Shown here piece after piece: positions 1-64,000 of a stretch of 64,000 nucleotides of DNA. Position 1 is the first letter of the stretch, and each line of letters starts with the position of its first letter. The notes below the pieces were generated by a model. That model had not been told where the DNA came from and did not search any database. It saw nothing but the letters and a program-made list of their open reading frames with translations. The DNA comes from Chryseobacterium sp. GVT01B (GTDB taxonomy: Bacteria; Bacteroidota; Bacteroidia; Flavobacteriales; Weeksellaceae): the NCBI RefSeq assembly GCF_019970045.1, contig NZ_JAHXYI010000001.1:310001-374000 (forward strand). The letters are read 5' to 3'. The position numbers and the translations under genes were made by a program.

Positions 1-722
1 GATACAGTTACTGTTTTACCTTCGAAGTTTTGTCCGATAGTCTTAAGCATCTGCTCAGCAAAATATACTACACCGTATCCTGTAGCTTCAGGACGGATTA
101 ATGAACCTCCGTAAGCTAGACCTTTTCCAGTAAGAACTCCGGTAAACTCATTTCTGATTTTTTTGTACTGTCCGAATAAATATCCGATTTCTCTTGCTCC
201 AACACCGATATCTCCTGCAGGTACGTCTGTTTCAGGACCGATGTGCTTGCACAATTCTGTCATGAAAGCCTGGCAGAAACGCATTACTTCCATATCAGAT
301 TTTCCTTGTGGATCGAAATCTGAACCTCCTTTACCACCTCCCATTGGAAGAGTTGTTAAAGAGTTTTTGAATACTTGTTCAAAAGCTAAGAACTTAAGAA
401 CTGATAAGTTTACAGTAGGATGGAAACGGATTCCTCCTTTATATGGTCCAATAGCAGAGTTCATTTGGATTCTGAAACCTCTGTTAACCTGAATTTCTCC
501 TTTATCATCAACCCATGGAACTCTGAAAATAATAATTCTTTCAGCTTCAGCCATTCTTTCAAGCAGCTTCATTCCTGTGTATTCTTTTTTAGTAGCAATG
601 AATGGAATTACAGTTACGGCAACTTCTTTTACAGCCTGTAAGAACTCCGGTTCGTTAGGATTTTTTGCTTCAATTTTTGCAATAAACTCTTGGATTTTCT
701 GGTCAATATTATATTGTTCCAT
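1..722 (-). CDS. gdhA: NADP-type glutamate dehydrogenase, N-terminal part (C-terminus beyond window)
   Basis: This is the first roughly 240 codons of a hexameric-type glutamate dehydrogenase, which interconverts 2-oxoglutarate plus ammonia and glutamate in the cytosol. Reading on the minus strand from the ATG at 720-722, the product contains the family's substrate-binding stretch [11 protein letters not shown], then [14 protein letters not shown] with the conserved lysines, and later [17 protein letters not shown] and the TGKG-like segment. The frame is open to the left window edge, so the NAD(P)-binding domain is missing only because of the cut. The family is usually about 450 residues. A good Bacteroidetes promoter lies directly upstream. 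Cofactor choice (NADP rather than NAD) is inferred from the overall similarity to bacterial GdhA. Confidence 0.95.
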
Positions 723-748
723 ATATTAAGGTTGAATATTATTGTCAA

Positions 749-778
749 CAAATTTAATTTTTTTTTCAAGATTCACAA
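749..778 (-). promoter_or_regulatory. Promoter of gdhA (-33 TTG / -7 TAAATTTG)
   Basis: On the minus strand TTG (776-778) is followed after 19 nt by TAAATTTG (749-756), matching the flavobacterial consensus TTG-N17-23-TAnnTTTG. It lies 27 nt before the gdhA ATG. Confidence 0.75.
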
Positions 779-912
779 CACTGTATTTCAACATTGTTAA
801 AAATTAAATAATAATGTTTCGTAATATTATTAAATTGATAATTTGTGTTCAAATTTTATTAAAAATGAAATGTTATGTGTGAAATAATGCAATATTAAGA
901 AATCATTAAATC

Positions 913-2022
913 TTAAATTGCCATGAATTGCCTCCCGGAAAATGATTTTACTTTCCCTAAAAGTTCCAATTCTAAAATTATTGGTAAAATTTTGTGCGTG
1001 GCAAGCCCAATTTTCTGAGATAGATCATCCAAAGAAATCAGAGGCTCTTCTTTAATGGATTGATATATTAAATTCTGATTATCAGGTAATTGTACTATGG
1101 TCTCGCTATAAGGAAATAACTCTCCAATTTTTTCTTTAGGAGCATTAAACCCCAACATACCGATAAGATCTTTTATGGTAGAAATGGCTGTTGCTTTGTT
1201 ATGGAAAATCAGCTGATTACATCCCTGGCTGCAGAGATCTGTAATTTTCCCTGGAAGGGCAAAAACGTCCCTATTATAATCATTGGCAAAAGCGGCGGTA
1301 CTTACAGAACCTCCTCCAAAACCGGTTTCCACTACAATGGTTGCGGGGGACATTCCTGCTACAATTCTATTTCTCTGAATGAAGTTTTCACGGTCTGGTT
1401 TTTGGGAAGAGCTGAACTCTGTGATTAATGCTCCACCTTCCTGAAGAATTTTCTCAGAAAGCTTCCTGTTTTTTGCCGGATATAAATATTGAAAGCCGTG
1501 TGCAAGGACAGCTATTGTAGGTTTCTGATGAAGAATAGACTGCTCATGAACCTCTTTGTCAACTCCTAGAGCAAGGCCGCTTACCGATAGATAAGTAGAA
1601 GATTGAGAGGCTTCAAACAAGTCTTCAATAAACTGCCGGCCATATGACGTCATATTCCTGGTTCCGACGATACTGACTTTTGAAATTGAATCATCAATGT
1701 TTCCTTTTTGATAAAGAATAGCAGGTGCATCATTACATTCGTTAAGCAGAAAAGGTGTTTCACCAAGATGTTTCAGCCTGACCTGAATATTATTCTTTTC
1801 GCAAAAATTTAATTCTTCTTCTGCGAATTCCAAATGCTTATTATTCCCAATGTCTGAAACTGTTTTTTGTCCTATGCCTTCCAGCTTTTTGTATTCTTTC
1901 TTTGCTCTTCTCCAGGCTTCCTGGGCACTTCCAAAAGTACGGACAAGTTTATGAAAATGAATGTCGCCTATCTGGCTGCACTCGCGGAGGGCGATTGCAT
2001 ATAAGTATTCTTGGGAAATCAT
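913..2022 (-). CDS. dprA: DNA-processing protein DprA
   Basis: DprA binds incoming single-stranded DNA during natural transformation and loads RecA. The 369-residue product has an N-terminal helical SAM-like part with the helix-hairpin-helix segment KLEGIGQKTVSDI, then the Rossmann-type DprA core: VSIVGTRNMTSYGRQ, SGLALGVDKEVHE, then ENFIQRNRIVAGMSPATIVV and VFALPGKITDLCSQGCNQLI. A C-terminal winged-helix-like segment (DDLSQKIGLATHKI) is also present, as is common. Length and motif order are typical. It lies 33 nt downstream of the rhomboid gene on the same strand and may be cotranscribed or use the -7 box in that gap. A role in transformation is inferred from the family; no other competence genes are in the window. 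Confidence 0.95.
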   Translation of the reverse strand: MISQEYLYAIALRECSQIGDIHFHKLVRTFGSAQEAWRRAKKEYKKLEGIGQKTVSDIGNNKHLEFAEEELNFCEKNNIQVRLKHLGETPFLLNECNDAPAILYQKGNIDDSISKVSIVGTRNMTSYGRQFIEDLFEASQSSTYLSVSGLALGVDKEVHEQSILHQKPTIAVLAHGFQYLYPAKNRKLSEKILQEGGALITEFSSSQKPDRENFIQRNRIVAGMSPATIVVETGFGGGSVSTAAFANDYNRDVFALPGKITDLCSQGCNQLIFHNKATAISTIKDLIGMLGFNAPKEKIGELFPYSETIVQLPDNQNLIYQSIKEEPLISLDDLSQKIGLATHKILPIILELELLGKVKSFSGRQFMAI

Positions 2023-2035
2023 GTGTGTTTTTTTT

Positions 2036-2043
2036 CAAATGTA
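2036..2043 (-). promoter_or_regulatory. Possible -7 box TACATTTG before dprA
   Basis: TACATTTG lies 13 nt before the dprA start inside the rhomboid-dprA gap. The nearest TTG is 24 nt upstream, slightly long, so this may be a weak internal promoter or chance. Confidence 0.35.
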
Positions 2044-2055
2044 GTGAATTAAGTG

Positions 2056-2823
2056 TTATCTCTTCCTCAATTCATCCAAATGATCCCAGATATCATCTCT
2101 TTTTTTATACGGAAGTTCCATAAAATCTTCCGGATGGTTTTCTTTGTATTCCTGCCACAGTTTATCATCCTTTTCACTATAATAATTAGGGAATTCCCAA
2201 ATGAACTTTTTCTTCTTTTCTCCAACATTTTTGAAGGCAAATGCAATAATACTTCCGACTACAGCTCCGGAAAGATGGGCCTGCCACGAAATTTTACTCG
2301 GCTCCTGCATGTTATAAAACAACTCTTCCGGCAGCATTCCCCAGACTAAACTTCCATAATATAGGACAACAAGCATTGAAATGGTCAGAAGTTTTGTATT
2401 CCATTTAAATACACCGCTAAAAAAAAGGAAGAAGGCAAGTACATACACTACACCACTGGCTCCGATTGTACATGTGTACATATATTCACCGGAGAGAATG
2501 TCGATTGGAGGAAGAAGCCATACCAAAAGCCCTGTTGCCAGCCAGCCGATAATAAAAACTTTGTTAGCAACCACAGGATAAAACTGATAGAGCAAAAACA
2601 TAAGTGCAGCTATCGGAATAGAGTTTCCTATAATATGATCTATATTTCCATGTAAAAGAGGAGAGGTAACGATACCGAGCAGTCCTTCAGGCAAAAGTGG
2701 AATGATCGCTCCAAAGCAGCTTTGAAAAAAGCCCTGCATTTGTAAGAAATACCCGAACCACATCGCAGAAAGCATCAGCAAAGGGTATATAATCGCTCTT
2801 TTGGAAATTGCATTTTTAAACAT
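2056..2823 (-). CDS. Rhomboid family intramembrane serine protease
   Basis: This 255-residue polytopic membrane protein carries the rhomboid signature: HGNIDHIIGN near residues 58-67 (the His and Asn of the oxyanion region), the nucleophile in GASG (Ser123) and the catalytic His in AHLSG (His183). About six hydrophobic segments are visible between residues 12 and 200, followed by a charged cytosolic tail of about 55 residues rich in Glu, Lys and Trp. Rhomboids cleave transmembrane substrates within the bilayer; the substrate cannot be told from sequence. It is transcribed toward dprA with a 33-nt gap. Confidence 0.9.
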   Translation of the reverse strand: MFKNAISKRAIIYPLLMLSAMWFGYFLQMQGFFQSCFGAIIPLLPEGLLGIVTSPLLHGNIDHIIGNSIPIAALMFLLYQFYPVVANKVFIIGWLATGLLVWLLPPIDILSGEYMYTCTIGASGVVYVLAFFLFFSGVFKWNTKLLTISMLVVLYYGSLVWGMLPEELFYNMQEPSKISWQAHLSGAVVGSIIAFAFKNVGEKKKKFIWEFPNYYSEKDDKLWQEYKENHPEDFMELPYKKRDDIWDHLDELRKR

Positions 2824-3032
2824 GAGGATTTTACGTCAAATCAAAAGCCAATGATAAATTTCGGAAAATTTGTCGATGAATCAGTTTCTACCTACCTGAT
2901 TTTAAGACAAAAGGTTTCAAATTTATTTTTTAAACTTATTATTTTGGCATTGATTTTATAGAGATATCTTATTGTTAGGTAATTAATAGCATTCTTTAAA
3001 GCTGAATTTACCTTTAAAAAAAATTATATTAA

Positions 3033-3040
3033 TACTTTTG
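3033..3040 (+). promoter_or_regulatory. -7 box TACTTTTG before first DUF3078 gene
   Basis: TACTTTTG fits TAnnTTTG and ends 20 nt before the ATG at 3061. No clear TTG is seen 19 nt upstream, so only the -7 element is supported. Confidence 0.5.
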
Positions 3041-3060
3041 CAATGAAAATTATTTGAGTA

Positions 3061-3987
3061 ATGAAGAAGTTTTTATTGATTCTTTCCTTTTTTATGGGGA
3101 TTTATGCAAGTGCACAAGAAGAATTGAAGAAAGATTCTGTTGTGGCTGATACAGTAAAATACTGGTCGGTGATAGGAAAAAACACATTAATGATCAATCA
3201 GGCTGCCTTTTCAAACTGGGTAGGAGGTGGAGCCAACAACGTAGGATGGCTTGCCGGGATCAATTACAATCTGACGTATGAAAAAGACAACGACCTCTGG
3301 GAGAATATCATTATTCTGGGGTATGGACAGAATGATACCAAAGGATTGGGAATAAGAAAAACGCAGGATGTGATCAACGTTTCTACCAATTATGGGCGAA
3401 AATTCTCAAAAAGCTGGTATTTCTCTTTAGGTGCGGGATTGCAATCACAGTTTGCTGCAGGATATGAAGATGGAAACAACCCTGAAGCCAAAAAGATCTC
3501 AAATTTTATGGCCCCGGGCTACCTGAACGTCGGGATGGGTATCACCTATAGACCCAATGATGATCTGACGGTGACTTTACGTCCTACCAACGCCAGATGG
3601 ACATTTGTTTTGGATAAAGACCTTCAGACAGCAGGAAGTTATGGTTTGAAAAACGATGGTGATTCTTCTTTATTGCAATTCGGTTTTCTTGGAACGGCCA
3701 TTTATAAGCTGAAAATAATGGAAGATATTTATTTGACAAATACGGCTTCAGTCTTCTCGAATTACCTTGACCGTCCGGACAGGCTGGTTCTTGCTTATGG
3801 AGCTCTGTTGAACCTTAAAGTCAACAAATATATTTCATCCAATGTGACGGTTGATTTACTGTATGATCACAACCAAATCGAGAAAACGCAGCTGAAACAA
3901 ACCCTTGGAATTGGGTTCGCTTATACCATTGATAATGGTGTGAAGCGTTCTGATCGTAAGGACAGTCAATGGTGGATTAAAAAGTAA
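3061..3987 (+). CDS. DUF3078 family protein, copy 1 (secreted, beta-rich)
   Basis: The 308-residue product starts with a signal peptide (MKKFLLILSFFMGIYASAQ) and then has alternating polar/hydrophobic beta strands with many aromatic girdle-like residues, as in outer-membrane barrel-like proteins of Bacteroidetes. The family hallmark segment with NQAAFSNWVGGGANN near residue 45 places it in DUF3078; function is unknown. It is followed by a paralogue in the same direction, separated by a terminator and its own -7 box, so the two are probably separate transcription units. An almost identical 62-nt patch is shared with the paralogue (3196-3257 and 4346-4407). A role in the outer membrane is inference. 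Confidence 0.85.
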   Translation: MKKFLLILSFFMGIYASAQEELKKDSVVADTVKYWSVIGKNTLMINQAAFSNWVGGGANNVGWLAGINYNLTYEKDNDLWENIIILGYGQNDTKGLGIRKTQDVINVSTNYGRKFSKSWYFSLGAGLQSQFAAGYEDGNNPEAKKISNFMAPGYLNVGMGITYRPNDDLTVTLRPTNARWTFVLDKDLQTAGSYGLKNDGDSSLLQFGFLGTAIYKLKIMEDIYLTNTASVFSNYLDRPDRLVLAYGALLNLKVNKYISSNVTVDLLYDHNQIEKTQLKQTLGIGFAYTIDNGVKRSDRKDSQWWIKK

Positions 3988-4013
3988 TATGAGAAATCAA
4001 TTTTAATATAAAG

Positions 4014-4038
4014 ACACTTCAGAAATGAGGTGTTTTTT
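4014..4038 (+). terminator. Intrinsic terminator after DUF3078 copy 1
   Basis: ACACTTC pairs with GAGGTGT (one wobble) across a 6-nt loop and is followed by a T run, 27 nt after the stop codon. Confidence 0.65.
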
Positions 4039-4190
4039 GTTTTGAAAATACTGTAGTTTTAAGTTGACTTAAGTTTGGGGTGTAATAGAGTTTTGTTTAA
4101 ATGATTTATTTTCATTGTATTATAAGCGAAAAATCAACTATGTTAAATTCATTTTAAAGTGAATTTTCTTCTGACGTAGATTATTATTTA

Positions 4191-4198
4191 TACATTTG
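4191..4198 (+). promoter_or_regulatory. -7 box TACATTTG before second DUF3078 gene
   Basis: TACATTTG ends 15 nt before the ATG at 4214 and follows the terminator of the first copy. The -33 position reads TTC rather than TTG. Confidence 0.5.
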
Positions 4199-4213
4199 TA
4201 ATAAATCGACATT

Positions 4214-5137
4214 ATGAAAAAACTTTTATTGATCGGTTCCATTTCTTTTGGAGCGATAGCTTTGGCGCAAGAAACTAAAACAGATGCTCCTGCAGCAGAC
4301 ACCGTTAAAGCCTGGTCTATTCAGGGACAAAATACATTAATGCTTAATCAGGCTGCCTTTTCAAACTGGGTAGGTGGTGGAGCCAACAACGTAGGATGGC
4401 TTGCCGGTGTCAATTACAACCTGACTTATGAGAAGGGGAAAGATCTTTGGGAAAATATCATTATTCTGGGTTATGGACAGAATAATACCCAGGGAACAGG
4501 AGTGAGAAAAACTCAGGATGTTATTAACCTTTCTACAAACTATGGTAGAAAATTTGCCGAAAGCTGGTATTTCTCCGCAGGAGCAGGCCTTCAGACTCAG
4601 TTTGCTCCGGGATATGAAGATGGAAACAATCCTGATGCTAAAAAGATTTCCAATTTCATGGCTCCCGGATATTTAAATGTAGGTGCAGGGGTTACTTACC
4701 GTCCTAATGATAATCTGACCGTAACATTGCGTCCTGCTAATGCGAGATGGACTTTTGTTTTAGACAAGGATCTCCAGACTGCCGGAACGTATGGCCTTAA
4801 AAATGATGGTGATTCATCACTTTTCCAGTTCGGTTTTCTTGGAACAGCCATCTATAAGATCAAAATCATGGAGAATATTAATCTGACGAATACAGCGTCT
4901 GTATTTTCAAATTATCTGGATCATCCGGATAGATTGGTACTGGCTTACGGAGCGGTTTTAAATATGAAGATCAATAAATATATTTCATCCAATATTACCC
5001 TGGATCTTCTGTATGACCACAATCAGATCTGGAAGACACAGTTGAAGCAGACGTTGGGCGTAGGTCTGGCTTATAATTTTGATAATGGTAAGAAACGTTC
5101 GGATAATAAGGATAACCAAGGCTGGTTAAAGAAATAA
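4214..5137 (+). CDS. DUF3078 family protein, copy 2 (secreted, beta-rich)
   Basis: This 307-residue protein is a close paralogue of the preceding gene, with long identical stretches over the whole length after a different signal peptide (MKKLLLIGSISFGAIALAQ). Differences concentrate in the first 45 residues and in loop positions such as the NDTKGLG/NNTQGTG turn near residue 100. The conserved C-terminal end with a lysine pair and an aromatic (WLKK here, WIKK in copy 1) is shared. Both copies are intact with no frameshift, which argues that each is under selection. Function is unknown; an outer-membrane location is inferred from signal peptide and strand pattern. Confidence 0.85.
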   Translation: MKKLLLIGSISFGAIALAQETKTDAPAADTVKAWSIQGQNTLMLNQAAFSNWVGGGANNVGWLAGVNYNLTYEKGKDLWENIIILGYGQNNTQGTGVRKTQDVINLSTNYGRKFAESWYFSAGAGLQTQFAPGYEDGNNPDAKKISNFMAPGYLNVGAGVTYRPNDNLTVTLRPANARWTFVLDKDLQTAGTYGLKNDGDSSLFQFGFLGTAIYKIKIMENINLTNTASVFSNYLDHPDRLVLAYGAVLNMKINKYISSNITLDLLYDHNQIWKTQLKQTLGVGLAYNFDNGKKRSDNKDNQGWLKK

Positions 5138-5158
5138 GAGAGAACTCGTAAGAAATAA

Positions 5159-5187
5159 AAAAAGCACTTCAAAAAGAAGTGCTTTTT
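5159..5187. terminator. Bidirectional terminator between DUF3078 copy 2 and sufD
   Basis: Perfect 12-bp arms (AAAAAGCACTTC and GAAGTGCTTTTT) around a 5-nt A loop, with A/T runs on both sides. It can end both the plus-strand gene and the minus-strand suf operon. Confidence 0.85.
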
Positions 5188-5207
5188 CGTATCAATATAT
5201 ATAAGTC

Positions 5208-6542
5208 TTAGAATTCTATATCTACTCCTAGTTTTTCAGCCAATAGCTTAGAAATTTTTTCCTTTAGAGGCTCAATATCAATGTTCTGCATGGCATCATT
5301 TGCGAAAGCATATAAAAGTAATGCCTGAGCTTCTTTTTTAGAGATTCCTCTTGCTCTCAGATAAAATAAAGCATCTTCATTCAATTGACCTACGGTACAA
5401 CCGTGAGAACATTTTACATCATCTGCAAAGATCTCCAACTGAGGTTTTGTATCAATACTTGCCCCCTCACTTAGCAATACGTTGTTGTTTTGCTGATAAG
5501 CATTTGTTTTCTGAGCAATTTTGTCAACGAAAACTTTTCCATTGAAAACTCCATGGGCATTGCCATCAAAGATTCCTTTGTAGTTCTGATAACTTTCACA
5601 GTTCGGGAAATTGTGGTGAACTGCCGTGTGGTGGTCTACCAACTGATCTTTCCCAATGATTGTGATCCCGTTCATGAATGAATTGATATTAGATCCATTA
5701 TGAATAAAATCAAGGTTGTTTCTTACCAGTTTACCTCCGAAAGAGAATGTGTTTACAGTCGTTAAACTGTCTTTCTCCTGTCTTGCGAAAGTACTGTCGA
5801 TAAGATAGGTTGTGTTGTTGTCATTCTGAAGTTTGTGCCAGTCTGCTTTTGCATTCGGATAAGTAAAGATCTCCGTTACAGAGTTTGTCAATACATACGT
5901 GCTGTCAAAATTATGGTGGCTTTCAATCACTTCTACTTTGGCTCCTTCTTCTACAATCAAAAGATTTCTTGTATTGTAGAATGTGTTTTCCTCCTGATTT
6001 TGAGAAATATAGAAAACGTGGATTGGTTTTTCAATCACTACATTTTTAGGAACCTTAAGGAAGAATCCATATTTGCAATAAGCAAGGTTCAGGTTAGTAA
6101 AAGCCTGTTCTTTAGAAGCAATCGTATTGAAATATTTTTCAAAAACCTCTTTATGCTTCTCATCGTTTAATGCATAGTTGAATGAAAGAAATTCTACATT
6201 TTCAATAGAAACTTTAGAAAGCTCTTTGTGAAGTTTACCGTTTACAAAAACAATCCAATCAAAATTTTCTTCCCCAAGGTGCAATTCATCAAACTGCTCC
6301 TTAGTGATATTGTGGTTCTCTTTCGGGAAGAAGTTGTAGCTTTTTTCCGTGATTTCCTTTAGATTGGTATATTTATATTCTTCGTCTTTTTTAGTAGGAA
6401 AACCAAGGTCTGCAAATCTCTGAAGAGCTGCTTTTCTTTCATCATCCAGAAATCTGTGACGAAGACTCTCCAAAAATTCATTATGGTTCTCTGTAAGTTG
6501 TTCTTTTAATGCCATTACTGGTATATCTGTGGTTTGCACCAT
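5208..6542 (-). CDS. sufD: Fe-S cluster assembly protein SufD
   Basis: SufD is part of the SufBC2D scaffold on which Fe-S clusters are built. The 444-residue product shows the SufD/SufB beta-helix core from about residue 130 onward and the C-terminal signature KCSHGCTVGQLNEDALFYLRA, which includes the conserved His after the Ser. It is the last gene of the operon: sufA-type, sufB, GNAT, sufC, sufD, with a 141-nt gap to sufC and a strong terminator 21 nt after its stop. An internal Met at residue 10 is an alternative start. Length is typical for Bacteroidetes SufD. Confidence 0.95.
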   Translation of the reverse strand: MVQTTDIPVMALKEQLTENHNEFLESLRHRFLDDERKAALQRFADLGFPTKKDEEYKYTNLKEITEKSYNFFPKENHNITKEQFDELHLGEENFDWIVFVNGKLHKELSKVSIENVEFLSFNYALNDEKHKEVFEKYFNTIASKEQAFTNLNLAYCKYGFFLKVPKNVVIEKPIHVFYISQNQEENTFYNTRNLLIVEEGAKVEVIESHHNFDSTYVLTNSVTEIFTYPNAKADWHKLQNDNNTTYLIDSTFARQEKDSLTTVNTFSFGGKLVRNNLDFIHNGSNINSFMNGITIIGKDQLVDHHTAVHHNFPNCESYQNYKGIFDGNAHGVFNGKVFVDKIAQKTNAYQQNNNVLLSEGASIDTKPQLEIFADDVKCSHGCTVGQLNEDALFYLRARGISKKEAQALLLYAFANDAMQNIDIEPLKEKISKLLAEKLGVDIEF

Positions 6543-6683
6543 TTTTTCTTTTTTTTTGAACTAAAATATTGTTATTCCGAGGAATAGGGAATCCAATTTT
6601 TAATAGTAGAGATTCTTTATTTTGACAGGCTTCACGAATGAATGATTGCTAAAAATTTTAATCTCTGAAATAATATATTCTTC

Positions 6684-7427
6684 TTAGTTAAGAAGCCAGT
6701 CGTAACCTTTTTCTTCAAGCTCTAATGCTAAAGATTTATCACCGGTTTTGATGATTTTTCCATCTGCTAAAACGTGAACGAAGTCAGGTTGAATATAGTT
6801 AAGCAATCTTTGATAGTGCGTAATCAAAAGAACTGCATTTCCTTCATTTTTAAAGTGGTTTACTCCATCTGCTACGATTCTTAAAGCATCGATATCCAAT
6901 CCTGAATCAGTCTCATCAAGGATAGCTAATTTAGGATTAAGCATCATCATCTGGAAGATCTCGTTTCTTTTCTTTTCACCTCCGGAGAATCCCTCGTTTA
7001 ATGATCTTGAAAGGAAATCTTTCTTGATACCCAGTTTTTCAGATTTTTCACGGATTAATGCAAGCATTTCTTTTGCCGGCATTTCTTCCAATCCATTTGC
7101 TTTTCTTGTTTCGTTTAAAGCAGCCTTGATAAAGTTCGTTACAGAAACTCCCGGAATTTCCACTGGATATTGGAAAGAAAGGAAAATTCCTTTGTGTGCT
7201 CTATCTTCAGGAGCGTCTTCACTGATGTCTTCTCCCTGGAAAAGGATTTCTCCACCAGTCACCTCGTAATCCTCTTTTCCAGCGATTACAGAAGAAAGGG
7301 TAGATTTCCCGGCTCCGTTCGGCCCCATGATAGCGTGAACTTCACCTGGCTTTATTTCAAGATTAATACCTTTTAATATTTCTGCGCCATCTTCAATTTT
7401 GGCGTGAAGGTTTTTAATTTCTAACAT
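6684..7427 (-). CDS. sufC: Fe-S cluster assembly ATPase SufC
   Basis: SufC is the ABC-type ATPase that drives conformational change of the SufBC2D complex. The 247-residue protein has Walker [10 protein letters not shown] (residues 35-43), the ABC signature [11 protein letters not shown] near residue 148, and Walker [13 protein letters not shown], all in order, plus the H-loop [10 protein letters not shown]. It is not membrane-associated. It follows the GNAT gene by 18 nt and precedes sufD. Confidence 0.97.
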
Positions 7428-7445
7428 TTTATTTGCTTAAACAAA

Positions 7446-7949
7446 TTATTTTTGAATTCTATATACTAAACTTTCAGGTTGACCAGGAACATCATTAAGA
7501 GTCCCGATTTTGATCATACCTGCCTTTTCCAAAACTTTAACAGAAGCTATATTGGTAGGACGAACAATTGCGAATATTTCTTCATTGTTCTCCTTAAAGC
7601 CAAAATCTATAGCTTTCTTTGTGAATTCTGTGGCGTATCCCTTCCCCCATGCCTGGGAAGCAAAACGATAGCCTAAATTCAATTTTTCTTTGTCTCCGTA
7701 GAGTTTGTAGCTCAGTCCTCCAAAACCTATTATATTTTCAGGGCTTTCCTTTTCAGCAATAGCCCAGCTTCCAAAATGATGGCTGTCCCAATGATCAAGC
7801 ATTTTTGTAAATGTATTCTCTGCTTTTTCAAAGCTCATGGGTCCGCTTGGGTTATGAATATTGGTTTCAGGGTCATGATTAATTTCAAAGAAACTTTCAA
7901 AATCTTCTTTTGCTGGTTTTCTTAAAATTAATCTTTCTGTAACTACCAT
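7446..7949 (-). CDS. GNAT family N-acetyltransferase embedded in suf operon
   Basis: This 167-residue protein has the RimJ/RimL-type acetyltransferase layout: an N-terminal TERLILRKP strand, the acetyl-CoA loop around NLGYRFASQAWGKGYATE (the Q/RxxGxG/A-like turn), and the C-terminal VRPTNIASVKVLEKAGM segment. It acetylates an amino group from acetyl-CoA; the acceptor is unknown. It lies 7 nt after sufB and 18 nt before sufC, so it is surely cotranscribed with the suf genes although no Suf role is known. Either it hitchhikes or it modifies a small molecule or protein under the same regulation. Confidence 0.88.
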   Translation of the reverse strand: MVVTERLILRKPAKEDFESFFEINHDPETNIHNPSGPMSFEKAENTFTKMLDHWDSHHFGSWAIAEKESPENIIGFGGLSYKLYGDKEKLNLGYRFASQAWGKGYATEFTKKAIDFGFKENNEEIFAIVRPTNIASVKVLEKAGMIKIGTLNDVPGQPESLVYRIQK

Positions 7950-7956
7950 ATTTATT

Positions 7957-9405
7957 TTATCCTACTGATCCTTCTAATGAAATCTCAAGTAATTTCTGTG
8001 CTTCAATAGCAAATTCCATCGGAAGCTTGTTTAAAACTTCTTTACTGAAACCATTTACGATCAAGGCAATTGCTCTTTCCGTATCAATACCTCTCTGGTT
8101 ACAGTAGAAAATCTGATCTTCTCCAATTTTTGAAGTCGTTGCCTCGTGCTCTAACTGTGCCGTAGGATCTTTGATTTCAATATAAGGGAAAGTGTGGGCA
8201 CCACATTCATTACCCATCAATAAAGAGTCACATTGTGAGAAGTTTCTTGCTCCTTTTGCAGAAGGCATTACTTTCACCTGTCCTCTGTATGAATTTTGAG
8301 ATTTTCCTGCAGAAATACCTTTTGAAATAATGGTTGATTTGGTATTCTTCCCTATGTGAATCATTTTTGTTCCTGTATCTGCATACTGGTGGTTATTGGT
8401 TACCGCGATAGAGTAGAACTCTCCGATAGAATTGTCTCCTTTAAGGATACAAGACGGATATTTCCATGTTACTGCAGAACCTGTTTCAACCTGTGTCCAT
8501 GAGATTTTTGCATTTCTTTCACAAAGTCCTCTTTTCGTTACAAAGTTGAATACCCCTCCTTTACCTTCTTCATTACCAGGATACCAGTTTTGAACGGTTG
8601 AATATTTGATTTCAGCATTGTCTAAAGCGATCAGTTCCACTACCGCAGCGTGAAGCTGGTTTTCATCTCTTGACGGTGCTGTACAGCCTTCAAGATAAGA
8701 AACATAACTTCCTTCATCAGCAATAAGCAGCGTTCTTTCAAACTGTCCTGTTCCTGCCTGGTTGATACGGAAATAAGTGGAAAGCTCCATTGGACATTTT
8801 ACCCCTTTTGGAATATAACAGAAACTTCCGTCAGAGAATACTGCGGAATTCAATGCTGCATAGAAATTATCTCCTCTTGGAACTACTTTTCCAAGATATT
8901 TTCTTACTAAATCAGGGTGGTTTTTAATGGCCTCAGAAATTGAGCAGAAAATAATTCCTTTCTCTGCCAATGTATCCTGGAAAGTAGTTTTCACAGAAAT
9001 TGAGTCCATTACGATATCTACAGCAACTCCTGAAAGTCTTTTCTGCTCTTCGATATTGATTCCTAATTTTGCAAATGTTTTCAGCAATTCAGGATCTACC
9101 TCGTCAAGACTAGCTAGCTCCGGCTTTACTTTAGGGGCAGCATAGTAACGGATTGCTTGAAAATCCGGTTTTTCATATTTGATATTCGCCCAGTTAGGCT
9201 CTACCATTTTCAACCAGATTTTGAAAGATTCCAAACGCCATTCAGTCATCCATTCCGGCTCTTCTTTTTTAGCAGAGATGGCACGGATGATATCCTCATT
9301 TAAACCGATCGGGAAATCTTCATAATCAATTTTGGTTTCCCAACCGAATTCATATTTTTTATTTTCTAGATCGACTCTTAAATCGTCTTCTGTATATTTA
9401 CTCAT
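7957..9405 (-). CDS. sufB: Fe-S cluster assembly protein SufB
   Basis: SufB is the scaffold subunit receiving sulfur and holding the nascent cluster. The 482-residue product is the usual length and carries the family C-terminal signature with [18 protein letters not shown] (the first Cys corresponds to the proposed cluster/sulfur site) and [19 protein letters not shown]. The operon order is sufA-type, sufB, GNAT, sufC, sufD. The gap to the upstream sufA-like gene contains an unusual 61-nt palindrome. Confidence 0.97.
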
Positions 9406-9419
9406 TACTTTTTTTTAGA

Positions 9420-9480
9420 TTTCAGATTTTAGATTTCAAAATTCAGAATGATTCTGAGATCTGAAGTCTAGGATCTAAGG
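9420..9480. repeat. 61-nt imperfect palindrome between sufA-type gene and sufB
   Basis: The two 30-nt arms are centred on base 9450. The inner TCAGAAT/ATTCTGA (9443-9449 and 9451-9457) is perfect; outward to the ends only positions 9, 11 and 27 from the centre fail to pair, with six G-T wobbles. Wobbles are favourable in a plus-sense RNA, yet the operon is read on the minus strand. No T run follows on the minus strand, so it is not a standard terminator. Confidence 0.8.
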
Positions 9481-9487
9481 CCTTTTC

Positions 9488-9817
9488 TTAAAGACTAAAT
9501 GATTCTCCACATCCACATGTTCTGGATGCATTCGGGTTGTTAAATACAAACCCTTTTCCGTTCAATCCTCCTGAATACTCAAGAGTTGTTCCTGCCAAAT
9601 AAAGGATGGATTTTTTATCTATAATAATTTTGATGTTATTATCTTCAAATATCTGATCTGTGTCTGTTTTTTGGTTATCAAACTTTAAAACATACTCTAA
9701 ACCAGAGCATCCGCCGCTTTTCACCCCTACTCTTATATAATCTTCAGCAGGGTTAAAACCATCTTCAGTCATCAACTGAATGGCTTTCTCCTTTGCATAG
9801 TCTGATACTTTTATCAT
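9488..9817 (-). CDS. sufA: A-type Fe-S carrier / HesB-IscA family protein (SufA-like)
   Basis: A-type carriers receive clusters from the Suf scaffold and hand them to apoproteins. The 109-residue product has the three conserved cysteines of the family: one in KSGGCSGLEYVLKF and two in SRTCGCGESFSL at the C-terminus, the CGCGxSF motif. It is first in the suf operon, with a good promoter 29 nt upstream. Assignment to SufA rather than ErpA or IscA is based on the operon only. Confidence 0.92.
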   Translation of the reverse strand: MIKVSDYAKEKAIQLMTEDGFNPAEDYIRVGVKSGGCSGLEYVLKFDNQKTDTDQIFEDNNIKIIIDKKSILYLAGTTLEYSGGLNGKGFVFNNPNASRTCGCGESFSL

Positions 9818-9845
9818 TGTATTTATTTAGAATGATTTAATGATG

Positions 9846-9877
9846 CAAAAATACGAACTAATTTCCGCAATCTCAAA
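9846..9877 (-). promoter_or_regulatory. Promoter of suf operon (-33 TTTG / -7 TATTTTTG)
   Basis: On the minus strand TTTG (9874-9877) is followed after 20 nt by TATTTTTG (9846-9853), a close match to the flavobacterial promoter, 28 nt before the first suf gene. No Fur- or IscR-like palindrome was recognised. Confidence 0.7.
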
Positions 9878-10030
9878 TCGAAGATATCTATTTTAATGAT
9901 TCTGATATTAATAGCAAGATTGAAAAGGGTTATTTCTGTTAAAATTAGATAAAATTGTTATGCTTATGTGAAGATTTTATTTCTCATTTTAACCTTGAAA
10001 CGTATTTCATATCTATAAATAAAATTGGTA

Positions 10031-10969
10031 ATGAAACAAAAAATAACTGCTTTTTTTGTGTTGTTTCTCACTGCAGTGTCTTACGGACAGACCACAAGAT
10101 ATGTTTATGAAACGCTGGTAAACCCGGATTCTATCAATCTGGTTAGCATGAAAAGCGAAAGGACTTTTCTGGATGTAAAAGGAGAAAGATCTTTATTTAT
10201 CAGTGAAAATAAATTGAAAAGAGACTCTCTTTTTATTTCTCTAAGATCAGAAGCGAAAGAAAATGATAAAAAAGAGGAAAAAGATTTATCAAAGTTGGAA
10301 GGCAAGAAAAATTTTGAACCTACTTTCTTTGAATATTTTATTACGAAGAGTATTCCGGAACAGAAAGTGTATTATTATGAAAGAGCAGCCGGAAAACAAA
10401 TTTACTATCAGGAAGACAGACCTGTAAAATGGAATGTAACAGATATAGTTGATAAACAAAATGGGTATCCGGCTCAAAAAGCAGTTGCCGAATTTGGCGG
10501 CAGAGTCTGGACAGCCTGGTTTACAAATGAAATTCCAGTTTCTGACGGCCCATATAAATTCTCAGGATTACCGGGATTGATAGTGAAGCTGGAAGATGAC
10601 AAAGGAGACTATAAATTTGATCTTGTTAAAAAAATTACCGTTAAAAATGCTTTTGAAGAACAGTTAAATTCCGATGCTAAACAAAGCACAAGAGTTAATT
10701 TTCATGGTGATAAAGCTGCATTGGAACTGGAGTTTGGTAAAAACAGAAAAGCTATAGCCGGAAATACAGGAAGTGGAAATATAAATGCCGGAGGAAGACA
10801 CAGCGGTGGTATGAACGGAGGCGGAATGAGAAGTGGCGGCCATGGAGGTGGTGGAATGCATCGGGGAATGGGTAACGAAAATCAAAGTTTCCCTATGCAG
10901 CAGAATTCTTCTACAGAAAACCATTCTTTTACCGGAAGTATAGATCAGAATCCAATTGAATTAAAATAA
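10031..10969 (+). CDS. GLPGLI family secreted protein with Gly/His/Met-rich C-terminus
   Basis: The product (312 residues from the ATG at 10031; an in-frame TTG six bases earlier is less likely) has a signal peptide MKQKITAFFVLFLTAVSYGQ and the family motif YKFSGLPGLIVKLEDDKGDY near residue 180. The N-terminal half is the usual GLPGLI beta domain including WTAWFTNEIP. After residue 240 comes a low-complexity tail rich in Gly, His, Met and Arg (repeats such as GGGMRSGGHGGGGMH), ending NPIELK. GLPGLI proteins are common in Flavobacteriia, function unknown. The following gene is a paralogue 12 nt away, so the pair forms an operon. The tail could bind metal, which is inference. Confidence 0.85.
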   Translation: MKQKITAFFVLFLTAVSYGQTTRYVYETLVNPDSINLVSMKSERTFLDVKGERSLFISENKLKRDSLFISLRSEAKENDKKEEKDLSKLEGKKNFEPTFFEYFITKSIPEQKVYYYERAAGKQIYYQEDRPVKWNVTDIVDKQNGYPAQKAVAEFGGRVWTAWFTNEIPVSDGPYKFSGLPGLIVKLEDDKGDYKFDLVKKITVKNAFEEQLNSDAKQSTRVNFHGDKAALELEFGKNRKAIAGNTGSGNINAGGRHSGGMNGGGMRSGGHGGGGMHRGMGNENQSFPMQQNSSTENHSFTGSIDQNPIELK

Positions 10970-10981
10970 ATAAAAATATAA

Positions 10982-11845
10982 ATGAAAAAATTAGGTATTA
11001 TCGCATTGGCACTCTTCATACAGAATGTTTCTGCACAAACTAACAGGTTTGTGTATCAGGTGACTATGAAGCCTGATGCAGAAAATAAAACAGACATCAA
11101 GACTGAAAATGCTTATCTGGATATTTCTCCGGAAAAATCTGTGTTTTATTCTGAAAACAGAATCAAAAGAGACTCTATCATGCAAAAAGCCTTTCAGGGC
11201 GGCGGCGGTAGAGGAAGTATCAACAGAGATCAGATGGAAAGTCTGAGAACGAATATCAACTATTCCGTGGAAAAGGATAAGACCAATCAAAAGACCTATT
11301 TCAAAGACAGAATTGGCCGTGATATCTATTCGTATGAAGAGGACAGGCCGCTGAACTGGAAAATTGAATCAGAAACGAGAAAAATAGGCGAGTATAAAGT
11401 TCAGAAGGCTGAGACTGATTTTGGAGGAAGAAAATGGACAGCGTGGTTTACAACAGATCTTCCTTATCAGGATGGGCCTTACAAGTTCGGAGGGCTTCCG
11501 GGACTGATCGTAAAAGTGGAAGATGATAAAGGAGATTATTCTTTTGATTTAATGAAAAACTATAAGATTGCCGAACTCCCTGCTTTAAATCAGTTTGGAA
11601 ATACATTAAAAGTGAAAAGAGCAGATTATTTAAAGCAGCAGCAGAAATTCAAAACAGATCCAATGTCATTTATGACCCAAGGAGGTGGCGGACAAGGTGG
11701 ATTCTCGACTACTGTGAGAGTGGGAGGAGGAAGAGGCCCGGGAGGCGGTGGAGGAAATCAGAACCCTGCGGACATGAGGAAAAGAATGGAAGAAAGAGTA
11801 AAGGAAGAAGCTAAGAAAAATTCTAATCCAATCGAATTGCAATAA
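10982..11845 (+). CDS. GLPGLI family secreted protein, second copy
   Basis: This 287-residue paralogue has a signal peptide (MKKLGIIALALFIQNVSAQ), the same RPLNWKIESET and RKWTAWFTTDLPY segments, and YKFGGLPGLIVKVEDDKGDY. Like its neighbour it ends NPIELQ and has Gly-rich stretches (GGGGRG near residue 75 and GGGGQGGF / GGGRGPGGGGG near residues 228-255), but the tail is Arg/Lys/Glu-rich rather than His/Met-rich. It is followed by a very strong terminator. Function is unknown; location is periplasmic or outer membrane by signal peptide. Confidence 0.85.
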   Translation: MKKLGIIALALFIQNVSAQTNRFVYQVTMKPDAENKTDIKTENAYLDISPEKSVFYSENRIKRDSIMQKAFQGGGGRGSINRDQMESLRTNINYSVEKDKTNQKTYFKDRIGRDIYSYEEDRPLNWKIESETRKIGEYKVQKAETDFGGRKWTAWFTTDLPYQDGPYKFGGLPGLIVKVEDDKGDYSFDLMKNYKIAELPALNQFGNTLKVKRADYLKQQQKFKTDPMSFMTQGGGGQGGFSTTVRVGGGRGPGGGGGNQNPADMRKRMEERVKEEAKKNSNPIELQ

Positions 11846-11848
11846 ATA

Positions 11849-11881
11849 AAAATGCGGCCTTAAAGTAAGGCCGCATTTTAT
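11849..11881. terminator. Bidirectional terminator between GLPGLI pair and metallopeptidase
   Basis: Perfect 14-bp GC-rich stem (AAAATGCGGCCTTA with its complement) and 3-nt loop, A run before and T run after; the flanking genes converge. Confidence 0.92.
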
Positions 11882-11909
11882 TTTGTATAATCTGAATAAT
11901 TCTGATAAA

Positions 11910-12773
11910 CTATTTTAATAATTGGTTGAAAGTATCTCCCTGTCTGATATCTCCGGTGTTGTAACCTTTCATAAACCATTCTTTACGCTGTGCAGATGAT
12001 CCGTGAGTGAAGCTTTCCTGATTAACATATCCCTGGCCTCTTTTCTGAATGTTATCGTCTCCAACGGCTTCTGCAGCATCTATGGCAGACTCAATGTCTC
12101 CAGGTTCCAGTATATGCTTACTGTCATTGGTTCTCTTTGCCCAAACTCCGGCATAGAAATCAGCCTGTAATTCTGTGGCCACAGATACTCTGTTCATTTG
12201 TTCTTCAGAATATCTTCCGCTTCTTCTTAACGCATCTACTTTTTGAGTGGTTCCTAAAAGAGTCTGAACATGGTGTCCTACTTCGTGGGCAAGAACATAA
12301 GCTACCGTAAATTCAGTTACTTTCGCCCCGAATTTTTGCTGAAGCTCACCGAAAAAACTCATATCCATATATACCTTCTGATCTGCCGGACAATAGAATG
12401 GTCCCATGGCAGATTGAGCTGTACCACATGCTGAAGAAGTTGTATTTTCAAAAAGAACAATACCCGGATCTGTATAGGTCATTCCGTTTTCAGTGAAAAT
12501 CTGATTCCAGGTCTGGCTATTCCATGCATCCATCATTTTTACCATTTCCCCGATTTGTTTTTCACCGGATGTAAGCTCTCTCTGTTCTCCGGAATTTCCG
12601 GAAGGCTGTATGCTGCCGGAATTTAAAATACCGGATGGATCACCTCCCAAAAAGAATACAATGGCTGCTATAATTAAAGTTCCAAGTCCTCCGCCTACGA
12701 TCATACCACCACTTCCTCCTCCGGAACCACGGCGGTCATCAACGTTTCCGCCTCTGTCGTCTGTCCATTTCAT
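11910..12773 (-). CDS. Neutral zinc metallopeptidase (YpfJ family)
   Basis: The 287-residue protein matches the YpfJ/KPN_02809 family: start MKWTDDRGG, a Gly-rich stretch, one membrane segment (residues about 24-43), a linker, then a zinc-peptidase domain with HEVGHH (His163, Glu164, His167) and a downstream ELQADFYAGVWA that supplies the third ligand region. Two cysteines in SACGTAQSAMGPFYCP are a family feature. The topology suggests a periplasm-facing catalytic domain. Substrate is unknown. It lies 66 nt after the sulfatase gene on the same strand and could be cotranscribed. Confidence 0.9.
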   Translation of the reverse strand: MKWTDDRGGNVDDRRGSGGGSGGMIVGGGLGTLIIAAIVFFLGGDPSGILNSGSIQPSGNSGEQRELTSGEKQIGEMVKMMDAWNSQTWNQIFTENGMTYTDPGIVLFENTTSSACGTAQSAMGPFYCPADQKVYMDMSFFGELQQKFGAKVTEFTVAYVLAHEVGHHVQTLLGTTQKVDALRRSGRYSEEQMNRVSVATELQADFYAGVWAKRTNDSKHILEPGDIESAIDAAEAVGDDNIQKRGQGYVNQESFTHGSSAQRKEWFMKGYNTGDIRQGDTFNQLLK

Positions 12774-12839
12774 AGTAATAAATTTATTCGTTAATTTAAA
12801 TATTTTATGCCAAACTATACGCTAAAAATATTTAGATAT

Positions 12840-14918
12840 TTATCTGTTAAGTTGTTTCGTTTTCAGCCAGTAAGATGTAGACTGATAGGCTGACACAGCA
12901 TCATCTACCAGTTTCTGGTCTGGATTTTTTAATAATTTTTCGTCGTAATACAGTTTAAAGGCTGGAGCCAGATCGCTTTTTTCCAGTTCCAAAGAATATT
13001 GTTTTACCTTTTTTACCGGGGAAATAATAGTCAGACGTTCGTCTTTTATAAATCCAAGATCCTGATACGTTGCAACATAAGCTTTAGGCTGAAATTCCGG
13101 TTTGAATACATCCTGACCTAAAAATTTAGATGGGTAGCTGAAGTTTAATAGTCCTAAAACGGTTGGCATTACATCGATCTGAGACATCAGTGCATCAAAC
13201 TTCTGAGGCTGAATAAATCCTTCTGAAAATACCATTGCAGGGATTCTGTATTTATCCATTGGAAGCTCGGTTTTTCCTGCACTCGAAGCACAGTGATCTG
13301 CAATGATAACAAAAACAGTGTTTTTATACCAGTCTTGTTTCTTAGCCATATCAAAGAACAATCTGAGGGAGTAATCGGTATATTTTACACCTCCTTCACG
13401 GGATTTTGCCGTTCCCGGAATATCAATTCTTCCGTCAGGGTAAGTAAAAGGTCTGTGATTGGAAACTGTCATCCAGTGATTGAAAAATGGTTTTCCTGAC
13501 TTAGCTTCAGTATTCATCACCTGAATTGCTTTTTTAGCCATATCTTCATCAGCAACTCCCCAAACATTGGCAAAAGTGATTTCTTCCGGTTTAAAATTAT
13601 TTCGGTCTACAATTCCGTAGCCATTTCCACCAAAGAAGTCCTGCATATTATCAAAATAGCTGTATCCTCCATATAAAAATTTGACATCATACCCTTTGGA
13701 TTTGAATACACTCCCGGTTGTAAATTTGTTTTTATTGTCATCTCTTTTGATAATACTTTCTCCCGCAGTAGGCGGAATACACAGTGTTAAAGCTTCCAGC
13801 CCGCGTACTGTTCTGTTTCCGGTAGCATACAGATTGGTAAACATCAGAGACTTATCTGCGAGGCTGTCAAGGAAAGGAGTGATTTTTTGTGTATTTCCGT
13901 AATGTTCCATAAAGTCGGCAGAAAGACTTTCGATAGAGATGAGTACTACATTTTTCTTCATTTCAGGCTGCTCAGCAACAATATTTCTTGATAATGTCTG
14001 CTGGGGATACTGGCTCAGGAAATTCTTTTCGGCCTGCTGTTGATTGATCTGTGAATAGAACTGGAAGTAATCCAGCTCATTATGAGTAAAAGCCCAATAG
14101 AATTTTGGAAGTCCGTTGGCTTCAATTTCATCCGCAAATACATTATCTGACCTGATTTGCATTAAGGAAGGAATCGCAAGTGCACTAAGCGCACAAAGTA
14201 CAATGAAACTCCCCAGAAGAACCATTTTTTGTTTAAAATCCGGAAGTTCCAGCAGTTCATCTTTTGTTTTCTTATAAATGAACCATGTGATGGTAAGCGT
14301 AACGATCATAATCCCGGAAAATAAAGGAACCACAGGATAACTTTCCATAATATTTCCAATGACTTCATTGGTATAAATCAGGTAGTCTACTGCAATAAAG
14401 TTATAGCGAACTCCGAATTCATTGTAAAAGAAGTATTCACTTACTCCGTTGAAAATAATCAGAAGAACATATAATAATAATGTAATGAAGTACAGAATGT
14501 TGCGAATCTTTACTCTTTGGGTAGGAAGGAAGAGCATCAATCCGAAGAAAAGTGTTTTTATTCCAACAAAAACAAGCGCTATCTCCATGATAGAACCTCC
14601 ATATTGCTTGAAAATGTTATTCGGAATAAGCCAGATATAAAGGAAGAACAGAACCAACGCTCCCAAAATAATGTAGCCATAAGGTTTTTTATATTTGGAA
14701 TTGGAAAGGAAGAGAAAATAAAGTGCGAGAATAGCACTGGCAAGAACGAATACAAAAATATCATTTACCAGACCTATCAACAGTACTTTCACGACTTCAA
14801 AAAATCCAAAACTAGCAGTAGTGATAGGGTGAAAAAAGAATACTGTTCTTATTATCAATGAAATAATAAGATAGAAAACTCCTAAGTATAGGAACGGTTT
14901 TATTTTTTTTAAAAACAT
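12840..14918 (-). CDS. LTA synthase-like membrane sulfatase (phosphoglycerol/phosphoethanolamine transferase-type)
   Basis: The protein (692 residues from the ATG at 14918) has about five N-terminal transmembrane helices and a large extracytoplasmic sulfatase/alkaline-phosphatase-fold domain. Visible motifs are VLISIESLSADFMEHYG (metal-binding Glu), ATGNRTVRGLEAL with the probable Thr nucleophile, and IADHCASSAG (Asp-His metal ligands). Members transfer phosphoglycerol or related groups to surface glycans; the acceptor here is unknown, and a Gram-negative flavobacterium does not make classic lipoteichoic acid. A longer frame starts with GTG at 14945, but a -7 box overlaps that codon, so the ATG is preferred. 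Confidence 0.88.
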   Translation of the reverse strand: MFLKKIKPFLYLGVFYLIISLIIRTVFFFHPITTASFGFFEVVKVLLIGLVNDIFVFVLASAILALYFLFLSNSKYKKPYGYIILGALVLFFLYIWLIPNNIFKQYGGSIMEIALVFVGIKTLFFGLMLFLPTQRVKIRNILYFITLLLYVLLIIFNGVSEYFFYNEFGVRYNFIAVDYLIYTNEVIGNIMESYPVVPLFSGIMIVTLTITWFIYKKTKDELLELPDFKQKMVLLGSFIVLCALSALAIPSLMQIRSDNVFADEIEANGLPKFYWAFTHNELDYFQFYSQINQQQAEKNFLSQYPQQTLSRNIVAEQPEMKKNVVLISIESLSADFMEHYGNTQKITPFLDSLADKSLMFTNLYATGNRTVRGLEALTLCIPPTAGESIIKRDDNKNKFTTGSVFKSKGYDVKFLYGGYSYFDNMQDFFGGNGYGIVDRNNFKPEEITFANVWGVADEDMAKKAIQVMNTEAKSGKPFFNHWMTVSNHRPFTYPDGRIDIPGTAKSREGGVKYTDYSLRLFFDMAKKQDWYKNTVFVIIADHCASSAGKTELPMDKYRIPAMVFSEGFIQPQKFDALMSQIDVMPTVLGLLNFSYPSKFLGQDVFKPEFQPKAYVATYQDLGFIKDERLTIISPVKKVKQYSLELEKSDLAPAFKLYYDEKLLKNPDQKLVDDAVSAYQSTSYWLKTKQLNR

Positions 14919-14944
14919 GTATTTACTGTCTTTATTAGTTTTCA

Positions 14945-14952
14945 CAAAGATA
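14945..14952 (-). promoter_or_regulatory. -7 box TATCTTTG of the sulfatase gene
   Basis: TATCTTTG lies 26 nt before the ATG at 14918 and overlaps the alternative GTG codon at 14943-14945, so it helps decide the start. Confidence 0.55.
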
Positions 14953-15032
14953 GTTTTTGTACAGAACTTTTGATAGAAAAAAACAAAAACATCCTGTTTA
15001 TTAGCAAGATTTATGATTTAAAATAACCCAAT

Positions 15033-15058
15033 AAAAAAGGACTATTAAAAAATAGTCC
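15033..15058 (-). terminator. Intrinsic terminator after ribH
   Basis: On the minus strand GGACTATT and AATAGTCC form a perfect 8-bp stem with a 4-nt loop, followed by six T. Confidence 0.85.
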
Positions 15059-15084
15059 CAATATATTGTTAAGGTAATCTGCGG

Positions 15085-15603
15085 TTAAGAGTGTCCGAAA
15101 CCGATATTTCCTTTTTTGTCGGATAATTTCTTTTTGAAATCAATCATTCTAAGAGCTGTAACGGCTGCTTCAACTCCTTTATTTCCAAGATCACCACCGC
15201 TTCTCGCGATAGACTGTTCTTTGGTATCATCTGTCAATACACAGAAAATTGTAGGAGTGTCCGTCATAATGTTACAGTCTTTGATTCCCTGCGCTACTGC
15301 AGAACATACATAATCAAAATGAGGTGTTTCCCCACGGATTACACACCCGATAGAAATTACTGCGTCATATTTTCTCTCTTTGCAAAGCTGCATGCTTGCA
15401 TAGTTGAGTTCAAAAGCTCCGGGAACAGGGAAAAGTTTGATGTTTTCAGGTTTTACCCCTTCTTTTTCAAGGATTTCCAAAGCTGCATCACGAAGATTGT
15501 ACGTTACAAAATCATTCCACTCAGAAAAAACAATGCCGATAGAAAAATCTTCGGCATTAGTTATATGAAGTGGCTTGTAATCGGAAAGATTAACTGTTGC
15601 CAT
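15085..15603 (-). CDS. ribH: 6,7-dimethyl-8-ribityllumazine synthase
   Basis: RibH condenses 3,4-dihydroxybutanone phosphate with the ribitylamino pyrimidine, the penultimate step of riboflavin synthesis. The 172-residue protein has FSEWNDFVT (substrate site), VPGAFELNYA, IGCVIRGETPHFDYV with the catalytic His95, and FCVLTDDTKEQSIARSG. Length is typical. It starts 3 nt after the stop of the TPR gene, forming a two-gene unit closed by a terminator. No FMN riboswitch is visible. Confidence 0.96.
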   Translation of the reverse strand: MATVNLSDYKPLHITNAEDFSIGIVFSEWNDFVTYNLRDAALEILEKEGVKPENIKLFPVPGAFELNYASMQLCKERKYDAVISIGCVIRGETPHFDYVCSAVAQGIKDCNIMTDTPTIFCVLTDDTKEQSIARSGGDLGNKGVEAAVTALRMIDFKKKLSDKKGNIGFGHS

Positions 15604-15606
15604 TTT

Positions 15607-16314
15607 TTAGTAATATTTAGTCATTTCAATATAAGAATCAGACATTCCGTTGTCGTAGTCCTGATATTTCTCGTCAATTGCAGAGAAGTATTTCTTAGCT
15701 TCTGCATTTTTCTTCAATCCTAATGCAACGATACCTGCTTTTCTTGTAAAATAGTATGCTGTATACGGATCATCAGAAGCTGTTGCTGCTTTGTCTAATA
15801 AAGCTAAAGCTTCATCGTTTTTGTTAAGACCTGATTTAGCATCTGCCATAGCTCCGTATTTCATTGCTACTAAAGTTTTGTTGTCAGATGAAAATTGATC
15901 TAAAAGATCATAAGCTTCCTGGAACTTTCCTTCCTTGAACTTTAATAAACCTGCATTATAAGATGAAAGTTTACCAATTTTAGTAGAAGAATATTCGTTA
16001 TATGTACCTACAAAACCTGGGTTAGCTGCAGATTTTCCACCCAAAGCATCTTTATCTTTACCTTCAGTAAGACTTTTTTGAGCAGAAAGGAAACTTTTCA
16101 CAGCTTCAGCATTCTTTGGAGCAATTACAAATTGCTTGTAAGCGAAGAATCCTAACACTGCTAAAATTAATGCCCCAAATACAAAACCTAGAGGTTTTGA
16201 ATATTTTTCAACAAATCTTTCAGTGTTTAAAGCTTCTCTGTCAAGGTCTTTAAAGAACTCAACCGTTTCTTTACCTTCTTGCTCGTTCTGAGCACTCTTT
16301 CCCAATTTTGCCAT
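15607..16314 (-). CDS. TPR-containing single-pass membrane protein (YfgM-like)
   Basis: The 235-residue product has a charged cytosolic N-terminus, one membrane helix (about residues 42-60, GFVFGALILAVLGFFAYK), then Ala/Lys-rich helical repeats that look like three to four TPR units (for example YNAGLLKFKEGKFQEAYDLL and AMADAKSGLNKNDEALALL). The layout resembles YfgM/PpiD-type periplasmic chaperone partners. It is followed by ribH after 3 nt and preceded by a strong promoter. Role is inferred only. Confidence 0.8.
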   Translation of the reverse strand: MAKLGKSAQNEQEGKETVEFFKDLDREALNTERFVEKYSKPLGFVFGALILAVLGFFAYKQFVIAPKNAEAVKSFLSAQKSLTEGKDKDALGGKSAANPGFVGTYNEYSSTKIGKLSSYNAGLLKFKEGKFQEAYDLLDQFSSDNKTLVAMKYGAMADAKSGLNKNDEALALLDKAATASDDPYTAYYFTRKAGIVALGLKKNAEAKKYFSAIDEKYQDYDNGMSDSYIEMTKYY

Positions 16315-16335
16315 AAGTTTTTAAAAATTGAAATG

Positions 16336-16365
16336 CAAATTTAATTGTTTCTGAGAGATTTACAA
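16336..16365 (-). promoter_or_regulatory. Promoter of TPR-ribH operon (-33 TTG / -7 TAAATTTG)
   Basis: TTG (16363-16365) and TAAATTTG (16336-16343) on the minus strand are separated by 19 nt, an ideal match. Confidence 0.75.
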
Positions 16366-16438
16366 AATACTTTCTGAGTATTATTGATGAAATTTTGTGA
16401 ATTGCTAATCGGGAATGATGAATTTATTAAAAAAAGAA

Positions 16439-16528
16439 GCTTCGACAAGCTCAGCGTGACACTTCTAATACTATTTGTTCTAATCCTACAGTAAATTATT
16501 AGCATTGTCATGCTGAGCCTGTCGAAGC
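16439..16528. repeat. REP-like long inverted repeat (23-nt arms)
   Basis: Arms at 16439-16461 and 16506-16528 are complementary over 23 nt with two mismatches, carrying GCTTCGACA at the outer ends and TGACA at the inner ends, with a 44-nt spacer. Arms are GC-richer than the surroundings. It sits between apt and the TPR promoter; on the minus strand it is followed by a T run and may also terminate apt transcription. Confidence 0.8.
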
Positions 16529-16542
16529 ATATATATTATATC

Positions 16543-17079
16543 TTAATATCCTAAAATATGATACACTTCTGCACCAAATTTTTTCAGCTTTTCGTCACCA
16601 TTCAAATCTTTTAATCCGATAAGGAAACTGAATTGGGAAACCGTTGCTCCCTGTTTTTCTACCAATTTGGCTGCTGCTTCAGTAGTTCCTCCGGTTGCTA
16701 AAAGATCGTCATGAATCAAAATTCTTTGTCCCGGTTTTATCTGTCCTTCACGGGTTTCGATAATGGCACTTCCATATTCCAGATCATATTTTTCTGAAAT
16801 GACAGGAGGAGGAAGTTTTCCGGCTTTTCTGATTAAGATGAATGGAACTTCCAATGCTACGGCAATTGCAATTCCAAACAAATAACCACGGCTTTCGATT
16901 CCGCAGACTGCATCTACTTTCCCTTTACTGAAGGCTGCAAGATCTGCAATCACGTCTTCGTAAAGTTTCGGGTCTAAAAAGATGGGTGAAATATCCTTAA
17001 ACTGTATTCCCGGAATCGGAAAATCAGGGATATTCTCAATTGTTTCTTCTAATTTTTTGATCAGTTCTGCTGAAGCCAT
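16543..17079 (-). CDS. apt: Adenine phosphoribosyltransferase
   Basis: Apt salvages adenine with PRPP to AMP in the cytosol. The 178-residue product has FPIPGIQFKDISPIF near the N-terminus, CGIESRGYLFG, RKAGKLPPPV and the PRPP loop ILIHDDLLATGGT (residues 120-132). Length is typical. It starts 3 nt after the lipoprotein gene, so the two are cotranscribed although a functional link is not evident. Confidence 0.96.
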   Translation of the reverse strand: MASAELIKKLEETIENIPDFPIPGIQFKDISPIFLDPKLYEDVIADLAAFSKGKVDAVCGIESRGYLFGIAIAVALEVPFILIRKAGKLPPPVISEKYDLEYGSAIIETREGQIKPGQRILIHDDLLATGGTTEAAAKLVEKQGATVSQFSFLIGLKDLNGDEKLKKFGAEVYHILGY

Positions 17080-17082
17080 TTA

Positions 17083-18282
17083 TTAATTGATTTTATAGCT
17101 GGAAATTTTCCAGTCTCCGTTTACATTTTTAAGCCCGAAAGTTACTTTTAATGAAGTTGTCTTCCCGCTTTTATCCGTTACATCATAGGTAGCATTTACG
17201 CTTGCACTGTTGGCTGTGGCACCACTTGTCGTAATATTTTTTACGCTTACATTTTTCACAGATCCGAAACCTGAAGTAGGATTTGAGAAAGACTCATAAC
17301 TTCCCCAGCTTGGATTGCTGGCCGTTTCGTAAGCTGCTTTTAAGTTTTGTGAACTTACGCTGTTCAAAAATTTACTTACTGTATTTTTAGGATCTGCAGT
17401 TGGCTGTTTTGGAGCAGCTGGTGCTGATGGAGTTGCTGTTGCAGGATCTGTAGTTGTTCCGGTGGTTGCAGATGGGTTATTAGGATCTATTACAGCACTC
17501 GGTTGGTCGGGTACAGCTGTTGTGTCGGTTTTAGGAATGGCAGGGACTTTCAGTGCTGCTTCATTCACATCAAGACCGATTTTTGACATTTTGAAAGTTT
17601 TTGCAGTTGTTTTTACCGAAACTGTGATATCGATTTTGTTATCTACAACTTTTGCTGCCGGAATAGAGGAGAACTTTAGGTTGAATCCTTTAAAGTTATT
17701 ATCCTGCATCAGGTTTTTAGCGGTAGCAAGTCTTACACCGTTACTGAATACTTCAAGGGTTGCTTCCAGACCTGCTCCTGTAAAAGATACAGGGTTTCCT
17801 GCAGCATCTACAAGTCTTGGTACAATTTGAATGGCAGTAGGAGCTCCGGTTCCGTCATCTCCTGTAGGTCTTGTTATAAGGCTTAATGATCCTGCTTTTA
17901 CGTCATTAGGATCGCTTTCTTTAGCTTTATCATCTCCGAAGATATTCATTTCTCCAAGTGATGGTGGGGCAGTACTGGCCCATTCTATTCCGTTTTTCTG
18001 CGCAACTTCGTCTGCCAGCGACATAATCTCAGGAACTTTTTTTCCATTAATCAGTTTTCCAAGGGCTTTTAGTTCATTTACATCACCATCAGCTTCTACG
18101 CCAAATGTTTTAAGGATGTAAAGAGCCTCATTAAACTTAATCTGTTTAATGGTTGGTAAACTGGAAGTCATATCATTGATACTTGACTGCAGTGTTTTAG
18201 TATTCGTAGCATCTACATGATCTTTCTTACATGCTGTAAAAAGCAACAGACTGAAAACAAGTAGAAAAGAAAACTTTTTCAT
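17083..18282 (-). CDS. Lipoprotein of unknown function
   Basis: The 399-residue product has a lipoprotein signal with lipobox FTAC followed by KKD, consistent with the Bacteroidetes lipoprotein export signal of charged residues after the Cys. The middle forms beta-type segments around residues 125-240. Residues about 245-295 are a Pro/Thr/Ala-rich linker (such as ATGTTTDPATATPSAPAAPK). The last 100 residues resemble a small NTF2-like or DUF4878-like domain ending LKNVNGDWKISSYKIN; this is a weak resemblance. It is cotranscribed with apt. I do not recognise the protein. Confidence 0.75.
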   Translation of the reverse strand: MKKFSFLLVFSLLLFTACKKDHVDATNTKTLQSSINDMTSSLPTIKQIKFNEALYILKTFGVEADGDVNELKALGKLINGKKVPEIMSLADEVAQKNGIEWASTAPPSLGEMNIFGDDKAKESDPNDVKAGSLSLITRPTGDDGTGAPTAIQIVPRLVDAAGNPVSFTGAGLEATLEVFSNGVRLATAKNLMQDNNFKGFNLKFSSIPAAKVVDNKIDITVSVKTTAKTFKMSKIGLDVNEAALKVPAIPKTDTTAVPDQPSAVIDPNNPSATTGTTTDPATATPSAPAAPKQPTADPKNTVSKFLNSVSSQNLKAAYETASNPSWGSYESFSNPTSGFGSVKNVSVKNITTSGATANSASVNATYDVTDKSGKTTSLKVTFGLKNVNGDWKISSYKIN

Positions 18283-18299
18283 TTTTATTTGGTTTGTTG

Positions 18300-18307
18300 C
18301 AAATTTA
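18300..18307 (-). promoter_or_regulatory. -7 box TAAATTTG of lipoprotein-apt operon
   Basis: TAAATTTG lies 17 nt before the start at 18282. No TTG is present at the expected -33 distance. Confidence 0.5.
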
Positions 18308-18457
18308 ATAAAACCTTTATTAATACTGGATTTTATTTTTTACTTTATGTTTTTTGCTTATTTATTATTTTTTTCCGGAAATGGATGATGTTCTTTTAAT
18401 TTCAGAATTCAATAGTAATATTTATAATATGGAAAGCCTTTCTGAACCGAGTTTTCA

Positions 18458-19474
18458 TTATTTCTTATTGGTCTGTTCTTTTAGATCACCTTTGAAAAAA
18501 CTACTGAAAATAGTCTGCATATTAGGAAATGATGAATCCTGCCAGTAAGATGTTTTGTAATTACTGTTGTCTTTATCAAATTTCACTTTCTCAATATCAC
18601 TGTCATTGCTGAAATTAAGTTCTGTTGGATAGAAATTAGTATACACTGCTATCTGATTGTAATTGGGTTCGCTTTTGTGTTTCAATTTTACAAAAACAAG
18701 TTCATTATACTCCAGAAAATCTTTGAGTGTTTTTTCTGATCCTTTTTCAAAGGACATGTTTAGAATTGTTTTTATATCGTAAAATCTATATCCAAAGAAT
18801 GAAAATTCTTTATCCTGAAGGAGGCCACCAGTTACTTCGATCTGATCTTTGCGGTCACCTTTTAATTCTTTGATGATATTTTTTGTTGTTTTATATTCTT
18901 CAGGATTGCCTACGTTTTTAAGTTTTGGAAGCTGTAGTGAATTTCCATAATCCCATGATGAAGTTTCTTTTTTCTCATTTTTAGATTCTGCCAGTCTGAA
19001 AACTCTGTACTGTTCTACATTGGCGCTTTTCAGCTTTTTGGACTTATTATCAAAAATATAGGTTACAATTCCGTCTGCATAACTATTCAGTTTATTGTTT
19101 ACGGTTACATAAGCGTTAAAATTTCCTTTGATGAAAATGTATTTGGCTGGCTTATTATTTTTAATAACAACGGTTTCAATTTCTTTTACCTGATCATTGA
19201 TTTTAATGATTGGCTGATCAAAATCTGAGTAGGATAGTGTGGCAACCGGAAAGTTATTATAAACCAGCTGAAATTTTTCCTGAGCAGGTGACAGTGACTG
19301 TTTGTCAATTTTGCCATCAATATCAGAGTAGGCGAGAATACTTCCGTCTTTGCCAAATACGGAAACTCTTGGAAGAGGGTTATTATTTTTTTCAGAAACA
19401 AAAGTAATGACCTGTGCATTCGAGAATACAGAGATCAGAGTGAATAGAAGGTAGAAAAAGTGAATTTTTTTCAT
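18458..19474 (-). CDS. Secreted protein with carboxypeptidase-regulatory-like N-terminus, unknown function
   Basis: The 338-residue product has a signal peptide (MKKIHFFYLLFTLISVFSNAQ), then a beta-sandwich-like segment with PLPRVSVFGKDGSILAYSDIDGK that resembles the carboxypeptidase regulatory-like domain found in many Bacteroidetes surface proteins. The rest is Lys/Asn/Tyr-rich without recognisable motifs. It stands alone, with 175 nt to the lipoprotein gene downstream and the act terminator upstream. Probable location is periplasm or outer membrane. Confidence 0.7.
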   Translation of the reverse strand: MKKIHFFYLLFTLISVFSNAQVITFVSEKNNNPLPRVSVFGKDGSILAYSDIDGKIDKQSLSPAQEKFQLVYNNFPVATLSYSDFDQPIIKINDQVKEIETVVIKNNKPAKYIFIKGNFNAYVTVNNKLNSYADGIVTYIFDNKSKKLKSANVEQYRVFRLAESKNEKKETSSWDYGNSLQLPKLKNVGNPEEYKTTKNIIKELKGDRKDQIEVTGGLLQDKEFSFFGYRFYDIKTILNMSFEKGSEKTLKDFLEYNELVFVKLKHKSEPNYNQIAVYTNFYPTELNFSNDSDIEKVKFDKDNSNYKTSYWQDSSFPNMQTIFSSFFKGDLKEQTNKK

Positions 19475-19573
19475 TGCAGTATTTTGTTTTTGGTGTTAAT
19501 AATACAACAGACTTTTATATAGATGAGAAAAAGAGAAAATGGTTGCCTGAAATTCTTATTTGCGTCATTGCAT

Positions 19574-19608
19574 AAAAAAAGACTGATTGTTTAACAATCA
19601 GTCTTTTA
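19574..19608 (-). terminator. Terminator of the act operon
   Basis: AAAAGACTGATTGTT and its exact complement form a long palindrome followed on the minus strand by seven T, 24 nt after actF. Confidence 0.88.
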
Positions 19609-19631
19609 TAATATTATTTTGTTACAAGTCC

Positions 19632-20963
19632 TTAGAAAGGATACTCATAAATTTCAGATTCGTGTAAGAATGGGTTTCCTGTAGGAATCAACTTCAGTTT
19701 TGATAAAGCTGAAAGTACAGTAAACATAAATAGTCCAGCTACGAATAGAACTGCTCCAAGGATTAACAAGAATACTTCAGGAGTGTTCCAGTATGGTCCT
19801 ACCGTTCCAGGCATTACCATGTTGAAGTAATCTAAAAGGTGTCCTAAGATAACCACTACTGCCATTGTTGTTACAACTTTGTAGTTTCTCTTGATGCTGC
19901 TGCTTACTAATACCAAAAGCGGTAATAAGAAGTTTACAATCAGCATTGGTAAAAACGTAGTACCATAGTGCTGGAATCTACCGAAGAAGTAGTTAACCTC
20001 TTCCGGAACGTTTGCATACCAGTAAAGCATGAACTGAGCAAACCATGTATATGTCCAAAGCATACTTGTAGCGAAAAGGAAAACTCCTAAGTCGTGTAAG
20101 TGGTTGTCATTGAACTGTGGTAAGAAACCATTTTTCTTAAGATAAACACTTAATAAAATTATTACAGCAATACCACTTGAAAGGCAGCTAACCATTGAAT
20201 ACCAGATGTACATTGTAGAGTACCAGTGAGGGTCAATAGACATCAACCAGTCCCAAGCCCAAGCTGCAGAAGCAAATCCGAAGAATACGATATATCCTAC
20301 TGCCCATCTGTAAAGAAACTGATATTCCACTTTTGATTTTGTCTCGTCTACTTTTTTAGACTGAGCTTTCAGTTTCCAAGCAAAGAAAGAAGCACCAATC
20401 ACGTAGATTAAAGTTCTGATTGCATAGAAAGGAATATTTAAGAATCTTTTCTTTTCAAATAGGATCACGTCAAAATGAGCAGACTCTGGATTTGTCAATT
20501 CAGGGTCCATCCAGTGGAATAAATGACCATTATGAGTGATGTTTAAGATCATTAAGATAACCAGGATTGCACCACCGTAAGGAATATAAGAAGCAATAGC
20601 CTCCATTACTCTTGTGATGATAATAGGCCATCCTGCGTGAGCTGCGTGCTGAATACAGTAAAAGAACAGTACAGCGCAACTTACTCCAAAGAAAAAGACA
20701 GCTACAAAGTGCAGCGATGCTAATGGCTGATTGTGAACCTGAAGCTCAGCATGCTCTAAATGAGCTGCGTGATCCTGTGGTCCAACCATTTCACTTGAGT
20801 GTGTAGGAGCATCATGACCAGAAGCATGAACAGCTTCCATCATGTGTTCTATTTTCTCAGTAGAAATTCCTTTGTTCATAAAGAAACCAATACCGAAAAG
20901 AACTAAACCTACAACAAGAAGTATTATAGAAGTTGATTTTAATTTTGGTGAAAAACTATACAT
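19632..20963 (-). CDS. actF: Alternative complex III subunit ActF (quinol:cytochrome c oxidoreductase)
   Basis: ActF is a polytopic membrane subunit of alternative complex III, which oxidises quinol and reduces cytochrome c or an oxidase. The 443-residue product has about ten transmembrane helices and a His-rich loop near residues 40-75 (SGHDAPTHSSEMVG and DHAAHLEHAE). The segment WAWDWLMSIDPHWYSTMY is typical of the NrfD-related ActC/ActF family. It is the last act gene; no cytochrome oxidase genes follow. Confidence 0.93.
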   Translation of the reverse strand: MYSFSPKLKSTSIILLVVGLVLFGIGFFMNKGISTEKIEHMMEAVHASGHDAPTHSSEMVGPQDHAAHLEHAELQVHNQPLASLHFVAVFFFGVSCAVLFFYCIQHAAHAGWPIIITRVMEAIASYIPYGGAILVILMILNITHNGHLFHWMDPELTNPESAHFDVILFEKKRFLNIPFYAIRTLIYVIGASFFAWKLKAQSKKVDETKSKVEYQFLYRWAVGYIVFFGFASAAWAWDWLMSIDPHWYSTMYIWYSMVSCLSSGIAVIILLSVYLKKNGFLPQFNDNHLHDLGVFLFATSMLWTYTWFAQFMLYWYANVPEEVNYFFGRFQHYGTTFLPMLIVNFLLPLLVLVSSSIKRNYKVVTTMAVVVILGHLLDYFNMVMPGTVGPYWNTPEVFLLILGAVLFVAGLFMFTVLSALSKLKLIPTGNPFLHESEIYEYPF

Positions 20964-20971
20964 TTCTTTTC

Positions 20972-21661
20972 TTATTTTTTAGTTTCGGTAGTCGTTTCAG
21001 TTGTTGCTGGTGCCGCCGCTGTAGCTGCTGCCGGTGCTGCTGCTCCTTTTTTGAAAGCACTCATCACATACAATGCTACTCTCCATCTGTCTCCTGCGTT
21101 CAGTTGTCCCGCATAAGATCCCATGGCATTTCTACCGTTTGTTAATACATAATGAACAGATCCTACAGTGATTTCTCTGTCTGCATAGTTAGGTACTCCA
21201 GAGAATGCCCCACTTTGTACAATAGGTCCTTGTCCATCACCTCCTGTTCCGTGACATGCCGCACAAGTGTGATCAAACAATATTTTTCCTCTTTCAATAT
21301 CCTTAGCTGCATTAGCTGGGTTCAAAGGAGATACTGTAAGTTTTTTAGAAGCGTCATACCCAGCGTTGTACTCGTCAACATTCTTAGGTAGTAAGCTTTC
21401 TTCAAAAACTCCATCTTTATTTTGAGAAACTGATCCTTCTACAGGAGCAAGACCTGTTGCTCCACTATTTTTAACAAAAGCAGGAATTTCATTTTCATGA
21501 TCTGAATAAGCATCCTGTGCTTTCATCAATGGATCATAAGCTACCGGAAAATACATATCCGGGAAATATACCAACGGAGTATTCTCCTTTGGTCCGCAAG
21601 AGTTAAGTAAAACTGTTGTTAAACCTAAAACTGCTGTAATTTTTAATACATTCTTTTTCAT
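20972..21661 (-). CDS. actE: Alternative complex III subunit ActE, monoheme cytochrome c lipoprotein
   Basis: The 229-residue product has a lipoprotein signal with Cys22 (LLNSCGPKEN), a single heme site CAACHGTGG near residue 133, and a distal Met candidate in GRNAMGSYAGQL. The C-terminus is an Ala/Thr-rich tail. ActE accepts electrons within complex III and passes them on. It lies one base after actD and 8 nt before actF. Confidence 0.94.
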   Translation of the reverse strand: MKKNVLKITAVLGLTTVLLNSCGPKENTPLVYFPDMYFPVAYDPLMKAQDAYSDHENEIPAFVKNSGATGLAPVEGSVSQNKDGVFEESLLPKNVDEYNAGYDASKKLTVSPLNPANAAKDIERGKILFDHTCAACHGTGGDGQGPIVQSGAFSGVPNYADREITVGSVHYVLTNGRNAMGSYAGQLNAGDRWRVALYVMSAFKKGAAAPAAATAAAPATTETTTETKK

Positions 21662-21662
21662 T

Positions 21663-22184
21663 TTAAGCGTCTTTAACAGTTATTTCTTCAACTCCAGTTT
21701 CAATAAGCAACTGCTTTACAGATTCTACATCTTCAGTTACAAATTCCATCATGAATTTATCATCAGTAGTTCTCGGGTCTGGGTTCTGAGCAGGAGCTCC
21801 CGGATACATTTTGTTTCTAACCAAGAAAGTTAAAGACATCATGTGAGCAGCACAGAATACCATTAATTCGAACATTGGAACTACGAATGCCGGCATGTTA
21901 TGTGCCCAGTCAAAAGCTGGTTTACCACCGATATTCTGCGGCCAGTCATGATTCATCACATACCAAGTTACAGTAGCACCGATAGTAACACCGTAAAGAG
22001 CATATAAGAATGCGGCATCAGAAATTCTAGTTTTCTTTAACCCTAAAGCCTTGTCTAGCCCGTGAACCGGAAACGGAGTATATACTTCGTTTATAGCGAT
22101 TCCTTTATCGTTGAATGCCATAACGCCGTTCATTAAATCGTCGTCGTCAGCATAAAGTCCGTATACAATTTTAGTGGTGCTCAT
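21663..22184 (-). CDS. actD: Alternative complex III subunit ActD (DUF3341)
   Basis: ActD is a small membrane subunit; the product (173 residues from MSTTKIVYGLYADDDDL) has a cytosolic domain of about 75 residues, two transmembrane helices (around residues 55-75 and 96-118), and a C-terminal acidic domain. The longest frame starts nine codons earlier, but MSTTKIV matches the usual start. The chosen ATG overlaps the actC stop region by 14 nt, so translation is probably coupled. Confidence 0.92.
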   Translation of the reverse strand: MSTTKIVYGLYADDDDLMNGVMAFNDKGIAINEVYTPFPVHGLDKALGLKKTRISDAAFLYALYGVTIGATVTWYVMNHDWPQNIGGKPAFDWAHNMPAFVVPMFELMVFCAAHMMSLTFLVRNKMYPGAPAQNPDPRTTDDKFMMEFVTEDVESVKQLLIETGVEEITVKDA

Positions 22185-23568
22185 CTCCTTCTTTTGCTTT
22201 ATAAGTTTCACCTGAGATTTTCAAAATCGATTTTAATTCAGCCTGTGCAATTACAGGGAATGTTCTTGCGTATAATAAGAATAATACAGAGAAGAATCCG
22301 ATAGTTCCCAAATATACACCCACATCAATGATCGTTGGCTTAAACATTGTCCATGATCCTGGTAAGTAGTCTCTAGAAAGGTTGATAACGATGATATCAA
22401 AACGCTCAAACCACATACCGATGTTGATGATCAATGCAACGATGAACGTCCAGATAATGTTCGTTCTCGCTCTTTTGAACCAGAAAGAAGCAGGAATCAC
22501 AAGGTTACAGATGATCAATGACCAGAATGCCCACCAGTAAGGTCCTACAGCAGCACCTGGAGAAAGATATGTGAAATCTTCAAATCTAGATCCTGAGTAC
22601 CATCCGATGAAATATTCAGTAGCATAAGCTACAGTTACCATACCACCTGTAAGAACGATTACGATGTTCATAATTTCGATATGATACATTGTGATATATT
22701 CTTCTAAGTGACAAACTTTTCTTGCAATTAACAATAGTGTCTGTACCATTGCAAATCCTGAGAAGATCGCACCAGCTACGAAGTAAGGAGGGTAGATTGT
22801 TGAGTGCCATCCTTTAATAACTGAAGTTGCGAAGTCAAAAGATACAGTAGTGTGTACTGAGAATACAAGTGGAGTAGCCAAACCTGCAAGAACCAAAGAA
22901 AGCTCTTCGAATCTTTGCCAGTGTTTTGCTTTACCACCCCAACCGAATGCAAGGAATGTATAAATTTTCTTAGTCCAAGGAGTTTTCGCTCTATCTCTGA
23001 TCATTGCAAAGTCAGGGATTAGTCCCATGAACCAGAATACAGTTGATACTGAGAAATATGTTGAGATCGCAAATACGTCCCAAAGTAGAGGAGAGTTGAA
23101 GTTCCCCCAAAGAGAACCAAATTGGTTTGGTAAAGGGAATACCCAGTATCCAACCCAAACTCTACCCATGTGGATTACAGGGAAGATTGCTGCCTGTACA
23201 ACCGCAAAGATCGTCATCGCCTCTGCAGATCTGTTTACAGACATTCTCCATCTCTGTCTAAATAATAATAATACTGCTGAGATTAGGGTCCCGGCGTGAC
23301 CGATACCTACCCACCATACGAAGTTGGTAATATCCCAACCCCAGTTAATAGTTCTGTTAAGCCCCCATGCTCCAATACCTGTCCCGATAGTGTAAGCGAT
23401 ACAGCCGAATCCATAGAGGAATAGAACTAGTGCAGCATATAATGAGATCCACCATAATTTACCTGCTCTTTCTTCGATAGGTCGTGCGATATCTTCTGTA
23501 ATATCGTGATAAGTTTTGTGACCAATAATTAGAGGTTCCCTTATCGGAGCTTCGTAATGTCCTGACAT
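22171..23568 (-). CDS. actC: Alternative complex III subunit ActC (NrfD-like quinone-binding)
   Basis: ActC is the NrfD/PsrC-type integral membrane subunit thought to hold the quinol site. The 465-residue protein has about ten transmembrane helices, an N-terminal cytosolic segment with EPLIIGHKTYHDITEDIARP, and WGLNRTINWGWDITNFVWW, which is characteristic of the family. It follows actB by 25 nt. Confidence 0.95.
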   Translation of the reverse strand: MSGHYEAPIREPLIIGHKTYHDITEDIARPIEERAGKLWWISLYAALVLFLYGFGCIAYTIGTGIGAWGLNRTINWGWDITNFVWWVGIGHAGTLISAVLLLFRQRWRMSVNRSAEAMTIFAVVQAAIFPVIHMGRVWVGYWVFPLPNQFGSLWGNFNSPLLWDVFAISTYFSVSTVFWFMGLIPDFAMIRDRAKTPWTKKIYTFLAFGWGGKAKHWQRFEELSLVLAGLATPLVFSVHTTVSFDFATSVIKGWHSTIYPPYFVAGAIFSGFAMVQTLLLIARKVCHLEEYITMYHIEIMNIVIVLTGGMVTVAYATEYFIGWYSGSRFEDFTYLSPGAAVGPYWWAFWSLIICNLVIPASFWFKRARTNIIWTFIVALIINIGMWFERFDIIVINLSRDYLPGSWTMFKPTIIDVGVYLGTIGFFSVLFLLYARTFPVIAQAELKSILKISGETYKAKEGDEHH

Positions 23569-23593
23569 TTTTTACCTATTTATTATTTAAACT

Positions 23594-26500
23594 TTATTTT
23601 TCTACTCTGTTTCTTACTTTAGTGTGATAGAACACGTTTGGTTTTGTTCCGATCTCCTCAAGTAAATAATATCTTCTGTTAGAAGCATATTGCTCTCTAA
23701 TTGCAGAATCTTTATCATTCATGTCTCCAAATGTCATTGCTCCGGTAGAACAAGCTTTAGAACAAGCAGTCTGGAATTCTCCATCCTTCACTTTTCTTCC
23801 CTCCTTCTTAGCCTCAAGAATTGTATTCTGAGTCATTTGGATACACATTGAACATTTCTCCATTACCCCTCTAGTTCTTACAACTACATCCGGGTTAAGT
23901 ACCATTCTTCCTAAATCGTTGTTCATGTTGAAATCGAACTTGTCATTTAGGTTATAAGTAAACCAGTTGAAACGTCTTACTTTGTACGGACAGTTGTTTG
24001 CACAATATCTTGTACCGATACATCTGTTGTAAGCCATATGGTTTTGACCTTGCTTACCGTGTGAAGTAGCCGCTACCGGACATACAGTTTCACATGGAGC
24101 GTGGTTACAGTGCTGACACATTACAGGTTGGAAGATTACATCCGGGTTGTCTGCAGGGTGATTTAATGCACCTCCGTCTCCGAAAGCAGTACCGTACAAT
24201 TCTGGTACAGCCATTCCTTCTTTCAATCCTTCGTATACTTCTACTTTTTGTCTTGAAGAATAGTAACGGTCAATTCTTAACCAGTACATATCTCTTGACA
24301 TTCTTACCTCTTCTTTACCTACTACAGGAACGTTGTTCTCTGCCTGACAAGCAATAATACATGCTCCACAACCAGTACAAGAGTTCAAGTCGATAGATAA
24401 GTTGAAGTGAGGTCCATCTGTATCATCGAAAGCATCCCAAAGGTCGATTTTTCTCGCCGGAAGTGCTCCGCTGATTGTGTGGTATTCCAAAGGCTTATTC
24501 CATCCTTTGTGCTCATCATCAAAAGCAACGTTAATGAATTCAGCTAAAGGAACTTCCTTCGCGATTTCATAACGACCCATTAATGTATTTTGAAGCTGGA
24601 TCCCTGCAAATTCGTGATCTTCTCCTGTTTTTTCGATTTTAACACCTGAAAGTACAAGGTTAGAACCATCAAATAAAGGATAAGCATTTACACCAGTATC
24701 TGCAGTTGCTCCTGAGTTTTTCTTACCATAACCAAGTGCAAGACCTACAGATCCTTCAGCTTGTCCTGGCTGTACGAATACAGGAACGTTTTCTATTTTT
24801 ACTCCGTTTACAGTAAGGTTTACAATAGAACCATCTAACTGCATTCTTGCGTTAAGATCGTTATCAATTGCAAATTTCTCTGCATCTTTAGGAGAAATTG
24901 TTAAGTAGTTATCCCAAGACATTCTTGTAATTGGGTCTGGTAACTCTTGCAACCAAGGGTTGTTTGACTGAGTACCGTCTCCCATTGAAGTCTTAGTGTA
25001 TAATACTAATTCTAATTCTGAAGCTTTGAAGTTTCCTAATTCAGCAACAGCCTGTGCAGCGTTTCCACCTGCGTAAGATAAAGTTGCAGCGTTTGTAGAA
25101 GCGTTGATACCGTTATACAATGCTTTGTTGAAAGAAGTACCACCTAAAAGTGAAGCTGAGCTTGCTTTTAAATAATCGTAGTAGTTGTTTGCTGCATTGT
25201 TTTTACCATTCTTCCAAACCAATAGAGACTCTTCAATCTGTCTTGATTTGTAGATTTTCTGAATAGTAGGCTGCATCAATGAATATACTCCCGTCTGTGG
25301 TTCGATATCTCCCCAAGACTCTAGCCAGTTAGCTACAGGAATTACAGCTTTTGCTGCTTTGTACATTTCATTTTTCTTATCTGCTACAGCAACTACGTAA
25401 GGAACTTTTGATAAAGATTTTTTGAAATCTTCTCCTTTTGGATGAGAGTAAATAGGGTCTACATTGTTTGTAACTAATACACCAACTTGTCCACCGTTTA
25501 CCCATCCCAGAAATTCTTGGTATCTAGCACCGTTAAATTCTTTAAGGAAGTTTGCTTTACCAGTGAAAGCTACTGAACCTAATTTTTGGTTGATTAAGTG
25601 TGCTAAAACCTGTGCTCCTTTAGAACCGTCAGCAAAAACAACAGCTTTGCTTCCTTTTGCCTTCAATTCGTTAGCAATTTCAGTAGCAGTCTTATCAGAA
25701 GTACCACCACCTACGATTGCATTGTAAACTTCCACTAAAGTTTTGTTTACAGCACTTGGTTTTAATCTGTATCTTGAGTCAGCATTAGCACCAGTTAATG
25801 ACATGTTAGATTCCACCTGGATGTGTCTCAACATGCTTGCTCCCGGTTTTCTAGCAGCCGCATAAGAAGTTTCTAAGCTTGAAGCGTTATAGTCTCCTAA
25901 GAAATCAGCCTGGAAAGATACTACCAATTCAGAACCTTTAAGGTCATAAACAGGTAATGCTCTTTGTCCGAATACTTCCTGAGCTGCATCTAATCCTGCA
26001 GAGTAAGGGAAAGCATCATAAGTTACTAATTCAGCTGTAGGATATTTAGCTTTGAATTCAGCGAATAACTTTTTGAAAGTTGGTGAAGCAAAAGAGTGTG
26101 ATAAAACCACAATCTTTTTGCCAGACGCTTTAGCTTCTTCCAAACCTTTAATAACGAAACTGTCTACTTTATCGAAAGTTTCATCTTTACCGTCCAGTTT
26201 AGGCTGTTTTACTTTATCATTATCATAAAGAGAAAGTACACTTGCCTGAGCTCTTGCATTAGTTTTACCTAAATCGCCCCCAGCTGGGTTTGGTTCAATT
26301 TTGATGGGTCTACCTTCACGGGTTTTTACTAAAACACTAGCAAAGTCGAAACCGTCAAAATATGTTGAAGCGTAATAATTAGGGACTCCCGGAACAATAT
26401 CATGCGGCTTTACCACATAAGGAATCGTTTTGATTACCGGAGCTTCGCAGGCAGCTAATGTAACTGCTGCTGTAGAGAATCCTAATAATTTCAGGAAATC

Positions 26501-26653
26501 TCTTCTTGAAGTACTAGATCCGTTTTTCTCAGCATCTCCAAGGAAATCTTCTACCGGAATTTCTTCCTGAAACTCTTTCTGAGCCAGCTTATTATTCAAA
26601 GCTGGATCTTTAAGTTCATGAATACTTCTGAATTGTATTTTGTTTGAAGCCAT
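23594..26653 (-). CDS. actB: Alternative complex III subunit ActB (molybdopterin-oxidoreductase-like and Fe-S domains)
   Basis: The 1019-residue protein fuses a large domain related to molybdopterin oxidoreductases, which in ActB lacks the cofactor, with a C-terminal ferredoxin-type domain (about residues 750-960). Four cysteine groups are visible: CTGCGACIIACQAEN, CQHCNHAPCETVCP, CIGTRYCANNCPY and CSMCIQ with CSKACSTGA, enough for four clusters. The N-terminus has a twin-Arg-like SRRDFLKLLGFSTAA followed by LAACEAP, so it looks both Tat-exported and lipidated. The clusters depend on the suf operon in this window. Confidence 0.95.
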   Translation of the reverse strand: MASNKIQFRSIHELKDPALNNKLAQKEFQEEIPVEDFLGDAEKNGSSTSRRDFLKLLGFSTAAVTLAACEAPVIKTIPYVVKPHDIVPGVPNYYASTYFDGFDFASVLVKTREGRPIKIEPNPAGGDLGKTNARAQASVLSLYDNDKVKQPKLDGKDETFDKVDSFVIKGLEEAKASGKKIVVLSHSFASPTFKKLFAEFKAKYPTAELVTYDAFPYSAGLDAAQEVFGQRALPVYDLKGSELVVSFQADFLGDYNASSLETSYAAARKPGASMLRHIQVESNMSLTGANADSRYRLKPSAVNKTLVEVYNAIVGGGTSDKTATEIANELKAKGSKAVVFADGSKGAQVLAHLINQKLGSVAFTGKANFLKEFNGARYQEFLGWVNGGQVGVLVTNNVDPIYSHPKGEDFKKSLSKVPYVVAVADKKNEMYKAAKAVIPVANWLESWGDIEPQTGVYSLMQPTIQKIYKSRQIEESLLVWKNGKNNAANNYYDYLKASSASLLGGTSFNKALYNGINASTNAATLSYAGGNAAQAVAELGNFKASELELVLYTKTSMGDGTQSNNPWLQELPDPITRMSWDNYLTISPKDAEKFAIDNDLNARMQLDGSIVNLTVNGVKIENVPVFVQPGQAEGSVGLALGYGKKNSGATADTGVNAYPLFDGSNLVLSGVKIEKTGEDHEFAGIQLQNTLMGRYEIAKEVPLAEFINVAFDDEHKGWNKPLEYHTISGALPARKIDLWDAFDDTDGPHFNLSIDLNSCTGCGACIIACQAENNVPVVGKEEVRMSRDMYWLRIDRYYSSRQKVEVYEGLKEGMAVPELYGTAFGDGGALNHPADNPDVIFQPVMCQHCNHAPCETVCPVAATSHGKQGQNHMAYNRCIGTRYCANNCPYKVRRFNWFTYNLNDKFDFNMNNDLGRMVLNPDVVVRTRGVMEKCSMCIQMTQNTILEAKKEGRKVKDGEFQTACSKACSTGAMTFGDMNDKDSAIREQYASNRRYYLLEEIGTKPNVFYHTKVRNRVEK

Positions 26654-26676
26654 TTATACTTCTAATTTTTTAGTTA

Positions 26677-28035
26677 TTAATAATGACATTTACCACACTC
26701 AAGACCTCCAATTGCATCTACAGTGATCTTACCTCCATCTTGTGGATATTGTTTTTTCAACTTGTCATGTAGATTTTTGAAGTACTCTTTATTATAACCG
26801 TTGTTCATATCAACTTCAGTCGTTCTGTGGCACTCGATACACCATCCCATAGTAAAGTCGTTAGCCATTTGAACAACATTCATTGTATCAATTTTACCGT
26901 GACAAGCTTTACATACAACATCAATTTTGTTGGTAGGATTCTTTTTGTTGAAAGAATTGATGATCGCTTGTTCTCCAGCAATTACGTGCTGAGAGTGGTT
27001 GAAGTAAACGAAGTCTGGCATGTTGTGGATTCTTGTCCATTCAACCGGTTGTGTTTTTCCTGTGTACTGTTGTTTTGCAGGATCCCAACCTGTTGCAGCG
27101 TAGATCTTCTGGATTTCTCCGTCATAGAATGCCTTATCTTTTCCTGGCTCCATGTAGTGATCTGCGTTGTATTCAGAAATTGTTCTGTGACAGTTCATAC
27201 AAACGTTCATAGAAGGAATTTCAGATACCTTTCCGTATTTAGCACTAGAGTGACATAGCTGGCAGTCAATTTTTTGTTCTCCAGCGTGAATTTTGTGAGA
27301 GAAGTAGATAGGCTGCTCAGGTTTGTACCCTTTGTAAACCCCAATCCACATCAACCAGTTCCATACCCCATAGGCAGCTAAAATAGCAAGGATTGCTAAT
27401 AAACCTTTACCAATGTAGTGGAACTTCTCATACATTTCACTGAAAGAACGAACTCTTGTTTCGTTAAGTCCAGCTAAATCTTCTGATTGCCCCAGTTTTA
27501 CCAATTGTCTTAGTTTTGCTAAGATCCAAACCAGTAAACCTGCGATCGCTAAAAGTGAAATAATAACAACGTTTGTAGTAGTTTTGTCTGCAGGTGCTGC
27601 CGCAGTAGCGTCAGCTGCAGGAGTTGCTTCCGGCTTTTTCTCTTCCGGAGCAGGAGGATTAGTCGTGAAAGCTAAAATGTCGTCAATATCCTTATCTGTA
27701 AGATTTGGAAAGACCTGCATTTCAGTCTTATTAAACTTTTCAAAAATCTCATTGGCGTATTTATCCCCAGAAGCTCTCAGAGCTTTGTTATCTTTGATCC
27801 ACTTGTGAAGCCAATCTTTGTCTACACCACCTTCTGTCTTTACTCGTTCTACAACCCCCTTTAATGGTGGTCCAACAACTTGTTTGTCCAGCGCGTGACA
27901 TGCAGTACAATTCGCTTTGAAAAGTTTCTCTCCGTTTTTAGGATCGCCGTCTTGCCCGTAAAATGAAGCACTGGTTGATAGCAATAAGCCTATCGCGATC
28001 AACGTTTTTTTATAATGCTTTCTCCAACTAATCAT
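26677..28035 (-). CDS. actA: Alternative complex III subunit ActA, hexaheme form with N-terminal cytochrome c
   Basis: The 452-residue product has a signal peptide, a monoheme cytochrome c domain (CTACH at residues 43-47, with the likely Met in TEMQVFPNLTDKDIDDI), an Ala/Pro-rich linker, a transmembrane helix (about 155-171) and another (about 210-230), and then a multiheme domain with CQLCH, CMNCH, CKACH, CIECH and the terminal CGKCH (447-451). That is six CxxCH sites: the five of canonical ActA plus one in the extra domain. It is the first gene of actA-B-C-D-E-F. Confidence 0.95.
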   Translation of the reverse strand: MISWRKHYKKTLIAIGLLLSTSASFYGQDGDPKNGEKLFKANCTACHALDKQVVGPPLKGVVERVKTEGGVDKDWLHKWIKDNKALRASGDKYANEIFEKFNKTEMQVFPNLTDKDIDDILAFTTNPPAPEEKKPEATPAADATAAAPADKTTTNVVIISLLAIAGLLVWILAKLRQLVKLGQSEDLAGLNETRVRSFSEMYEKFHYIGKGLLAILAILAAYGVWNWLMWIGVYKGYKPEQPIYFSHKIHAGEQKIDCQLCHSSAKYGKVSEIPSMNVCMNCHRTISEYNADHYMEPGKDKAFYDGEIQKIYAATGWDPAKQQYTGKTQPVEWTRIHNMPDFVYFNHSQHVIAGEQAIINSFNKKNPTNKIDVVCKACHGKIDTMNVVQMANDFTMGWCIECHRTTEVDMNNGYNKEYFKNLHDKLKKQYPQDGGKITVDAIGGLECGKCHY

Positions 28036-28060
28036 TTAAATTATCTTATGTTAGTAAATT

Positions 28061-28090
28061 ATTGAACATTCAATCAATTCCGCAAAAATA
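28061..28090 (-). promoter_or_regulatory. Act operon promoter region: -7 box TATTTTTG and short palindrome
   Basis: TATTTTTG (28083-28090, minus strand) lies 47 nt before actA. Between them ATTGAA and TTCAAT form a 14-nt inverted repeat (28061-28074) that could be an operator or leader hairpin. Confidence 0.45.
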
Positions 28091-28172
28091 ATATTTTTAA
28101 CAGGAATTTAACGGTATATCGAAAAGGGAAAATATCATTTACGTTTAATTTGTATTGATTCTAAATAACCTG

Positions 28173-28204
28173 TTTGGTATAGTTTTTTAATTTGTATAAA
28201 TTTG
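28173..28204 (+). promoter_or_regulatory. Promoter of SPOR-domain gene (TTTG / TAAATTTG)
   Basis: TTTG (28173-28176) and TAAATTTG (28197-28204) are separated by 20 nt, 15 nt before the ATG at 28220. Confidence 0.7.
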
Positions 28205-28219
28205 CGAAAACAAGTTTAA

Positions 28220-28777
28220 ATGAAAAATTTGATTAAAATATTTTCGATATTATCATTATTTGGTTTTTATAGTATTGAAGCCCAGCAAGTTGTTAAAAAA
28301 GATACCCTTTCGGGTACAGAACTTGTTATGACCATGGATTCCAAAATAAATGCAGCTTTGGAAGGAATTGAAGGAAAATGTGCTAAAGTCGCTCCCACAA
28401 ATTCTCCTAAAGATTCCGGTTCAAGTGATAGTGGATTTTCTACAGGGATAAGTACAAAACCTCCTAAAATCTTTGTGCCGAGCAGAGAGCTTACCAATGC
28501 TGAAATTTGTAAGAAAAATCCTAGAATTTTAGGTTTTAAAATTCAGATTACCACAGTGAAAAGTAATGAAGAAGCGAATGAAGTAAAATCTTATTTCAGA
28601 AAGAGATTCCCTAACCTTAAAGTGGAAACGGATGCTTCTTTAAGACCTAATTATAAGATCCTGGCAGGAAGTTATTTCACAAAACAGAGTGCTGCAAGTG
28701 ATCTTTCAAAAATCAGAGAATATTTCAAATCTGCAGTTGCAGTACAGTACAGAATTTTCTGTGCAGAAGCAAAATAG
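28220..28777 (+). CDS. SPOR domain-containing secreted protein
   Basis: SPOR domains bind denuded peptidoglycan at division sites. The 185-residue product has a signal peptide (MKNLIKIFSILSLFGFYSIEAQ), a short Ser/Asp-rich linker and a C-terminal SPOR domain of about 75 residues (GFKIQITTVKSNEEANEVKS, then KILAGSYFTKQSAASDLSKI). Two cysteines (near residues 54 and 95) precede the domain. It is divergent from the act operon and stands alone with its own terminator. Confidence 0.85.
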   Translation: MKNLIKIFSILSLFGFYSIEAQQVVKKDTLSGTELVMTMDSKINAALEGIEGKCAKVAPTNSPKDSGSSDSGFSTGISTKPPKIFVPSRELTNAEICKKNPRILGFKIQITTVKSNEEANEVKSYFRKRFPNLKVETDASLRPNYKILAGSYFTKQSAASDLSKIREYFKSAVAVQYRIFCAEAK

Positions 28778-28806
28778 AATTGATTCCTTTCAATATAAAA
28801 ACAAAG

Positions 28807-28833
28807 AAGCTGAGAAATTTCTCAGCTTTTTTT
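28807..28833. terminator. Terminator between convergent SPOR and membrane-protein genes
   Basis: AAGCTGAGAAA with exact complement directly following, then seven T; the stop codon of the minus-strand gene overlaps the T run. Confidence 0.85.
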
Positions 28834-30109
28834 ATTGGTAATAAGTTTCCATAAACCAGAAAAACTCTGCCATTCGGAATAAATTGTTCGCGAGTAGGTA
28901 AACAAACAATAAAAGCACAGTTAATGTTAAAACCGACATTATTTTCGGTGATGATCTGTAAGCGTAAAAAAGCCATCCCAAAAGAAGCGGATAGACGAAA
29001 ACAAAATGTCCTCCATAGATAGATGAAGTATGAAGTCCGAACCTCATTACACAATGGATCACGATGTCAACAAAAAATGAAATGGCAATAACCTGAACCC
29101 ATTTGTTTCTAAAATTTTTACAATAACTCCAAATTATAAGTGTAAGTAATATGGCTACAAAAAAGTAGGGAAAGGTAGATGAATAAAGGTCCATGTAAAG
29201 TCCTTTAAAGTCGAATCCCTTCATATTGTGCTTATCCGAAATAATAAATCCCGGGAAAAGAATGTTCCCTCCGAAAAAGAAGGACAGAATCATGTCCCAG
29301 GTCGGCATGGATTCTACATTTGAGAATTTCTCATACTGCTGGTTAGTCTTGGAAAAGATATTCTGATATTTAAAATCAATTCTGTTTAGATAAAGCAATA
29401 CAAAGCAGATCGTAGCAACAGTTATTCTAAATACTGCATTTCCGAATTTTCTCCAATCTCTGAAAAGGTTTTTTTCAAAAAGAAGCGGAATGAAAACTTT
29501 TACAAAATTGGTAATAGTAAGTCCGCCAATAGTAATTCCTGCGAGTGAAAGAGCAATAGCAGGTGTTTTTTCTTCCTTTCTGAGTTTTATTGCTGCGTAA
29601 TAATTGTATAATGAGAGTAAAAACAGCGTATAGGTGAAATTTTCCGGAGTAAATGATAGTATGATATTGGTTGAAAAAACTCCAAAGAACAAAATAATTA
29701 AGACGCTTAGCCATAGTGGGACACAAATAATGTTCTTTAGATATTTAAATACCTGAACAATGTTTAAGCTGATGATAATATTGCTGAGCCAAGCCAGTGT
29801 AAGCCTGAAGTTGGCATCCATTTTTCCGCCTGAAATAAATAATGAAAATTCTCTTATCCAGTTGAAAAAATAATAGGATAGAGGGTGTCTTTCAAAACTT
29901 CCTCCTGTCATAAGGATAGATTTGTTATCAAAACTGAAATAAGCATCCCATGGAATTCTGCTGTCAAAAATGATTCTGTAATGAAGGGCAATATATGAAC
30001 CTAAAATTCCATAGCAGATTATAAAAAAGAGAAAAACTGCCAGCTCGGTGGAAGTGGAAGGGAAAATCAGTTTAAAGAAATTGATGATTTTTGTTTTGAT
30101 AAAAGACAC
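28832..30109 (-). CDS. Polytopic membrane protein, DUF6080-like (function unknown)
   Basis: The 425-residue product has roughly eleven hydrophobic segments. The first extracytoplasmic loop contains IPWDAYFSFDNKSILMTGGSF and ERHPLSYYFFNW, a pattern recalling membrane glycosyltransferases of the GT39/PMT type (acidic residues after TM1, then HP), and the protein resembles what is catalogued as DUF6080; that name is from memory. It starts with GTG at 30107-30109, and no ATG is close. The start codon lies inside a 10-bp palindrome GACACGTGTC (30105-30114). Transferase activity is unproven. Confidence 0.65.
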   Translation of the reverse strand: MSFIKTKIINFFKLIFPSTSTELAVFLFFIICYGILGSYIALHYRIIFDSRIPWDAYFSFDNKSILMTGGSFERHPLSYYFFNWIREFSLFISGGKMDANFRLTLAWLSNIIISLNIVQVFKYLKNIICVPLWLSVLIILFFGVFSTNIILSFTPENFTYTLFLLSLYNYYAAIKLRKEEKTPAIALSLAGITIGGLTITNFVKVFIPLLFEKNLFRDWRKFGNAVFRITVATICFVLLYLNRIDFKYQNIFSKTNQQYEKFSNVESMPTWDMILSFFFGGNILFPGFIISDKHNMKGFDFKGLYMDLYSSTFPYFFVAILLTLIIWSYCKNFRNKWVQVIAISFFVDIVIHCVMRFGLHTSSIYGGHFVFVYPLLLGWLFYAYRSSPKIMSVLTLTVLLLFVYLLANNLFRMAEFFWFMETYYQ

Positions 30110-30124
30110 GTGTCAAATTTTTTG

Positions 30125-30132
30125 CAAAAGTA
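30125..30132 (-). promoter_or_regulatory. -7 box TACTTTTG before the membrane protein
   Basis: TACTTTTG lies 15 nt before the GTG start, immediately downstream of the preceding gene's terminator. Confidence 0.5.
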
Positions 30133-30134
30133 AA

Positions 30135-30162
30135 ATAAAAAAAACCACCAAAGATGGTGGTT
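30135..30162 (-). terminator. Terminator after T9SS cargo gene
   Basis: AACCACC and GGTGGTT form a 7-bp stem with 6-nt loop followed on the minus strand by eight T. Confidence 0.85.
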
Positions 30163-30184
30163 GTAAAAGTTTGTATAAACGTTA

Positions 30185-31000
30185 TTATTGTTTGATTACT
30201 TTTTCTGTTTTCGAAGTTCCATCAGAGAAGTCCACTTTTAATAAATAGATTCCTTTTGGAAGTGAAGAAATATCTAATCTTTCAGACGTATTATTGAGTA
30301 GAGATTTTCCGCTCGCATCAATCACTGTGGCAGATTTGATTTTTTTATCTGTTTTGATGTTAATTTCTCCTTTTGTTGGGTTAGGATAGATGTTAGTGAT
30401 GTCTTTTATTTTAGCACCTGCTTCCTGTGTAGCTAGTGTGGCACTTGATAAAACCTGTACATCATCTATTGAAAGACTATCTGCATCATTGGCAACATAG
30501 TGGAATCTGAATTTAACGTTTGCCTGTCCGGCATATGGTGTTAAACTAACTGTAATTGCCAATGTTTCATAATCAACAAATACTCCATAGTTTTCTTCAA
30601 CCCATACCTGGTTCCATGTAGTTCCTCCATCTGTGGAGACTTCTACTTTTAAATCTCCGTTAGGGTTAGGATCAACCATGTATTCGTATCCTATTTTGGC
30701 ATTAAACTTTAATACTGGGTTTGTTGTTCCTACTAAGCTGAAAGAAGGGCTTGTTAAATGAGCGTCCTGTGCCTGAGCAATCCATCCGATACCAGCGGAT
30801 TTTCCTCCATTGATATTAAATGTAAGCTGCCCGGATGCATTGAAGATGGTTGTTGTAAAACCCCAAGGTCTGGATGCTACATTTGTACCTGTTGTCCATC
30901 CTGTAGGGGGAAATGTTGTACCTTGGAAAGTCTCTGAGAGAATTTGCGCATTCCCGAATATAAAAGAGACTAAGAACATGAATAGTAATTTTGTTTTCAT
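30185..31000 (-). CDS. T9SS type A sorting-domain protein with adhesin-like (choice-of-anchor J) domain
   Basis: The 271-residue protein has a signal peptide ending GNAQ, an N-terminal jelly-roll domain beginning SETFQGTTFPPTGWTTG (cleaved-adhesin/MAM-like family) with LSIDDVQVL at its end, and the C-terminal sorting domain IYPNPTKGEINIKTD ... LPKGIYLLKV ... EKVIKQ. Such proteins are exported by the type IX secretion system and the sorting domain is cleaved. It is a second-cousin of the gene at 43707-44531. Ligand is unknown. Confidence 0.9.
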   Translation of the reverse strand: MKTKLLFMFLVSFIFGNAQILSETFQGTTFPPTGWTTGTNVASRPWGFTTTIFNASGQLTFNINGGKSAGIGWIAQAQDAHLTSPSFSLVGTTNPVLKFNAKIGYEYMVDPNPNGDLKVEVSTDGGTTWNQVWVEENYGVFVDYETLAITVSLTPYAGQANVKFRFHYVANDADSLSIDDVQVLSSATLATQEAGAKIKDITNIYPNPTKGEINIKTDKKIKSATVIDASGKSLLNNTSERLDISSLPKGIYLLKVDFSDGTSKTEKVIKQ

Positions 31001-31086
31001 TTGTTTTGGTTTTAAAGTTATTGGTAAATGTAATAAAAAAATGAAAATAATTACTTGTTTTTGTATTATTTATGAATATTTATTAA

Positions 31087-32628
31087 TTACGAACTACATG
31101 AAAGTGTGGAACATCCTGCAGTATCATCATATCCGGATGGCCTTTTGACGGAGAACTCAGGATACAATTCCTGGTAAGGAAACTCTAAAGCTTTGGTGAG
31201 TTTTTCAAGCATTTCTTTTTTGCCGTTATTGATCTCTTCAATGCATTCGTAAAGAAGATAATTTCTCAGGATGAATTTTGGGTTTGTTTTTTTCATCATG
31301 GCCAATGAAGCCTCTTTTGATATGGAATTTAAGTCTAATCGTGCGTTATAGCTCTTAATGAAGTTGCTAAGTTTTGCCAACATTTGTTCATTCAAAGCAA
31401 TATAAGAAACCTCTTTAAAATGTTCTTTGATATCAGTACCCGGATTTATTTTTTCCAGTTGAATGAAAAACAGGGTGTAATCTAGCTGAAGCTCCTGCAT
31501 TAATCCCTGCCAATTGGTGAAGAAATCCTCATCTTCTTTTTGAAGCTGATCAAATCCGAATTTTTTACAAAGCATCTGATCATGAGCTTTCCAGAAATAA
31601 GTTCCAAAATTATTTAAAGTGTCTTCTAAAAGCTTTTCGTCCTTAATTAAGGGATGGAGTGCATTAGCAAGCTGCCAAAGGTTCCATTGGGCAATCTGTC
31701 CCTGTTTTCCGAATGCATATCTTCTTCCCGGAAGGTCTGTGGTATTGGGGGTGAAATTCAAATCATATTCATCCATCATGGAGTAAGGTCCATAATCAAT
31801 AGTTAGCCCCAGAACAGACATGTTATCTGTATTCATCACTCCATGTACAAATCCTACTCTGAACCATTCCACCATTAAGTCTGCGGTGCGGATGCATATA
31901 TTTTGAAAGAAGTCTTTATATTTTTGAGTATCTGATGATATTATTTCCGGAAAATAATATTCAATAGTAAAATCAGCAAGTTCCTGCAGGCTGTTGTATT
32001 CCCTTTGAGCAGACATCAGTTCAAAATGTCCGAAGCGCAGGAAACTTTCAGCAGTTCTGATGACCACCGCGCCCTTTTCAAGTTGAGGATTTCCACTGTA
32101 CATAATATCGCGCATTACATCTTCGCCCGTAAAAGCCAGACTAAGTGCTCTTGTTGTAGGAACTCCTAAATGATACATCGCTTCACTCATCAGATATTCA
32201 CGTACAGAAGATCTCAATACGGCTCTTCCGTCAGCATGTCTTGAATAAGGAGTTGCTCCGGCTCCTTTCCATTGGATTTCTGTCTTTTTTCCTGTGTCAT
32301 TTGTGATTTCACCTGCAAGGATTGCTCTTCCATCCCCGAGTTGACCTGCCCAGTTTCCAAACTGATGCCCTGCATAAGCGGTAGCGTAGGTTTGAACATT
32401 TTCCGGAAGGTTATTTCCAACCAGAAAGTCCAGATCTTTATCTTCAAATTTTCCTAATCCTATTTCTTCGGACAAGACTTTATTAAAAGCAATCAATTCA
32501 GGTTGACCAAAACCAGCAGGTTTGATGGTGGCAAATAAAACTTTTGGGGTGTTTCTCTGCATAGGATTATTTGAAAAATCACCCGGAAAATTCTCGATGA
32601 AAGGTTGGCTGATGCGTTCGATATTCAT
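31087..32628 (-). CDS. selO: Protein adenylyltransferase SelO (YdiU family)
   Basis: SelO is a pseudokinase-fold enzyme that transfers AMP to protein hydroxyls, linked to redox stress in other bacteria. The 513-residue product has AGHQFGNWAGQLGDGRAIL, then WKGAGATPYSRHADGRAVL with the catalytic Lys/Arg region, and HGVMNTDNMSVLGLTIDYGP, which carries the Asn and Asp of the active site. It ends DDTAGCSTLSCSS: the Cys near the terminus corresponds to the redox Cys/Sec region of the family. Length is typical. The gene is alone. Confidence 0.93.
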   Translation of the reverse strand: MNIERISQPFIENFPGDFSNNPMQRNTPKVLFATIKPAGFGQPELIAFNKVLSEEIGLGKFEDKDLDFLVGNNLPENVQTYATAYAGHQFGNWAGQLGDGRAILAGEITNDTGKKTEIQWKGAGATPYSRHADGRAVLRSSVREYLMSEAMYHLGVPTTRALSLAFTGEDVMRDIMYSGNPQLEKGAVVIRTAESFLRFGHFELMSAQREYNSLQELADFTIEYYFPEIISSDTQKYKDFFQNICIRTADLMVEWFRVGFVHGVMNTDNMSVLGLTIDYGPYSMMDEYDLNFTPNTTDLPGRRYAFGKQGQIAQWNLWQLANALHPLIKDEKLLEDTLNNFGTYFWKAHDQMLCKKFGFDQLQKEDEDFFTNWQGLMQELQLDYTLFFIQLEKINPGTDIKEHFKEVSYIALNEQMLAKLSNFIKSYNARLDLNSISKEASLAMMKKTNPKFILRNYLLYECIEEINNGKKEMLEKLTKALEFPYQELYPEFSVKRPSGYDDTAGCSTLSCSS

Positions 32629-32632
32629 ACTT

Positions 32633-32640
32633 CAAAGGTA
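32633..32640 (-). promoter_or_regulatory. -7 box TACCTTTG very close to selO start
   Basis: TACCTTTG ends only 4 nt before the ATG, so transcription would begin at or next to the start codon (leaderless or near-leaderless mRNA). TTG is 24 nt upstream, slightly long. Confidence 0.4.
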
Positions 32641-32650
32641 TTAATTATAA

Positions 32651-32683
32651 AAGAAAAGACCTTCCAAATTATTGAAAGGTCTT
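32651..32683 (-). terminator. Terminator of ricT-gldH-PBP1A operon
   Basis: AAGACCTT and AAGGTCTT arms (minus strand) with about 12-nt loop followed by a T-rich tract. Confidence 0.75.
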
Positions 32684-32703
32684 GTGTATTTATAAAAGAG
32701 AAT

Positions 32704-35082
32704 TTATTTATTGAAATCTACTTCATCATTGGAATGAAGATTTTCATTAATGTTGTCCTCTTTCTTTTCTGTTGGTTTTTTAGGCGTAGGATCTGCCGGC
32801 CTTGGATTTTTGATCTCATCGATCGTCTGAAGGCTTCCGTCATCTCCATATCCTCCGCTTAATCCTTTAAGGTTTGAACAGCCGTCTTTCCAATCGGAAG
32901 GTTTAACAAACTTATCATCAGGGGTAACTCCTAAACTTTTATCTGCCCATACTTTCTTCATGAAGATCGCCCAGATTGGTAATGCCATTTTTGCACCCTG
33001 ACCTTCACCGGTTCCAAAGAAGTGAGTTGCTCTGTCTTCCCATCCAACCCATGCTCCGGTTGCTAATTTTGGAGTGATTCCCATAAACCATCCGTCGGAG
33101 TTGTTCTGAGTTGTTCCTGTTTTGGCAGCAATTTCTACTGCTTTTGAAATTCCTCTTCTTCCTAATTCTCCGGAAGCGGTTCCGTACTGTGCAACACCTT
33201 TCATCAGTTCGATCATGGTGTAAGCGTACATTGGGTTCATTACCTCTTTTGGCTCTACATTTACTTCTTTAATTACTCTACCGTTGGCATCTTCAATTCT
33301 CCAGATCATTTCAGGTTTATTGTAGTTACCATAGTTGGCAAAAGTACTGTAGGCACCTAGCATTTCATAAATAGTAATATCTGATGAACCTAAAGCAATT
33401 GTATTGTTTCTCGGAATATCTTCTGTTACTCCAAGATCTCTTGCAGTCTGGATAACAGCATCTACTCCTGTCATTTCAATAAGTCTTGCAGCGACAGGGT
33501 TTTGAGAGTGTGCCAATGCGTCTTTCAAAGTAAGCATTCCTCCTCTTCCCGGCACATGCCATCCGTTGTGGTCATAAGTTCCGTTAGAAACCGCTGAACA
33601 AGGAGTCATTCCCAGTTTCATGATAGCTGTTGCATACACGAAAGGCTTGAAGGTAGATCCTACCTGTCTCTTTCCTTGCTTGATGTGGTCATATTGGAAG
33701 TGCTGCCAGTCAATACCTCCTACCCATGCTTTGATCTCTCCGGTTCCCGGAACCATAGACATCAGACCTGCTTGTGCTATCTGTTTGTGGTATCTGATAG
33801 AATCCCAAGGAGACATTTCAACTTCTTCCTCTCCATTCCATGTGAATCTTGAAGTTTTGATAGGTTTCTTGAATTCCATCATAATGGAGTCTTCTGGCAT
33901 TCCGTCAGCTTTTAACAGCTTGTATCGGCCGGTTCTTTTCATTGCCTGAAGCATCACATCTTTGATCTGTTTGTCATTAAGATAGTAGAAAGGTCTGTTT
34001 TTTCTTCCTCTTTGTTCTGCATCAAACCTTTTCTGAAGATCCGTTAAGTGTTCTTTGATTGCTTCTTCTGCATACTTCTGCATCTTAGAATCAAGAGTAA
34101 CATATATTTTTAAACCGTCTTTATAAAGGTTAAGTTTTTTACCGGTTTCTTTTTCATGAGATTCAAGATACTTATCAATCTCTTTTCTCAGATAGAATTT
34201 GTAATAAGCCGAATATCCGTCAGTAATACTTTTAATAGGGTGGAAGTCTACTTCAATAGGAGTATTGGCTGCTTTTTCGTAAGTGGCAGCATCAATATAT
34301 CCGGTTTTCTGCATCTGATCTAGTACTACATTCCTTCTTTCTTTTGCCTTTTCAGGGTATCTGTAAGGATTGTTTTTTCTTGGGTTCTCAAGCATTGCTA
34401 CAAATGTTGCAGCCTCAGGTAATGTAAGTTCCGAAGTCTTTTTGTTAAAATAAACTCTGGAAGCCATTTCAATACCGTTAGCATTGAAAAGGAAATCAAA
34501 TTTATTGAAATAAAGAGTAACAATCTCTTCCTTGGTATACCTTTTCTCAAGGCTTACCGCTACTACCCATTCTTTTAATTTCTGGAATGCTCTTTCAAAT
34601 TTATTTTGGGAAGCATTTCCTGTGAAAAGAAGTTTTGCCAGCTGTTGGGTGATTGTAGAACCACCACCACGGCCACCACCATATGCCACGGCTCTGGCAA
34701 TAGAATATAAGTCGATTCCTGAATGTTCTTTGAAACGCTCATCTTCTTTAGCCTGCAGGGCATAGATAAGGAAAGGAGGAAGATCCTTATAAACGATAGG
34801 CTGTGTTTTTTCCTTTTCGAATTTACCCAGCATAACTCCGTCTGAAGAAATGATTTCTGAAGCGACAAAGATATCAGGGTTTTCAAGTTCTTTTACATCC
34901 GGCATTTCCCCAAGGAATCCCTGAGAAACTGCAAAGAAAAGTCCCGAAATTCCCAGAACTACCGCAACAAGTCCAATCCAGATAAATGAGACCCATTTTT
35001 TCCAGGAGGTATCTTTCTTTTTTTTAGGAGGCAGAGGAAATGTTTTCCCCTTATTTCCTGCATTTTTTTTGTTTTCTTCCAT
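32704..35082 (-). CDS. Bifunctional penicillin-binding protein 1A (glycosyltransferase/transpeptidase)
   Basis: This class A PBP polymerises and cross-links peptidoglycan. The 792-residue protein has a Lys-rich cytosolic N-terminus, a membrane anchor (about residues 33-52), the GT51 domain with EDERFKEHSGID and GGGSTITQQLAKLL, and the transpeptidase domain with the nucleophile in STFK (Ser476), SQN in AHSQNPVA, and KTGTTQNNSDGW. The C-terminal tail is Pro/Lys/Asn-rich. It follows gldH by 6 nt and closes the operon. Confidence 0.95.
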   Translation of the reverse strand: MEENKKNAGNKGKTFPLPPKKKKDTSWKKWVSFIWIGLVAVVLGISGLFFAVSQGFLGEMPDVKELENPDIFVASEIISSDGVMLGKFEKEKTQPIVYKDLPPFLIYALQAKEDERFKEHSGIDLYSIARAVAYGGGRGGGSTITQQLAKLLFTGNASQNKFERAFQKLKEWVVAVSLEKRYTKEEIVTLYFNKFDFLFNANGIEMASRVYFNKKTSELTLPEAATFVAMLENPRKNNPYRYPEKAKERRNVVLDQMQKTGYIDAATYEKAANTPIEVDFHPIKSITDGYSAYYKFYLRKEIDKYLESHEKETGKKLNLYKDGLKIYVTLDSKMQKYAEEAIKEHLTDLQKRFDAEQRGRKNRPFYYLNDKQIKDVMLQAMKRTGRYKLLKADGMPEDSIMMEFKKPIKTSRFTWNGEEEVEMSPWDSIRYHKQIAQAGLMSMVPGTGEIKAWVGGIDWQHFQYDHIKQGKRQVGSTFKPFVYATAIMKLGMTPCSAVSNGTYDHNGWHVPGRGGMLTLKDALAHSQNPVAARLIEMTGVDAVIQTARDLGVTEDIPRNNTIALGSSDITIYEMLGAYSTFANYGNYNKPEMIWRIEDANGRVIKEVNVEPKEVMNPMYAYTMIELMKGVAQYGTASGELGRRGISKAVEIAAKTGTTQNNSDGWFMGITPKLATGAWVGWEDRATHFFGTGEGQGAKMALPIWAIFMKKVWADKSLGVTPDDKFVKPSDWKDGCSNLKGLSGGYGDDGSLQTIDEIKNPRPADPTPKKPTEKKEDNINENLHSNDEVDFNK

Positions 35083-35088
35083 TTATGG

Positions 35089-35553
35089 TTACGGTTTAGC
35101 CGTTTCTATTTTTACCCCAATATCCTCAATTCCCGAAAGATTGTCATTTCTCATCGCCTGGGTCAGACCGATTTCATATTTTCCTTTTCCCGGAAACTGA
35201 TAATTCAATTTATACTGAAACAAAGTTTCCTTTGTATCACCAAAGCCTGTACCAAGCCATTCTCCATTTGGTTTTGCCAGCACATAATTCAAGGTATCTG
35301 TTTCCTTTTTCTTATTCTGGAGATTGGTGAAATTCACAATAAACCTTATATTGCTGTAAGGATAACTATTATTATTTCTTACAACAAATATAATATTTTT
35401 AGGATTCTGCGGATCTGAAATTTCAAGATTAAATTTTTGCTCATTTTTCTTATTCCATTTGTTATCAACGGAATTCATGATGATATCTCCCCCAGAGGAA
35501 GAGTTACAGCTAAAGAAAAGGATAAGGGAAAATAATCCTAAAATTTTATGCAT
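35089..35553 (-). CDS. gldH: Gliding motility lipoprotein GldH
   Basis: GldH is an outer-membrane-associated lipoprotein required for gliding in Flavobacterium johnsoniae. The product (154 residues from the ATG at 35553) has a lipobox FFSC at Cys16 (MHKILGLFSLILFFSCNSSS). A longer frame starts 24 codons upstream but would bury the signal peptide, so it is rejected. The start overlaps the ricT stop by 8 nt, consistent with coupled translation. The domain includes SDPQNPKNIIF and YPYSNIRFIVNF. ricT-gldH-PBP1A order is seen in other flavobacteria, from memory. Confidence 0.88.
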   Translation of the reverse strand: MHKILGLFSLILFFSCNSSSGGDIIMNSVDNKWNKKNEQKFNLEISDPQNPKNIIFVVRNNNSYPYSNIRFIVNFTNLQNKKKETDTLNYVLAKPNGEWLGTGFGDTKETLFQYKLNYQFPGKGKYEIGLTQAMRNDNLSGIEDIGVKIETAKP

Positions 35554-36943
35554 TATTATCTTTTTTTGGAGGATATTTCTTTTTAAATTTCTTCTTGTTC
35601 GGGTTGTTTTGTGGCTTCTTATCATCGCCAGAATTACCTTCTACTTTTTCCACGGGTGCTTTTTGCTGTGGATTTTGTTTCTGAGGTCTGGGCTGATTTC
35701 CAGATTGAGCATTAGGGTTTTCGGACTTTTCAGATCTTTCAGGTCTGTCTTGTCTCTCCGGTCTGTTTCTTTTTTGACCTTGTGGCTGTCCTTGTTGCCC
35801 CTGTTGATGGTTGTTTGGCTTATTCTGGTTGTTTCTGTTCCTGTTTCCTCTGTTTTTCTTTTCAAAACGATCTACGCTGTTTTCCTGAATCAGATCAATA
35901 TTCTGAGCAGAAGCTTCAGGTTGTTTCAGGTCTTCAAGAGGAAGTATTTTCTCTCCTCTTTTATTTTTTGAAATCAGCTTTTTAACAAGATCAATATCAA
36001 AATCATACCATGCGATGGAACTGTCTACATAAGCAAACCACATTTTCTTTTTGAATACATCAATTTTGATACAGAATGCCTTTCCTTTCTCTGTTTCCAA
36101 AGTGGTTGAAGAAGAAGGGAAATTGCTTAATGCATCCAAATAGCTGTCTAGCTCATAGTTAAGGCAGCATTTAAGTTTACCACATTGCCCAGCCAGTTTT
36201 TGAGGGTTAATACTCAATTGCTGATATCTTGCCACATTGGTGTTTACCGATCTGAAATCCGTAAGCCAAGTAGAGCAGCAAAGCTCACGTCCGCAAGATC
36301 CTATTCCCCCTACTTTTGCAGCTTCCTGTCTGAAACCGATCTGTTTCATATCGATCTTAGTACGGAATGCCCCGGCATAATCTTTAATTAACTGTCTGAA
36401 ATCCACTCGGTTTTCAGCAGTGTAATAAAAGGTGATTTTTGAAGAGTCACCTTGATATTCCACGTCAGTAACTTTCATTTCAAGGCCTATTCTCTGAGCA
36501 ATTTTTCTTGCTTCAAGCTTTACGCCATCTTCTTTTTTTCTTGCTTCCTGCCATACCTCAAGATCTTTTTGGTTGGCCTGTCTGTATATTTTGAGTGCCA
36601 ATTCTTCAGAAAACTTTTTCTTTTTCATCTGAATCTTTACTAATTCTCCCGTAAGGCTTACAACGCCTACATCGTGTCCCGGACTTGATTCTACTGTAAT
36701 TACGCTACCAATATGTAAAGGAATATTATTTACATTTTTATAAAACGATTTTCTGTCATTTTTAAATCTAACTTCTACAAAATCACACCTGTTAGGTGCA
36801 GGATTGTTGATGTCAGATAGCCAGTCAAAAACACTTAATTTATAACTATTCCCGCAGGTATTTACGCTTTCACAGCCATTTGCGGTTTTTTTAGGTCCGC
36901 AAGAATGTGCAGAATCGCCGGATGTTTTACATCCACAACTCAT
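35546..36943 (-). CDS. ricT: RicT/PSP1-family regulatory protein with Cys-rich N-terminus
   Basis: The product (465 residues from MSCGCKTSG; the longest frame adds eight codons) belongs to the PSP1/RicT (YaaT) family, whose Bacillus member forms an Fe-S-containing complex acting on RNase Y and phosphorelay. Visible family motifs are GIGSCGRELCCSTWL and AGQCGKLKCCLNYE, supplying cysteines for cluster binding. The extreme N-terminus adds several further cysteines. The last 110 residues are a disordered Gln/Asn/Pro/Arg/Lys-rich tail. A good promoter lies 21 nt upstream. Confidence 0.9.
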   Translation of the reverse strand: MSCGCKTSGDSAHSCGPKKTANGCESVNTCGNSYKLSVFDWLSDINNPAPNRCDFVEVRFKNDRKSFYKNVNNIPLHIGSVITVESSPGHDVGVVSLTGELVKIQMKKKKFSEELALKIYRQANQKDLEVWQEARKKEDGVKLEARKIAQRIGLEMKVTDVEYQGDSSKITFYYTAENRVDFRQLIKDYAGAFRTKIDMKQIGFRQEAAKVGGIGSCGRELCCSTWLTDFRSVNTNVARYQQLSINPQKLAGQCGKLKCCLNYELDSYLDALSNFPSSSTTLETEKGKAFCIKIDVFKKKMWFAYVDSSIAWYDFDIDLVKKLISKNKRGEKILPLEDLKQPEASAQNIDLIQENSVDRFEKKNRGNRNRNNQNKPNNHQQGQQGQPQGQKRNRPERQDRPERSEKSENPNAQSGNQPRPQKQNPQQKAPVEKVEGNSGDDKKPQNNPNKKKFKKKYPPKKDNNA

Positions 36944-36964
36944 ATTACTATTATTTATAATCTG

Positions 36965-36993
36965 CAAATTTATGTATTTTTATCTTTATGCAA
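36965..36993 (-). promoter_or_regulatory. Promoter of ricT operon (-33 TTG / -7 TAAATTTG)
   Basis: TTG (36991-36993) and TAAATTTG (36965-36972) on the minus strand are 18 nt apart, 21 nt before the ATG at 36943. Confidence 0.72.
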
Positions 36994-37177
36994 TTCTAAA
37001 ATACTTAAATAACCTGAATTCGGGGCAAAACATTAATGTATTTTAAGTAAGAATGGAAGCTGAAGACTGAGGGAAGCCTGTTATAAGGGAAATAGTTGAA
37101 GAGAAGATTTTTAAACTTTAACATTTATTACCATTTGTTTCCCTGTTCTGAATTTTTGAAGTAAGATAGTTTAAAGG

Positions 37178-37193
37178 TTAAACAATTGTTTAA
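37178..37193. repeat. 16-bp perfect palindrome upstream of fadL
   Basis: TTAAACAATTGTTTAA lies about 160 nt before the fadL -7 box. Its 12-bp core AAACAATTGTTT recurs at 58929-58940 upstream of glutamine synthetase. Confidence 0.6.
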
Positions 37194-37354
37194 TATTAAA
37201 CGCACAAGTATGGATTATTTTAAAATGTTCTTAAATGTTTAATAATGAAAATCTTGGCTTTTGTTTGTGTGAAGGTGTTATTTTAAACATAGTTTTCTTT
37301 TAAGATATTGTTTAAAATATTAGCAAATATTAACAGACGTATTCAAAATAATTT

Positions 37355-37362
37355 TATATTTG
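37355..37362 (+). promoter_or_regulatory. -7 box TATATTTG of fadL-SGNH operon
   Basis: TATATTTG lies 19 nt before the ATG at 37382; no TTG is at the expected distance. Confidence 0.5.
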
Positions 37363-37381
37363 GCTTATATAATAATAGTCT

Positions 37382-38620
37382 ATGAAAAAAATATTAGTAT
37401 CAACTGCTTTATTGGCGGGAGTTCTATCTTACGCAGGAGGCTTCAGAGTTTCCCTGCAAGGGGTAAAACAATTGGCAATGGCGCATACTAGTGCTCATGC
37501 CGAAGACGCGAGTGTGACATTCTTTAACCCTGCGGGTATGTCATTTATCCCTTCCAAACTGAGTGTAGTGGCAGGAGGGTTTGGTGCAAGTAATAAAGTT
37601 ACTTTTCAAAACTTCAATACTTTACAAAGTGCAGAAACGGATAACCCTATAGGGACTCCTTTCTATGCAGCGATTACTTATAGACCAATAGAGAAACTTA
37701 CCGTAGGTCTTAGTGTTACCACACCTTTTGGAAGTACAATAAAATGGCCTGAAAACTGGGAGGGTAAAGAACTGGTTCAGAAAATGGAACTGAAAAGTTT
37801 CTATTTCCAGCCAATGGTCTCTGTAAAACTGGCTCCTTGGGTATCTTTTGGTGCCAGCTATATCTATGCAAGAGGAAAAGTAGATTGGGACAAAGCGGTA
37901 ACACAATTTGACGGGAAAGTTAATATTAATGATGAAAATGCAACCGGACACGGATACGGATTTGGTTTCTATTTCAGACCTGACCCAAAATTGGATGTGA
38001 GTATTGCCTACCGTTCAGCGATAGATATGAAAGCTAAAAGCGGAACGGCAACATTCCAGTTTCCATCACAATCTGTTTATACACAGTTGAAGCTGAATGC
38101 AGCAGGACAAGATGGTTTCTCAGCAGTTCTTCCATTAGTTGAAGAATATACTATAGGTTTAACCTATAAAGTGACCCCGAAATGGCAGGTTTCTGCAGAC
38201 TTTAACTATCATGGATGGGAAAGATACAGCAAACTTACTTTAGATTTCGAGAATGCTCCTATTGGAAACAATCCATCGGATCCTACTATTCTTACCAATC
38301 CTAAGAACTTCAAAAACTCCAAAACATTCAGACTGGGGACTCAGTATGCGTTCACTGATATGATCTACGGACGTTTGGGAGCTTATTATGATGAAGCACC
38401 CTATACAACAGATAACTTTATTCCGGAAACCCCTTCATATGATACTTATGTAGTTACAGGTGGGGTAGGCTTTAAACTGAAACACTTCGGAATTGATGTT
38501 GCCGGAGGATATGCAATGCCTCAGTACAGAAAGGTAAACAATGTTAATATAGGGCTTAACGGACAGTCAAAAGCAACAGCTTTCTACTTTGGTCTAGGTT
38601 TCTCTTATAATCCATTTTAA
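37382..38620 (+). CDS. OmpP1/FadL family outer-membrane transporter
   Basis: FadL-type barrels take up hydrophobic compounds across the outer membrane. The 412-residue product has a signal peptide (MKKILVSTALLAGVLSYAGG), the N-terminal hatch segment with AMAHTSAHAEDASVTFFNPAGM, which is diagnostic for the family, and beta strands ending in a terminal aromatic (YNPF). It precedes the SGNH lipoprotein gene by 12 nt. Substrate is unknown; fatty acids or other lipids are the family norm. Confidence 0.92.
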   Translation: MKKILVSTALLAGVLSYAGGFRVSLQGVKQLAMAHTSAHAEDASVTFFNPAGMSFIPSKLSVVAGGFGASNKVTFQNFNTLQSAETDNPIGTPFYAAITYRPIEKLTVGLSVTTPFGSTIKWPENWEGKELVQKMELKSFYFQPMVSVKLAPWVSFGASYIYARGKVDWDKAVTQFDGKVNINDENATGHGYGFGFYFRPDPKLDVSIAYRSAIDMKAKSGTATFQFPSQSVYTQLKLNAAGQDGFSAVLPLVEEYTIGLTYKVTPKWQVSADFNYHGWERYSKLTLDFENAPIGNNPSDPTILTNPKNFKNSKTFRLGTQYAFTDMIYGRLGAYYDEAPYTTDNFIPETPSYDTYVVTGGVGFKLKHFGIDVAGGYAMPQYRKVNNVNIGLNGQSKATAFYFGLGFSYNPF

Positions 38621-38632
38621 TTTTAGAAGACT

Positions 38633-40195
38633 ATGAAAAAAATTATAATATCGACAATTGCAGTTTCTGCACTTCTTTTTACAGTAACAAGCTGTAATAC
38701 GGATTTCGATACGGATGTGAAAGATATCCAGGTGACAAAAGGAGATGCAGACTTTACAAAATATATTTCTTTAGGAAACTCTCTTACTTCAGGATATCGT
38801 GATGGAGCATTGTACAGCAGTGGCCAGAATGAATCTTATCCAAGTATGATTGCTGCGCAGATGAAACTTGCAGGTGGAGGAGACTTTAAACAACCGTTGA
38901 TGCCTAATGATGTAGGCGGATTTAATAATCTTCCTGGTTTTCCTGGAAAATTGAATCTTCAGGTTGTTAACGGGGCTTTAGCGCCTGTGCCAAGTGGGGC
39001 AGCGGCTGCACTGGATGTTTTATCCGGGGGAGGTACTTATAATAATATGGGTGTACCTGGTGCAAAGTCATTTCACTTGGTAGCTCCGGGTTATGGCAGC
39101 CAGGCGGGACTTTTAACAGGAACTGCTAATCCTTATTTTGTAAGATTTGCTTCTTCTGCTACAACAAGTGTGCTTGCTGATGCTATGGCTCAGAAAGCTA
39201 CATTCTTCTCTCTTTGGATAGGAAATAATGATGTATTATCATATGCTACCAATGGAGGTACAAACTCTCAGACTGTAGGAGGAGTTACTACTTATACGCC
39301 TGCTACGGTTCAGACGGGAAATACAAATCCTACAACTTATAAATCAAATGATATTTCAGATCCTGCACTTTTGGCTGGATCTATCAAAGCTGTTTTAGAT
39401 GGACTTAAAAGTGTGGGAACAACAAAAGGTGTTATAGCCAATATCCCTTCTGTTACTTCAGTTCCTTTCTTTACTACGGTTCCTTATAACCCTTTGACAC
39501 CGGCTCTTTTAGGTTCAAATTTGACAACTCTTAATACGAGTTTGTATGGTCCTTTAAAGCAGGCTCTTACCGCTTTTGGAGCTGGAGATAGAATTAACTT
39601 ACTTTCTGCAACGGGTCCAAATCCTGTCTTAATTAAAGATGTTGCTCTGACAGACCTTTCAGCTCAACTTACTGCTGCACTTACTCCTTCTTTAGGATTA
39701 CCTACAGCAACGGCTTTTGGACAGATCTTTGGTCAGGCAAGACAAGCGACAGCAGATGATTATATCTTGCTTACAACAAGTTCTGTGATTGGAAGTACTG
39801 CAGCAGGAGTTCCTGCTCCGGTAAATATTTATGGAATATCTTATCCGTTACAAAACCAACATGTATTAACAAAAACAGAAGCTGGCTATGTAAAAACAGC
39901 AACCACTGCATACAACTCCTCTATAAAAGGGCTTGCTGATTCTTATGGGCTTGCGTTTGTAGATGCTAATGCGAAGATGCTTGAGCTGAATTCACAGTCA
40001 GGAATCGTATTTGACGGAGTAAAGTATACTGCAACATTTGTTAGAGGGGGAGCTTTCTCTCTGGATGGAGTTCACCTGACAGGTCGTGGATATGGTGTAG
40101 TTGCCAACGAATTTATTAAGTCTATCAATGCGAAATACAAGTCTACACTTCCGCAGGTAGATCCGAACAAATATTCAGGAGTTAAATTCCCTTAA
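38633..40195 (+). CDS. SGNH/GDSL-type hydrolase lipoprotein
   Basis: The 520-residue product has a lipoprotein signal (lipobox TSC, MKKIIISTIAVSALLFTVTSC) and an SGNH hydrolase fold: block I YISLGNSLTSGY with the nucleophile Ser (GNSL rather than GDSL), block III WIGNNDVL, and block V LDGVHLTGRGY with the catalytic Asp and His. It has a long Gly/Ala/Thr-rich insert between blocks. Linked to fadL, it may release lipid products for that channel, which is inference. Confidence 0.88.
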   Translation: MKKIIISTIAVSALLFTVTSCNTDFDTDVKDIQVTKGDADFTKYISLGNSLTSGYRDGALYSSGQNESYPSMIAAQMKLAGGGDFKQPLMPNDVGGFNNLPGFPGKLNLQVVNGALAPVPSGAAAALDVLSGGGTYNNMGVPGAKSFHLVAPGYGSQAGLLTGTANPYFVRFASSATTSVLADAMAQKATFFSLWIGNNDVLSYATNGGTNSQTVGGVTTYTPATVQTGNTNPTTYKSNDISDPALLAGSIKAVLDGLKSVGTTKGVIANIPSVTSVPFFTTVPYNPLTPALLGSNLTTLNTSLYGPLKQALTAFGAGDRINLLSATGPNPVLIKDVALTDLSAQLTAALTPSLGLPTATAFGQIFGQARQATADDYILLTTSSVIGSTAAGVPAPVNIYGISYPLQNQHVLTKTEAGYVKTATTAYNSSIKGLADSYGLAFVDANAKMLELNSQSGIVFDGVKYTATFVRGGAFSLDGVHLTGRGYGVVANEFIKSINAKYKSTLPQVDPNKYSGVKFP

Positions 40196-40218
40196 TAATT
40201 GATAAAATAAAAACTTAG

Positions 40219-40250
40219 AAACCACAGGAGTAAATCTTGTGGTTTTTTTT
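40219..40250 (+). terminator. Terminator of fadL-SGNH operon
   Basis: AAACCACA and TGTGGTTT arms with 11-nt loop, then a run of T. Confidence 0.85.
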
Positions 40251-40258
40251 TAAATTTG
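40251..40258 (+). promoter_or_regulatory. -7 box TAAATTTG of prs-rplY
   Basis: TAAATTTG immediately follows the terminator T run, 22 nt before the prs ATG. Confidence 0.5.
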
Positions 40259-40280
40259 CAAAATCTTTTAAAAAGTAAAA

Positions 40281-41219
40281 ATGGCCGATCAGTTAAGTTA
40301 TCTATTTTGTACAAGAACCAGCAGGGACTTGGCAGAGAAAATTGCCCAGAATTATGGGAAAGAATTAGGGAAAATCAACTTTCAGGAGTTCAGCGACGGG
40401 GAATTTGAGCCTGTTTTGGACGAATCTGTAAGAGGAGGAAGAGTTTTCCTGATTGGATCTACATTCCCTCCTGCAGACAATCTTTTGGAACTTCTTCTAA
40501 TGATTGATGCAGCGAAAAGAGCTTCTGCAAAGAGCATTACCGTTGTAATTCCTTACTTCGGACTTGCCAGACAGGACAGAAAAGACAAACCAAGAGCGCC
40601 GATCGGTGCGAAGTTAGTTGCAAACCTTCTTACAGCAGCAGGAGCAACAAGAGTGATGACAATGGATCTTCACGCAGATCAGATCCAGGGGTTCTTCGAA
40701 ATTCCGGTAGATCATTTATATGCTTCAAGTATTTTCGTGGATTATATCAGATCTCTAAATCTTGATAGTCTTACCATTGCTTCTCCGGATATGGGAGGTG
40801 CGAAAAGAGCTAAAAACTATGCAGGTCATTTAGGTGCTGAAGTAGTAATTGCTTATAAGGAAAGAAAAAAGGCAAATGTTGTAGAAGAAATGTTCCTTAT
40901 CGGTGATGTTACAGGTAAAAACGTAATCCTTATTGATGATATGATTGATACTGCAGGGACACTTTGCAAAGCTGCAGATATCTTAATTGAAAAGGGAGCA
41001 AAAACAGTAAGAGCTATGGCAACTCACGGAGTGCTTTCAGGAAAGGCTTACGATAATATTGAGAACTCAAAATTATTGGAAGTTATTGTAACTGACTCAA
41101 TTCCTGTTAAAAATAATTTGTCATCTAAAATAAAAGTGCTATCTTGCGCCCCGTTATTTGCAGATGTTATGACCATGGTTCATGAGCATAAATCAATTAG
41201 CAGTAAGTTTGTTATTTAA
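40281..41219 (+). CDS. prs: Ribose-phosphate pyrophosphokinase
   Basis: Prs makes PRPP from ribose 5-phosphate and ATP, the precursor used by apt in this window. The 312-residue protein has FSDGEFEPVLDESVRGG, the SDGE-type ATP site, RQDRKDKPRAPIGAKL, MTMDLHADQIQGFF, and the PRPP loop VILIDDMIDTAGTL. Length is typical. It is followed after 55 nt by rplY. Confidence 0.97.
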   Translation: MADQLSYLFCTRTSRDLAEKIAQNYGKELGKINFQEFSDGEFEPVLDESVRGGRVFLIGSTFPPADNLLELLLMIDAAKRASAKSITVVIPYFGLARQDRKDKPRAPIGAKLVANLLTAAGATRVMTMDLHADQIQGFFEIPVDHLYASSIFVDYIRSLNLDSLTIASPDMGGAKRAKNYAGHLGAEVVIAYKERKKANVVEEMFLIGDVTGKNVILIDDMIDTAGTLCKAADILIEKGAKTVRAMATHGVLSGKAYDNIENSKLLEVIVTDSIPVKNNLSSKIKVLSCAPLFADVMTMVHEHKSISSKFVI

Positions 41220-41274
41220 TTGATTTTAAATAACTTGCAAAATAAATAAGAATAATTTTTTAAATTTATTATAA

Positions 41275-41916
41275 ATGAAATCTATTACAATTCAAGGTAC
41301 AAAAAGAGAAAACGTGGGCAAAAAGTCTACAAAAGCTTTACGTGATGCTGAATTAGTTCCTTGTGTTGTTTATGGAGGTGAAGCACCTTTAAACTTCTCT
41401 GCTGAAGAGAAAGCTTTTAAAGGATTAGTATACACTCCTGAAGCACACACGGTATCTATTGAGGTTGACGGAAAAACAATTCCAGCTGTTCTTCAGGACA
41501 TTCAGTTTCACCCAATCACTGACAAGATTCTTCATGTAGACTTCTATCAACTATCTGACGATAAGCCAGTAGTTATGGAGGTTCCTGTAAGAATTACTGG
41601 ACGTTCAAAAGGTGTTGTAGCTGGTGGTGTTTTACGTCAGTCTTTCAGAAAACTAAAAGTAAGAGCTATTCCTGCTAACTTGCCAGATGAGATCGTTGTA
41701 GATGTTACTCCATTAAGAATTGGTAACAAACTTTACATCGGTGGTATCAAAACAGAAGGATATTCTTTCATGCACCCGGACAATGCAGTAGTAGTTGCTG
41801 TTAAGATGTCTAGAAATGCAATGAAAGGAGGTGCAGCAGCAATGGATGATGAAGATGAAGAAGAAGTTGCAACTGAAGAAGGAGCAGCTCCGGCAGAAGA
41901 AACTGCAGCAGAATAA
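41275..41916 (+). CDS. rplY: 50S ribosomal protein L25/Ctc
   Basis: The 213-residue product is the long Ctc form: an N-terminal L25 domain (residues about 1-90, [20 protein letters not shown] and [15 protein letters not shown]) that binds 5S rRNA, a C-terminal beta domain ([20 protein letters not shown]) and an acidic Glu/Ala-rich tail after residue 190. prs-rplY(ctc) is a common gene pair. A strong terminator follows. Confidence 0.95.
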
Positions 41917-41938
41917 GAATTGCTTATTTAAACAATAT

Positions 41939-41967
41939 AAAACCCGTCATTTTTTGACGGGTTTTTT
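41939..41967 (+). terminator. Terminator after rplY
   Basis: AAAACCCGTCA and TGACGGGTTTT arms with a T loop and a seven-T tail. Confidence 0.9.
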
Positions 41968-42105
41968 TGTGCAGGGGCTAATACAGGAAAATTTGCTCGT
42001 TTACCTATAATCTCATCAGTTTTTTTAGCTATACACTATTGAATATTTCTATCAACTGATAACTATCAGCTCTCAGTCTCATGCTTCCTTTCGGAAAAAA
42101 AGCCG

Positions 42106-42113
42106 TAAATTTG
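42106..42113 (+). promoter_or_regulatory. -7 box TAAATTTG of sufS
   Basis: TAAATTTG lies 42 nt before the sufS ATG. A short inverted repeat CTGATA/TATCAG (42056-42069) is upstream; significance unknown. Confidence 0.45.
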
Positions 42114-42155
42114 AAGTGTTCTAAATAAGGACGTCTTAATTTAAAAAATAAATAA

Positions 42156-43376
42156 ATGTTTGACATTCAGGAAATAAGAAGCCAGTTTTCTATATTGGAC
42201 AGAGAAGTGAATGGTAAACCATTGGTTTACCTGGATAATGCAGCTACATCTCAAAAGCCAAATTCGGTTTTGGAAGTCTGTCACGCATATTATACAGAGC
42301 TTAATGCCAATGTTCACAGAGGAATTCATACTCTAAGCCAGCTGGCTACGGAAGAAATGGAACTTTCAAGAAGAAAGATTCAGAAATTCATCAATGCTGA
42401 ACACGATTTTGAAGTAATTTTTACAAAAGGAACAACTGAAGGGTTGAACCTGATCGCTTATATTTTAACACAGAAACTGCAGAAAGATGATGAGATCATT
42501 ATTTCATATCTGGAGCATCATTCCAATATTGTTCCATGGCAGATGCTTTGTGAAAGAACTGGAGCGAAACTTCGTGTAATTCCTATTGATGAAAACGGAA
42601 TTCTTCAGATGGATCATTTTGATCAGTTTTTAAGCGAAAAAACAAAAGTTGTTTCTGTAAACCAGATTTCCAATGCTTTGGGAATTGTAAATCCTATTGA
42701 AGAAATTATATCAAAAACAAGAAAGCATACAGACGCTTATGTTGTAATTGACGGGGCCCAGTCTGCTCCGCATTTCAATATTGATGTACAGAAGCTGGAT
42801 TGTGATTTCTTTGTGTTCTCAGGCCATAAAATGTATGCTCCTATGGGAACGGGTATTCTGTATGGAAAACGTGAAATATTAGAAGCTTTGCCACCATTTC
42901 ATGGAGGAGGAGAGATGATTGCAACATGTTCTTTTGAAGGAACTACTTATGCAGGTCTTCCATTTAAATATGAAGCAGGAACACCCAATGTAGGAGGAAA
43001 CATTGCTTTAGGAGCTGCTGTTGATTTTATCAACAAGATAGGTCATGCCAACATTCAGAATCATGAAAATGCTTTATTGGAATATGCCCAGAAGCAGCTT
43101 TTGGAAATAGAAGGAATTAAAATCTATGGAGAAAAAGCAAAGAGAACTGGTGTTGTTTCCTTTAACCTTGAAGGTGTGGGAATAGCGTCTGATGTAGGAA
43201 TGATTCTGGACAAAATGGGAATTGCCGTAAGAACAGGACATCATTGTACACAGCCGATTATGAACTTCTTTAATATTGCAGGAACGGTAAGAGCCAGTTT
43301 CGCTGTTTATAATACTTTCGAAGAAATTGATAGTCTGGTAGAAGGGGTTAAGAAAGCCCAACGAATGTTGAGCTAA
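42156..43376 (+). CDS. sufS: Cysteine desulfurase SufS
   Basis: SufS removes sulfur from cysteine for Fe-S assembly using PLP. The 406-residue product has the PLP lysine in FSGHKMYAPMGTG (Lys225) and the active-site Cys364 in RTGHHCTQP, the same number as in E. coli SufS. N-terminal LDNAATSQKP and HRGIHTLS are family signatures. Unlike many bacteria it is not in the suf operon (5.2-9.8 kb) but 32 kb away as a single gene. Confidence 0.96.
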   Translation: MFDIQEIRSQFSILDREVNGKPLVYLDNAATSQKPNSVLEVCHAYYTELNANVHRGIHTLSQLATEEMELSRRKIQKFINAEHDFEVIFTKGTTEGLNLIAYILTQKLQKDDEIIISYLEHHSNIVPWQMLCERTGAKLRVIPIDENGILQMDHFDQFLSEKTKVVSVNQISNALGIVNPIEEIISKTRKHTDAYVVIDGAQSAPHFNIDVQKLDCDFFVFSGHKMYAPMGTGILYGKREILEALPPFHGGGEMIATCSFEGTTYAGLPFKYEAGTPNVGGNIALGAAVDFINKIGHANIQNHENALLEYAQKQLLEIEGIKIYGEKAKRTGVVSFNLEGVGIASDVGMILDKMGIAVRTGHHCTQPIMNFFNIAGTVRASFAVYNTFEEIDSLVEGVKKAQRMLS

Positions 43377-43398
43377 TTAATTCATTATCATATAAACT

Positions 43399-43427
43399 AA
43401 AAAGCAGCTGTTGAGCTGCTTTTTTTT
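43399..43427. terminator. Terminator between sufS and the small peptide gene
   Basis: AAAGCAGCT and AGCTGCTTT arms with 4-nt loop, A run before and T run after; flanking genes converge. Confidence 0.9.
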
Positions 43428-43428
43428 A

Positions 43429-43554
43429 TTATTCCCATGAAATGCAATAACACCGGCCGTCAATAATAACCTGGTAGTATCCAATAGCGCATTCAAGGCA
43501 GATTTCTCCACCCGCCATGATGCTTTTCATCTTGTCTTTGTTTAGTTTTTTCAT
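43429..43554 (-). CDS. 41-residue double-glycine-leader peptide (bacteriocin/RiPP precursor-like)
   Basis: The short frame reads ATG to TAA on the minus strand. The first 16 residues, MKKLNKDKMKSIMAGG, form a Lys-rich amphipathic leader ending in Gly-Gly, as in peptides exported and cleaved by C39-peptidase ABC transporters. The 25-residue remainder carries four cysteines at 19, 22, 35 and 37 (CxxC and CxC) plus a Tyr pair and a Trp near the end. Similar short peptides with MKxLxKxxLKxIxGG leaders are common in Chryseobacterium and are annotated as bacteriocin-like. No modification enzyme or transporter gene is in the window. It converges on sufS with a shared terminator. Whether it is expressed and processed is unknown. 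Confidence 0.7.
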   Translation of the reverse strand: MKKLNKDKMKSIMAGGEICLECAIGYYQVIIDGRCYCISWE

Positions 43555-43676
43555 TTGATGTGATTTAAAGGTTACGTCTAAAGGTATAAATAATATGCAA
43601 CATTTCTATTGTTTTATCTTGGGTTTGTATTGGATTTATTTTTATATATAAATATATTATGTAAAATATTATTTCA

Positions 43677-43684
43677 TAATTTTG
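43677..43684 (+). promoter_or_regulatory. -7 box TAATTTTG of T9SS cargo gene
   Basis: TAATTTTG lies 22 nt before the ATG at 43707. Confidence 0.5.
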
Positions 43685-43706
43685 CGTAAACACCAAATAT
43701 TTTACC

Positions 43707-44531
43707 ATGAAAAATTCATTTATTTTATTTCTGTGCATTTGTGGAATATGTAATGCTCAAGTCTATTCTGAAGACTTCAACGGCAATGGTTTACCAGCCG
43801 GATGGACGGTAGAAAATCCGGATACAGCTTTTAATTGGAATGTGGGTGCGCAGAATGGCTTCGCAGGCTTTCCTGATGGAGCCGCTTTTTTTGATGATGA
43901 CGATGCAAGTCCAACCGGAATTAATACGAATGCCAGACTGATTTCTCCTGTAATTAATCTTACCGGAGTTGTAAACCCAAAACTGTCGTTTAATTATGCC
44001 AATATGATTGATAATCTTGATTCTACTTTAAAAGTTGAAGTTTTCAATGGGACATCCTGGGTTCAAGTTTTTACTTTTTCGGGAGAAGCAGGGGTATGGG
44101 ATCTTGATTTTAATACCTTATCATATGTGGTAACGTCTTATGCTTCGGCTGTAAATATAGATTTAACACCCTATGTGAATCAGGCTTTTAAAATAAGATT
44201 TGTTTATGACGATGCTGGTGATTATTCTTACGGTGTGGTGGTAGATAATTTGAAAATTACAAGCGGAAATGTTCTGGCTGCTTCGGAGGTCTTACATTCT
44301 GATAATATAGAAATATACCCCAATCCGGTAAAGGATAATATTCATATTAAGCTTGATTCCCGAAATAAAGTAGAAAAAGTTAGTCTCGTTGATATGTCCG
44401 GAAAGCTTGTGAAAACTTTTGATAAAGAATCGAGTTCATATGATCTATCAGATATTCCCAAAGGGGCTTATATCATAATAATTACAAATAATAACCGGAA
44501 AGTGATTAAGAAGAAAATAATAAAGAAATAA
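43707..44531 (+). CDS. T9SS type A sorting-domain protein with adhesin-like domain
   Basis: The 274-residue product has a signal peptide (MKNSFILFLCICGICNAQ), an N-terminal jelly-roll of the cleaved-adhesin/choice-of-anchor type (YSEDFNGNGLPAGWTVEN to YGVVVDNLKITSG) and a C-terminal sorting domain (IEIYPNPVKDNIHIKLD, IPKGAYIIII, KKKIIKK). An Asp-rich stretch FFDDDDAS could bind calcium. It shares architecture with the protein at 30185-31000. It is a single gene, convergent with hemE. Confidence 0.9.
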   Translation: MKNSFILFLCICGICNAQVYSEDFNGNGLPAGWTVENPDTAFNWNVGAQNGFAGFPDGAAFFDDDDASPTGINTNARLISPVINLTGVVNPKLSFNYANMIDNLDSTLKVEVFNGTSWVQVFTFSGEAGVWDLDFNTLSYVVTSYASAVNIDLTPYVNQAFKIRFVYDDAGDYSYGVVVDNLKITSGNVLAASEVLHSDNIEIYPNPVKDNIHIKLDSRNKVEKVSLVDMSGKLVKTFDKESSSYDLSDIPKGAYIIIITNNNRKVIKKKIIKK

Positions 44532-44557
44532 GACTCATCAATAAACTATTAAAACAA

Positions 44558-44587
44558 AAAACCTTATAGGATATCCTATAAGGTTTT
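44558..44587. terminator. 30-bp perfect palindrome, bidirectional terminator (T9SS cargo / hemE)
   Basis: AAAACCTTATAGGAT and its exact complement abut; A and T runs flank it and the neighbouring genes converge. Confidence 0.88.
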
Positions 44588-44610
44588 GTATATTTTCAAA
44601 AGAAATAAAC

Positions 44611-45642
44611 TTATAAATTCGGTTTCCAGTCAACAACTGCTCTGATGAATGCCTCAGCATTTTCTACAGGAACATTAGGTAAAATTCCGTGACCTAGATT
44701 GGCAATATATCTGTCTTTTCCGAAACGGTTGATCATCTCATTCACCATTTTCTTGATCGTCTCAGGAGTGGAGTGAAGTCTTGCAGGATCAAAGTTCCCC
44801 TGTAACGTCATTGTGTGATTGGTAAGTGTTCTGGCAAATTCCGGCTTAATAGTCCAGTCTACCCCAAGAGCAGAAGCTTTAGACATTGTCATATCTTCCA
44901 ATGCGAACCAACATCCCTTTCCAAATACAACCACATGAGTAAGCGGGCTTAATGCTTCAACAATCTGGTTGATGTACTGCCAGGAGAATTCCTGATAATC
45001 TGTAGGAGAAAGCATTCCTCCCCATGAATCAAAGACCTGTACTGCAGAAACTCCTTTTTCTACTTTTCTCTTTAAATAAGCGATTGTAGTATCTGTAATT
45101 TTTTGCAGTAATAAATGAGCCGCTTCAGGTTGTTGGAAACAGAAAGACTTTGCAATATCAAATGCCTTGCTTCCTTTTCCTTCTACACAATAACAAAGAA
45201 TCGTCCATGGAGAACCTGCAAAACCAATCAATGGAATATCATTGTCCAGTTTTTGTAGCGTAAGTTCGATAGCATCAAAAACGTAGCCTAAAGTATCATT
45301 CACATCCGGAGTTTCAATATTCTGCACCTGTTCCATTGTTCTGATAGGAGTATCTAACCATGGTCCAACAGATTCTTTCATTTTGAAATCAATCCCCATG
45401 GCCTGTGGCACTACCAGGATATCAGAAAACAGAATCGCTGCATCCAAAGGAAATCTGCGGATAGGCTGTAATGTAATCTCAGCCGCAAGCTCAGGAGTCT
45501 GACATCTTGTAAAGAAATCATACTGATCTCTCAAGGCAATGAATTCCGGCAGATATCTTCCAGCCTGCCTCATCATCCAGACAGGAGGTCTTTCAACGGT
45601 TTCTCCGCGAAGTGCTTTTAAATATAGGTCGTTTTTTATCAT
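44611..45642 (-). CDS. hemE: Uroporphyrinogen decarboxylase
   Basis: HemE converts uroporphyrinogen III to coproporphyrinogen III. The 343-residue product has the N-terminal signature [29 protein letters not shown] with the catalytic Asp, [12 protein letters not shown], and near the C-terminus [14 protein letters not shown]. It is the last gene of the hemA-C-D-E cluster, 47 nt after hemD. Confidence 0.97.
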
Positions 45643-45689
45643 AATCTATTTAAACTAATAGTACCGGAAATATTTCGGTAACAAATATT

Positions 45690-46373
45690 CTAAATTCTAT
45701 TTCTGATTTCTCTTCTTATCAGTTCAAAGATTGAAGTCAGTGTATTTTCTTCAGAAGTAAAAATGTCTTCCTGCGTATAATTTCTCAACTCGCCGGAAGT
45801 GGTTTCGCCAATCGAAAACAGCTTCATGCCTTCCAGAGAATTTCGCCTTGCAAAACTACGAACTCCGCTCGGACTAAAAAATACTGCAGCATGATATTTT
45901 TCATTTATTAAAGGATGAGTTTCCTCAGTATTGTATATCGTAACTTTTTTGTACTTAATGTTTTGTAAAGGAAGCTCTTTGTCCAGAACATTGATGGCAA
46001 GGTTGCCGCAGAAATGAAGAAATTGTTCATGCTGGCATTTTCCGATAATGAATTTCGAAAGAGTGTCAGCATTTTTCAAAACCTTAAATGTTCCGAAGCC
46101 GTGTTTTCTTAATTCTCTCTTCGTTTTTTCGCCAACACAATAGATCTTGTTGTAATTTTTGGCTGTAAAATCCTCATTAGGCTTAAACTTGTTTTTAAAA
46201 AATGAAATGACTCCATTAACACTTGTAAAAATCAATGAGTAATTCTTCAGATCAAAAGGACTGATCATAATGGGTTTTGTCTTAATTACCTCAACACAGT
46301 CAGCCAACATATCCTCTCCTAATTCTTTGGATATTGTTTTCTGGTCTATATTTTTGGTAAATAAGATTTTCAT
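45690..46373 (-). CDS. hemD: Uroporphyrinogen-III synthase
   Basis: HemD closes hydroxymethylbilane to uroporphyrinogen III. The 227-residue product is diverged in sequence as usual for this enzyme, but shows IFTSVNGVISFFKN near residue 50, YCVGEKTKRELRKHGF, and AAVFFSPSGVRSFARRN, with the SPSGV and SxG turns of the two-lobed fold. The position between hemC and hemE supports the call. It lies 51 nt after hemC. Confidence 0.9.
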   Translation of the reverse strand: MKILFTKNIDQKTISKELGEDMLADCVEVIKTKPIMISPFDLKNYSLIFTSVNGVISFFKNKFKPNEDFTAKNYNKIYCVGEKTKRELRKHGFGTFKVLKNADTLSKFIIGKCQHEQFLHFCGNLAINVLDKELPLQNIKYKKVTIYNTEETHPLINEKYHAAVFFSPSGVRSFARRNSLEGMKLFSIGETTSGELRNYTQEDIFTSEENTLTSIFELIRREIRNRI

Positions 46374-46424
46374 GTCTGTACAATTAAGAAGATGAAAAAG
46401 GGGCTGAAGAAACGGAATCTGAGA

Positions 46425-47333
46425 TTAGATCTGGCTTTTGATTTCTGCCATTAATTCCTTTCCTCCATTTTCAAGAACGACTTTTGCAAACTTTTCTCCA
46501 AAATTCTCTGTTGGAGTATATACAAAGTTTTCATCCACAGCAATGCAGTTCTTCCCATCCAGAGAGCAAAGTGCAGCCTTGAAGCGGATCTGATCCCCGA
46601 TGATTTCAGCAAAAGCTCCGATAGGGGCAGTACAGCCGCCTTCCAAAGTACTTAAGAAGTTTCTTTCGATCTCTACGCAGATCTGGGTAGGATTGTGGTT
46701 GATCTGACGTACAATCTCGTTGATTTCAGGTTTGTCGGTATGTCCTGCAACGGAAATTACTCCTTGTGATGGAGCAGAAATCATTAATGGAAGCATCTCG
46801 TAATCGATTTCCATTTTCATTCTTTTGATTCCCGCCAGAGATAAAATAGTCGCATCAAAGTTTCCGTCTTCCAGTTTTTGAAGTCTGGTTTGAATATTTC
46901 CGCGGATATCCGAAAAATCAGTAGTCGGATAATTTCTCAGCCAGAAAGCTCTTCTTCTCAAGCTGCTGGTCGCCAGTTTAAGCTCATGGAATTCTTTATT
47001 CCTTGCAGATTCTTTTCTGATCAGAATATCCTGAGGATAATCTCTTTCCAGATAAGCGATCATCTCAATATTTTGAGGTAATTGAGTAGGAACATCTTTT
47101 AAAGAATGTACGGCAATATCAATTTCGTCATTCAATAAGGCAATATCAAGGTCTCTTGTGAAAACCCCTGTAATTCCTAAAGAATATAAAGGTTGATTAA
47201 GATTCTTATCGCCAGAAGAAACGATAGGAACAATCTCCGTTAAATAATTGTTGTTTTGAAGGTGCCTTGCAACCTCTCTAGCCTGCCAAAGTGCAAGTGC
47301 GGAATTTCTCGTTCCGATTCTAATGCTTTTCAT
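46425..47333 (-). CDS. hemC: Hydroxymethylbilane synthase (porphobilinogen deaminase)
   Basis: HemC polymerises four porphobilinogens on a dipyrromethane cofactor. From the ATG at 47333 (MKSIRIGTRNSALALWQA) the product is 302 residues, with AVHSLKDVPTQLP, SSLRRRAFWLRN, and the cofactor-bearing Cys234 in EGGCTAPIGAF. An eight-codon longer frame is possible. The start overlaps the hemA end by 14 nt, indicating coupled translation. Confidence 0.96.
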   Translation of the reverse strand: MKSIRIGTRNSALALWQAREVARHLQNNNYLTEIVPIVSSGDKNLNQPLYSLGITGVFTRDLDIALLNDEIDIAVHSLKDVPTQLPQNIEMIAYLERDYPQDILIRKESARNKEFHELKLATSSLRRRAFWLRNYPTTDFSDIRGNIQTRLQKLEDGNFDATILSLAGIKRMKMEIDYEMLPLMISAPSQGVISVAGHTDKPEINEIVRQINHNPTQICVEIERNFLSTLEGGCTAPIGAFAEIIGDQIRFKAALCSLDGKNCIAVDENFVYTPTENFGEKFAKVVLENGGKELMAEIKSQI

Positions 47334-48594
47334 TGAATTCGTTGTTTGGTTGTTCAACTAATATTTCGTGCATTAATTTACTAATTTCTTCGGCTTTCAA
47401 AGGATTGTCAATGATGTATTTTGCAAAACGGTTGGTAATTTTCTGGATCATTTTGTCAGAAAGTTCCATGTCCGTGATGTTTATGTATTTATTTTTTTTG
47501 TAAAAATTATGCATTTCATTGCGTTCCATGTTTTTTAAAACGGCTTTGAAATGGTGGATGTTCGGTGCCAGCTTTCTCTTTTTCTCCCATTCAATAAAGT
47601 CTTTCATCAGCTCCTTGATGATTTTTTCAGCTTTCGGGATTTCTCTTTCACGCTGTTGAATCGTTTCCTGGATCTGTTTTGAAAGCTCATCAACATCAAT
47701 CAATGTTACGTTTTTATTTTCGGTAACATTCTTTTCAACGTTATGAGGAATAGAAAGGTCAATCACCAATGTTTCTTTTCCGTTCGGGAAATGAGACTGG
47801 TTGACAATAGGATGTTTGGCTCCTGTTGCCACAATAAGAATATCAGTGTTTTTTAATTCCTGGTCAAAATCAGAATAATCAACGTGAGGAATATTATATT
47901 TCTGGGAAATCTTTTCAGCTTTCTCCTGAGTTCTGTTTGCAATTTTAATTTTTGGCTGATAGACATGCTTTACCAGGTTTTCAACGGTATTCTGTCCTAT
48001 CTCACCTACACCCAAAAGAAGAATGTTTTTTTCAGCAATTCTTTTCTGGCTGTTTAAAATATAATGAACCGCCGCATAAGAAACAGAAGCTGCACCGTTG
48101 GAAATTCCGGTTTCATTTTTTATTCTTTTCGAAATCTGAATAGCTGCATTGATAGCTCTTTCAAGATAAGGATTAGAATTCTGTCTTTCTTTTTTGAAAC
48201 GGCTGTATGCTTTTTTGATCTGTCCGATAATTTCAAAATCTCCGATAATCTGACTTTCAAGACCGGCAGCAACTCTGAAAAGATGAATCAGAGCCTCTTC
48301 CTTGGTCAGAATATTGGCAAACTGAAGGAAATCCGTAAGATGTACTCCAATGGTTTTGCAATATTCTTCCGCCACTAAAAGGTAATTGGGAGAAGTCGTA
48401 TAAATTTCGGTCCTGTTACAGGTGGAAACCACAAATGCATCCCCAAGGTCTTCCTGGTGGACCCTGGAAACAAAGTTTTTGATGTTTTCATCAAAAAATG
48501 CAAACTTTCCTCTCGTTTCTACGTCGGCTTTCTCGTAGCTTATAGAAAGCACGGCAAAATTTGACGTTCGATGAATGTTGGAATACTGTAACAT
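47320..48594 (-). CDS. hemA: Glutamyl-tRNA reductase
   Basis: HemA reduces glutamyl-tRNA to glutamate-1-semialdehyde, the first committed step of C5 heme synthesis. The product (424 residues from MLQYSNIHRT) has the catalytic Cys59 in VVSTCNRTEIY, the NADPH domain with ILLLGVGEIGQNTVENL, and a C-terminal dimerisation helix. A longer frame starts with TTG at 48606, but a -7 box overlaps that codon, so the ATG at 48594 is chosen. It heads hemA-C-D-E. Confidence 0.95.
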   Translation of the reverse strand: MLQYSNIHRTSNFAVLSISYEKADVETRGKFAFFDENIKNFVSRVHQEDLGDAFVVSTCNRTEIYTTSPNYLLVAEEYCKTIGVHLTDFLQFANILTKEEALIHLFRVAAGLESQIIGDFEIIGQIKKAYSRFKKERQNSNPYLERAINAAIQISKRIKNETGISNGAASVSYAAVHYILNSQKRIAEKNILLLGVGEIGQNTVENLVKHVYQPKIKIANRTQEKAEKISQKYNIPHVDYSDFDQELKNTDILIVATGAKHPIVNQSHFPNGKETLVIDLSIPHNVEKNVTENKNVTLIDVDELSKQIQETIQQREREIPKAEKIIKELMKDFIEWEKKRKLAPNIHHFKAVLKNMERNEMHNFYKKNKYINITDMELSDKMIQKITNRFAKYIIDNPLKAEEISKLMHEILVEQPNNEFNEKH

Positions 48595-48603
48595 AAGCAG
48601 TCG

Positions 48604-48611
48604 CAAATTTA
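48604..48611 (-). promoter_or_regulatory. -7 box TAAATTTG of hemA operon
   Basis: TAAATTTG lies 9 nt before the hemA ATG, leaving a very short leader, and overlaps the alternative TTG start. Confidence 0.5.
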
Positions 48612-48727
48612 CGCTTTTTTTAATTAATCACTCTCAGATAGTGTATATGATAATTATCGTAAAAAACTATAAGATGATAATGGAGAAAAGAGCAAGACAG
48701 CAAAAAAATGAGTTTGTCTCTATTAGT

Positions 48728-48824
48728 GGGTTTCTTTAAATTTTACTATTGATTATTTTTCTTTGTTAATTTTTTTAAGAAACCCTGAAAATTTTAAATG
48801 CACTGCAGGGTTGCTTAGAAACCC
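48728..48824. repeat. Interdigitated inverted and direct repeats upstream of mreB
   Basis: GGGTTTCTT (48728-48736) is complementary to AAGAAACCC (48777-48785); AACCCTG (48781-48787) is complementary to CAGGGTT (48806-48812); and GGGTT (48808-48812) can instead pair with AAACCC (48819-48824). AGAAACCCT occurs twice, at 48778 and 48817, as a direct repeat. Mutually exclusive hairpins are possible. Confidence 0.65.
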
Positions 48825-49016
48825 TTTTGTCTGTTGTATGCAGGCCTTTTTACCTGTCGGTGATTTCGCTTTTTCGCCCTTTTAACAACCCATTAATTTT
48901 AGTTTAACTCAAAGTCTGTAAACATCTAAACTGAAAGTTAATAAAGAATTATAAATTTTAATAAAATTTTAACCAAATTAAGTTGGTGGGAAATTTCTTT
49001 ACTAGTCTTAAATTTA

Positions 49017-49024
49017 TATCTTTG
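49017..49024 (+). promoter_or_regulatory. -7 box TATCTTTG of mre operon
   Basis: TATCTTTG lies 24 nt before the mreB ATG; the -33 element is degenerate (TTC). Confidence 0.5.
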
Positions 49025-49048
49025 TAATCTTAAAATCAGAAGAAAAAT

Positions 49049-50074
49049 ATGAGTTTATTTGATATGTTTACGCAAGAAATTGCGATAGACCTGGGAACGG
49101 CTAATACCCTTATTATCCATAATAATAAAATTGTTATAGATCAACCGTCAATTGTTGCAATTGAACGTTCTACGGGTAAACCCATTGCTGTAGGTGAACA
49201 GGCTAAGCATATGCAAGGTAAAACTCACGAAGACATCAAGACTATCCGTCCTTTGAAAGACGGGGTTATTGCTGATTTCCATGCTTCTGAACATATGATC
49301 AAGGAATTTATCAAAAAAATTCCTGGAATCAAAGGTAAATTCATACAACCGGCATTACGAATTGTAATCTGTATCCCTTCTGGTATCACTGAAGTTGAAA
49401 AAAGAGCGGTAAGAGACTCTGCTCAGAAAGTAAACGCAAAAGAAGTAAGATTAATCTACGAACCAATGGCAGCAGCAATTGGGGTGGGAATAGACGTACA
49501 GAAACCTGAAGGAAATATGATCATCGATATAGGTGGAGGTACTACGGAAATTGCGGTAGTAGCTTTAGGAGGTATCGTATGTGATAAATCTGTGAAGATT
49601 GCCGGAGACGTATTTACCAATGATATTGCTTATTACTTACGAACTCACCATAACCTTTATATCGGAGAAAGAACTGCTGAAAGAATCAAAATTGAAGTAG
49701 GTTCTGCAGTAGAAGATCTTGATGTAGATATCGAAGATATCCCGGTACAAGGTAGAGACCTTATCACAGGGAAGCCTAAAGAAATTATGGTTGGATATAA
49801 AGAGATTGCACGTGCATTAGACAAATCCATCATCAGAATCGAAGATGCTGTAATGGAAACACTTTCTCTTACACCACCGGAGCTGGCAGCCGATATTTAC
49901 AAAACAGGTATTTATCTTGCCGGAGGAGGAGCGTTATTAAGAGGTCTTGCGGACAGAATCCACAAAAAGACAGGTCTTCCTGTATTTGTTGCGGAAGATC
50001 CGTTGAGAGCTGTAGTTCGCGGAACAGGTATTGCCCTTAAGAATATGGATAAGTTCAATTTCTTAATTAAATAA
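49049..50074 (+). CDS. mreB: Rod shape-determining protein MreB
   Basis: MreB is the bacterial actin that guides lateral wall synthesis. The 341-residue product has the actin-fold phosphate 1 loop DLGTANTLI, phosphate 2 MIIDIGGGTTEIAV, and adenosine motif YLAGGGALLRGL. Length and sequence are typical. It heads mreB-mreC-mreD-PBP2-rodA. Confidence 0.98.
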   Translation: MSLFDMFTQEIAIDLGTANTLIIHNNKIVIDQPSIVAIERSTGKPIAVGEQAKHMQGKTHEDIKTIRPLKDGVIADFHASEHMIKEFIKKIPGIKGKFIQPALRIVICIPSGITEVEKRAVRDSAQKVNAKEVRLIYEPMAAAIGVGIDVQKPEGNMIIDIGGGTTEIAVVALGGIVCDKSVKIAGDVFTNDIAYYLRTHHNLYIGERTAERIKIEVGSAVEDLDVDIEDIPVQGRDLITGKPKEIMVGYKEIARALDKSIIRIEDAVMETLSLTPPELAADIYKTGIYLAGGGALLRGLADRIHKKTGLPVFVAEDPLRAVVRGTGIALKNMDKFNFLIK

Positions 50075-50102
50075 TTTTAACTTTTTACGACTTTATATCT
50101 GA

Positions 50103-50957
50103 ATGGGATTTTTGCTGAGATTATTTTCGAAGAATACTCTTTTCGTCTTCTTTATATTTCTGCAAATTATTGCTCTGGTTTTGATATTCTCCAGAAATGC
50201 CATGCAGAAATCCTGGATAGCGGGGCAGACTGCTGCGTTCAATTCCTGGGTTTCCGGATATATTGATGAAGGAGTTTCCTATCTGAAACTAAAACAGATC
50301 AACGAAGATCTTGTGGTTCAGAATAAAGCCCTTATGACTGAACTCTACGGAAAAGACGGAGCAAAAAAACCTGTTTTCAAAAGAGTTCACGATACCATTG
50401 GTGGCGGGCAGATCTATACTTTTGTTGATGGTGAAATTGTTTTCAACAGTATCAACAGAAGAAACAACTATTTTACAATCAACCGTGGCCGTAGAGACGG
50501 GGTCTTTCCTCAGATGGGGGTAATGGCACCAAGAGGTATTGCGGGAATTGTAATTAATTCTACAGACAGTTATGCATTAGTTCAGTCGGTCTTAAGTGTT
50601 AACAAGATCAGAATTAATGCAGCACTCAAAAATTCAGGATATTTCGGTACTTTAACGTGGAATGGTGATAATTCCAGAGTGATGCACCTTGCAGATATTC
50701 CAAAATATGTTGCGTTAAAAGTAGGGGATACGGTTGTTACAGATGGTAAATCCGCAATCTTTCCTAAGGGAGTAACGATTGGTACTATTGCAGGATATTC
50801 TGTAGATAATAAAACCGGTTTCTGGGATATTTCCGTTGAGCTGAGTGAAAAAATGGGAGCGTTGAACAAAGTATATGTAGTGAAGAATCTTAAGAAAGCA
50901 GAAGTGCAGAAGATTCAGGACACTATGCAGGCTGTAATAAAAAAAGAAAATGATTAG
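50103..50957 (+). CDS. mreC: Rod shape-determining protein MreC
   Basis: MreC is a bitopic membrane protein linking MreB filaments to PBP2. The 284-residue product has one N-terminal membrane helix (about residues 11-29), a coiled-coil segment (residues about 60-85, YLKLKQINEDLVVQNKALM) and a periplasmic beta domain (GVFPQMGVMAPRGIAGIV to GFWDISVELS). Its stop overlaps the mreD start by 8 nt. Confidence 0.93.
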   Translation: MGFLLRLFSKNTLFVFFIFLQIIALVLIFSRNAMQKSWIAGQTAAFNSWVSGYIDEGVSYLKLKQINEDLVVQNKALMTELYGKDGAKKPVFKRVHDTIGGGQIYTFVDGEIVFNSINRRNNYFTINRGRRDGVFPQMGVMAPRGIAGIVINSTDSYALVQSVLSVNKIRINAALKNSGYFGTLTWNGDNSRVMHLADIPKYVALKVGDTVVTDGKSAIFPKGVTIGTIAGYSVDNKTGFWDISVELSEKMGALNKVYVVKNLKKAEVQKIQDTMQAVIKKEND

Positions 50958-51456
50958 CAGGACTTTATTTACTGATATATTGATCATGATTTTTCTTGTA
51001 GCATTACAGATATTTGTATTGAACAGGATTACGCTTTTCGGGAAATATACTCCGGTATTATATCCTGTATTTGTCATGTTCTATCCTTTTTTCAGGAATA
51101 AATTTCAGTTCCTGGCATTGAGCTTTTTAATAGGGCTGTCAATTGATGGTTTTCTTTATTCGTGGGGAATCAATGCATTTGCAACAACACTGATTGCTTA
51201 TTTCAGAACGTTGATCTTCAGGACTTCTACCGATACATCTACGGACTTTTTCTCATTTCAGTCCCTTCAATGGGCGCAGTTTTTGCTGTTTTTATTCTCA
51301 AGTATTTTTCTGCACCAGCTTTTAGTACAGTATATCGAATTCTTTAAGTTTAGCAGATTTTTTGAAATATTGTTTAATGTGTTGGTGACTAGTGTAATTT
51401 CATTTATATTTATAGTCATTTACGCATTAATATTTAAAATCAAACAAAAAGTTTGA
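50950..51456 (+). CDS. mreD: Rod shape-determining membrane protein MreD
   Basis: The 168-residue product is almost entirely hydrophobic with about five membrane helices, as expected for MreD, which joins the elongation complex. Sequence similarity is low in this family, so the call rests on length, topology and position between mreC and PBP2. It overlaps mreC by 8 nt and PBP2 by 4 nt. Confidence 0.88.
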   Translation: MISRTLFTDILIMIFLVALQIFVLNRITLFGKYTPVLYPVFVMFYPFFRNKFQFLALSFLIGLSIDGFLYSWGINAFATTLIAYFRTLIFRTSTDTSTDFFSFQSLQWAQFLLFLFSSIFLHQLLVQYIEFFKFSRFFEILFNVLVTSVISFIFIVIYALIFKIKQKV

Positions 51457-53498
51457 ACACACGTTATTTTAAAATTTTTTCCATCCTCGTTGTCATCGCC
51501 CTTATTTTTGTGGCGAGGCTTGCCTATTTACAGTTGTTTACAGACCGTTATGCATTAAATGCAGCGAATACCTCCATCAAAACCGAATATGTTATTCCAC
51601 AGCGTGGAGTCATTTTTGACAGGAATGGTAAAATCATGGTAGGAAACCAGCCTGCTTATGAAGTCTCTTTTACACAGGCTTTAATGCGGCCGGATTTTGA
51701 TACGCTCGGATTCTGTAGTCTTATGAAGATTTCCAAAGCGGATTTTATCAAAAGAATTGATGTTATTAAAAAGGAAAAATACTATTCCAAACTGACTCCG
51801 ATGACCTTTCTGAAGGATCTGAGCAGAGAAGATATTGCAAGAGTTCAGGAAATTATTTTTAAATATCCGGCTTTTAATATTGTACAAAGACCTCAGCGTC
51901 AATATGAAGTCTCTACTTCAGGTAACCTTCTGGGATATACCAGTGAAGTAAATGAGCGTGAAATAAAAAAGGATTCTATATACTATTTACCGGGAGACTT
52001 TATCGGAAAAACCGGAGTTGAAAAATCCTACGAAAAAGAACTTCGTGGAGTAAAAGGAGTAAAATATATCCAAAAAGATATCAGGCTCCGAAATATTGGG
52101 TCTTATAAAAACGGATCACTGGATAAAGATGTGATTACTGGTAAAGACATTACATTAACTATTGATTATGATCTTCAGAGAACTGCTGAAGAAATGCTGG
52201 TGAACAAGCACGGAGCAATTGTAGCTTTAGACCCTAATAATGGGGAAGTGTTGGTTGCCGCTACCGGACCGGATATTGACCCGAATCTTTTCACCGGACC
52301 TTACAAATCAAAAAATTTATATGCCCTGTCAAAAGATACTCTTTACGAGAATAAGCCCACTTTTGACCGTTCCTTACAGGCGGGATATCCTCCGGGATCG
52401 ACATTCAAATTGTTGACTGCCTTGGCTGCTATGCAGATGGGAGTAATGGATGAAAAGACTATTTTCCCATGTGGCGGTGGGTTTTTCTATAAAGGAAAAA
52501 GAATTAAAGGACATGGTGGAGCAGATCCGTTGATTCCTTCTATTCAGGTTTCAAGTAACTGCTTCTTTACCTATGCATTTATCGCTATCATTAAAAAATA
52601 TCCTGGAAATCCTTCAAAAGGTGTTGATGAATGGAAGAAGATCATGAGCAGCTTTGGAGTTGGAGAGTTTTTAAATAATGATTTTGCTGTAGGAGCAAAA
52701 GGAAGAATACCTTCCGGAGATTTTTATGAGAAAAGGTTCAAAGCCATCATGAAAGCAAGCGGTTCCAAAAGAACTGATTTTAAAAACTGGGATGAGATGT
52801 CAACCGGAGCTATTTATAATGGAATGGGTCAGGGAGATGTTTTGGTAACTCCTATTCAGTTGGCCAATTATGTAGGTGCTATCGCTAATAAGGGATGGTA
52901 TTATACCCCTCATATCGTTAAAGCAATTGATGGAAAACCTAATCCTGATCCAAGATTTAAGGTTAAACATAAAACATTAGTTGATCCAAAGCATTTTGAA
53001 CCTGTTTTAAAAGGTATGGAAGCTGTGGTTTTGAGAGGAACGGCAAGAGGATTGAAATCCAATGACTTTACACAATTAGCTAAAACAGGTACTGCACAGG
53101 TTCCGCAAGGAAAGGATAATTCTATCTTTGTATTGATTGCCCCTGCGGATAAACCTAAAATTGTGGTGGTTGCCGTAATGGAGCATGCAGGATTTGGAGC
53201 TACTTGGGCTGGTCCGGCCTGTACAGTAATTGCTGAAAAATATATCACAGGTGATCTGAAGCGTGAGAATCTTTATAAAAAGATGATTACCTCCAGCTTT
53301 ATGCCGGAATATAAAAGGCAGTGGATTTCAGATTTGAAACGTAAAGGGTTATACGTTGATCCTAAGCCGGATTCTATTAAACAAAAAAGAATAAAGGACA
53401 GTCTGGATCTTGTTAAGCAACAAAAAGCCAAACTGCAAAAGAAAATAGAAGAGGAAACTAAAAAGAATAACACTGTTAAAAAAACTGTCAAGCAATGA
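51453..53498 (+). CDS. mrdA: Penicillin-binding protein 2 (elongation transpeptidase)
   Basis: PBP2 cross-links peptidoglycan in the elongation complex. The 681-residue protein has a short cytosolic start, one membrane helix (about 9-27), a PBP dimer domain (VIPQRGVIFDRNG onward) and the transpeptidase domain with PGSTFK (Ser316, Lys319), SSNCFF and AKTGTAQV (Lys544). The C-terminus is a Lys/Gln-rich tail. The start is TTG, embedded in TTGA overlapping the mreD stop; no nearby ATG is compatible with the N-terminal helix. It ends in an ATGA overlap with rodA. Confidence 0.95.
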   Translation: MNTRYFKIFSILVVIALIFVARLAYLQLFTDRYALNAANTSIKTEYVIPQRGVIFDRNGKIMVGNQPAYEVSFTQALMRPDFDTLGFCSLMKISKADFIKRIDVIKKEKYYSKLTPMTFLKDLSREDIARVQEIIFKYPAFNIVQRPQRQYEVSTSGNLLGYTSEVNEREIKKDSIYYLPGDFIGKTGVEKSYEKELRGVKGVKYIQKDIRLRNIGSYKNGSLDKDVITGKDITLTIDYDLQRTAEEMLVNKHGAIVALDPNNGEVLVAATGPDIDPNLFTGPYKSKNLYALSKDTLYENKPTFDRSLQAGYPPGSTFKLLTALAAMQMGVMDEKTIFPCGGGFFYKGKRIKGHGGADPLIPSIQVSSNCFFTYAFIAIIKKYPGNPSKGVDEWKKIMSSFGVGEFLNNDFAVGAKGRIPSGDFYEKRFKAIMKASGSKRTDFKNWDEMSTGAIYNGMGQGDVLVTPIQLANYVGAIANKGWYYTPHIVKAIDGKPNPDPRFKVKHKTLVDPKHFEPVLKGMEAVVLRGTARGLKSNDFTQLAKTGTAQVPQGKDNSIFVLIAPADKPKIVVVAVMEHAGFGATWAGPACTVIAEKYITGDLKRENLYKKMITSSFMPEYKRQWISDLKRKGLYVDPKPDSIKQKRIKDSLDLVKQQKAKLQKKIEEETKKNNTVKKTVKQ

Positions 53499-54724
53499 AA
53501 TGGACGGAAGGAATAGATAAATTAGGCCTTGGGCTGTATTTCCTGCTTTGTGTTTTTGCCATTGCAAATATTTACAGTGTTGACCAGAAACTAGGGGAAA
53601 AGCAATTGATCTTTTTCTGTATTTCGCTGTTTGTGGGACTTATCATATTTTTCAGCAGAAGTAAGTTCTTTGAAAATATGGCCGGGATTATTTACATTGG
53701 CGGAGTCTTGCTGCTTATCGGACTTTTTCCCTTTGGAAAAGAAATTTTAGGACAAAAGAACTGGTATAAATTTGGAAGTTTTACCATGCAGCCTGTAGAA
53801 TTTGCGAAGATAGGAACGGCGCTGATGCTTGCCAACTATGTTTCAGGACCTGATTTTAATCTTAAAAACCGGAAGTCTTTATTGACTACTTTAGCTATTA
53901 TCGGCGTTCCGGCGGTTGTAGTTCTTGCTATTCCGGATGTAGGTTCCATGCTTGTATTTATTGCATTTTTCATTGCCTTATACAGAGAAGGACTGAGTGG
54001 TCTTTTGTTTGGGATAGGATTTCTTTTTGCCGGGGTTTTTCTGATTTCATTAGCTGTTCCTCCGATTTATGTTGCAATCGCTGTTCTGGTAATTGCCGGT
54101 ATTTTGATTGCGATGAACTATCATAGAATGTCCTGGGATGTGATTTCTATTTCGGGAATTTCAGGATCTATCCTTCTTCTGTGTGGACTGGCTTTCGCAT
54201 CTCCGACTATTTTAGAAAAACTTCCTAAGCACCAGAGAGAAAGAATTGATGTTCTTTATAAAGGTGAAAAGGCATTTAGGGATACTTCAGGATACAATTT
54301 ACTATATTCCAAAACAGCTATCGGATCCGGTGGACTCTGGGGGAAAGGATATCGTGAAGGATCTGTTACCCAGGGAAAATTTGTACCCGAGCAGGAAACG
54401 GATTATATATTTTGTACGGTAGGAGAAGAGTGGGGCTTTTTAGGAAGTGCAATTCTTATCTTATGCTACATGGTGTATATCGGAAGGATATATTATCTCG
54501 CAGAAAGGCAGAAGTCTACTTTTAACCGGGTCTTCGGATATTGTTTTGCCTCGATTCTTCTGATGCACTTTTCGATCAATTTAGGCATGGTTATGGGGCT
54601 TTTCCCTACGGTTGGGATCCCTCTTCCGTATTTCAGTTATGGAGGAAGTTCTCTGTTGGCATTCTCTATGATGACTTTTATTTTCTTTAAACTTAATTAT
54701 TCGGATAAAAACAGCTTGGTGTAA
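53495..54724 (+). CDS. rodA: Rod shape-determining glycosyltransferase RodA
   Basis: RodA is the SEDS-family peptidoglycan polymerase that works with PBP2. The 409-residue product has about ten membrane helices, FGSFTMQPVEFAKIGTAL and PDVGSMLVF early, the long extracytoplasmic loop with KTAIGSGGLWGKGY and VPEQETDYIFCTVGEEWGF, and the SEDS signature GIPLPYFSYGGSSLL near the C-terminus. It starts in the ATGA overlap with PBP2. Confidence 0.97.
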   Translation: MKWTEGIDKLGLGLYFLLCVFAIANIYSVDQKLGEKQLIFFCISLFVGLIIFFSRSKFFENMAGIIYIGGVLLLIGLFPFGKEILGQKNWYKFGSFTMQPVEFAKIGTALMLANYVSGPDFNLKNRKSLLTTLAIIGVPAVVVLAIPDVGSMLVFIAFFIALYREGLSGLLFGIGFLFAGVFLISLAVPPIYVAIAVLVIAGILIAMNYHRMSWDVISISGISGSILLLCGLAFASPTILEKLPKHQRERIDVLYKGEKAFRDTSGYNLLYSKTAIGSGGLWGKGYREGSVTQGKFVPEQETDYIFCTVGEEWGFLGSAILILCYMVYIGRIYYLAERQKSTFNRVFGYCFASILLMHFSINLGMVMGLFPTVGIPLPYFSYGGSSLLAFSMMTFIFFKLNYSDKNSLV

Positions 54725-54820
54725 TGGTCTTTTAAGATCAAAAAAATCAACGGCTAAAAGCTGAAATTTTTATTCTTAATTTAAAATCCGCCCATGGGTG
54801 GAGTATATAATCATGAAAAT

Positions 54821-55396
54821 ATGAAAGAAGCTTATTTCCTGGATCAGGATTTTGAAAACACAGACTTTTCTCAACTGGAAAAAGGAGAGTATGAAAACTG
54901 TACTTTCCGGAACTGTAATTTTGAATATGCAAACCTTTCCGGATTTAGCTTTACAGACTGTGAATTTATAGAATGTAACCTCAGCATGGCAAAGCTTGTG
55001 AGAACCGCTTTTCATAGTGTGATTTTCAAAGAATGTAAAATGCTTGGCCTTCAGTTTAATGATTGTAATGCCTTCGGTTTATCTTTTACATTTGATGGGT
55101 GTGCTTTGAATAATTCAGTTTTTTATCAGACCTCCATTAAGAAAACGATTTTTAAAAATTCGAGGTTAATTGAGGTAGACTTTACTGAATGTGATGCATC
55201 AAATGCTGTCTTTGGTAACTGTGATCTGTCTGGCGCTGTTTTCGATACTACAAATCTTGAAAAAGCAGATTTCAGAACTTCTGTCAATTATTCAATAGAT
55301 CCGGCTTTAAACAGGCTTAAAAAGGCCAAATTTTCACTTTCTGAAATATATGGACTATTGTACAAACTGGATATTGAAATTGATAAGAACAGCTGA
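54821..55396 (+). CDS. Pentapeptide repeat protein
   Basis: The product (191 residues from MKEAYFLDQDF; a frame nine codons longer begins at 54794) consists of pentapeptide-type repeats A(D/N)LXX over most of its length, for example FRNCNFEYANLSGFSFTDC and NCDLSGAVFDTTNLEKADF, forming a quadrilateral beta helix. Cys residues at repeat positions are frequent. Pentapeptide proteins range from gyrase protectors to unknown roles; no Qnr-specific features were checked. The C-terminal ENDPALNRLKKAKF-like segment (SIDPALNRLKKAKFSLSEI) is typical of a dimer tail. It lies 96 nt after rodA. Confidence 0.88.
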   Translation: MKEAYFLDQDFENTDFSQLEKGEYENCTFRNCNFEYANLSGFSFTDCEFIECNLSMAKLVRTAFHSVIFKECKMLGLQFNDCNAFGLSFTFDGCALNNSVFYQTSIKKTIFKNSRLIEVDFTECDASNAVFGNCDLSGAVFDTTNLEKADFRTSVNYSIDPALNRLKKAKFSLSEIYGLLYKLDIEIDKNS

Positions 55397-55449
55397 TTTC
55401 TTCTGCCATGTACTGATTGCTTATAAAAATATCAATATTGAATCAATAG

Positions 55450-55477
55450 AGCGGGTTTTAATCCGCTTTTCTCTTTT
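55450..55477 (+). terminator. Terminator after pentapeptide gene
   Basis: AGCGGGTT and AATCCGCT arms (one wobble) with a 2-nt centre and T-rich tail. Confidence 0.7.
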
Positions 55478-55527
55478 AATATACATTCACCTACCACAAG
55501 CTGAAACTTAGTGCAAATAGGGTGTAT

Positions 55528-55555
55528 AAAAAAGCCATCAGAATTCTGATGGCTT
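55528..55555 (-). terminator. Terminator after NlpC/P60 gene
   Basis: AAGCCATCAGAA and its exact complement abut; T run on the minus strand. Confidence 0.88.
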
Positions 55556-55582
55556 CATTATTTAAATCAATTATTTATAAAA

Positions 55583-56293
55583 TTAAAAATTTGCTGGTGT
55601 AGCGGGAGTGATTGCTGCTAAGTTATTGTAAGCTTCTCCTTCTTCATTGATCACTCTTTTAGCGAATCTGAACTTAGGTCCCCAATAAGAATCATTCAGT
55701 GAAGAAATCATTACTCCTTTTGATGTTGCTGCGTGGATAAACTTAATCTCACCCTCTTCAGTAACACTTTCTACAATACCTACGTGAGAAATTCTTCTTC
55801 CGTGAGAAAAGAAAATCAAATCTCCTTTCTGTAGATCTCCTTTTTCAATTCTTTCTCCTTCCTGAGCCTGAGATGCTGCTACTCTAGGTAAGCTAAGCCC
55901 TGCTGCTGCTCCGAATACAGAAAGAACAAAAGCTGAACAATCTATACCGTTTCTTGTAGTTCCTCCGTATCTGTAAGGAGTTCCAAGGTATGTTTCAGCT
56001 TCTTCAAGGATACCGTCAATGGTTTTATTATGTTTGATTACTTTCGCAATCTCAGAATTCTTAACTGCTTTTTTAGCACTAGCGATAGATGCAGCCTTTT
56101 CAGCTAAGAAAGAGTCGATAAGTTTCTGCTTATCCTGCTCCATTCTTTTGTTATCTAAAGAAGCTAGTTTGGCATCTGTTTTGTATTCTTTTGTGTAAGT
56201 TGCTGGTTTTGAAACCACATAATTTGTAGCGCACGATTGCAATGAAACTGTAGTAACTAAAGCAACTAAATAAAACAAAACTCTTTTCTTCAT
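55583..56293 (-). CDS. NlpC/P60 (C40) family lipoprotein peptidase
   Basis: The 236-residue product has a lipobox LQSC (Cys21), a charged helical linker, and an NlpC/P60 domain with the catalytic Cys119 (GIDCSAFV), His170 (RRISHVGIV) and His187 (FIHAATSKG). These enzymes cleave the peptide part of peptidoglycan. The protein is anchored in a membrane by its lipid. It is preceded by a -7 box TACTTTTG at 56345-56352 and stands alone. Confidence 0.92.
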   Translation of the reverse strand: MKKRVLFYLVALVTTVSLQSCATNYVVSKPATYTKEYKTDAKLASLDNKRMEQDKQKLIDSFLAEKAASIASAKKAVKNSEIAKVIKHNKTIDGILEEAETYLGTPYRYGGTTRNGIDCSAFVLSVFGAAAGLSLPRVAASQAQEGERIEKGDLQKGDLIFFSHGRRISHVGIVESVTEEGEIKFIHAATSKGVMISSLNDSYWGPKFRFAKRVINEEGEAYNNLAAITPATPANF

Positions 56294-56344
56294 ATATATT
56301 TGATTATCCGTGTTAAAAAGGAATATTTATTTTCAAAAGCAATA

Positions 56345-56352
56345 CAAAAGTA
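56345..56352 (-). promoter_or_regulatory. -7 box TACTTTTG of NlpC/P60 gene
   Basis: TACTTTTG lies 51 nt before the ATG at 56293. Confidence 0.45.
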
Positions 56353-56454
56353 AAGATTCCGAGTAAAAGACCCCTGATATGATAATTGTCAGGATCTTAC
56401 TTTAACACATTTTAACATATTATTTACATATGTTAAAGAAAAATAAACCGCAAC

Positions 56455-56488
56455 GGCCTATTTTTGGTAAGTATGCGGTTTTTTTTAT
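56455..56488. terminator. Orphan terminator-like hairpin between NlpC and glutamine synthetase
   Basis: AAACCGCA (56455-56462) and TGCGGTTT (56474-56481) with T run on the plus strand and A run before the left arm. No plus-strand gene precedes it, so it may end a small RNA. Confidence 0.55.
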
Positions 56489-56575
56489 TAAGATTCTTTA
56501 ACAAACGATGTCGATTTTCTTCTATATATCAGGTTTTACAATTTAAAAGCTCCATTTCCAGGTATGTTAATAAAA

Positions 56576-56607
56576 CAAAAAAAATTCCCCGGAAAACCGA
56601 GGAATTT
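56576..56607 (-). terminator. Terminator after glutamine synthetase III
   Basis: AAATTCCTCGG and CCGGGGAATTT (minus strand, one wobble) with 4-nt loop and T run, 26 nt after the stop. Confidence 0.85.
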
Positions 56608-56632
56608 GAACTAATATGGAACTTTACAGGTG

Positions 56633-58828
56633 TTATTTTGTGAACAACATTTCTCTGTATTTTGTCATCGGCCATAGCTCATCGTCAACCATCATTTCCA
56701 ATGCATCAGAAGCATCTCTGATAGGATCAAATAATGGTTTTACTTTGTTACAATAAGTTTCTGCCTGTTTTTGGCTGTCTGATACACTTTTTGCTGCTTC
56801 TCTGGCTTTGATAAGATCTTCAACACCAAGTTTAATTTTAGAAACATTTTCAGAAATGCTCGTAATTAAACTCATTTGCTCTTTTGCCAAAGATTTGAAT
56901 TCTTTATCACCAAAGATATCTTTAAGACCTTTTACGTTTTCAATTAACCTGTTCTGGTAATTTAATGCAGAAGGAATGATGTGGTTTCTTGCGATATCAC
57001 TTAATACTCTTGCTTCAATATCAATAACAGTAGAGTATTTTTCTAATTTAATTTCGTTTCTTGCCTCAACTTCTCTGTGGTTGAAAATTCCCATCTCTTC
57101 ATATAGATCTAAGAATTTCTTATCCATTTCCTGCTTTAATGCTTCTGGAGTTGTTTTAAGGTTGTTCAATCCTCTTTTTTTAGCTTCTTTTGCCCAGTCA
57201 TCAGAATATCCGTCACCTTCAAACATAATGTTTTTACACTGCTTGATGTACTCTCTCAATACATTAAAGATTGCTTCGTCTTTCTTAAGACCCGTTTCAA
57301 TTAAAGCATCAACCTCTTTCTTGAAATCATTAAGCTGTTTTGCTGCAATGGTATTCATTACAGTCATAGATTCCGCACAGTTTGCAGAAGAACCTACCGC
57401 TCTGATCTCAAATTTATTTCCTGTAAATGCAAATGGAGAAGTTCTGTTTCTGTCTGTGTTATCTAACAGGATTTCAGGAATTTTCCCAACTACATTTAAT
57501 TTTAATTCTGTTTTTTCCTCCGGAGATAATTTTCCGTTGGTTACTTTCTCAAGTTCTTCCAAAACGCTGAACAGCTGGCTTCCGATAAATACAGAAATAA
57601 TTGCTGGCGGCGCTTCATTAGCACCAAGTCTGTGGTCATTACTTGCAGAAGCGATACTTGCTCTTAAAAGATCTGCATATTCGTGAACCGCTTTGATAGT
57701 GTTAACAAAGAATGTTAAGAACTGTAAGTTTTTCTTTGGGTTTCTTCCCGGGCTTAGAAGGTTTTCTCCGGTGTCTGTTGCTAAAGACCAGTTATTGTGT
57801 TTCCCGCTTCCGTTTACTCCAGCGAATGGTTTTTCGTGGAAAAGAATGTGGAAGTGGTGTTTATGAGCTACTCTTGCCATGATGTCCATCAACAATGAGT
57901 TGTGGTCTACAGCAACGTTCACTTCTTCAAACATTGGAGCAAGCTCGAACTGGTTAGGCGCAACCTCGTTGTGTCTTGTTGTTGCAGGGATTCCCAATTT
58001 CATACACTCTATTTCCAACTCTTTCATGAAGTTCATTACCCTTGTAGGAATGGAACCGAAATAATGGTCATCTAATTGTTGTCCTTTTGCAGGAGAATGT
58101 CCTAATAATGTCTTACCTGTTAATACAAGGTCCGGACGTGATTGGTATAATGCTGAATCAACAAGGAAATATTCCTGTTCCCAACCCAAAGTAGGAGTTA
58201 CTTTCGTTACGTTTTTGTCAAAATACTGCATTACATTCGTTGCAGCTTCATCCACAGCGTTCAAAGCTCTCAAAAGAGGTGCTTTATAATCTAATGTTTC
58301 ACCTGTATAAGAGATGAAAATAGAAGGAATACATAATGTAGTTCCCATGATGAATGCCGGAGATGTAGGATCCCAAGCTGTATAACCTCTTGCTTCAAAA
58401 GTATTTCTGATACCTCCGTTAGGGAATGATGATGCATCAGGCTCCTGCTGGATAAGCATGTTTCCGCTGAATCTTTCGATAGCTCTACCCCCTTCGATAG
58501 GAGTGAAGAAAGAATCGTGCTTTTCTGCAGTAGTACCTGTCAAAGGCTGAAACCAGTGAGTATAGTGGGTTACCCCTTTGCTCATTGCCCAGTCTTTCAT
58601 AGCTACAGCTACCTGATCTGCAATATGCCTCTGGATCTTAGTTCCTTTTTTAATAGCATCCATAATAGAACCGAATGCTTCTTTAGTTAAATATTCTCTC
58701 ATTGTTTCTTCTGAGAAAACATTTTTACAGAATAGCTCTGATAATTTTGCAGGGATCTCAACAGAGTTGTCTTTTCTGAAATCCTTAAATGGAAGGGTTT
58801 CTAGTGCTTTGAATCTTAAGGTTGACAT
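56633..58828 (-). CDS. glnN: Glutamine synthetase type III
   Basis: GSIII makes glutamine from glutamate, ammonia and ATP. The 731-residue length is diagnostic compared with about 470 for type I. Visible motifs include GWEQEYFLVD, VNGSGKHNNWSLATDTGENL, NEAPPAIISVFIG, and NRTSPFAFTGNKFEIRAVGS. The C-terminal third is helical. It stands alone with a promoter region rich in palindromes, pointing to nitrogen control. Together with gdhA it handles ammonia assimilation. Confidence 0.96.
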   Translation of the reverse strand: MSTLRFKALETLPFKDFRKDNSVEIPAKLSELFCKNVFSEETMREYLTKEAFGSIMDAIKKGTKIQRHIADQVAVAMKDWAMSKGVTHYTHWFQPLTGTTAEKHDSFFTPIEGGRAIERFSGNMLIQQEPDASSFPNGGIRNTFEARGYTAWDPTSPAFIMGTTLCIPSIFISYTGETLDYKAPLLRALNAVDEAATNVMQYFDKNVTKVTPTLGWEQEYFLVDSALYQSRPDLVLTGKTLLGHSPAKGQQLDDHYFGSIPTRVMNFMKELEIECMKLGIPATTRHNEVAPNQFELAPMFEEVNVAVDHNSLLMDIMARVAHKHHFHILFHEKPFAGVNGSGKHNNWSLATDTGENLLSPGRNPKKNLQFLTFFVNTIKAVHEYADLLRASIASASNDHRLGANEAPPAIISVFIGSQLFSVLEELEKVTNGKLSPEEKTELKLNVVGKIPEILLDNTDRNRTSPFAFTGNKFEIRAVGSSANCAESMTVMNTIAAKQLNDFKKEVDALIETGLKKDEAIFNVLREYIKQCKNIMFEGDGYSDDWAKEAKKRGLNNLKTTPEALKQEMDKKFLDLYEEMGIFNHREVEARNEIKLEKYSTVIDIEARVLSDIARNHIIPSALNYQNRLIENVKGLKDIFGDKEFKSLAKEQMSLITSISENVSKIKLGVEDLIKAREAAKSVSDSQKQAETYCNKVKPLFDPIRDASDALEMMVDDELWPMTKYREMLFTK

Positions 58829-58851
58829 AATTGGGTTGATTTTTTACACGG

Positions 58852-58859
58852 CAAATTTA
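58852..58859 (-). promoter_or_regulatory. -7 box TAAATTTG of glnN
   Basis: TAAATTTG lies 23 nt before the ATG at 58828. Confidence 0.55.
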
Positions 58860-59301
58860 CAAAAAAAATGAATTGAAAATATTTTAACCCTAAAAATTTT
58901 AGGGGTGTTTTGAAAATTTATACAAATTAAACAATTGTTTGGGTGTTTTTGTTAGGGTGAATTTGTGAATTTTGGTTAAAAGTTAACATTCGCAGGCTTG
59001 AAAAACCAGAGATGTTAACTTTAGCTGTACGAAAAGAGAATATACAGTCCGATATAATAATGGAATTGTATACCATTAAAATTACAATTATTTTAGACTA
59101 GTTCTTGATTTTTTTTCTGAAATAAATAAAAAGATGAAAGAGAAATAGAAAACAAATACAGGAAAGGACCAAAGTAGTACCACAATAAGTATCAGACAAA
59201 ATGATATAACAAGTCAAAGGATTCCCAAATAAACCCCGCTTATCTATAGGTTTTAAACAACTTATTAAAAGATAGTTAAAATAAGTTGAGCGGAGATTTT
59301 G

Positions 59302-59309
59302 TATATTTG
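59302..59309 (+). promoter_or_regulatory. -7 box TATATTTG of DUF6909-like gene
   Basis: TATATTTG lies 15 nt before the ATG at 59325, inside the frame that could otherwise extend back to a TTG at 59286; it therefore supports the shorter protein. Confidence 0.6.
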
Positions 59310-59324
59310 TGTGAAATTTATTTT

Positions 59325-61016
59325 ATGACAAATTCTAGAGCAAGAGAAACAACAGAGGCTATTGAAAGACTATACATCTCTATGAGACACTTATTTTATA
59401 GAGGGTTTTTCAAGCCGGGAGGAGTTTCAGGAGAGAGTATCAGAAGTTTGTTAAAGACCATCAATCCGGAAATTTATGGAACCATGAATATTCCAAGCAA
59501 ATTGGAACTTGACGGGTTGATGTATGTTTTGGACAGACTTCCGGAAGGAATTGAGGAATGTGCTTTTATTCATCTTACATCAGATGAAGGGTTTGATAAA
59601 GGAAGTTTCGAACCAATTGTTCCAAAGAAAAGAAGAAGAAACTGTTATAGAATAGACGAACACCAGATGAATATTGAAGTTCTTTTGGGACGTTCCGAAA
59701 TTTATGACATTCTTACCCACCTGACATTCCTGTTTATAGAAGCTGATAAAATCCGCAACCTGGCATTTATCCAAGATGAAAACTGGAAGCCGACACGTGC
59801 CTTTAAGATTATCGAAGAGGTTGTGAAAGGGGAAAAGAAATTCAGCAGAAAAGAAAAAGAAGTGGCACTTATTCATCTTTCTTCTTTAATCGGAAGATCA
59901 TTTGATGAAACTTTAAGAGCATATAATACTTTTGGTGACGATCATAACCCTGACCGTTTATTCAAAATCATTTACAACTTAGGGAAAGTAAGCCTTGATG
60001 ATGCAAAAGGAAGTAGAGAGAGAGAAATTCATTTCAGTTCTATACTAAAGGAAAGAGTAGGTCACCATTATTTTGGTGAAAAATGGGCGAATAAAGTGAA
60101 AGAGGTTTTATTTGAAAATGATCTTCATATGAGACCTTTACATATTATTTCTGCCAATATGCACTCGGTGAAAAATATGCTGTACGCTAATAATGCTCTT
60201 AAAAAGAAACAGCATCATGAAGTGGATTATAAACTATATGAAGAGATATCGAACAAAAAAGAACTTCGTGATAAAGTTTCAAAATACGCTTTGGATGAAG
60301 GGATGATTCATATCGCTGATAAAAGCGGAAGTAATATAGATGTTCAGATTATAGACCTCAGCAAAACAGATCTGAAGAATACACCGTTTGCAGACAGTAA
60401 GTTTACAGGAGATGATGTGATCATGGTATTTGATTATGCTTTCGGAGAGCAGGCTTTTGAGGTAATGGATGAGCTTTTAAGACCTTTTGAACATAAAGGA
60501 GAAATCTATATGATGAAAGTGAAATCTGTCTCTATCATGGGTAAAGCGGGAATTCTTACAGGAGAAAAAGGAGATATTATGATTCCTACTTCTCATATTT
60601 TTGAAGGAACTGCAGACAATTATCCATTTGAGAATGCATTGAAGCTGGAAGATTTCAAAGATGATGAATTAAAAGCTTTTGAAGGTCCAATGATTACTGT
60701 TCTGGGAACTTCACTGCAAAACAGAGATATCTTATCCTACTTTATGAATACTTCCTGGAAAGCGATTGGGCTTGAAATGGAAGGAGCACATTATCAGAAA
60801 GCGATTCAGGTAGCTTCAAAGATCAGACACCATATTTCACCGGATCTGTTTGTAATGTATGCTTATTATGCTTCTGATAATCCGCTGGAAACAGGAAGTA
60901 CACTTTCTTCAGGAGGGCTAGGTCTTACAGGAGTAAAACCAACTTATCTGATTACTTTAAGAATCCTTGAAAAGATTCTAAGAAGCGGAAAGAAAGAAGT
61001 TTCTGCGAAAAAATAA
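59325..61016 (+). CDS. Uncharacterised DUF6909-like protein with nucleoside-phosphorylase-like C-terminal half
   Basis: The product is 563 residues from the ATG (MTNSRARETTEAIERLYISM). The N-terminal half (residues about 1-290) is helical and charged with no motif I know. The C-terminal half carries features of the purine nucleoside phosphorylase/MTA-SAH nucleosidase fold: SVSIMGKAGILTGEKGDIMI near residue 400 (the G-x-A-G ... G-D-hydrophobic pattern) and GLEMEGAHYQKAI near 483, which resembles the ribose-binding E-M-E motif, followed by YYASDNP. The family is, from memory, catalogued as DUF6909 in Bacteroidetes. No signal peptide, so cytosolic. A terminator follows. Enzymatic activity is inference. 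Confidence 0.7.
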   Translation: MTNSRARETTEAIERLYISMRHLFYRGFFKPGGVSGESIRSLLKTINPEIYGTMNIPSKLELDGLMYVLDRLPEGIEECAFIHLTSDEGFDKGSFEPIVPKKRRRNCYRIDEHQMNIEVLLGRSEIYDILTHLTFLFIEADKIRNLAFIQDENWKPTRAFKIIEEVVKGEKKFSRKEKEVALIHLSSLIGRSFDETLRAYNTFGDDHNPDRLFKIIYNLGKVSLDDAKGSREREIHFSSILKERVGHHYFGEKWANKVKEVLFENDLHMRPLHIISANMHSVKNMLYANNALKKKQHHEVDYKLYEEISNKKELRDKVSKYALDEGMIHIADKSGSNIDVQIIDLSKTDLKNTPFADSKFTGDDVIMVFDYAFGEQAFEVMDELLRPFEHKGEIYMMKVKSVSIMGKAGILTGEKGDIMIPTSHIFEGTADNYPFENALKLEDFKDDELKAFEGPMITVLGTSLQNRDILSYFMNTSWKAIGLEMEGAHYQKAIQVASKIRHHISPDLFVMYAYYASDNPLETGSTLSSGGLGLTGVKPTYLITLRILEKILRSGKKEVSAKK

Positions 61017-61040
61017 TTATAATTCAATATTTATAATATC

Positions 61041-61080
61041 AACCTCAGGTGTATTTTGCATTTGAGGTTTTTTGTTTTTG
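61041..61080 (+). terminator. Terminator after DUF6909-like gene
   Basis: AACCTCA and TGAGGTT arms with a 15-nt loop followed by T-rich sequence. Confidence 0.75.
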
Positions 61081-61082
61081 AG

Positions 61083-61119
61083 AGAGCCTTGCCAAGGTTT
61101 TACACCTTGGCAAGGCTCT
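61083..61119. repeat. 15-bp perfect inverted repeat containing GCCAAGG
   Basis: AGAGCCTTGCCAAGG and its exact complement are separated by TTTTACA. It is GC-rich relative to surroundings and shares the 12-mer GCCAAGGTTTTA with the palindrome at 61658-61694. Confidence 0.75.
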
Positions 61120-61172
61120 GTTGTAAAAAATTCTTACATTGTATATCTTCAAAAAACAAAAGATAGCAGCTT

Positions 61173-61643
61173 ATGAGTTCAGTATCACAATTATCAAAAA
61201 GATTCAGAGAAGTACTGTTTGATGGCCTTTGGATTGCCAATACCAATTTTAAAGACCAGCTTTCAGATGTTACCTTGGAACAGGCAGTAAAAAAGATAGA
61301 TTCTTTAAATACCATTGCTATGCTCACTTTTCACATTGATTATTATATTGCAGGCATTGTCAATGTTTTTGAAGGAGGTGATCTTGAAATCAAAGATAAA
61401 TTCAGTTTTGATCTTCCTTCTATAGACTCTCAGGAGCAATGGGAGGGGTTGTTACATAAACTATGGATGGATTCTGAAAAATTTGCAACATTACTGGAAC
61501 AGATGCCTGATACTAAACTTGATGAGGTTTTTGTAGATGAAAAGTACGGAACCTACCAAAGAAATATCGATGGAATGATTGAACACTGCTACTATCATCT
61601 GGGACAGATTACTTTACTCAAAAAACTATTGAAGGACCAGTAA
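61173..61643 (+). CDS. DinB-like (DUF1572-type) protein
   Basis: The 156-residue product looks like a four-helix DinB/YfiT-type protein. Metal-ligand candidates are His in LTFHIDYYIAG (about residue 54) and the pair in EHCYYHLGQI (about residues 140 and 144), matching the usual His triad. Family members are metal-binding hydrolase- or transferase-like proteins of mostly unknown role, some thiol-linked. It is flanked by two related palindromes and is apparently a single gene. Confidence 0.82.
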   Translation: MSSVSQLSKRFREVLFDGLWIANTNFKDQLSDVTLEQAVKKIDSLNTIAMLTFHIDYYIAGIVNVFEGGDLEIKDKFSFDLPSIDSQEQWEGLLHKLWMDSEKFATLLEQMPDTKLDEVFVDEKYGTYQRNIDGMIEHCYYHLGQITLLKKLLKDQ

Positions 61644-61657
61644 AAATACTTCTAAAA

Positions 61658-61694
61658 TAACTTCACCATGCCAAGGTTTTAAATGGTGAAGTTA
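61658..61694. repeat. 12-bp perfect inverted repeat containing GCCAAGGTTTTA
   Basis: TAACTTCACCAT (61658-61669) and its exact complement (61683-61694) enclose GCCAAGGTTTTAA. No T run follows, so a terminator role is weak. Confidence 0.7.
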
Positions 61695-61832
61695 AAATAA
61701 AGCTTTCTAAAAAATTTAACAATTCTGATTAAAATTCATCTAAAACCATATTAAACAGAATAAAATCTCAAAATAACTCCTATTTGAGGGTCTTGTTTAA
61801 ATTACCTACCTTTAAAAAAAATAAAATTTTAA

Positions 61833-63671
61833 ATGAGAAAATCGGCTGCAATCATTTTTGCGTTTATCATTTCACAATTTCAGGCTCAGCAAGGAGCTTA
61901 TTATCAGCAGGCTGCGAAGTACAAGATGGATATTGATGTCAATGCTGAAAAATTTACCTATCAGGGAAAACAGACTTTAGAATACACCAACAACTCACCA
62001 GATGAGCTGAATGTGGTGTATTTCCATCTATATTGGAACGCTTTCAAACCTAATTCCATGATGGATCAAAGAGTGGCTTCCCAAGGCAAGAATGGTGACG
62101 GAAGGCTGCAGAAAGACGGTATTTCAAGGCTGGCTTCCATTCCAAAAGATCAGGAAGGAGCTCAGAATATCCACTGGATTAAACAAAATGGAAAAGATCT
62201 GAAATTTGAAGTTCAGGAAACCATTATGAAAGTTTATCTGGCAGAGCCAATTAAACCAAACTCTACAACTACTTTTACAATGGACTGGGATTCTGTGATT
62301 CCTCAACAGATCAGAAGAAGCGGTAGAAATAACAGGGAAGGTGTAGATATGACAATGACGCAGTGGTATCCAAAAATTGCTGAGTACGATTATGACGGCT
62401 GGGCAACTTTTGATTATTTGGGAAGAGAATTCCACGCTCCATTCTCTGACTTTGATGTTACGATTAAAATCAACAAAGATTATGTTGTAGGAGCAGGAGG
62501 TATCCTTCAAAATCCTAAAGGCGTGAAAGGATATGAAACTAAAAGTCTGCTTGTAGTAGATAAAGATAATAAGGTTACATGGAAATGGACTGCAAAAAAT
62601 ATTCTTGATTTCGCATGGAGTGCAGACAGAGATTATTCTGTAGAAAGCTTCAATGTTCCGGAAGGTCCAAAAGTATATCTGGTTTATCAGAAAAATGATA
62701 AAACGAAGGCATGGGGAGAATCACAACCTTATATCACCAAATATTTCCAGATCATGAATAGTCACTTTGGAAAATATGTATATCCTACTTATGCATTCAT
62801 TCAGGGAGGTGACGGAGGAATGGAATACGGAATGTGTACCATGATTTTAGGTGAAGCAAAAAGCGTTAAAGATTTAATGGGTTTAATGGCACACGAAGGA
62901 TCTCACTCATGGTATCAGCAGATGTTAGCTACCAATGAATCTGTACGTCCATGGATGGATGAAGGTTTCACAAGCTATGCGGAAGGGTATACCATGTATC
63001 AGCTATTCCCTGAAGACCTGCCGAATCCATTTGCCAAAACACTTGATGCTTACAGAAGCTTTATTAAAAAAGGAATCGAAGAACCTGCCGTTTGGTTAGG
63101 GGATCACCATGATAACGGTACAGCTTATACATATGCATCTTATGTAAAAGGTGAATTATACCTGGTACAGCTTGGATACATTATGGGAGAGCAGAACCTT
63201 GCGGAAACCCTGAAACAATATTATGATCAATGGAGCATGAAGCATCCTTCAGACAGAGATTTTCTTCACATTGCACAGAAAGTTTCCGGGATGGATCTGA
63301 AATGGTTCCATAATTATTGGATCAATACGACAAAGACGATTGATTACGGGATTAAAGATGTAAAATATGATGCGAAATCTACAACCATTACTTTAATCAA
63401 CAACGGTCAGGTTCCAATGCCGATAGATTTTGGAGTGATGACAACGGATAAAAAAGTTGTTACTTATCAGATACCATTGAATATGACGCATACATGGAAA
63501 CAAAAGGATATTTATGGAGATCTTAAAACAGCGCCTTACTGGCCTTGGACCCAAAAAGAATATACCCTTACCATTCCTTACACCAAATCTCAGTTATCTG
63601 TTTTGGGAATTGATTTCAGCCAGAGAATTGCAGATATAAACATGGAGAATAATTTTGTAGAAGTAAAATAA
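61833..63671 (+). CDS. M1 family metallopeptidase (secreted aminopeptidase)
   Basis: The 612-residue product has a signal peptide ending FQAQ and an M1 peptidase fold: N-terminal beta saddle (VNAEKFTYQGKQTLEYTNN, FHLYWNAFKPNS), the exopeptidase-loop equivalent GGMEYGMCTMI (with Tyr where GAMEN has Asn), and the zinc motif HEGSH near residue 353 with the third ligand in WMDEGFTSYAEGY. M1 enzymes remove N-terminal residues from peptides. It is probably periplasmic or surface-located. A -7-like TACCTTTA lies upstream and a terminator follows. Confidence 0.93.
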   Translation: MRKSAAIIFAFIISQFQAQQGAYYQQAAKYKMDIDVNAEKFTYQGKQTLEYTNNSPDELNVVYFHLYWNAFKPNSMMDQRVASQGKNGDGRLQKDGISRLASIPKDQEGAQNIHWIKQNGKDLKFEVQETIMKVYLAEPIKPNSTTTFTMDWDSVIPQQIRRSGRNNREGVDMTMTQWYPKIAEYDYDGWATFDYLGREFHAPFSDFDVTIKINKDYVVGAGGILQNPKGVKGYETKSLLVVDKDNKVTWKWTAKNILDFAWSADRDYSVESFNVPEGPKVYLVYQKNDKTKAWGESQPYITKYFQIMNSHFGKYVYPTYAFIQGGDGGMEYGMCTMILGEAKSVKDLMGLMAHEGSHSWYQQMLATNESVRPWMDEGFTSYAEGYTMYQLFPEDLPNPFAKTLDAYRSFIKKGIEEPAVWLGDHHDNGTAYTYASYVKGELYLVQLGYIMGEQNLAETLKQYYDQWSMKHPSDRDFLHIAQKVSGMDLKWFHNYWINTTKTIDYGIKDVKYDAKSTTITLINNGQVPMPIDFGVMTTDKKVVTYQIPLNMTHTWKQKDIYGDLKTAPYWPWTQKEYTLTIPYTKSQLSVLGIDFSQRIADINMENNFVEVK

Positions 63672-63691
63672 TAAATACAAAATAATATAAT

Positions 63692-63731
63692 AAATAGCGC
63701 GGAAATTTTATTTCTGCGCTATTTATTTTAA
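63692..63731 (+). terminator. Terminator after M1 peptidase
   Basis: AAATAGCGC-GAAAT and ATTTC-GCGCTATTT arms with one opposed mismatch and an A/T-rich tail. Confidence 0.82.
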
Positions 63732-63894
63732 AGAAAGAGGTAGCTGGTAAATGTTGATGTGGATTTATTTTAAAGATAGACTTAATTTATAAGAGATTCA
63801 GAGCTTGTTTTTATAAAAATGATTAAATTTAATCCCTCAAAATCAAGCAGGAATTTCAATCATAAATCAAGAATTTCTTCTGAAAAATATGTCA

Positions 63895-64000
63895 ATGAAT
63901 TCAATCGTAATCAACGTAGGAAACAGCAATATCAGATTTGGTCTTTTCAATGGCGATAATTGTGATATTTCGTGGGTAATCAATACAAAACCTTACAGAA
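63895..64000 (+). CDS. coaX: Type III pantothenate kinase, N-terminal fragment (cut by window edge)
   Basis: Only the first 35 codons are visible, starting MNSIVINVGNSNIRFGLF (an ATG two codons earlier, 63889, is also in frame). This resembles the phosphate-binding P-loop region of CoaX, DxGNTxxxxGxF, which makes 4-phosphopantothenate in coenzyme A synthesis. The first residue of the motif is Asn here, where the family usually has Asp. The call rests on a short fragment. Confidence 0.72.
   Translation, partial: MNSIVINVGNSNIRFGLFNGDNCDISWVINTKPYR

What the first reader, a model, noticed from the sequence alone, without database searches (positions are those of the whole stretch)
43429..43554. 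Unannotated 41-residue double-glycine-leader peptide with four cysteines next to sufS
A short frame on the minus strand, below usual gene-calling length, encodes a Lys-rich leader ending Gly-Gly and a 25-residue core with CxxC and CxC cysteines. Leaders of this shape are used for export and cleavage of bacteriocins and RiPP precursors, and such peptides are common in Chryseobacterium. Here it is an orphan, without processing enzymes nearby. Four cysteines could also form disulfides or bind a metal.
Basis: partly seen in the sequence, partly recalled or inferred. Interest (0 to 1): 0.65.

Follow-up and report, generated by a model that had tools for sequence, protein, structure and literature searches.

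The report
Secreted cysteine-rich peptide gene in Chryseobacterium
A real but tiny gene makes a four-cysteine peptide with an export tag; it is one of dozens of similar peptides scattered through this bacterium's genome that probably leave the cell through a shared transporter, so the gene is genuine but of a known kind.

Summary
The 41-codon frame at 43429-43554 (-) is a genuine gene. Near-full-length relatives occur in 59 of 173 genus genomes, in 54 of those 59 loci convergent with sufS. Of 57 open copies, 56 keep all four cysteines; synonymous changes dominate (median dN/dS 0.13). It reads as ancestral here and repeatedly lost. The leader is of the C39 (double-glycine) type, but the conserved pair is Ala14-Gly15, not the reported Gly15-Gly16, and only a cut after residue 15 puts hydrophobic residues at -12/-7/-4 (56 of 56 versus 0 of 56). 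It is not an isolated oddity: the genome has 29 leader_Chryseo peptides over NCBI's cut-off and a genus-wide C39 exporter encoded beside a VKOR-thioredoxin protein. Of 10 genus genomes without a close copy of that exporter, 9 have no such peptide; of the other 163, 4 have none. Most likely it is exported and cut in trans and becomes a small disulfide peptide outside the cell. Whether it kills or signals is unknown. New member of a known kind.

The parts
43429..43554 (-). 41-codon gene for the peptide precursor (stop included)
   Evidence: relatives in 59 of 173 genus genomes; dN/dS 0.13
43510..43554 (-). leader, residues 1-15, proposed cut after Ala14-Gly15 (the rival site is one residue later, after Gly16)
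   Evidence: hydrophobic residues at 4, 9, 12 in 56 of 56; pair 14-15 is AG 53, GG 1, GA 1, VE 1 of 56; leader_Chryseo profile aligned in this register for three relatives, below its cut-off; predicted helix 6-15, low confidence
43432..43509 (-). core, residues 16-41, with Cys19, Cys22, Cys35 and Cys37
   Evidence: cysteines invariant in 56 of 56 aligned copies; the 57th open copy, L059, lacks Cys35; predicted strands 26-31 and 34-39
43579..43586 (-). promoter -7-like box TACCTTTA, beginning 32 bases upstream of the ATG (that TAnnTTTG is the Bacteroidota consensus is recalled, from no call)
   Evidence: TAnnTTTG at -60..-25 in 26 of 56 copies, mean 1.6 and at most 6 in 500 shuffles; the window itself has the shorter TAnnTTT, as do 54 of 56, for which no shuffle control was run
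43399..43424 (.). terminator-like hairpin between the convergent sufS and peptide genes
   Evidence: found on both strands; similar hairpins by eye in the ten downstream stretches printed, not folded
42156..43376 (+). sufS, convergent neighbour (context only)
   Evidence: TIGR01979, 579.8 bits
43707..44531 (+). T9SS-sorted protein of 274 aa, divergent neighbour found in some species only (context only)
   Evidence: Por_Secre_tail; no match near the peptide in part of the loci
44611..45642 (-). hemE, next conserved gene upstream (context only)
   Evidence: TIGR01464, 417.3 bits

Best explanation
The gene encodes the precursor of a small secreted peptide. It appears to have its own promoter and ends at a hairpin shared with sufS. 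The leader (residues 1-15) forms an amphipathic helix whose Leu4, Met9 and Ile12 sit at -12, -7 and -4 and dock on the C39 peptidase domain of a peptidase-containing ABC exporter encoded elsewhere, most likely the genus-wide one at G000:C3:21422-23617. The exporter cuts after Ala14-Gly15 and, with the HlyD-family partner encoded beside it, moves the 26-residue core out of the cell. The VKOR-thioredoxin protein of the same locus makes disulfides among Cys19, Cys22, Cys35 and Cys37. The product is one of dozens of Cys-rich peptides sharing this route. Its slow change suggests a conserved target: an intra-genus signal, or a narrow bacteriocin. Shown by computation: the gene, its selection, the leader register, cysteine conservation, and co-occurrence of the exporter with the leader_Chryseo peptide family. 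Inferred: use of this exporter by this peptide, the exact cut, disulfides, and any outside function.
For: Relatives in 59 of 173 genus genomes, convergent with sufS in 54 of 59 loci. dN/dS 0.13. Hydrophobic -12/-7/-4 in 56 of 56 for a cut after 15, 0 of 56 for a cut after 16; a review says one tested C39 domain cannot remove leaders without them (PMC10885120, passages). 29 peptides over the leader_Chryseo cut-off, with 2-6 Cys in 27 tabulated cores, and two C39 exporters. The C3 locus holds VKOR-thioredoxin, C39 exporter, a leader peptide and HlyD. Of 10 genus genomes lacking a close exporter copy 9 have no leader_Chryseo hit; of the other 163, 4 have none (Fisher p 2e-11, not corrected for kinship). 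[quoted passage not shown] Two of 56 copies carry two extra cysteines, both together.
Against: The window peptide hits no Pfam or NCBIfam model even at E 10, and its best relative stays under the leader_Chryseo cut-off (19.1 versus 23.5 bits), so the exporter co-occurrence concerns a family that it does not formally join. Ala at -2 is unusual: 27 of 27 tabulated own-genome peptides have Gly there, and the reviews list GG, GA or GS. No processing gene is adjacent. The co-occurrence may reflect one clade; G069 has 4 leader hits and no C39 domain, and four genomes with the exporter have no leader hit. L056 (VEG) fits neither cut. The model is of middling confidence (mean pLDDT 69). No expression or peptide data.
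Confidence: 0.68

Rival explanations
1. Same secreted peptide, but cut after Gly15-Gly16, with one extra residue between the leader helix and the cut.
For: GG at 15-16 in 47 of 56 copies; Gly at -2 in 27 of 27 tabulated own-genome peptides; in the substrates of one studied C39 peptidase -3 is almost always Ala (PMC6363468, passages), which A14 would then be.
Against: 9 of 56 copies have GT, GR, GD, AR or EG there; the hydrophobic register fails in 56 of 56, because Lys10 is invariant; where the pair 14-15 is not AG it is canonical GG or GA in two of three; peptides with A-G-N at the matching place exist in two other genomes (L124, L125).
Confidence: 0.25
2. A cytosolic zinc- or iron-sulfur-binding micro-protein connected with sufS, using CxxC and CxC as ligands; the leader resemblance is fortuitous.
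For: Four strictly kept cysteines and a conserved place beside sufS.
Against: Leader pattern kept in 56 of 56; convergent with sufS, so not in its operon; of 39 examined genomes without the peptide, 37 show sufS in the same stretch, 17 of them with only 91-106 bases to hemE; relatives and paralogues with six cysteines; no PDB sequence match beyond an E of 0.01 and no fold match at E <= 0.001.
Confidence: 0.08
3. A modified RiPP precursor, its core rebuilt by an enzyme encoded elsewhere (lanthionine, ChrH-like, radical-SAM or ATP-grasp).
For: The genome has a lanthipeptide-like locus with a C39 exporter, one ChrH-family protein and two SPASM-type hits, one over its cut-off. Chryseobacterium graspetides (chryseoviridin) are in print (PMC8939145, passages); ATP-grasp ligases were not searched here.
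Against: No Ser or Thr of the core is conserved; the ChrH-like gene has its own candidate precursor with a different N-terminus; the enzymes searched for lie on other contigs or over 200 kb away.
Confidence: 0.12

Closest known systems
NCBIfam NF047798 leader_Chryseo 'bacteriocin-like protein'
   Same: Short Lys-rich leader with hydrophobic -12/-7/-4, Cys-rich core, same genus, many scattered copies
   Different: Leader 15-16 rather than 18 residues, Ala rather than Gly at -2 if cut after 15, score under the cut-off
Bacteroidetocins (proposed class IIf, PMC6671954; passages)
   Same: Bacteroidota peptide, 15-16 residue leader, four cysteines, C39 exporter and thiol oxidoreductase as export route
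   Different: Core 25-26 rather than 42 residues, exporter not adjacent, no shown killing, known here only from conserved relatives at one site
NCBIfam NF047792 CCPGW family putative bacteriocin
   Same: One of 34 aligned members matches weakly (E 0.04), as do two six-cysteine paralogues
   Different: Those paralogues score 20.1 and 25.0 bits against a cut-off of 80
ChrH (MNIO) peptide of Chryseobacterium (PMC10214503, search listing only; that it is called chryseobasin is recalled)
   Same: Same genus, ribosomal peptide
   Different: Made with a ChrH-type enzyme; the genome's one such gene has its own candidate precursor

Membership tests
leader_Chryseo (NF047798) | whole-protein score at or over 23.5 bits | tested here: not met
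   window peptide: no hit at E <= 10; 19 of 34 members of A1 hit weakly, best 19.1 bits
leader_Chryseo (NF047798) | match running to the GG-type end of the profile | tested here: inconclusive
   the three matches shown cover profile positions 5-15 of 18 only
C39-exporter (double-glycine) substrate | hydrophobic residues at -4, -7, -12 before the cut | tested here: met
   56 of 56 for a cut after 15, 0 of 56 after 16; rule from PMC10885120 (passages)
C39-exporter (double-glycine) substrate | GG, GA or GS at -2/-1 | tested here: inconclusive
   canonical only if read at 15-16 (GG, 47 of 56); at 14-15 it is AG in 53 of 56
C39-exporter (double-glycine) substrate | a C39 exporter in the genome | tested here: met
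   two in the own genome; the C3 exporter gives a best E printed as 0 in 162 of 173 genus genomes, a partial match in G129, and clearly weaker ones in ten
C39-exporter (double-glycine) substrate | actual cleavage and export | not testable with these tools
   needs protein chemistry
Bacteroidetocin | adjacent C39 exporter, oxidoreductase and membrane protein | tested here: not met
   neighbours are prs, rplY, sufS, a T9SS protein and heme genes; the two C39 exporters are on contig 3 and over 250 kb away on contig 11
Bacteroidetocin | four cysteines and a mature part of 42-48 residues | tested here: not met
   four cysteines yes, core only 25-26 residues
rSAM-modified GG peptide (TIGR04149) | score over 25 bits | tested here: not met
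   no hit
rSAM-modified GG peptide (TIGR04149) | radical-SAM partner nearby | tested here: not met
   SPASM-type hits lie on contigs 35 and 36; other radical-SAM types were not searched

The most novel reading that the evidence does not exclude
Chryseobacterium runs a genus-wide peptide secretome: one core C39 exporter with a dedicated VKOR-thioredoxin oxidase serves dozens of unlinked, slowly evolving disulfide peptides that act as conserved signals or envelope factors rather than arms-race bacteriocins, and this peptide belongs to a subclass cut at an Ala-Gly instead of a Gly-Gly site.
Probability: 0.25. Interest if true: 0.6.

Novelty: new member of a known kind. Interest (0 to 1): 0.35.

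Why it matters
It shows that a sub-threshold frame is a conserved gene, that NCBI's curated leader model misses this lineage of the peptide repertoire, and that 'orphan' peptides in this genus can be tied to a plausible exporter by co-occurrence. If confirmed, one exporter deletion would expose a large set of extracellular disulfide peptides.

Tried and rejected
Family and structure searches gave no family for the window peptide: 0 hits at E <= 10 in Pfam and NCBIfam; four PDB sequence matches with the profile, best E 0.01, a ubiquitin ligase. Fold comparison of the AF2 model gave 0 matches at E <= 0.001 (74 up to E 10, 50 printed). Many of those printed are complement C9 and EGF-receptor chains; not used as evidence. 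A functional tie to sufS was considered and rejected (see rivals).

Three weak matches in the sufS-hemE stretch of genomes without the peptide (G016, G053, G167) looked like remnants. They lie in or across an unrelated frame of up to about 220 codons and were rejected.

Is this peptide unusually well kept? Not by this test: a control peptide of the same genome (from L088) matches at E < 1e-9 in 64 of 173 genus genomes, against 59 for this one. The control's gene order was not checked.

Rows dropped before counts. One search used 56 of 59 loci: L031 and L039 have no ATG in frame, and L059 was left out by my cut; L059 is open, 46 residues, and lacks Cys35. The sufS tree used 91 rows, 51 with the peptide: of the 59 loci five had no sufS in the stretch (L011, L025, L051, L053, L059) and three a short match (L031, L037, L054); L061-L065, L067, L069 and L070, other peptides or no peptide found, were not used; its 'pep' label includes L039, whose leader is disrupted. 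L058 has a long branch, so its place is unsure. One search tabulated 27 of the 29 peptides over the cut-off (left out: L100, no such frame at the matched place, and L108, printed without its start). One search's set of 32 was chosen by a pattern in loci mostly brought in by the leader_Chryseo profile, so it leans to GG. One search counts at most 27 matches a genome. One search used 32 of 56 copies. In one search G129 (75% complete, partial exporter match) counts as having the exporter; the shuffles there keep base content only.

Genomes without the peptide: of 111 (173 less 59 less three with fragments) 39 were looked at, plus G015, which has a fragment elsewhere; the other 72 were not.

Literature: searches listed no paper on this peptide or on dispersed leader peptides of Chryseobacterium; several listings were cut (for example 15 of 281, 10 of 6,501), and the library lacks most subscription journals. 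Seen: passages of PMC6671954, PMC10885120, PMC6363468 and PMC8939145; PMC10214503 as a search listing.

Full report
Observation. The frame at 43429-43554 on the minus strand encodes exactly the 41 residues described. It lies between sufS (42156-43376, +) and hemE (44611-45642, -), with a T9SS-sorted protein gene (43707-44531, +) in between. A hairpin at 43399-43424 reads as terminator-like on both strands.

It is a gene. A search of 173 genus genomes found matches at E < 1e-9, over residues 1-3 to 37-41, in 59, the window's own genome included. Of these 59 loci 57 are open from an ATG. In 54 of 59 the gene faces sufS with about 37-64 bases between them; in the other five sufS was not in the fetched stretch, in two because the contig ends. 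Over 56 aligned copies (50 distinct proteins) Cys19, Leu20, Cys22, Gly33, Cys35 and Cys37 never vary, and median pairwise dN/dS is 0.13 (1036 pairs). The 57th open copy (L059) lacks Cys35. Compared with sufS on the same species pairs, the peptide has somewhat higher synonymous differences and several-fold higher, but still low, non-synonymous ones (32 copies). A TAnnTTTG box lies 25-60 bases upstream in 26 of 56 copies against a mean of 1.6 in shuffles, and the shorter TAnnTTT, which the window has, in 54 of 56. That this is the Bacteroidota promoter consensus is recalled.

History. In a family-wide search of 320 genomes, strong matches were confined to the genus; four other genera gave weak hits only. 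Named relatives include Chryseobacterium rhizoplanae, viscerum, culicis, indologenes, panacisoli and shigense. Of 39 genomes examined without the peptide, 37 show sufS in the stretch next to hemE. In 17 of these only 91-106 bases separate the two; the other 20 have 63 to 2010. No remnant survived a second look. Three further genomes keep fragments and two have no ATG in frame at the start. On a sufS tree of 91 rows the peptide needs 16 changes (shuffled mean 29.9). With one conserved site in all parts of the tree, I read this as ancestral presence and repeated loss; the count alone cannot tell gain from loss.

The leader. Across 56 copies that pair is GG in 47 and GT, GR, GD, AR or EG in nine. 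The pair at 14-15 is AG in 53, GG in 1, GA in 1 and VE in 1. A review states that one C39 peptidase, LahT150, cannot remove leaders lacking hydrophobic residues at -4, -7 and -12 (PMC10885120, passages). A cut after residue 15 puts hydrophobic residues there in 56 of 56; a cut after 16 does so in 0 of 56, because Lys10 is invariant. The leader_Chryseo profile, where it matches three relatives below its cut-off, aligns in the first register. Against it, Ala at -2 is unusual: 27 of 27 tabulated own-genome peptides have Gly, and of 32 pattern-matched own-genome leaders none is AG. But a separate lineage in two other genomes carries ITAGNAPCC, AG followed by Asn, at the matching place (L124, L125). 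I hold the AG site as more likely, not proven.

The repertoire and the exporter. The genome holds 29 hits over the leader_Chryseo cut-off on 11 contigs, with Cys-rich cores (27 tabulated: 16 with six, nine with four, one with five and one with two cysteines). Two C39 exporters are present. One lies with lanthipeptide-type enzymes. The other, on contig 3, lies with a VKOR-thioredoxin fusion, a leader peptide and an HlyD-family protein. This resembles the bacteroidetocin loci, where a thiol oxidoreductase and a C39 exporter accompany a four-cysteine peptide (PMC6671954, passages). The contig-3 exporter gives a best E printed as 0 in 162 of 173 genus genomes; G129 has a partial match, and in ten the best match is clearly weaker, 1e-225 to 1e-73. 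Nine of those ten have no leader_Chryseo peptide over the cut-off, against four of the other 163 (Fisher p 2e-11, no correction for kinship). The exception, G069, has four such peptides and no C39 domain. The peptide studied here scores under that family's cut-off, so this link reaches it by resemblance only. That C39 peptidases serve precursors encoded elsewhere has been argued for graspetides (PMC8939145, passages).

The core. Two copies (L049, L058), apart on the tree, carry two extra cysteines, at alignment columns 29 and 44, both together, and related paralogues have six. Paired change fits disulfides better than a four-ligand metal site, though two cases are few and L058's place on the tree is unsure. 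The AF2 model (mean pLDDT 69, blocks 21-30 and 31-40 at 86 and 83) shows a leader helix at 6-15 and strands 26-31 and 34-39; the fold search found nothing significant.

Is it special? A control peptide of similar size matches in a similar share of genus genomes (64 of 173 at E < 1e-9). So this peptide looks typical of its repertoire. Slow change of the core argues mildly against an arms-race bacteriocin, but does not exclude one.

Verdict. A real, conserved, secreted-type peptide gene, new as a member, of a kind already recognised by NCBI's family models. Its cut site is probably one residue off, and its orphan state is explained, on inference, by export in trans.

Noticed in passing
G000:C3:19720-25216 (L118:7721-13217): Exporter locus: VKOR-thioredoxin fusion, C39 ABC exporter, one leader peptide, HlyD-family protein; the exporter's best E is printed as 0 in 162 of 173 genus genomes.
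   Followed up: yes
G000:C11:83433-91994 (L119:3434-11995): Lanthipeptide-like locus: a LanC-like protein, a second one by eye, a luciferase-like protein by eye, a LanB-type dehydratase and a second C39 exporter. Peptides with GG or GS leaders and a C-terminal CC lie at C11:215-216 kb (L121).
   Followed up: partly
G000:C22:426038-426697 (L191): ChrH-family (MNIO) gene with a 73-residue candidate precursor ending GYGCPACGMG.
   Followed up: no
G000:C33:272.8-274.1 kb (L120) and G000:C35:420-423.5 kb (L122): Tandem arrays of four or more leader peptides with different Cys-rich cores.
   Followed up: no
G199:C7:302.8-304.0 kb (L129): Tandem array of five leader peptides in another genus of the family.
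   Followed up: no
window 43707-44531: T9SS-sorted protein gene between the peptide and hemE, matched in some species and not in others.
   Followed up: partly
G016, G053, G070, G167: sufS-hemE stretch (L135, L152, L143, L154): A frame of up to about 220 codons of unknown kind fills the sufS-hemE gap in these four genomes, which lack the peptide.
   Followed up: no
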